A program made the translations under genes and the position numbers. 20,854 nucleotides of DNA from a virus: positions 1-20,854 of the IMG/VR virus record IMGVR_UViG_3300034198_002201. One strand, written 5' to 3'. Positions 1-20,854 of this stretch are shown one piece after another. A model generated the notes under the pieces. The model saw only the letters and a list, made by a program, of their open reading frames with translations, was not told where the DNA came from and did no database searches. Position 1 is the first letter of the stretch, and every line of letters begins with the position of its first letter.

Positions 1-1094
1 CGGTCGGTTTCCTCGGCTTGGGTGGCGAAGTTATCTTCGATACCCATCAACTTGCGGGATTCCTTGCTGGAGGCGTCGTACATACCTTTGCCCCCCTTCT
101 TCTTGTACTGAATGTTCTGCTTCGCGTACTGAAGGATTTGGTCCTGCATGTCAGGAGCAACACCCATCATCGTCAATTTGGAACGAGTAAGAGAGCCTGA
201 TGCAAACGCACTATCTACAAGTTTCTCGTTTGTTAGACCAGCGGACTTGACGATGTTCTGCATGACGGACTGCATGGAGTTCTGCTTGCCACCTACGCCA
301 ATAAGGCCACCGCCGCCCATGAGGAACATGCGGTTAGCAACAGGGGCGCTCGCTAGATTCTGAAGCATGTTGGCGGCGTCACCAGTTGATAGTGAGAAAC
401 CACTGTAGGTGCGCATTGCTTCAACGCTGGAAGCCTGTTGTGCGGCATTGATACCCGTGCGAGCCTGTAGACCCAGAAGGTCGTTGATACCACCCATACC
501 GAGGCGGTACTTGGTAAGGGGTTGGCGGTACTGATCCTGCACTTGCACTTGGCTCTTACCAGTCATTTGCTGATAGAGCACAGACATCCTGTCGGCGGAT
601 AGCGCGTAATCCCTACCTCTGTCTACCCGAGCGTCAATGACAGCCATCGCCTGCTGGACGGCGGCCGCCGCAACAGTCGCTCCCCTTGTTACGCCAGCGG
701 CGGTTATCCCACCACCGCCTCCACCACCGCCACCGAACTTGGACATCAAGTTCTTGATCATCCCCCCACCGCCGCCACCGCCACCGGGACCCGCGGGAGG
801 TGACGAGTTGCTGAAGGTGGCAACTGGGGTACTGCCGATGCTGGAGCCAGCACCGCCTGCGGATGGGCCTTGTACCGAACCTACAGCGGCAGCCGCTTTC
901 TTGGCCTCGGCCTCAACCGCTTGAAGTTCCTTGTGGAGTTTCTTCAGTTCCCCTGTGACAGACGCGAACGCACCACCAAGGTCTTTAACGCCCTTAACGT
1001 CTATGTTGAGACTCTGTGAGAGTCTGATCGCTTTGTTTAGTTTGGTCGCTTGTTGACCTGCCAAAGCGTCTTCATCTTGGGGAGGGGCCATCAT
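1..1094 (-). CDS. Tail tape-measure protein, N-terminal part (runs off the window)
   Basis: An uninterrupted frame of 364 codons opens at tandem ATG codons (1094 and 1091) and is still open at the left edge, so the C-terminus is missing. AAGGA lies just upstream. Residues 1-90 are charged and helix-rich (SLNIDVKGVKDLGGAF, then repeated K/E/A), which suits a coiled coil. Two pure glycine tracts, 8 residues at 104-111 and 9 at 121-129, flank the short segment MIKNLMSKF. Later residues are rich in Ala, Gln and Met. The position right after sheath, tube and tail assembly chaperone genes is where myoviruses keep the tape measure, which sets tail length and fills the tube lumen. The family call rests on gene order and composition, because no catalytic motif is expected. 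A different internal tail protein is possible but less likely. Confidence 0.72.
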   Translation of the reverse strand, partial: MMAPPQDEDALAGQQATKLNKAIRLSQSLNIDVKGVKDLGGAFASVTGELKKLHKELQAVEAEAKKAAAAVGSVQGPSAGGAGSSIGSTPVATFSNSSPPAGPGGGGGGGGMIKNLMSKFGGGGGGGGGITAAGVTRGATVAAAAVQQAMAVIDARVDRGRDYALSADRMSVLYQQMTGKSQVQVQDQYRQPLTKYRLGMGGINDLLGLQARTGINAAQQASSVEAMRTYSGFSLSTGDAANMLQNLASAPVANRMFLMGGGGLIGVGGKQNSMQSVMQNIVKSAGLTNEKLVDSAFASGSLTRSKLTMMGVAPDMQDQILQYAKQNIQYKKKGGKGMYDASSKESRKLMGIEDNFATQAEETD

Positions 1095-1100
1095 CAGTCC

Positions 1101-1295
1101 TTAGGTTTTGCGCCACCTAGCCATTTTAAACCAGTAGCGCCTCTGGCGAACAGTCATAGACTGAAGATCAGAAAGATTAAACCCATGGTAGACGGAGGCG
1201 ATCAGTTCGTATTCCCAGTACGTGTATTTTACATCAGCCAAATAGAAGGGACATCCAATTGAGATTAATGGGCATATCTTCCCCACAATGCGCAC
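1101..1295 (-). CDS. Second tail assembly chaperone frame (likely frameshift extension of the 1234-2034 gene)
   Basis: This frame overlaps the end of the preceding chaperone gene and ends 6 bases before the tape-measure start. Its only upstream initiator is a GTG at 1295; a TTG lies at 1241, and the first ATG is at about residue 29 of the frame. The part beyond the upstream stop, starting ADVKYTYWEYELIAS and ending in RQRRYWFKMARWRKT, is basic and aromatic and looks like real protein. Relative to the upstream gene it is in the +1 (equivalently -2) frame. Tailed phages commonly make a chaperone and a frameshifted longer form here (lambda G/GT, P2 E/E'); T4 uses separate gp26 and gp51. I infer that entry is by frameshift near 1234-1250, or by weak initiation at TTG 1241, which would give 46 residues. 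The exact slip site is not obvious. Confidence 0.55.
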   Translation of the reverse strand: MRIVGKICPLISIGCPFYLADVKYTYWEYELIASVYHGFNLSDLQSMTVRQRRYWFKMARWRKT

Positions 1296-2034
1296 ATTGG
1301 ACGTTCACCCCCTCCATCTTCGGACCCGCCTTGACTTCAAGGAGAGCCTTGATGAGTTTCCCGCGGTCAGCGAGAGAAAGGTTCTTAGCCCACTCTTCTG
1401 GAGTGGCTCCTGCCCTGTCTGCATCGGAGAGCAGAGCACAGCGTGAGAGCATGATGGTGTTCTGGGTCGCCGTTGATGACGAGTGCTTACCCACATAAGA
1501 ACTATCAGCCCCGGTTGGCATACGGAGGCGGATGAGGTTGCCCTTACGAAGGGTCACTTCCACGGGAGCATGGAGGTCGTGTTCTGGAACCTGTAGAGGA
1601 AAGTCTTCGTCTAGATCGACAACTACGTCATTCTTCTCGTTGCAGGAGCCGCAGCGCGCGATGTACTCGCGCTCCCTACCGTACGTGCACTTCACAATGC
1701 CAAGGAACAGTAGGTCACGGTCACCGATGGTGAGGTTCTCAACAACTTCCTTACTGTTAGCCGGTGTAAGTAAGTTGTTACCTATCCGAACGACCGCCCT
1801 ACTGAGCAGGGCTGTCATATAGTCGGCGTAAGTGACAGTGGCTTTTGTTTCAAGGCTCGCCAAGTACTCCTCATCAGCGCCCGTGAGTTCACGGACCTCT
1901 GCCTCGGTGTGCCATTCATTCGACACAGGGTCGTACACACCCCGTTGGAGTGTGACGATAGAGGGAAGTGGCAACCCTATTTCTGGTGCGTCTTCTTTAA
2001 GAAGGTTTTCAACGGAACCTTGTGTTGTACTCAT
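1234..2034 (-). CDS. Tail assembly chaperone / T4 gp26-like baseplate-hub protein
   Basis: This encodes 266 residues. The ATG at 2034 is preceded by AGGGAG at good spacing. Two CxxC pairs are visible: C128/C131 (RCGSCN) and C247/C250 (QCAHCGED), which could together bind a zinc ion. The middle (residues 100-140) reads as a helix followed by a short beta region after GIVKCTYGREREYIARC. In T4-like phages the gp26 family carries similar cysteine pairs and sits before the tape measure; I recall that resemblance and have not tested it by search. The gene lies 21 bases after the tube gene, and its last 20 codons overlap another frame that continues the coding potential to the tape-measure gene. Together these suggest a chaperone pair that binds the tape-measure protein during tail assembly. 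Confidence 0.65.
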   Translation of the reverse strand: MSTTQGSVENLLKEDAPEIGLPLPSIVTLQRGVYDPVSNEWHTEAEVRELTGADEEYLASLETKATVTYADYMTALLSRAVVRIGNNLLTPANSKEVVENLTIGDRDLLFLGIVKCTYGREREYIARCGSCNEKNDVVVDLDEDFPLQVPEHDLHAPVEVTLRKGNLIRLRMPTGADSSYVGKHSSSTATQNTIMLSRCALLSDADRAGATPEEWAKNLSLADRGKLIKALLEVKAGPKMEGVNVQCAHCGEDMPINLNWMSLLFG

Positions 2035-2055
2035 ATTGCTCCCTGTAGTGGGTTA

Positions 2056-2661
2056 TCAACCAGTGAGGCTGGCGAGGCTTCCAACATCTTGTTCGTTCCA
2101 CGCTACCACAAACCCTTCGTGGTGGAGAACTAGTTGCTGGATCATGATACCACTATCACCAGCGTTTAGGTCGCTTACAGAGTAGGAGCCGGGGAAGCAG
2201 TCGAACAGTTTGAAACCCCAGCGGGCTGAGCCAAGGTTTTCCTTGGGGCCTGAAGGGGAACCGGGGGTAGCGTAGGAGCCAGACGAGATGGGGTGGTCAT
2301 ACACCTTGACCAGAACGTCACAACGGTAGTCGTTGTTGGTCGCAGTGCTGAGACCCGACGCTTGGTTCCACGCGTGGAGGAACTGCTGCCACTTGTAGAG
2401 TTGGTCTTGCTTCTCAAACACGCCGCGGCTGAGGGTCACTGGGGCGAAGTCTGACTGCCCAAGGAACTTGTGTGGGTGCGTGTTCATGCCACCTTCGCGG
2501 TAGCCCACCATCTCGTTGTTGACGGTGAGACCGGAAACGACAGCGAACCCAAGGTTACCCAAACCCTCAGTTGCCTTACCGAGGCCATCACCATTTGAAG
2601 TGATGATGGAAACTCGGAACTTAAAGTTACGGATAGGGTCTGTTTTTGCTGAACGGGCCAT
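2056..2661 (-). CDS. Tail tube protein (T4 gp19-like)
   Basis: This is a 201-residue protein and the expected partner of the sheath, whose gene ends 18 bases upstream. Typical tube features are present. RNFKFRVSI lies near the N-terminus, followed by GFAVVSGL, then YREGGMNTHPHKFLG (about residues 54-68), then VTLSRGVF; this succession is characteristic of the contractile-tail tube family. The C-terminal half carries WGFKLFDCFPGSYSVSDLNAG and ends in a beta hairpin. It forms the inner hexameric tube through which DNA passes after sheath contraction. The ATG at 2661 has AAAGGAGAA upstream with about 7 bases of spacing, which suits a highly translated structural gene. The family assignment is confident. 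Confidence 0.93.
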   Translation of the reverse strand: MARSAKTDPIRNFKFRVSIITSNGDGLGKATEGLGNLGFAVVSGLTVNNEMVGYREGGMNTHPHKFLGQSDFAPVTLSRGVFEKQDQLYKWQQFLHAWNQASGLSTATNNDYRCDVLVKVYDHPISSGSYATPGSPSGPKENLGSARWGFKLFDCFPGSYSVSDLNAGDSGIMIQQLVLHHEGFVVAWNEQDVGSLASLTG

Positions 2662-2679
2662 GTGATTAGTTCTCCTTTA

Positions 2680-4194
2680 TCAGAGGGTTGACGCTGCGTT
2701 TGAGCCGCCAGTCCATTGGCTGACGGAGATGACGATGTACTCGGCTGGGTACTGGAGGGCTACGCCAACCTCTAGACGGACCTCACCTTGGGCGATGGTC
2801 TCGTCAGTGTTGTTGGTTTCGTCACAGATTATGTAGAACGCTTCGGCAGCGTTGCGCCCCTTGAGGCCACCCGCCCGCCAGAACTGGTTCAAGAAACTGG
2901 AAGAGCGGATTGACACCGAGGCCCACAGACGGTCGTCGTTAGGCTCAAACACGGCGTATGACGTAAGGTCCTTGAGGCCCTGCTTGACGTAGTTGAGCGA
3001 CCGACGGATCGGGATGTACTTACCGGGGGAGGTCTTATCAAGGGTGCGAGCACCGTTGATAATAATGCCACCACCGGGGACTGCCTTGAACACGTTCACA
3101 CCGTAGGTGTCATACAAGGTGCCTGCCTGTGCGGCGGTTGGCTTGGTGCCGTACAGACCGAAGGCGTTGCGAACGTCGGTGGTGAAACCGGCTGGGGCCT
3201 TTGCTACGGTGCGGGCTACTTCGGTACGAACGAACGCACCCATGACAGCGCCACCGGGGTAGGTGTCACGGATTGCGGCAGGACCGCTCTTGGCAGGGTC
3301 GGCCATCTTCAGCATCGGGTAGTACACCGCTGCGTAGGATGAGGACGTGTAGAGGTTGGCCACGGTTGAGCCGTAGTCGCTTGGTGCGGCGGTGGTGGGG
3401 TCGATTACCACGAAGGAGTTGCCACGTGACTCAGCCTTACCGATAAGCAGGTTGACAGTAGCGGTGTCAGTCACGCCGGGGGCGTTGATGAGGAGAACAC
3501 CTTCTAATGCCTCCAACTTGTCGGCAGCCGCTTGGTAGTCAACGGCAGCACCGCCGCTGGCCCCACCTGCGAGTGGTACAGCAGCAGTCGTATAGGGGAC
3601 CCACGTTGAGGCGGCGGTCTTGGCACCTGAGGGGACGGTAACGGTGATGAACTTGCTGAAGTTGTTCAGCACCGCCTCTAGGTATCGGTTATTGGAGGGG
3701 TCGGTTGATACCTCATTCCAGCGCTCAACCTCAACGCCGTTGAGGAGGATTGAGAGGTTGAAGGTTGGGATTTGGGTTGCCGTTGCAGCGGTGCCACCAG
3801 AGGTGGTCCGCAGTGAAAGGCTGTTGCCCCAAGTACCACGGCTGTTGGCGGTGCCGGTGAAGAGGCTGCCCGAGGCTGCGCCCGAGCCGTTGGGGTAGTA
3901 GGGCATAACAACCGAAGCAGCAGCCGCTGAGGCGTTGGTAGCGCGGATGATGTAAGCGTCGCGGCCACCGTTTGCAAAGTAGTGGTACACGCTGTAGGGC
4001 AGTTCGTAACCGGTCTCAGCGTCGTCGTAGTAGTTCTTGAATGCTGACCACGAGTTGATGAGGGTGGGTGTTTCTGGACCACGAGGGGCGGTGCCGATGA
4101 AGGCTGCGATTGACTGCGTGGTGTTTGAGCGGTTTACGTTCTGAACCAGTGGTGATTCTGATACGTATACACCGGGTACTGAATAGGTAGCCAT
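2680..4194 (-). CDS. Contractile tail sheath protein
   Basis: This encodes 504 residues, a usual sheath length. The N-terminus MATYSVPGVYVSES followed by AAFIGTAPRGPETPT is the standard sheath opening, in which the N-terminal arm links neighbouring subunits. The middle contains an Ala/Gly/Thr-rich, probably surface-exposed region (about residues 95-220). The C-terminal domain has the conserved series YIPIRRSLNYVKQGL, VFEPNDDRLW, FLNQFWRAGGLKGRNAAEAF and EYIVISVSQW. The sheath surrounds the tube and contracts to drive it into the cell. Its ATG shares one base with the stop of the preceding gene (TAATG), and GGAGGT lies inside that gene, so translation is likely coupled. Its presence identifies the phage as a myovirus. 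Confidence 0.97.
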   Translation of the reverse strand: MATYSVPGVYVSESPLVQNVNRSNTTQSIAAFIGTAPRGPETPTLINSWSAFKNYYDDAETGYELPYSVYHYFANGGRDAYIIRATNASAAAASVVMPYYPNGSGAASGSLFTGTANSRGTWGNSLSLRTTSGGTAATATQIPTFNLSILLNGVEVERWNEVSTDPSNNRYLEAVLNNFSKFITVTVPSGAKTAASTWVPYTTAAVPLAGGASGGAAVDYQAAADKLEALEGVLLINAPGVTDTATVNLLIGKAESRGNSFVVIDPTTAAPSDYGSTVANLYTSSSYAAVYYPMLKMADPAKSGPAAIRDTYPGGAVMGAFVRTEVARTVAKAPAGFTTDVRNAFGLYGTKPTAAQAGTLYDTYGVNVFKAVPGGGIIINGARTLDKTSPGKYIPIRRSLNYVKQGLKDLTSYAVFEPNDDRLWASVSIRSSSFLNQFWRAGGLKGRNAAEAFYIICDETNNTDETIAQGEVRLEVGVALQYPAEYIVISVSQWTGGSNAASTL

Positions 4195-4892
4195 TAAAAG
4201 ACCTCCGAAATTGTCGGGTAGGGATTAAACGGGGACGGGTCGTGCGGAACTTGTAGGTCTTTTGAAACGTGTGTTGATCTTTGAATCGCTTCCAATTCCG
4301 ACTGTGGAATCTCGGCGGTCATTTGTATTGTGAAGACTTTTCTAAAGATACGCTTTCGGTATCCAGTTTCGATATCAAGAAGATCGGAGTTCGTCCACCC
4401 TAGAAGATCGAAGCGACGGGCGGTCCCATCAACATCTACTAGGATCGAACCCCGCCTAAAGGGTACTACATATCGTATCATTTTCGACACTAGTTGCCTG
4501 TCATGGATGGCGCTACGGCAGTATGTAGATACTTGGTACGTAAGATAAATGGGGATAAACGAGTCAGACCGGAGGTACCCCGGGCCGACTACAGTCGCCG
4601 CTAACCCAGCCTCGTCCATCTCAGACGGCCAGTAAGCCAAGGACTCCGAGGGCGGGAGTGTGTCGTGCTGGTCGTAGTAGTAGTACGACTCGGACAGTTG
4701 CAGTTCTCGCGCGTGCGAGAGACCAACCTGTTCTATGGTTATGAATGGGTAATCCTTCTCGGTCTCCACTTCGGGATAACGGAAGAAGACCTTTACGGGG
4801 CGTTGGGCCTTACGGTCGTCTGTGACGGTAAGACCTGAGAACCGCTGCTTCACAGCAGCGTCCTCTGCGAAGAAGAGTCCTACGGCGGTCAT
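4194..4892 (-). CDS. Probable tail completion / tail terminator protein
   Basis: This encodes 232 residues. It starts within ATGA overlapping the stop of the 4889-5263 gene and ends at TAATG overlapping the sheath start, so it is locked into the neck-sheath operon. No family motif is certain. Visible features are an N-terminal alpha/beta-looking segment with KVFFRYPEVETEKDYPFITIEQVGL, a run of tyrosines (SYYYYDQHD), and a central beta-rich part (FIPIYLTYQVSTYCRS, RRGSILVDVDG). In siphoviruses and myoviruses with the common type 1 neck, the gene just before the major tail genes encodes the tail completion protein that caps the tube and joins it to the neck. The function here is inferred from position; a baseplate or other virion role cannot be excluded. 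Confidence 0.6.
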   Translation of the reverse strand: MTAVGLFFAEDAAVKQRFSGLTVTDDRKAQRPVKVFFRYPEVETEKDYPFITIEQVGLSHARELQLSESYYYYDQHDTLPPSESLAYWPSEMDEAGLAATVVGPGYLRSDSFIPIYLTYQVSTYCRSAIHDRQLVSKMIRYVVPFRRGSILVDVDGTARRFDLLGWTNSDLLDIETGYRKRIFRKVFTIQMTAEIPQSELEAIQRSTHVSKDLQVPHDPSPFNPYPTISEVF

Positions 4893-5263
4893 GAGTGCTT
4901 CGCCATCTTGGCCGCTATCTTGGCGGGCAGTTGCTGGGAAGCCTCAACGGCAGCGTTGCGGAGAACAGCAGAGGGGGAACGGGACTCATCCCCGTACTCA
5001 AGGGACGTAGCCGCGGGAGACGCAGAGAAGGTGACCTCAAAGGTGGAGGGGTCAAACTCAATGTTGATTGAGTTGGCCAGTTCTCCCCAAGTCGACCGGG
5101 CGTGGTCACGAACCGTCTTCTCGTACTCAGCCAGCGCCTCGTTGATGGCTTGAGTCAGCATCGCCACATAGTTGTTGTCGTAAAAGTCGAACAAGTGTGA
5201 GAATGCGGGGACGCCCGAGATGATAGAACCAGAGGTTTTGGAAGTATTGGAAAAAGCCTTCAT
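4889..5263 (-). CDS. Probable neck protein (HK97 gp10-like position)
   Basis: This encodes 124 residues from an ATG at 5263, with GGAG about 8 bases upstream. The N-terminal half is helical (NNYVAMLTQAINEALAEYEKTVRDHARSTW). A beta segment (INIEFDPSTFEVTFSASP) follows, then LEYGDESRSPSAVLRNAA and a C-terminal helix. The pattern of helix, beta hairpin, LEYG motif and final helix resembles the HK97 gp10 group, small proteins that sit between head closure and tail completion in many phages. That likeness is from memory and weak in sequence. The 4-base ATGA overlap with the next gene supports co-translation with the tail completion candidate. Confidence 0.55.
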   Translation of the reverse strand: MKAFSNTSKTSGSIISGVPAFSHLFDFYDNNYVAMLTQAINEALAEYEKTVRDHARSTWGELANSINIEFDPSTFEVTFSASPAATSLEYGDESRSPSAVLRNAAVEASQQLPAKIAAKMAKHS

Positions 5264-5321
5264 GGCTAACTCCGGTTCTAGGCGTTGTCTATCTCAAACG
5301 CGCATCTGAGACATCTCTATA

Positions 5322-5861
5322 TTACCCTAATACCGGAAGGTTTGCGGGCCACGGAGGGTCTGAAATACCCAGCGGAGCAGGGCCGGGATCGTTGACAAGT
5401 TCTTGATCAACAACCACTTCAAGACCTTGGATGAGAATGAACACGTCATCCCGCAAGCGGCCACGGACTCGGTAGTCGAATACGGTGTAGTACCTGCCGT
5501 CGTACAAGTACATGTCATTCAGGTGGTGGGAGTACTCGTGGGGGTTCGACACCCCAGCGTCGCGCATGTCCTTGAGGGATATGAACAGGTTCATGGTCTG
5601 GACTACTTGGCGGGCCTCGGGGATGGCGCGCTTCTGGTCTTCGTTCTCAGCGACCAGTAGGGTGGGGACGATAACACCGGGACGGTACGACTTACCAGAA
5701 ACGTCAGGACGACCTTCGTCGTAGATGTCGTCATAGACACTTGAGATGCTGGGTTCCGTACCAAGGACGATGAACTCGTACCACACCACAGACTCACCGG
5801 CAGTGTGGTGGTGCACCCTGAAGTGCTTGTTTATGAGGTCAAGTTCACGACGTATGTCCAT
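5322..5861 (-). CDS. Probable head-closure (stopper) or neck protein
   Basis: This encodes 179 residues. The ATG at 5861 lies 7 bases after the stop of the adaptor candidate, with TGAGG upstream. The central region GVIVPTLLVAENEDQKRAIPEARQ is followed by a compact beta part, MYLYDGRYYTVFDYRVRG then DDVFILIQGLEVVV. Stopper proteins are typically small beta-barrel proteins with a Y-D-G-x-Y-Y-T-V-like strand, and the gene holds the second place in an adaptor, closure, neck, completion series. This role is inferred mostly from order. The C-terminal tail is Pro-rich (DPGPAPLGISDPPWPANLP). A 58-base gap to the next gene carries only a weak 5 bp stem and no clear promoter. Confidence 0.55.
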   Translation of the reverse strand: MDIRRELDLINKHFRVHHHTAGESVVWYEFIVLGTEPSISSVYDDIYDEGRPDVSGKSYRPGVIVPTLLVAENEDQKRAIPEARQVVQTMNLFISLKDMRDAGVSNPHEYSHHLNDMYLYDGRYYTVFDYRVRGRLRDDVFILIQGLEVVVDQELVNDPGPAPLGISDPPWPANLPVLG

Positions 5862-5868
5862 GGCTGCC

Positions 5869-6675
5869 TCAGTAGTAAGTGCTGGTGCTGGTGGTACCGG
5901 CGCTGGGTGGGAGTGTGTCTACGAATACATCAGTACGTAGTGAGTCTTCCTTGGTCTCATTCGGAAGAACACCTTCGTCAATCTTCGGCCACAGCCGCTC
6001 AAGCGGCGCGTAATCTCCCAGTTCCTGAGACTTGTAGATGGGAACCAGTTTGTTCGTGGTGCGAGAAATGCGGCGCAGGTTGAATACTTCGATACGGTCA
6101 AGACCGATGTTGAGGGCTGTGGCATGGCGCTGGTATTCGGCCTCCCACTGGGAGAGCAGCGACTGCACCATCCTGAATCGCTGGCTGGCTGGGATGTGCA
6201 CGGATTCAGAAGTAATTACGTCGATGTCACGGCTATATTCCGTCATCAATGCCCACAAGCATTCGACTATTGCTGCGATACCAATCGCGTTGATAACCAC
6301 GTCGGTAAGGTTTGATAGCGATGTTTCTAGCGCTATCAGGTGCTTTTCGATGGCCCTCTTCGTATAGAAGTTTAGGTCATCGGGGGTTACCCATTCATAG
6401 TAGTAACCCTCTATAAGGAGTTCGGCACCGACAGGAGCGGACTCCGCTAGACGGAGAACACCGTTACGAACATCCAAACTGTATTCAGCAGCGGACAGCG
6501 CTGAAGCCGCGCCACCGGAAGGCATGTACACCGCAACATAAAGGCTGTTGGAGTCGACGTTGACATGTCCTAGTTGATAGGTGCGGCCAGCGACAGCAAG
6601 GGACGTTTGGAAGAACCTAGGGAAGTCTCGCAGATAAGTTCTAGCGATGTTTGCTACATCATCAAAAGTTGCCAT
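5869..6675 (-). CDS. Probable head-tail adaptor / neck protein
   Basis: This encodes 268 residues and is the first gene of the neck block. The N-terminus (DDVANIARTYLRDFPRFFQ) is a helix of a sort common in phage connector proteins. A beta region follows (YQLGHVNVDSNSLYVAVYMP, then EYSLDVRNGVLRLAESAP and IEGYYYEW), then long helices (about residues 100-200, including NFYTKRAIEKHLIALE and FRMVQSLLSQWEAEYQRHA). The C-terminal 30 residues are low in order and Thr/Ser-rich, ending in TSTSTYY. Adaptors bind below the portal. I infer the role from position and from general resemblance to actinophage head-to-tail adaptors. AAGGT lies about 10 bases before the ATG, a weaker ribosome site than its neighbours have. 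Confidence 0.55.
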   Translation of the reverse strand: MATFDDVANIARTYLRDFPRFFQTSLAVAGRTYQLGHVNVDSNSLYVAVYMPSGGAASALSAAEYSLDVRNGVLRLAESAPVGAELLIEGYYYEWVTPDDLNFYTKRAIEKHLIALETSLSNLTDVVINAIGIAAIVECLWALMTEYSRDIDVITSESVHIPASQRFRMVQSLLSQWEAEYQRHATALNIGLDRIEVFNLRRISRTTNKLVPIYKSQELGDYAPLERLWPKIDEGVLPNETKEDSLRTDVFVDTLPPSAGTTSTSTYY

Positions 6676-6691
6676 AACTATAGTCTACCTT

Positions 6692-7930
6692 CTACTCACA
6701 ACCGTAGTGGTCGGCTATTGTTTGCAGTTCTGTGGCTGTCAGTGCACGTCTAAAGAATCCAGTGGCGTACAACTCAAAGCAGGCAGCCCAAGCAGAGTTG
6801 CCGATGTTTCCTCCGGTCTGTAAAAACCCACCACCCGCGACCCCCTGCATACCCTTGGTCGTTGTTGCCGAGGTTGTTTGACCGTAAGGTGTGGAGTTGA
6901 TGTAGATGTTGACAGCCCTTCCTTGGGAGTTGACAACCATTGCTAATAGGATTCGTTTTCCCAGTGTGTTTCTCCCAGTCGACAAGTCGGCCGACCAGTT
7001 GACTACGGAAGTTTGTAGGCCATTACAGATTCCGGTAGCCCCCCCATAAGACCACTGGCCGGTTGATGGGAAGGCCACACTCAACGACCACCGAGGGTTT
7101 GTTGCGTCTGAGCCATTAGGATACTTTAAACCCCACGCTAAGTAGTCTCCATATACACCTGCTTGAGCAAAATGGCGCACCACAGCAAACACGGTCATGT
7201 TGTTACCGCTGGTGATATCGAAGGTACCACCCGCAGTTGTGCATTCCCATCTAGAAGCCACGTTATCGTTCTTTGCGCCCATAGCAAAGAAGGGTAATCC
7301 ACCCTTTTCTATAGAACGCACTATGGATGGGCGAACGTAGTTGCTAACGGTGCTGTTATAGGAGATAGTCCATGCAACTCCGTAGTTATCGGTGTACCCA
7401 AAAGACGCAGTATCGTTGGTTACAAATTCGGCAACGACAGCAGTATTAATATCCAGAAGCGATACCTTTACCCATCTGCCTGCGCTCTCAAAAGTGAACG
7501 TAGCCCCGCCCGTCACCGCCCCTGATATAGAGGTGTTGGAAACGTCATAAGCGATATAGAAAACGGCGTCGACAGGAGCAGTGCATTGCAAGAACTCGTT
7601 GGCGTTGTTCTTACCTAGGAAGTACAAGTAGTCTTGTGTTTCAGGAGTTAGGTAGATAAAAGGGTTGGCCGTGTTGCGTGTGAAGTTAGCGCATGGTCCT
7701 GCTGTACCAAGGTTGCGCCACACACGACTGCTGTCAGAGTACACAGAGGCGTCCCACCAACCCTCTGCTCCAGATAGCAGACGGGAACCGGGGCTTGGGT
7801 TTAGACGTGAGTGTCTAGGCCACGCGGCCCAGCCATAGCCGCTGTTTCCGTGGGAACTGCGCTGCCACCCCGAGCCTGCGTTCTGTGGGGGCTGCACAAC
7901 CCCCGGCCAACCTACGGGGGAGTTGTTCAT
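6692..7930 (-). CDS. LamG/concanavalin-like virion surface protein
   Basis: This encodes 412 residues. The N-terminal 60 residues are Gly/Ser/Trp/Pro-rich and probably an attachment or linker region. The next part opens with AEGWWDASVYSDSSRVWRNL, a phrase often seen before jelly-roll domains. The C-terminal half looks like a LamG or concanavalin-type beta sandwich, with NNMTVFAVVRHFA strands and the closing signature YATGFFRRALTATELQTIAD, typical of LamG-like domains. Such domains bind sugars on the host or in the environment. The start at 7930 is 2 bases after the stop of the preceding gene, and the purine-rich site GGTGGTGA lies inside that gene, so translation may be coupled. Whether it decorates head, neck or tail is unknown. 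Confidence 0.75.
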   Translation of the reverse strand: MNNSPVGWPGVVQPPQNAGSGWQRSSHGNSGYGWAAWPRHSRLNPSPGSRLLSGAEGWWDASVYSDSSRVWRNLGTAGPCANFTRNTANPFIYLTPETQDYLYFLGKNNANEFLQCTAPVDAVFYIAYDVSNTSISGAVTGGATFTFESAGRWVKVSLLDINTAVVAEFVTNDTASFGYTDNYGVAWTISYNSTVSNYVRPSIVRSIEKGGLPFFAMGAKNDNVASRWECTTAGGTFDITSGNNMTVFAVVRHFAQAGVYGDYLAWGLKYPNGSDATNPRWSLSVAFPSTGQWSYGGATGICNGLQTSVVNWSADLSTGRNTLGKRILLAMVVNSQGRAVNIYINSTPYGQTTSATTTKGMQGVAGGGFLQTGGNIGNSAWAACFELYATGFFRRALTATELQTIADHYGCE

Positions 7931-7932
7931 CC

Positions 7933-8322
7933 TTAGAAGTCACCACCGAGGGCGATGACCTTGGTCAACTGTGACACCGTGGTGGCGCACCCAACGCGAG
8001 CATTTGTGTCAGGAAGGATAAGGTTACTGTAGGTAGCGAGGTTGCGGTTCGCTTTGACGGTAGCAGTGGAGGTTGCTGCCGTTACTGCAATCTGGTCGAA
8101 GAGTGTCCATGAGGAACCTGCGTCTAGTGACAAGAAGATGTTCACAAGAGCAGCCGCTGAAGAAGCCGCGCATTGCACGTCAATCTCCAGTACACGCGTA
8201 CCACTCGCAGCGCCCACTATGAGGGTGGTTACACCCGTAGCACCCGTGAGGTCGGTAACAGCAGAAGACACCGACGTGACCGCGATGCGTGGGGTAGAGA
8301 TGAAGGCGGGAGAAGTTGCCAT
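7933..8322 (-). CDS. Small beta-rich virion structural protein
   Basis: This encodes 129 residues, rich in Ala, Thr, Val and Ser with alternating hydrophobic residues. It reads as a single beta sandwich: TPRIAVTSVSSAV, TTLIVGAASGTRVLEIDVQC, LVNIFLSLDAGSSWTLFDQIAV, then NLILPDTNARVGCA and a closing VIALGGDF. Similar small proteins occur in many environmental phages as unassigned structural proteins; I recognise the pattern but not a named function. It sits between the collagen-like and LamG-like genes and is probably part of the same appendage or a surface decoration. The ATG at 8322 follows a duplicated AAGGAATAAGGAATAAC sequence that offers two overlapping ribosome sites. Confidence 0.7.
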   Translation of the reverse strand: MATSPAFISTPRIAVTSVSSAVTDLTGATGVTTLIVGAASGTRVLEIDVQCAASSAAALVNIFLSLDAGSSWTLFDQIAVTAATSTATVKANRNLATYSNLILPDTNARVGCATTVSQLTKVIALGGDF

Positions 8323-8338
8323 TGTTATTCCTTATTCC

Positions 8339-8881
8339 TTATACGTAGAACTGGTTTAGGAGGATTGAGTTGGCGGGGCCAGTTGGACCGGTCGGGCCTG
8401 TGGAGCCGGTGGCTCCGGTAGCGCCCCGAGGGAGGGAGAAGTTGAACACAGCAGCGGTGCTGGTACCTGAGTTTGTTACCGATGCAGAAGCCCCACTAGT
8501 TACTGTGCCCACAGTGATAGTTGGCGAGGGTCCGATGGGGCCTCGTGGTCCGGTGGGTCCGGGGTTACCAATGAATGAGTAGGACTGGCCCCAATCACCG
8601 TATGCCTTTGGGCCGTAGTAACGGGAGTTCAGGGTGTCCAAGTAGAAGTCGCGGTTAGAACCAAGGGAGTTCGACGGAGCGCCCTCACCGGAGTACCAAG
8701 TGGCACCAGTAGAACTGGCCCCAATTTCTGCGAGAATCGCCTCAACGGTGGTGCCGTTATAGAACCCGCCAGCGTCTGCTACAGAAACCGAGGCGGCGGT
8801 AACTGGGTTAGCCGAGATGGTTACCGAGGAGGTCGTTGAGGTTGATGAAAGCCCTGACCCTATTACAAGTTCACGAGACAT
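8339..8881 (-). CDS. Collagen-like virion fibre protein
   Basis: This encodes 180 residues. Two Gly-X-Y blocks are evident: GNPGPTGPRGPIGP (about residues 109-122) and GATGATGSTGPTGPTGP near the C-terminus. Between them lies a beta segment, TVGTVTSGASASVTNSG then FNFSLPRG, which is a common spacer in phage collagen-like proteins. The N-terminal part is beta-rich with DFYLDTLNSRYYGPKAYGDWG, another phrase typical of phage and bacterial collagen-like fibres. Gly-X-Y blocks suggest a trimeric triple helix, so this is likely a fibre or whisker shaft. It ends 16 bases before the beta-sandwich protein gene, and its stop is part of that gene's ribosome-binding region. Confidence 0.85.
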   Translation of the reverse strand: MSRELVIGSGLSSTSTTSSVTISANPVTAASVSVADAGGFYNGTTVEAILAEIGASSTGATWYSGEGAPSNSLGSNRDFYLDTLNSRYYGPKAYGDWGQSYSFIGNPGPTGPRGPIGPSPTITVGTVTSGASASVTNSGTSTAAVFNFSLPRGATGATGSTGPTGPTGPANSILLNQFYV

Positions 8882-8886
8882 TTTAC

Positions 8887-9081
8887 CTACCCTGCGATTA
8901 CATAGTCTGACTGGAAGGTCAGGTAGTCTCCATTGTACCTTACCGCTGTGGCTAACACGTTAGAAACGGTATCTTGACTAGGCTGGTTTATACCTGAGTG
9001 TGGTTCCCTGAGTCGTGCGGTCATAACCGACCGGACTAACCGTGCCTGCTCAGGAGTGCTGGGCGTAGGAAGGAGACTCAT
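8887..9081 (-). CDS. Small protein of unknown function in the fibre cassette
   Basis: This encodes 64 residues. The ATG at 9081 lies in an ATGA overlap with the stop of the collar-domain gene, and the stop is 5 bases before the collagen-like gene, so the position strongly supports a real gene. The first half is helix-like and basic (TPEQARLVRSVMTARLRE); the second is more extended (ATAVRYNGDYLTFQSDYVIAG). I do not recognise a family. It could be a small tail-fibre assembly factor or a minor virion part, given the fibre genes on both sides. Confidence 0.65.
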   Translation of the reverse strand: MSLLPTPSTPEQARLVRSVMTARLREPHSGINQPSQDTVSNVLATAVRYNGDYLTFQSDYVIAG

Positions 9082-10481
9082 GCGTATCGGATGAAGTACC
9101 GAATGGCGTAGTTGGATGGTTCAACACTCAGAGGGGTGGCCGACCCAGTCGACGCTGTCGTCCCAGAGAGAGTGTGGGCGTGAGACCCTGCGGAAGAGGA
9201 CGTGCCAGTGAACGAGGGCAGGTCTACGGCGTGGGTGTGTCCTGCGCCCGATGGTGCCCCGGTGGTGCCTGATACGGCGTGAGTGTGCTCTATGTTGAAA
9301 CCGGTGGACGGCGTGTTGGCCTTCAAATCCGTTGTCGTCATGTAACCCCACAGGTCTCCCTTGTTGAAGGCGAAGCCTTGGTAGGTGGTCACCGCCGTGG
9401 GGTTGGTCGTAGCACTGAAAGAGTGGGTGTGGCTGTCCGTGCTACTGGCGGTGGTTACCTGCGGGTGGTCGTGGTCGATAGCGTGGGTGTGCGCAGCAGT
9501 GGTGGTCATGGACGCGTCAGTGCCGAGACCGTGGGTGTGAGCAGGGAGGTTCCCCTCAGCCACAGATACGGTGTGGTTGGCCCCGCCATAGCGAGTACCC
9601 AATGCCCGCGCAGCAGTCTTGCCCGACAGGAAGTGGCCGCGGAAGTCAGGAAGGTTGAACGTGGTGGAGGAGTCCCCAGCACCGTAGGTGGTTCCCAGCA
9701 CCCCGTAGAGGGTTGCGTAGGTGGTGCGTGATATGGCAGAACCGTCTGCCTCCATCCATACAGCCGAGGACGGCGCTGATGTGGCAGGCCACATAATGAT
9801 TGCACCAACTGGCACACCCGGATCAATGGGGGCCTTCGCGAGTTCCTGCCATGCCCCACTGCGCTTTACATACACGCCCGCTGAGTCGCCGTTGGTAAGA
9901 GTGGTCTTGAAGTACAGGTCGCCGTCTGAGCCTAGACTCGTTGAGGGAACCGCTCCTTGCAACCGGATACCGGAGGTTGACTTCGCGCGCTTGTCCACGA
10001 TGCGGCTGGAAGTGACCGACGTTGCACCGCTGCGATACACAGCGGCCAAGACCACATCGGTGGCGGGGTCGATATGTTTGGTGGGGTCAGCAGTAACGCC
10101 CGGAGCGAGGCGGGAAACTGACAGTGGGTACAAAGGGTTGGCCGCACTCTCCACGCCAGCCACGGAGGTAATGGTTACCGTGTCCCCGCTCTTACGGGCA
10201 ATAACCAAATCGAAGCGGTTGTTGGAGGTGGTGAGCGCACCCAGAGCAAGGTTGGCCGAGGCGGCAACGGAGTATGCGACGTTGTTCAGAACCACATACC
10301 CCGCTGCCACGTTAACGGTTGCGTCGGGAGTCGACTGCGCCGTTACCTCGCAGCCTTCAATAACACCTGAGGTACGGCTTCCAAGTATCTCAAAGTCCAA
10401 GGCATCCGGTTCGGCCTGATCTAGGGCGTTGTATTTACCCCCAGTAGACGTGTCGGTAGCGTTGGGGATTATGTAAGCCAT
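9078..10481 (-). CDS. Tail-collar-domain fibre protein with His-rich tip
   Basis: This encodes 467 residues. The N-terminal about 220 residues are beta-rich and probably form the shaft or attachment part. Residues 224-282 match the phage tail collar domain (PVGAIIMWPATSAPSSAVWM, then TTYATLYGVLGTTYGAGDSS and FNLPDFRGHFLSG). The C-terminal part carries seven H-x-H motifs (H315/317, H331/333, H337/339, H351/353, H399/401, H415/417, H434/436), then NYAIRYFIRYA. In T4 gp12 and similar fibres such pairs hold metal ions in the trimeric receptor-binding tip. I infer a metal-stabilised trimer involved in adsorption. The ATG at 10481 follows GAGGT at good spacing. It begins the adhesin cassette, 37 bases after the small head gene. 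Confidence 0.88.
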   Translation of the reverse strand: MAYIIPNATDTSTGGKYNALDQAEPDALDFEILGSRTSGVIEGCEVTAQSTPDATVNVAAGYVVLNNVAYSVAASANLALGALTTSNNRFDLVIARKSGDTVTITSVAGVESAANPLYPLSVSRLAPGVTADPTKHIDPATDVVLAAVYRSGATSVTSSRIVDKRAKSTSGIRLQGAVPSTSLGSDGDLYFKTTLTNGDSAGVYVKRSGAWQELAKAPIDPGVPVGAIIMWPATSAPSSAVWMEADGSAISRTTYATLYGVLGTTYGAGDSSTTFNLPDFRGHFLSGKTAARALGTRYGGANHTVSVAEGNLPAHTHGLGTDASMTTTAAHTHAIDHDHPQVTTASSTDSHTHSFSATTNPTAVTTYQGFAFNKGDLWGYMTTTDLKANTPSTGFNIEHTHAVSGTTGAPSGAGHTHAVDLPSFTGTSSSAGSHAHTLSGTTASTGSATPLSVEPSNYAIRYFIRYA

Positions 10482-10518
10482 GGTTTACCTCAGTTGGTTT
10501 AGATCGCTGGGAAAGGGG

Positions 10519-10761
10519 TCACGCCAGCGTGTCGTAGATGTTGCCGTACCCGCGGAGGTATTCGTACATGTCTGCGGGGATTCGGTAACGCTTTCCGTCA
10601 ACGAAGTCGTAGGTCTGGGTACCCCACATGAAGTTGAACGTGCCCTTGATGCGAGCGGTCTTGAGGTGGTCGGTTACTTCTTGCTCTTCTACTTCCACCA
10701 CCTCATCAGTGGTTTCAGCGTCTTCGGCTTCAGCAAATACTGACTGCGGTTTGCGTGCCAT
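10519..10761 (-). CDS. Small acidic protein following the capsid gene
   Basis: This encodes 80 residues. The first 30 are strongly acidic (AEAEDAETTDEVVEVEEQE); the rest is a compact region with TFNFMWGTQTYDFVDGKRYRIPADMYEYLRG. Small proteins of this sort often follow the major capsid gene in phages, and I recognise the layout but not a firm function. It may be a minor head protein. The ATG at 10761 has AAGGAG upstream, and its start lies only 24 bases beyond a strong hairpin, so its expression depends on read-through from the capsid gene or on a promoter hidden in that hairpin. Confidence 0.7.
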   Translation of the reverse strand: MARKPQSVFAEAEDAETTDEVVEVEEQEVTDHLKTARIKGTFNFMWGTQTYDFVDGKRYRIPADMYEYLRGYGNIYDTLA

Positions 10762-10785
10762 GTGGTACTCCTTGTATTGGAAATG

Positions 10786-10817
10786 AATATGGGCGGGGGT
10801 TTCCCCCCGCCCATATT
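10786..10817 (-). terminator. Strong hairpin after the major capsid gene (terminator or attenuator)
   Basis: A perfect 14 bp inverted repeat (arms 10786-10799 and 10804-10817, AATATGGGCGGGGG and its complement) closes on a 4-base loop. On the minus strand it sits 30 bases after the capsid stop and is followed by CATTTCC, a poor U-tract. It could be a leaky terminator that reduces read-through into the fibre and tail genes, or a 3' stabilising structure that protects capsid mRNA. The stem itself is seen directly; the role is inferred. Confidence 0.75.
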
Positions 10818-10847
10818 ACTATAACTGTGAGAGTGCTATCAAGAACC

Positions 10848-11930
10848 TCAAGATGTGAGGCTGTTGGTGATAGCACCGCCCTTGGTGTTGATGACCACGC
10901 GGCTTTCGTGGGTGATTACACCGAAGCCCCAGATGGCGTACCAAGCGAGGCCGTGCTCACGACCGAAGTCGATGACGCCACCGTCGCGCAGTTCCACTGG
11001 GAGTGAAATGGCGTGGCCGAAGGCGTTGTCACCGATCATGATCGCTGAGTAGGTGTTGTCGTTACGGGTGGCTGAACTTGCTGAGCCAGCGCCCAGACCC
11101 TTCGCGACCTGAGTGGTCTCAATGAATACCACGTCGTACATGCGGCCGATTTCACCAAGCATGAAGTTGCCGGGGGCAGCGTACTTGGTGACTTCGATGA
11201 ACTCTGGCCAGTCGCGGAGTGAGCGGCTCTGGCTTGGGTGCACGAAGCAGACGTAGGTGTCGCCAAGGCGAGGGATGTTGTTGGCAGAGAGGCGCTCCAC
11301 CGCATCCTTGATGGTTGCGGGTGAGAGGAAGCCTGCCGCAGACGCTGAAGCGCCAGCAGCGCCGTACTCGTAAGGAGCGATTGAACCACGGACTGAACCG
11401 TTGGTCGCACGACCGAAGATTACGTCGGGAGCGGTGCCACTGGTGCCGCCGAAGGTGGTGCCTGCTGCGTACAGCGTGTTGCGGGCTTGGTTGTCCATGC
11501 TCTGGGCCATGTGACGGCCAAGGAGGCGGCTAGCCGAAGCCATCACGTCATCGAATGACGCGTTGAGGAGCAGTTCGGTTACGGCGACAGCCTTACCCTG
11601 TTCCTTCACGGTGATGCTGATCTGGCTGGCTGACAGCGCTGATGGGTCCAGACGTACACCTTCGGTGAGTTCTGCACCAGCGTCTTCAGTGAGGAGGTTC
11701 TTGTAACGCATGAAGTTGATGGTCAAACCGGGCTGAACGCCGAGTTCGGTCTTCTTCACAGCGAACTGCTCAAAGCGGAGCACGGGCATCGCTTGGAACA
11801 GGATTTCCTTTGACCAGATAGTCTGGATCGCGGGAGTTAGCGCTGAGTTGGTACCGGGGTAGTTGGTAGCGTTATAACCTGCGGTTGAAGAGGTTGTAAT
11901 GCCGCCACCAGTGGGTGAGGGAAATGCCAT
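10848..11930 (-). CDS. Major capsid protein, N4-gp56 family (HK97 fold)
   Basis: This encodes 360 residues. Features of the N4-gp56-type capsid family are evident: an N-terminal region ending in FQAMPVLRFEQFAVKKTELG, then LTEDAGAELTEGVRLDP and VKEQGKAVAVTELLL, a long helical stretch with LGRHMAQSMDNQARNTLY, and the late block CFVHPSQSRSLRDWPEF followed by GNFMLGEIGRMYDVVFIETT. It forms the icosahedral shell. It lies directly after the scaffold gene and uses one of the strongest ribosome sites in the window (AGGAGGA, 7 bases before the ATG at 11930), in keeping with high production. No N-terminal cleavage peptide is apparent, and no maturation protease gene was found near it. Confidence 0.93.
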   Translation of the reverse strand: MAFPSPTGGGITTSSTAGYNATNYPGTNSALTPAIQTIWSKEILFQAMPVLRFEQFAVKKTELGVQPGLTINFMRYKNLLTEDAGAELTEGVRLDPSALSASQISITVKEQGKAVAVTELLLNASFDDVMASASRLLGRHMAQSMDNQARNTLYAAGTTFGGTSGTAPDVIFGRATNGSVRGSIAPYEYGAAGASASAAGFLSPATIKDAVERLSANNIPRLGDTYVCFVHPSQSRSLRDWPEFIEVTKYAAPGNFMLGEIGRMYDVVFIETTQVAKGLGAGSASSATRNDNTYSAIMIGDNAFGHAISLPVELRDGGVIDFGREHGLAWYAIWGFGVITHESRVVINTKGGAITNSLTS

Positions 11931-11937
11931 GGAAGTA

Positions 11938-11944
11938 TCCTCCT
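11938..11944 (-). promoter_or_regulatory. Strong ribosome-binding site of the capsid gene
   Basis: AGGAGGA on the minus strand, 7 bases before the capsid ATG, is a near-ideal anti-SD match and fixes the start. Confidence 0.85.
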
Positions 11945-11965
11945 AGGATAATTGGGATTTAGGGG

Positions 11966-12745
11966 TTAGAAACGGCCACGTGAGTTTGGCCGAGCGTTTA
12001 GTAGACGATCCCTCATTTTTGCGTACTGATCCATCGGCATATTGCGGATATCATCCGCCGAGAACGACTGGTATTCCATCTGATTATCCAAGGGTCCGAC
12101 AGGAGGAGCGGTAACCTGCGCCCCCCGCAAACGGTTCGGTTGAGCCGCTTGCTGGATTGACTCAATGATAGCACTACTTCTTGCACGAAGTGCACCAATT
12201 GAGTTCTCTATATCCTCTTGCGAGTTACCGGAGATAAGATCAAGTAGTTCAGGAATGATTGCTTCCTGCTCCTCGGCCATACGACGTGAACGGTATGACT
12301 CCAGAGCCTGAAGCGCGCGCTCCTTCTCAAGGACAGCCTCTTGGGCCATCCGCTGCTGTTCCATCTCTTGGAACTTCACTGACCACTCTTGTTCGACTTG
12401 ATTCAGTCGCTGCTTGAACTGGTCCTCGGTGCGAGCGAGGAGTTCCTTGGCGGTCAGTTCTTCTATTTCACGCTGACGCAGAACGTCTGCTTCTTTCTTT
12501 GCCCGGTCCTCAGCCAGACGGATTGCATCTTCACGTTCCTTTGCAAGGACGTTCAGTTGGTCTTCCATCTGCTTGTAGCGCGACTCTGAATCCTCAAGGC
12601 GCTTGTAGAGTTTGTCCTTTTCCTGCTGACGAATCTTCGTCACTTCCTCTTCTGAGAAATACTTCTCATTTGAGGGCATGTTTGCGGAGTTCAGAGGAAC
12701 TCCGCGCTCAACAGGAATAGTGATTCCATCATTTACTTCTGACAT
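11966..12745 (-). CDS. Capsid scaffolding protein
   Basis: This encodes 259 residues and lies between portal and capsid genes, the standard place for scaffold. Residues 30-165 are almost continuous charged helix with heptad-like spacing (EEEVTKIRQQEKDKLYKRLE through RMAQEAVLEKERALQALES), indicating a long coiled coil. Residues 200-225 are Pro/Gly-rich. The C-terminus has SFSADDIRNMPMDQYAKMRD, a short motif recalling the C-terminal tails of phage scaffold proteins. Scaffold guides capsid assembly around the portal and is later removed. No protease domain is fused to it. The ATG at 12745 has GAGGT upstream. The 54 bases separating it from the portal stop hold no clear signal. Confidence 0.88.
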   Translation of the reverse strand: MSEVNDGITIPVERGVPLNSANMPSNEKYFSEEEVTKIRQQEKDKLYKRLEDSESRYKQMEDQLNVLAKEREDAIRLAEDRAKKEADVLRQREIEELTAKELLARTEDQFKQRLNQVEQEWSVKFQEMEQQRMAQEAVLEKERALQALESYRSRRMAEEQEAIIPELLDLISGNSQEDIENSIGALRARSSAIIESIQQAAQPNRLRGAQVTAPPVGPLDNQMEYQSFSADDIRNMPMDQYAKMRDRLLNARPNSRGRF

Positions 12746-12799
12746 TGCTTTTACCTCTGTATGGTTGGGCGTCTACTGACGTGAGTTATGAATCTCGGT

Positions 12800-14485
12800 T
12801 TATTCTTCGTCGGGCACGCGGCGCTGGGCTAGCCGTGCTCCGTATGCCTTTGCTACTAGGTTGTTCATCATTCCAGCACCCTCCGGAGATACTTGCATAC
12901 CGGGAAGGGTTCCAGCATTATCGCCGTTACCGGCTGCTGTTACATTAGCACCTCCAGCAGATACTACGTTGGCGGTGCCGTCCGGGCCGGGGACCATACC
13001 AGTAGACATCATTACGGCTTGGTTGATTTGGGCGCGGAGCATGTCCAAGGCTCCCTGATCAAGCAGGTCGTCTCGGAGTTCTTCAAAGATTTCAGCCATC
13101 TTCTCGTTCGGGAACTCTTCACCAAGAATGCGCAGAGCGCCCTTCTTGGATTCCAGACCCATACCCATCTTCGACTGGACTTCGTTGAGTTTGATAAGCA
13201 CGTCCACGGGAAGTGGCTCTGGCCAGTGAATCTCTGTCCGGTAGGTCAAGGGGTCCGCGGGGTCAAGTTGCGGAAGTTGGTCAGGCTCAGGTTGCTCAGC
13301 CACAGAAGGGTTGTACACCAGAGCCTCGGGGGCAAACACCACTGCGGTACGGATGATCAACTCGTTGATCTTCTGAAGCCCCTTGGTGAAGTGGATGCGC
13401 TTCATATGGTAACGGTTCATGATTGGCTGATACTGGATAGCCAGCGCCGTACCGGAAGTGTTTGAGATTGGTTGGGTCTGGCCCAGAGCGTTCTCTGGTA
13501 CGCCCGTGATTTCGTGCATGGTGCGCTTTAGGAATTGGATGTACTCCAGAGCGCCCGCCATCTCACCTCGGGATTCAAGGTTGAACACCTTGGCGTCCTT
13601 GGGAAGACCAGCCCAGACCTTCTTTGGTCCGCGCTCAAGTTGCGCGGCCTTAGCACCAGTGATGATGGTTACTGGTGAAGCGTGGTAGTTGATGATGTCC
13701 GATACTTCGGTCATCTTCTCGTTCAGTTCGCGGTTGAGGGGGATGATGTCCCAGATGTCGCTCTGGCCCCAAGGAGATGACGAGATGCTCATGTTGGGGA
13801 TGTGCACAATCGGAATGGTGCCGATGGGATTAGGATACTGGTCGATCAGTTCGTCGTTGACGTACTGTTCGATGAGGTCGTCAGTAAGAATCTCCGTGAA
13901 GGTGTACACCTGCCGCGTGCCCTCTGGACTTGTACCCCAGAACCGGTACTTCAGTTTGAAGCGAAGCAGACGGTCCCTATCGTGAGGGTGGTACTCAGGG
14001 AATGAGTGGGCTGGGTTGAGTGGGATCACCCGGATTCTGCCGGGGTGAGTAACACCCATGCCGTCTTGGTACGAATCTTCGTAAGCCACCTTGCAGAACG
14101 CATCGCCAGTGACGCTTGCGAGTTGCCCAAGTTCCCACAATACGGTGTGCTTGTTGTTGTGTGTCTCCCAAACCTGCTGGAGCAGATAGGGAATAACGGC
14201 TGCGTTTTGTTCGGGCACTTTAAACTGAATGCCCTTACCAAAACAAAAGTTAGTGATGTAGTCGGACATCGTGCGAACGTAGTTCATCGTGATGTTCGCC
14301 TCGCCGGTTTCACGGCGGTATGACCAGTGATGTCCAAGATAGAAGGCCCACGCCGCTGAGTACCGGTTCATGCGGGGGCCGTGGACTTCAAATTCCTCGT
14401 CAGCCAACTCAACGAGGCCGAGAGGGGAGATGGAGACTGTTAAATCGTTACTACTAGCCCTATACGAGGGTGACCAGAAATCCAT
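12800..14485 (-). CDS. Portal protein (SPP1 gp6-like)
   Basis: This encodes 561 residues, a normal portal length. Recognisable portal features include NRYSAAWAFYLGHHW near the N-terminus, ITMNYVRTMSDYITNFCFGK (about residues 65-84), IPIVHIPNM, and the stem-wing region EYIQFLKRTMHEITGVPENA followed by NTSGTALAIQYQPIMNRY (about 314-359). The C-terminal 90 residues are Gly/Ala/Asn-rich and probably disordered (residues 490-545). The portal forms the dodecameric ring for DNA entry and docking of terminase and neck. The ATG at 14485 is preceded only by a distant GAGAGGG, 11 bases away, a weak site consistent with the low copy number needed. The 51-base gap upstream carries AAAAGTGGTAA, also seen after the terminase gene. 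Confidence 0.93.
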   Translation of the reverse strand: MDFWSPSYRASSNDLTVSISPLGLVELADEEFEVHGPRMNRYSAAWAFYLGHHWSYRRETGEANITMNYVRTMSDYITNFCFGKGIQFKVPEQNAAVIPYLLQQVWETHNNKHTVLWELGQLASVTGDAFCKVAYEDSYQDGMGVTHPGRIRVIPLNPAHSFPEYHPHDRDRLLRFKLKYRFWGTSPEGTRQVYTFTEILTDDLIEQYVNDELIDQYPNPIGTIPIVHIPNMSISSSPWGQSDIWDIIPLNRELNEKMTEVSDIINYHASPVTIITGAKAAQLERGPKKVWAGLPKDAKVFNLESRGEMAGALEYIQFLKRTMHEITGVPENALGQTQPISNTSGTALAIQYQPIMNRYHMKRIHFTKGLQKINELIIRTAVVFAPEALVYNPSVAEQPEPDQLPQLDPADPLTYRTEIHWPEPLPVDVLIKLNEVQSKMGMGLESKKGALRILGEEFPNEKMAEIFEELRDDLLDQGALDMLRAQINQAVMMSTGMVPGPDGTANVVSAGGANVTAAGNGDNAGTLPGMQVSPEGAGMMNNLVAKAYGARLAQRRVPDEE

Positions 14486-14527
14486 GGGAATTTAGACCCT
14501 CTCTGTCATGACGAGTCGCATTACACT

Positions 14528-14538
14528 TTACCACTTTT
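14528..14538 (-). promoter_or_regulatory. Second copy of the AAAAGTGGTAA element
   Basis: An exact copy of the 11-mer found after the terminase gene. It overlaps the stop of the 14537-14845 gene, is followed on the minus strand by AGTGTAATG, and lies upstream of the portal. Sequence identity is direct; function is unknown. Confidence 0.3.
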
Positions 14539-14845
14539 AATGTACAAAGGGCGTAACCTTCTTTACCATACCAGTGGGTATGTGTATTGGATTGGAGATT
14601 ATTAGTCGGTTGTTGTCGTCATAGAAGTACGATGAACACACACTCGTGTGCCCAACCATGAAGTCCTTCATGAGAAACCCGACAGTAACGGGTGAGACAC
14701 CGGTTGGAGAGTAGTCGTCGTAGGACACCCAACCTTGGGGACCGTCAAACGCATCAATCCAGCGAACCTCAACTAGGGCCAAGTGTTGGGGAGAAGACTC
14801 TTCCTTGGTAGAAGGCCCTTCGGTTATGAATTGCGATCTGTTCAT
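14537..14845 (-). CDS. Small conserved-type phage protein, function unknown
   Basis: I choose the ATG at 14845, giving 102 residues from MNRSQFITEGPS, because upstream codons of the frame lie inside the phosphoesterase gene and look like shadow sequence. The overlap with that gene is 77 bases. The body reads VRWIDAFDGPQGWVSYDDY, then VSPVTVGFLMKDFMVGHTSV, and closes with NPIHIPTGMVKKVTPF. A W-x-D-A start followed by a tV-Gf-l strand and an I-P final strand is a pattern I associate with small phage proteins of unknown function in structural or regulatory regions. It lies just before the portal. No catalytic residues are evident. Confidence 0.65.
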   Translation of the reverse strand: MNRSQFITEGPSTKEESSPQHLALVEVRWIDAFDGPQGWVSYDDYSPTGVSPVTVGFLMKDFMVGHTSVCSSYFYDDNNRLIISNPIHIPTGMVKKVTPFVH

Positions 14846-15932
14846 ACCAGAACTCACCGTCCCCCTCCTCGTAGTTGATGACGGCCAAACCCTGCTGCCA
14901 GTCTTCCACAATAGTGAGAGGGCGACCATCCAGATCAATCCCACCCTTTGTAGAAGGCACTGCTCCCGAGCACTTCGCTAGTGTGCCGGGGGACGCGGCC
15001 ATAATAGTTTTGGCTCCGTCCCAGTCTTCCCTGCTCTTTTCTGCCCACTCCCTGCGGTGGATGTGTCCGTAAACCACGGATGTTTTTTGAGAGTTGAGGT
15101 ACGCGTGTGCTGTCGATCCGTTCGATCTGACTTTGTCTCCATGAATGATTCGTAGACGCTGGTTAATCCAGACTTGACCAGCAGGGTAGCCCGGTACATA
15201 ATTAATATCGTAACTATCAAACCTACAAAGGTAAGGAACGCTGAGAACCGGCCACCCTTCTGGCGTGTTCCCGCGCTTAAGTCCCATGGCTGCCTTGGCG
15301 TTGTCGATGACATAGTTAACGAGCCTTTCTTCGTGGTTACCGGAAATCCAGTAAATCACGGCGTTAGGTGCTGCTGCTCGTAACTGGGCGCAAAGCGTCG
15401 TTGCTCTATCAATGGAGGCTTGCGTGGTCAAAGCGTAAGCGTTACTTAGCCGGTATCGTCCGAACTCAGGTAGGTCAAGGTTGTCCCCGACCATGACGAT
15501 CATATCCGGATTTACTTGTGCTGTTATCTTAAGGGCGATATCCATAGCCTCTTCGTCGTGGGTGCTCTCCAAGTCCCCAGCAGCGTTGCGGTAGTACCCG
15601 ATCTGCATGTCGGGGAGAACCACGCAAGTCTTGAAGTCTGACTTGGAGGCTTTGACCTTGGTCGGGGGTACCTTCACAACAGGCCCCGGTTGCACAACCG
15701 GCCACTCAGGACCCGACTCAAACTTGGGGCTTATCTGGATGCCGAACAAGTCATGTATCTCAGCCTCACCAGCGTCGTTCTTGGTGAGCGACTGGTAGAC
15801 AGACACCCTCTTGATTTCCCCGACCTCATCGGGGTCGATGTTGTTGCGCGCTAGAAGTTCAGCAATCTTGCCGAGGGCGTAGCGCCCCGCGTTACCAGTA
15901 CTCAAGTCTTTGGTCAGATCACTGGCAGCCAC
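14769..15932 (-). CDS. Calcineurin-like metallophosphoesterase
   Basis: I choose the GTG at 15932 (387 residues), because AAGGGG sits 5 bases before it; a TTG at 15956 would add 8 residues. The first 95 residues form a separate N-terminal part (GRYALGKIAELLARNNIDPD). The phosphoesterase core carries the standard metal ligands: D108 in LPDMQ, GDN (149-151), GNHEE (198-202), HGD (264-266) and GHIHR (289-293). Motif I is D-x-Q rather than the usual D-x-H, so one ligand is altered. Likely substrates are nucleic acid or phosphoesters; none can be assigned. Its place between terminase and portal suggests a link to packaging or DNA processing, but this is an inference. The C-terminus (EGDGEFWYEQIAIHNRRAF) overlaps the next gene. 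Confidence 0.9.
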   Translation of the reverse strand: MAASDLTKDLSTGNAGRYALGKIAELLARNNIDPDEVGEIKRVSVYQSLTKNDAGEAEIHDLFGIQISPKFESGPEWPVVQPGPVVKVPPTKVKASKSDFKTCVVLPDMQIGYYRNAAGDLESTHDEEAMDIALKITAQVNPDMIVMVGDNLDLPEFGRYRLSNAYALTTQASIDRATTLCAQLRAAAPNAVIYWISGNHEERLVNYVIDNAKAAMGLKRGNTPEGWPVLSVPYLCRFDSYDINYVPGYPAGQVWINQRLRIIHGDKVRSNGSTAHAYLNSQKTSVVYGHIHRREWAEKSREDWDGAKTIMAASPGTLAKCSGAVPSTKGGIDLDGRPLTIVEDWQQGLAVINYEEGDGEFWYEQIAIHNRRAFYQGRVFSPTLGPS

Positions 15933-16194
15933 ATTTGCCCCTTGCGTGACGACCAATGGTGCTTGTGCTGATTTGGTGACCGTGCTTGTTCAGCACATCG
16001 GACAACCACTCGTACGAGTACACCTTGGCCCGCCCTACCCCGCGATCTTCTTTGATAAGGGCCATGGCGTTGGTTAGCGCCTCTGATTCCTCTGGAGTCA
16101 TAGCCTGCTGTATCAGTGAGAAGGTGCAGGGGATGCGGGTTTCAGAGGAGTCTCTTGTAGTCAGGTCATGCACCAGACTGGGTGCGGTGGTCAT
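15919..16194 (-). CDS. Small HTH DNA-binding protein
   Basis: This encodes 91 residues from an ATG at 16194 with GGAG about 7 bases upstream. The C-terminal half shows an HTH-like order: YSYEWLSDVLNKHGH, then a turn, ISTSTIGRHARGKCGC, with the second helix carrying the recognition residues. The same layout (W-L-x-x-x-L then S-x-x-T-I-x-R-H-x-x-x-x-C-x-C) is familiar from small actinophage proteins near the terminase genes. The first half (SLIQQAMTPEESEALTNAMA) is helical. Possible roles are transcription control of the late genes or DNA recognition for packaging. The last codons overlap the phosphoesterase start by 14 bases. Confidence 0.75.
   Translation of the reverse strand: MTTAPSLVHDLTTRDSSETRIPCTFSLIQQAMTPEESEALTNAMALIKEDRGVGRAKVYSYEWLSDVLNKHGHQISTSTIGRHARGKCGCQ
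15938..15943 (-). promoter_or_regulatory. Ribosome-binding site that decides the phosphoesterase start
   Basis: AAGGGG on the minus strand stands 5 bases before GTG 15932. The alternative TTG at 15956 has no comparable site, so the shorter protein is preferred. Confidence 0.65.
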
Positions 16195-16218
16195 GTAGTA
16201 CTCCGTTCGCAGATGGGG

Positions 16219-16386
16219 TTACATCACGTTGGAAACGCTTCTATCAGTATAGCCGTTACTGATGGTGTTGGAGAAGGATGAAAGTGACTGGATAACGTGC
16301 AGGAGTTCTTGCTCCTCTTGTTGGCCTCGTGGGGTCAGACGGCGCAGATAGGAAACTGCTGCGAGAGCGGCGTCTTTGGGGTGCAT
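16219..16386 (-). CDS. Hidden 55-residue protein after the terminator
   Basis: A 55-codon frame with ATG at 16386 and stop TAA at 16219-16221 reads MHPKDAALAAVSYLRRLTPR and continues with GQQEEQELLHVIQSLSSFSN. AGGAG stands 6 bases before the ATG, one of the best sites nearby. The protein looks like two helices with a turn, first basic, then Gln/Glu/Leu-rich, and it may act as a small dimeric protein. A longer competing frame over the same bases, 16256-16441, is Arg/Pro/Ser-rich and has no ribosome site. The gene is the first after a strong terminator and directly precedes the HTH gene, so the two may form one small regulatory unit. Function unknown. Confidence 0.65.
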   Translation of the reverse strand: MHPKDAALAAVSYLRRLTPRGQQEEQELLHVIQSLSSFSNTISNGYTDRSVSNVM

Positions 16387-16392
16387 TTCTTT

Positions 16393-16397
16393 CTCCT
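16393..16397 (-). promoter_or_regulatory. Ribosome-binding site for the 55-residue gene
   Basis: AGGAG on the minus strand, 6 bases before ATG 16386, is the main reason for choosing this frame over the longer overlapping one. Confidence 0.7.
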
Positions 16398-16400
16398 GTT

Positions 16401-16441
16401 ACTCGTTGGAATACGAGTGTAGCAACCTCTGAGTATTCCAA
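16401..16441 (-). promoter_or_regulatory. Leader inverted repeats with two mutually exclusive hairpins
   Basis: A perfect 9 bp inverted repeat (TTGGAATAC at 16406-16414 and GTATTCCAA at 16433-16441) has an 18-base spacer. A second repeat, ACTCG at 16401-16405 and CGAGT at 16414-16418, uses bases of the first, so both stems cannot form together. The spacer contains TACACT on the minus strand, a possible -10 element, though no good -35 is seen. The site lies between a terminator and the ribosome site of the 55-residue gene, so it could be an operator over a promoter or a leader RNA switch. Confidence 0.5.
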
Positions 16442-16454
16442 GGTTCACAACGCA

Positions 16455-16484
16455 AAAGGCCCACCCCCGAAGGAGTGGGCCTTT
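16455..16484 (-). terminator. Rho-independent terminator with UUCG loop
   Basis: Minus-strand AAAGGCCCACTCC pairs with GGGGTGGGCCTTT as a 13 bp stem with one G-U wobble, capped by a TTCG tetraloop. A short U-tract (TTTTGCGTT, starting within the stem) follows. It begins 21 bases after the stop of the 16506-16892 gene and ends the terminase transcript unit. The next unit must then start from its own promoter or by read-through. Confidence 0.85.
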
Positions 16485-16505
16485 GCTGATAGGAAGTGTT
16501 ATGGG

Positions 16506-16892
16506 TTACCGGTACCCGGGCAGGTTCTTGTACTTGACACGCACGTCGGGGTGAGCCGCGTCCAAATCCATTGCGGACCACGTGGTATTACCGTCTCCAT
16601 TTCTTTCGGGCATCATACCCATCGTCTTGCCTACGTTGGCCTTTCCGCCCGTCCACGGAATTGAGAGGGAGTCGGTCGAACCGCCTCCCGACGCCTTGGC
16701 GTCAAAGTAGGTAGTACCGTTGTCGTCGTGGCCTACTATCTGACCAACAAAGCCCTTCGACCAGTGTGACCCCTTAGGGACACCCGCGGCCGCAGACGCG
16801 TGTGGGTGTTGGAGACCCGGTGAGCGCGCCGCATGGGCGTCCCTACCGACCTGCCTGCCGGGGTGTGCTCCAGTGTCTTCTCCGCGGGCCAT
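16506..16892 (-). CDS. Protein of unknown function paired with the 16892-17293 gene
   Basis: This encodes 128 residues. Its ATG shares one base with the stop of the preceding gene (TGATG), so the two are probably made together. The N-terminal 35 residues are His/Arg/Gly/Ala-rich (GRQVGRDAHAARSPGLQHPH) and likely disordered. The rest is Gly/Asp/Thr-rich with SHWSKGFVGQIVGHDDNGTT, then PWTGGKANVGKTMGMMPERN, and ends in VRVKYKNLPGYR. The GKANVGKT stretch only loosely resembles a P-loop, and I do not read it as one because no other nucleotide-binding motif is present. No family recognised. A virion or head-assembly role is guessed from its position. Confidence 0.6.
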   Translation of the reverse strand: MARGEDTGAHPGRQVGRDAHAARSPGLQHPHASAAAGVPKGSHWSKGFVGQIVGHDDNGTTYFDAKASGGGSTDSLSIPWTGGKANVGKTMGMMPERNGDGNTTWSAMDLDAAHPDVRVKYKNLPGYR

Positions 16893-17293
16893 CAGTCGTA
16901 TACCACCGTGGGAGCGGGGCGCTTGGTGTAGCCACCTGAGTTGTACTCGTACTCAAACATGGGCATTCCGTCACCGGCCATCGAACCCTGCACGAACTCT
17001 TGGAGCACTGAGGGGGCGTCGATCCAAGTCGAACTGCCCACGTGAGCACGTTCACGCATGGTGTCCTCTGGGTGCTTGAAGAACATCTCTGGGTTGGTGC
17101 CGTTGCGACCACCCTGACGGCCAGCGGTGTCACGGTAAGCGCCGATGCCGAAGTCCATGGGCACGTCGGTGTCAGTGGCGACACCCTCTTCAAAACGAAG
17201 GGGGCCACGGTTGCCGGGGATGCTGGGGGCCAGAGAACGCTCAAACACGTTCTCGCCCTTCTCAGGGAACATAGGGTTGGGGGCTACAGTCAT
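16892..17293 (-). CDS. Protein of unknown function after the terminase
   Basis: This encodes 133 residues from an ATG at 17293 with AGGAGG just upstream, one of the strongest ribosome sites here. That suggests high production, more like a virion protein than an enzyme. The sequence is Pro/Gly/Asn-rich with few long hydrophobic runs (NPMFPEKGENVFERSLAPSI, then FGIGAYRDTAGRQGGRNG). The C-terminus has SVLQEFVQGSMAGDGMPMFE and ends in KRPAPTVVYD. No domain recognised. It is coupled to the next gene through TGATG and lies 53 bases after the terminase stop, in a gap with a perfect 6 bp inverted repeat. Confidence 0.65.
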   Translation of the reverse strand: MTVAPNPMFPEKGENVFERSLAPSIPGNRGPLRFEEGVATDTDVPMDFGIGAYRDTAGRQGGRNGTNPEMFFKHPEDTMRERAHVGSSTWIDAPSVLQEFVQGSMAGDGMPMFEYEYNSGGYTKRPAPTVVYD

Positions 17294-17321
17294 CTTTCCT
17301 CCTATATGGAGATGGGTCTAT

Positions 17322-17341
17322 TGGTAAAGATTACCACTTTT
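17322..17341 (-). promoter_or_regulatory. Small palindrome and AAAAGTGGTAA element after terminase
   Basis: TGGTAA-AGA-TTACCA (17322-17336) is a perfect 6 bp inverted repeat. The adjoining minus-strand 11-mer AAAAGTGGTAA (17331-17341) recurs exactly at 14528-14538, in the gap before the portal gene. The element sits in a 53-base gap and may be an operator or transcript signal; no -10/-35 pair is clear. Confidence 0.35.
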
Positions 17342-17346
17342 GTGGC

Positions 17347-18906
17347 TCATCGGTAGAAGGGACTCTCACTTACACTTATTTGGGGCATGGTATCTACTTG
17401 GGTAAGATTGCATGCTATTGCGAGTGAGTCAGGGTAGTCGTCAAACGCGCCCTTCTCATCAGGTGCTGCCGCTAGAAGGTACGGGCCTCGGTGCACCTTC
17501 TCTAGGTCAAGCATCTGTTGATTGAAGCGTTTCCAGTTCTTGGTACGTCGTGCTTTTGAATGACCGGGGATTACAAGTTGATCTCGTTGGATCAGTTCTG
17601 TGAGATGAACCCATCGGTCATTTTGGGTTTTGGAGTCTGATGAGACTGCCAGCACTTCGATATGTGGGAGTAGAATCTGTAGCCGTTCTGCAACAGCGCC
17701 GCCGACACCTTGACTGTCAACTCCAATGCGGAAGACATCATAGTTTCGCAGGAAGTCGATAATCTCAAAGTATTGCTTCTCCCACTCAAGGTTGTTGATT
17801 TCCAACCAGTTTAGTACACGGTGCTCGTAGAATCCGAATCCGTCCGGGTGGTCCCAGTCGACCCACACCACAGTGACTACCGTTGAGTCGTTGGAGCGGG
17901 CCACGTCGATACCCACTACCACGGGGGTTCTCCACCACTGTTTCACCAATCCCATGGACTGGTCGTACATGCGTTCTAGCCGTTCGTCGGTTACGAACAT
18001 GCCCTTTTCAAGAATCCAACGGTTGCAGTAACTCATCTGGAACTCATCGGAGTCTTCGCCAATACGGAGTTTCTCTTTTGAGATGAATCGTGCGTAGTTC
18101 TGGTTGTACTTTGCTGCTACGCGCCAATCGTACTCAAAGTGCGCCTGACGATGACCTCTACGGGCATTCACATCACGGCGCTTGTTGTATTGAATAGCCT
18201 TATAGAAATACGACTTGTTACGCACCGCGGTACCGGTGAGCATGATGGTTCCGTTGTTGAACGCCAACATGGGCTTGATCGACTTGGTAATCATTACCTC
18301 GTCAGCCTCTTGAGCCTCGTCAACGAGGATGAAATGGTACGTCTTCGATTCGATCTTGGCCTTAGGGTTACAGGTCTGCATACGGCAGAGAGACCCGCTG
18401 TTCTTCAGGGATATGGCGCGCCCCTTACCGCGAGACCCTCCTGATGTGGTCTTGTCGTCAATCTCTGGGTCAAGCAGGAAGTCCATGGCGTGGTCGCTAG
18501 TGAGGCGCGACACGATACGACTGAACACGGTGTCCGCTTGGTCCTCCACAGGGGCGAAGACACCCACTAGGAAACCCTTCTCAAACTTGCCCAACCATGT
18601 TGGGTACACCTTGGCGAGTTTAGGGAGGATAACCATCATGGCAGCCATGACGTTAGAGATCACTTCTGACTTACCCGACTGGCGGGTGGCGATGAGTGTC
18701 AGTTCTTCACCGTCACCTATGACGATGGACTCAATAGCGCGGTACGCGATGGGCAACTGGTAGGGAAACAACTCAACGTCACAGAACTGCTCTGTGAACA
18801 GCACCAGTTTCTTCACGAGCAGGTCAATGAACTCGCTGGATGTTTCGTCCAGTTCTTGTACTGGCTCCTCTTCAAGAAGGTCCTCATCGCCAAGGGTGTC
18901 AGTCAC
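17347..18906 (-). CDS. Terminase large subunit (ATPase and nuclease)
   Basis: This encodes 519 residues starting at GTG 18906, the only usable initiator, because the next Met is near residue 87. The ATPase domain shows an adenine-contact FPYQ (47-50), a Walker A-like ATRQSGKS (73-80), Walker B ILVDEA (193-198) and coupling motif LTGTA (223-227). The nuclease domain has GIDVARSNDSTVV with D334, GVDSQGVGG with D397, and DDYPDSLAIA with D489, D490 and D493, the usual acidic metal-binding set. It powers DNA translocation into the procapsid and cuts the concatemer. The first 25 residues are very acidic. The start overlaps the stop of the preceding small gene by 8 bases, so translation is probably coupled. 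Confidence 0.96.
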   Translation of the reverse strand: MTDTLGDEDLLEEEPVQELDETSSEFIDLLVKKLVLFTEQFCDVELFPYQLPIAYRAIESIVIGDGEELTLIATRQSGKSEVISNVMAAMMVILPKLAKVYPTWLGKFEKGFLVGVFAPVEDQADTVFSRIVSRLTSDHAMDFLLDPEIDDKTTSGGSRGKGRAISLKNSGSLCRMQTCNPKAKIESKTYHFILVDEAQEADEVMITKSIKPMLAFNNGTIMLTGTAVRNKSYFYKAIQYNKRRDVNARRGHRQAHFEYDWRVAAKYNQNYARFISKEKLRIGEDSDEFQMSYCNRWILEKGMFVTDERLERMYDQSMGLVKQWWRTPVVVGIDVARSNDSTVVTVVWVDWDHPDGFGFYEHRVLNWLEINNLEWEKQYFEIIDFLRNYDVFRIGVDSQGVGGAVAERLQILLPHIEVLAVSSDSKTQNDRWVHLTELIQRDQLVIPGHSKARRTKNWKRFNQQMLDLEKVHRGPYLLAAAPDEKGAFDDYPDSLAIACNLTQVDTMPQISVSESPFYR

Positions 18907-19120
18907 GTTTGCGCCCCAGCAGTTCAGTCCACACTTGGTTGAGTGCAGTCAGGGCGTCGGTCACCTCTGAGGGAGGGCCATCACGGTACGTCCAGTGGTC
19001 TAGTGCTTGGCCCGCCTGCATGACAAGCAGACTCGCCCAAGAATTTAGGTCAGGGGTTGACATCCGAGACACCCTCGCAGGCACGGATGGTTTGGCACTC
19101 GGCTTGTTGAACAGTTTCAT
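18899..19120 (-). CDS. Small protein overlapping the terminase (possible small terminase)
   Basis: I choose the ATG at 19120 (73 residues, MKLFNKPSAKPSVPARVSR), because it forms a TGATG junction with the stop of the preceding gene and has AAAGAG upstream. A longer frame from GTG 19162 would overlap that gene needlessly. The first 18 residues are basic and extended; the rest is two likely helices (LNSWASLLVMQAGQALDHWT and EVTDALTALNQVWTELLG). Small proteins of this type overlap the large terminase in many actinophages. It could be a reduced small terminase subunit, but no HTH is seen. Confidence 0.7.
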   Translation of the reverse strand: MKLFNKPSAKPSVPARVSRMSTPDLNSWASLLVMQAGQALDHWTYRDGPPSEVTDALTALNQVWTELLGRKRD

Positions 19121-19449
19121 CAATTCCATCTCTTTATAGCGTCTACATCCAAGTCTAACCACTTGCCGTCCATCGCCTGTAGGAACCCATCTTCAGATGT
19201 CTCTGGAGAAACCTTTTTACAGATTCCTATATGCAAAACATACTTGGACACTCGGAATTCTATACCGGAACCTCTGCGCCAAGGCGGGTACAACTCTCGG
19301 TATATCCCCTTGGATACATAGGGAGCGGTATCAGAACCATTATTTCTTATTGCTACATAAAGTGAACCTACGAATACAATTCCCTTTTTATAGAGTCTAA
19401 TACCTAGTATGGTCAAAAGAAACACTAATACTAATTGTATTATAGTCAT
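19120..19449 (-). CDS. AT-rich single-membrane-segment protein, function unknown
   Basis: I choose the ATG at 19449 (109 residues), 2 bases after the stop of the preceding gene; an upstream initiator at 19566 would lie deep in that gene. The N-terminus MTIIQLVLVFLLTILGIRLY is a clear membrane anchor, followed by KKG (positive-inside rule), which suggests N-out/C-in or a signal anchor depending on host. The remaining 85 residues are soluble, with FRVSKYVLHIGICKKVSPE and MDGKWLDLDVDAIKRW. The gene is visibly richer in A+T than its neighbours (runs such as TACAGATTCCTATATG on the plus strand), hinting at a separate origin. No lysis family is recognised; holin-like or superinfection roles are only possibilities. 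Confidence 0.65.
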   Translation of the reverse strand: MTIIQLVLVFLLTILGIRLYKKGIVFVGSLYVAIRNNGSDTAPYVSKGIYRELYPPWRRGSGIEFRVSKYVLHIGICKKVSPETSEDGFLQAMDGKWLDLDVDAIKRWN

Positions 19450-19451
19450 GA

Positions 19452-20054
19452 TTACCCAACGTAAGGCCCGTGAATGGGCATCGTATTCCTGTTCAGATAG
19501 GCACCGGGGGAGGTAGCCGTTCGGAACCTTAGGTATTCTCTCAGTGGTACGTCGTAGTACTCCCAATGCCAGTTACCACTTGGCCTGTTAACCCACTCAA
19601 CTACTACACCACCTATTATCGCGTCATACGCGTCGCTATTGAAGTTCATGTAGTTGTCCCTCAACCTAGGGGTACCCCCTTCAATAGCGGGTTGGTGGGG
19701 CTGGGGGCGCTCACTTAAGTCCTTAGTTTGATCAAGGATAGAAGTAAGAGTTTCACGTAAATCCCCATCAGGAATAAACTGCATGGCACGAACACGTGTA
19801 CTTTCACCATTTTCTAGTGACATAGCAGGTTGATATTTGCCAAAGCATAAGGTGTAGTTTAGACCTAAGCGAGCGCACAGTTCCTCAACAGAAAGAGAAC
19901 TGGGACCTTCGTCTTCCGAGTACGGACGGTTTATATCCTGTACTGCACTCTCAAAGGCTTCTTCGTATTTGCCCCGTTTTACACCTACGTCTTCTAAGCC
20001 TTGTTTAAACCGTTCAAGACCAAACTGGCCTATACCACTTTTTCTAGTAGCCAT
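19452..20054 (-). CDS. KTSC-like domain protein
   Basis: This encodes 200 residues from an ATG at 20054 with AAGGAG 6 bases upstream. The N-terminal half is helix-rich and charged (GLERFKQGLEDVGVKRGKYE, then SVEELCARLGLNYTLCFGKY). The C-terminal 60 residues, SDAYDAIIGGVVVEWVNRPS then WHWEYYDVPLREYLRFRTAT and SPGAYLNRNTMPIHG, resemble the KTSC fold, whose usual pattern is Y-x-Y-x-x-VP then A-x-S-x-G-x-Y-x-N. KTSC domains occur in phage and in proteins linked to lysyl-tRNA synthetases or nucleic acids; their activity is not well established. The likeness is from memory. The gene sits between a surface protein and a membrane protein, with the stop 2 bases before the latter. Confidence 0.7.
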   Translation of the reverse strand: MATRKSGIGQFGLERFKQGLEDVGVKRGKYEEAFESAVQDINRPYSEDEGPSSLSVEELCARLGLNYTLCFGKYQPAMSLENGESTRVRAMQFIPDGDLRETLTSILDQTKDLSERPQPHQPAIEGGTPRLRDNYMNFNSDAYDAIIGGVVVEWVNRPSGNWHWEYYDVPLREYLRFRTATSPGAYLNRNTMPIHGPYVG

Positions 20055-20063
20055 CTCAACTCC

Positions 20064-20854
20064 TTAGTTGAAGACTAGTGTTAGTAGCCCACTGTAACCG
20101 TTAGAGGACACGCCAGCCAATCGGCGGTAACCACCGGGGTCTACTGACGCAAATCCAGCAGCAGTACCGTTACCAACCGCGGTCAACTGGGCACCAGACA
20201 AGGTATGATACGCAACTTGGTACGCGGCACCAGAGTGGTTGGGGCCGGTACCAGAGAGGTCGGGGCCGGTGGCGGTGTTTGATACAGTCGGTGCTGACGT
20301 TGGACGCGTGGTACTGGTATGGGTTCCTAGAAGGACGGTACCATTGAAACCTGCCGTGCCTTGCCGTTGTACGAGCAGGGTGCCACTATCTGGGGCGTAC
20401 CCCTTGCAGGTGTCGACCACACCGGTACCGTAGAACCAGAAACCGCTTTGGGTTTCGTAACTGGCGTCCAACCGACCACTGACAACGTCGTCTGTGTCAG
20501 TACGCCAAGAAGGTGCTCCTGCCGTTTCCCATGTTGACGTTTGAATAGCAGCCACGAAGAATGTGCCAAGAGGCTTGGTTGTCTTGGTGACCCAACTGCT
20601 GGCTGCGGCGTTCCCTAGAGAGTCGGTTGCCTTGATCCGGTACGACACATCAAGACCACGTTTGGCAGTGGCTATCACGTGGTTAGTGGTACCACTCGCC
20701 CCAGTCACGGAGACTGTTTCGTAAATGGATGCGCCGCCGTCATAACTGACCTCAAGTACCACTGATGCCAACGAGGAAAGCGCGTCGGTAGTTGCTGAAC
20801 GAGTAACAGTGAACCCAGAAAAATCGGGGATCCACGCTGAGATGGTGGGCGCAG
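20064..20854 (-). CDS. Virion surface/fibre protein, 5'-truncated at the window edge
   Basis: The frame is open to the right edge (in frame from 20852), so the N-terminus is missing; the first Met-like codon in view (TTG 20771) is not a start. The visible 263 residues start with APTISAWIPDFSGFTVTRSA, and continue with SYDGGASIYETVSVTG and YRIKATDSLGNAAASSW, which has the look of a fibronectin type III or Ig-like domain. A beta-rich C-terminal part follows (GTFFVAAIQTSTWETAG through GFWFYGTGVVD), Gly/Ser/Thr-rich, ending SSNGYSGLLTLVFN. Such proteins bind host surfaces or decorate virions. It lies upstream of the packaging genes, an unusual place for a fibre. Confidence 0.75.
   Translation of the reverse strand, partial: APTISAWIPDFSGFTVTRSATTDALSSLASVVLEVSYDGGASIYETVSVTGASGTTNHVIATAKRGLDVSYRIKATDSLGNAAASSWVTKTTKPLGTFFVAAIQTSTWETAGAPSWRTDTDDVVSGRLDASYETQSGFWFYGTGVVDTCKGYAPDSGTLLVQRQGTAGFNGTVLLGTHTSTTRPTSAPTVSNTATGPDLSGTGPNHSGAAYQVAYHTLSGAQLTAVGNGTAAGFASVDPGGYRRLAGVSSNGYSGLLTLVFN

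Follow-up and report, generated by a model that had tools for sequence, protein, structure and literature searches.

The tail assembly chaperone gene in the window, by which we mean the whole 20,854-nt stretch of an IMG/VR virus record analyzed here, belongs to the T4 gp26 type and very probably ends in a programmed +1 ribosomal frameshift. The initial annotation had suspected a product arising from a +1 or -2 shift, and this suspicion gained support from a slip motif, an RNA stem and a second reading frame without a conserved start codon, all of them derived from sequence comparison, with no peptide, reporter or ribosome-profiling data. On the same grounds, the slip most likely occurs one base forward at CTT|C (positions 1248-1245), which would yield a long chaperone form of 310 residues.

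A second reading frame behind the chaperone gene

The late genes of the window lie on the minus strand, where a tail sheath gene (2680..4194; phrog_23, 1.5e-46; Phage_sheath_1C) and a tail tube gene of the T4 gp19 family (2056..2661; PF06841, 75.7 bits) are followed by the short form of the chaperone (TAC-N, 266 aa, T4 gp26/gp51-like; 1234..2034), the extension (1101..1244) and the start of a tape-measure-like gene that runs off the window (3..1094). This order, sheath-tube-TAC-extension-TMP, is the same as in Streptomyces phage BRock, and both in the window and in the BRock group the chaperone gene is placed between those of the tail tube and the tape measure. The chaperone matched PF12322 (T4_baseplate) with 35.1 bits (cut-off 24.5), a family that is also matched by the chaperones of relatives, and phrog_150 with 6e-14. 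An AlphaFold model, calculated for the unmodified short form only, had a pLDDT of 87.6; its comparison with BFVD (Foldseek) retrieved T4-like baseplate-hub/gp26 models with E down to 8e-32, and a PDB fold search with the same model matched no solved structure. The tape-measure-like gene had no family match of its own in PHROG/Pfam-type profile comparison and was assigned because it comes immediately behind the extension, an arrangement also seen in the BRock group; the N-terminal part of its product contains two glycine runs of 8-9 residues (700-800). Elsewhere in the window, a putative tail fibre protein with collagen-like Gly-X-Y repeats is encoded at 8339-8881, and a Metallo-phosphoesterase (phrog_20266, 1e-78), for which a TTG start is listed, lies between the portal and terminase genes (14769-15956). 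No tRNA genes were present in the window.

The chaperone ORF (2034-1234) ends with TGA at 1236-1234. A second frame, +1 (equivalently -2) with respect to the chaperone, is open from a TGA upstream of 1295 to a stop whose last base is 1101, and contains YTYWEYELIASVYHGFNLSDLQSMTVRQRRYWFKMARWRKT; the tape-measure ORF begins shortly afterwards, at 1094. The only upstream ATG, GTG or TTG codons of this second frame are GTG 1295, GTG 1286, and TTG 1241, and an ATG first appears in it at residue 29 if counting begins at TTG 1241, or at residue 47 from GTG 1295. The initial annotation had noted this coding-like frame reaching from the chaperone stop to the tape-measure gene, with GTG 1295 and TTG 1241 in frame and no ATG before residue 29; the sequence and its relatives bear this out, with GTG 1286 to be added. 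The extent given for it, 1101-1295, stands only from the slip (about 1248) onward, since as a unit it is merely a mechanical GTG-to-stop ORF. Read from TAT 1244, the extension has 47 residues before its stop. The codon-position entropy in this frame (0.75/0.56/1.31 bits) has the periodicity expected of a coding sequence, and, because the frame is also conserved as protein, its sequence marks it as more than a chance opening.

We assembled 244 related loci, 178 of them distinct (the window and 177 others), from IMG/VR, six Streptomyces phage records and actinobacterial prophages, using scans with tube, sheath and chaperone queries. As the loci are related, locus counts do not represent independent events; at 70% protein identity, the loci with CTT at the slip site formed 30 clusters (first-round set). 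The extension was in the +1 frame in 74 of 74 first-round distinct loci and in 170 of 175 second-round loci, the other five second-round candidates having no extension match and being left out; among the loci examined it was never in frame or in the -1 frame. P0001 relatives with the same gene order were found in the six Streptomyces phage records, namely BRock (two records), LuckySocke, Alone3, pSt2308, and GiJojo. Eight actinobacterial genome loci carry related terminase and major head genes, mostly near the chaperone, and were therefore read as prophages of the same kind. These prophage-like regions (L341-L348; Saccharothrix, Streptomyces, Nonomuraea, Actinomadura, and Terracoccus according to GTDB) belong to the same contractile lineage and encode a 46-54% identical terminase, a major head protein, sheath, tube, and chaperone with +1 extension. 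The matches to the major head gene are split into several separate pieces in G002, G004, and G005, perhaps owing to inteins, introns or decay.

The comparison further demonstrates that the extension has no conserved start. Between the upstream stop and a point 27 nt past the chaperone stop, the extension frame contains neither ATG, GTG nor TTG in 63 of the 178 distinct loci, and ATG occurs there in 18/178; no start-codon position is common to more than 39 of the 178. The annotated extension starts of the Streptomyces phages (TTG 3776, ATG 3824, TTG 3779, and none) fall at unrelated places. Since no start is conserved, many loci have none at all and the annotated ones disagree, the extension is unlikely to be a separate gene. 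A conserved start codon in relatives had been named in advance as an observation that would refute the frameshift, and the alignment yielded none. Initiation of a separate protein at GTG 1295 or TTG 1241, the weak TTG being the alternative raised in the initial annotation, is highly improbable for these reasons. Both codons are in frame, and a Shine-Dalgarno-like GGAGGGGGTGA lies shortly upstream of GTG 1295, but a TTG at the position of 1241 is limited to 24 of the 107 close relatives, and in most relatives a +1-frame stop closes the frame between the purine-rich element and the slip, so that the element would be useless for such a start and initiation at GTG 1295 from it was rejected. An NTG in the third frame that is well spaced from the same element opens no conserved ORF, as judged by eye.

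The inferred slip site and alternative routes into the second frame

Upstream, a stop closes the +1 frame at a median distance of 32 nt (minimum 14) from the chaperone stop, which confines the change of frame to the last few codons of the gene. In this interval, the conserved slip site sought by alignment was found: every distinct locus has either CTT-Y (107/178) or TTT-C (71/178), and none is without either. In the first group (group A), CTT YTA Y is invariant in all 107 distinct loci, usually with TCC or TCA before it; the window is a member (positions 1248-1243). In the 71 loci of group B, TTT C lies two or three codons ahead of the final ones and is followed by CGT or CGC in 64; the isolated phage BRock (GenBank KX925554) has TTT CGC. 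The CTT codon ranked first of 162 codon columns for synonymous constraint, with 5.3 times the expected identity, and is present at the site in 107/107 loci although CTT makes up 27% of the Leu codons in these genes. The constraint on YTA can be explained by the Tyr (TAY) conserved in the +1 frame. By contrast with the slip codon, the last sense codon varies, being GGY, AGY, GCC, GTC or GAC in group A and CTA, ATA, TTC, CTC or others in group B, as do the stop (TAA, TGA or TAG) and the base after it, which argues that the stop is not the site.

On this comparison and on the synonymous constraint, the slip site was placed at CTT|C (1245..1248, minus strand), with three sense codons between the slip codon and the 0-frame TGA of the short form (1234..1236). 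Most ribosomes would translate CTT CTA TTT GGC TGA in the 0 frame and terminate, yielding the short form of 266 residues. In a minority of them, the P-site Leu-tRNA on CTT, with a less-used Leu codon, CTA, next to be decoded in the A site, would move one base forward onto TTC, after which TAT, the codon now in the A site, would be read, followed by TTG GCT GAT and so on to 1101. The predicted long form of 310 residues would have the junction ...NWMSL|YLADVKYTYWEYEL... (...NWMSL|YLADVK...), and the corresponding trans-frame peptide would be ...MPINLNWMSLYLADVK. At CTT-Y sites, P-site Leu-tRNA may thus re-pair with TTY, as in RF2, and at TTT-C sites Phe-tRNA may re-pair with TTC, as in influenza PA-X. 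That the shift occurs, and its direction and rate, are inferences from this pattern.

Several known types of site did not fit the window. It meets one feature of the prfB type, CTT in the P site (1248-1246), but has CTA instead of an A-site stop and no Shine-Dalgarno element 3 nt upstream, its purine-rich element being about 60 nt away; stimulation by such an element at the prfB distance was rejected accordingly. The TTT CGN type known from PA-X and HF1 is absent at the shift of the window, which has CTT CTA, and recurs as TTT CGY in group B. The absence of the usual -1 heptamer, pointed out in the initial annotation, is matched by the absence of -1 geometry (XXXYYYZ), as the second frame is +1 in all loci and never -1. 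Transcriptional slippage was discarded, the junction having no homopolymer run.

The same second frame could also be entered by other routes. A -2 shift at this place, as used by phage Mu (PMC5009743), would lead to an identical frame: the tRNA of CTA would move back two bases to TTC, and TAT would be read next, giving ...SLLYLADVK with one extra residue. In group A such re-pairing of Leu-tRNA from TTA to TTY retains two base pairs, but in the 71 TTT-C relatives it would be the Arg-tRNA of CGY that has to pair with TTC, which is implausible, whereas both groups allow good re-pairing after a +1 step; moreover, the 3' structure that usually helps backward shifts is missing. We regard the -2 route as very unlikely. 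Slippage at the stop codon itself (GGC|TGA), with ...SLLFGDVK as the product, might be considered because A-site stops stimulate +1 shifts (RF2, PMC5009743) and a stop comes soon after the slip motif. There is scarcely any room for it, however, given that the last sense codon varies and re-pairing there is poor, that all three stops are used, and that the constraint peaks at CTT instead. An assembly or sequencing error, or a decaying gene, can be dismissed, as the frame relation is unchanged across the 244 loci, which stem from independent metagenomes, from isolates and from prophages; the junction itself is identical in two contigs from other metagenomes and nearly identical in a third, which rules out an assembly error. 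This leaves the +1 step at CTT|C as the preferred route.

A conserved hairpin that closes over the slip codon

An alignment of relatives was also expected to reveal an RNA stem at the slip site. A conserved stem is indeed present, and it lies 5' of the slip; no downstream structure was detected (mean z +0.9 over 60 nt 3' of the site). The hairpin, which was missed in the initial annotation and is supported by compensatory changes and protein-preserving shuffles of the sequences, spans 1313-1245 on the minus strand and is closed by the invariant slip codon. Its purine-rich 5' arm (1296..1313) carries the Shine-Dalgarno-like AGGGGGTGAACGTCCAAT and includes a GTG codon, 60 nt upstream of the slip, that ranked second of 162 codon columns for constraint; the purine-rich stretch is kept though the encoded residues vary (EGV, GEV, EEV, EAV, REV, even GGG). 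The 3' arm (1245..1259) contains the slip codon. A Shine-Dalgarno-like GGAGGGGGTGA (1316-1304), located inside the chaperone gene and conserved in relatives, pairs in the hairpin; there are no ribosome-binding data for it.

The 5' arm pairs as AGGUGA with UCACUU or, in a shifted register, as GGGG with UCCC, and the codon before the slip changes in step: TCC is accompanied by an upstream GGGG in 28 of 34 cases, and TCA lacks one in 25 of 31. In the inner helix (alignment A2, columns 14-22 with 59-67), 89.1% of cells are paired, as compared with 14-42% when the strands are slid, and two-sided changes number 41 versus 18.0 in shuffles. On the tree, the 21-60 pair shows three to five joint changes and no opposing one (p 0.06-0.25), which is not enough for significance by itself; few independent events likewise underlie the covariation of TCC with GGGG in the outer helix. 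When compared with shuffles that preserve the protein and the codon set, the window had z = -3.7, and the last 84 nt of the gene had a mean z of -2.0, other parts of the gene ranging from -0.3 to -1.2. The signal was found in group A (z -1.9) and group B (-2.2), with control regions at -0.8 and -0.4, and was weaker in the Streptomyces/actinobacterial subset (z -1.35).

With the slip codon in the P site and about 15 nt upstream assumed to be covered, we calculated that zipping of the hairpin up to the slip codon gains a mean of 11.4 (group A) and 9.1 (group B) kcal/mol, more than in shuffles (z -1.9 and -1.4). The hairpin could thus fold partly outside the mRNA exit channel, zip behind the ribosome and promote the forward step; such a pull on the mRNA upon refolding, an inference by analogy with T4 gene 60, may contribute to the shift. 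Only tentatively do we propose that a 5' hairpin sequestering the slip codon acts by refolding as the main stimulator of +1 shifting across a large group of contractile phages, in CUU-YUA and UUU-CGY versions. The hairpin might instead serve another role, for instance in the cleavage of late mRNA by RNase III or in hiding the purine-rich element from ribosomes, and itself constrain CTT, which would leave the frameshift standing. It does close over the slip codon and mask its Shine-Dalgarno-like arm, and with CTT in the P site its 3' arm is inside the ribosome, so that only the upper part can fold. Part of the constraint on CTT may come from RNA structure, CTT being paired in the hairpin too. 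Nevertheless, the hairpin occupies an equivalent position in both groups even though their slip codons differ, and CTC, which could pair in the many loci where the partner is G, was never found, which favours the slip. A different role of the hairpin consequently appears unlikely, though it cannot be set aside, and we retain stimulation by refolding as a working proposal. No Rfam family was matched.

Relation to other tail chaperones and frameshift sites

T4 encodes two proteins, gp26 (208 aa) and gp51 (249 aa), that both match PF12322 over about 200 residues, and gp51 carries about 48 extra C-terminal residues relative to the gp26-type domain. In global mode, profile comparison aligned the fused protein with gp51 to its end, whereas local mode covered the N domain only. 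The extension alone gave a weak match to the gp51 tail (hhalign P 0.003 over 20 columns, FNLSDLQSMTVRQR with YSLNSISKMIPAER), and in a HMMER single-profile search against T4 gp51 it did not rise above shuffled tails. The protein family is the same, with gp26 resembling the short form and gp51 the N domain plus a tail of about 48 residues, but T4 uses two genes and no frameshift; the frameshift in the window probably makes the pair that T4 encodes separately. According to PMC5009743, T4 is the exception to G-T frameshifting; a paper that appeared in Virology in 2022 (Vladimirov et al., cited in PMC12846349) proposes, judging by its title, another mechanism for T4-like phages. The T4 gp26 family would thus join the frameshifting chaperones, as one family with two solutions.

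Among the closest known systems is the lambda gpG/gpGT pair, attributed to Xu, Hendrix and Duda 2004 in the papers that cite it (PMC7230728; PMC5009743). The position between tube and tape measure genes, a short form with a rarer, C-terminally extended one, and a startless extension are alike; lambda, however, shifts by -1 at a slippery heptamer, whereas here the step would be +1 at CTT-C without a heptamer, and the present chaperone is of the T4 gp26 family with zinc-ribbon-like cysteines. What the two products do is inferred by transfer from lambda: the short part would form a coat on the tape measure, and the tail tube would be recruited by the added domain. Vandenendeviridae and Andersonviridae also have a long form of a myovirus tail chaperone recognized by the same comparative inference, but with a -1 shift at GTTTTT (PMC12846349).

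Frameshifted tail chaperones are mostly of the -1 type, with -2 in Mu and +1 in haloviruses (PMC5009743). The remark in the initial annotation that a +1 type would be unusual is thus fair for phages generally, but +1 chaperone shifts have already been proposed for the haloviruses HSTV-2 and HF1/HF2 (PMC5009743, PMC8211752, PMC7230728), and TTT-CGC has been noted at the chaperone junction of the HF1 group (PMC7230728). On re-reading the sequences, we found TTT CGC AGA in both HSTV-2 (L167, 15489-15515) and HF2 (L168, near 31341). These haloviruses share the contractile tail, the gene position, the +1 frame and, in TTT CGC, the group B motif, but their hosts are archaeal and the window uses CTT CTA; chaperones of the HF1/HF2/HSTV-2 type did not match PF12322. 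Taken by themselves, the upstream folds of the haloviruses did not reach significance (z about -1.1 to -1.2); that predicted for HF2 likewise has the slip paired, with a GCGGAG stretch, at a z of only -1.2.

Outside tail chaperones, a +1 shift at UCC_UUU_CGU was proven by mass spectrometry for influenza A PA-X (PMC3498833), where the P-site slip at UUU-C is as in group B relatives but the host is eukaryotic, the window having CTT-C. The RF2 site slips from CUU to UUU (PMC5009743); the prfB (release factor 2) site and that of the window have in common the re-pairing of Leu-tRNA from CUU to UUU/UUC and differ in that the latter has neither an A-site stop nor a Shine-Dalgarno element 3 nt upstream. 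For T4 gene 60, zipping of a 5' stem-loop was proposed to pull the mRNA (PMC5009743, section 36). Alike is only this 5' stem-loop, partly formed outside the exit channel with its zipping finished as the mRNA emerges, whereas gene 60 makes a 50-base jump rather than a one-base shift and the slip codon of the window belongs to the closing strand.

Longer chaperone forms are known from other phages; the skip site and hairpin found here appear undescribed, as no report of the CTT-YTA version, the 5' hairpin or a +1 shift in the gp26 family was found in the open-access literature searched (subscription papers being outside the scope of the search). Stimulation of +1 frameshifting by 5' mRNA structure is mentioned with only a 'perhaps' in the main review (PMC5009743); the present site, which exists in 178 natural variants with either of two interchangeable slip codons and a conserved stem-loop on its 5' side, makes it testable with a short reporter. 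Furthermore, the analysis corrects the annotation of the Streptomyces BRock group: in BRock, LuckySocke, Alone3, pSt2308, and GiJojo (L005-L009), the extension is either listed as a hypothetical protein of its own, its starts being inconsistent, or missed altogether, and the shift is unannotated.
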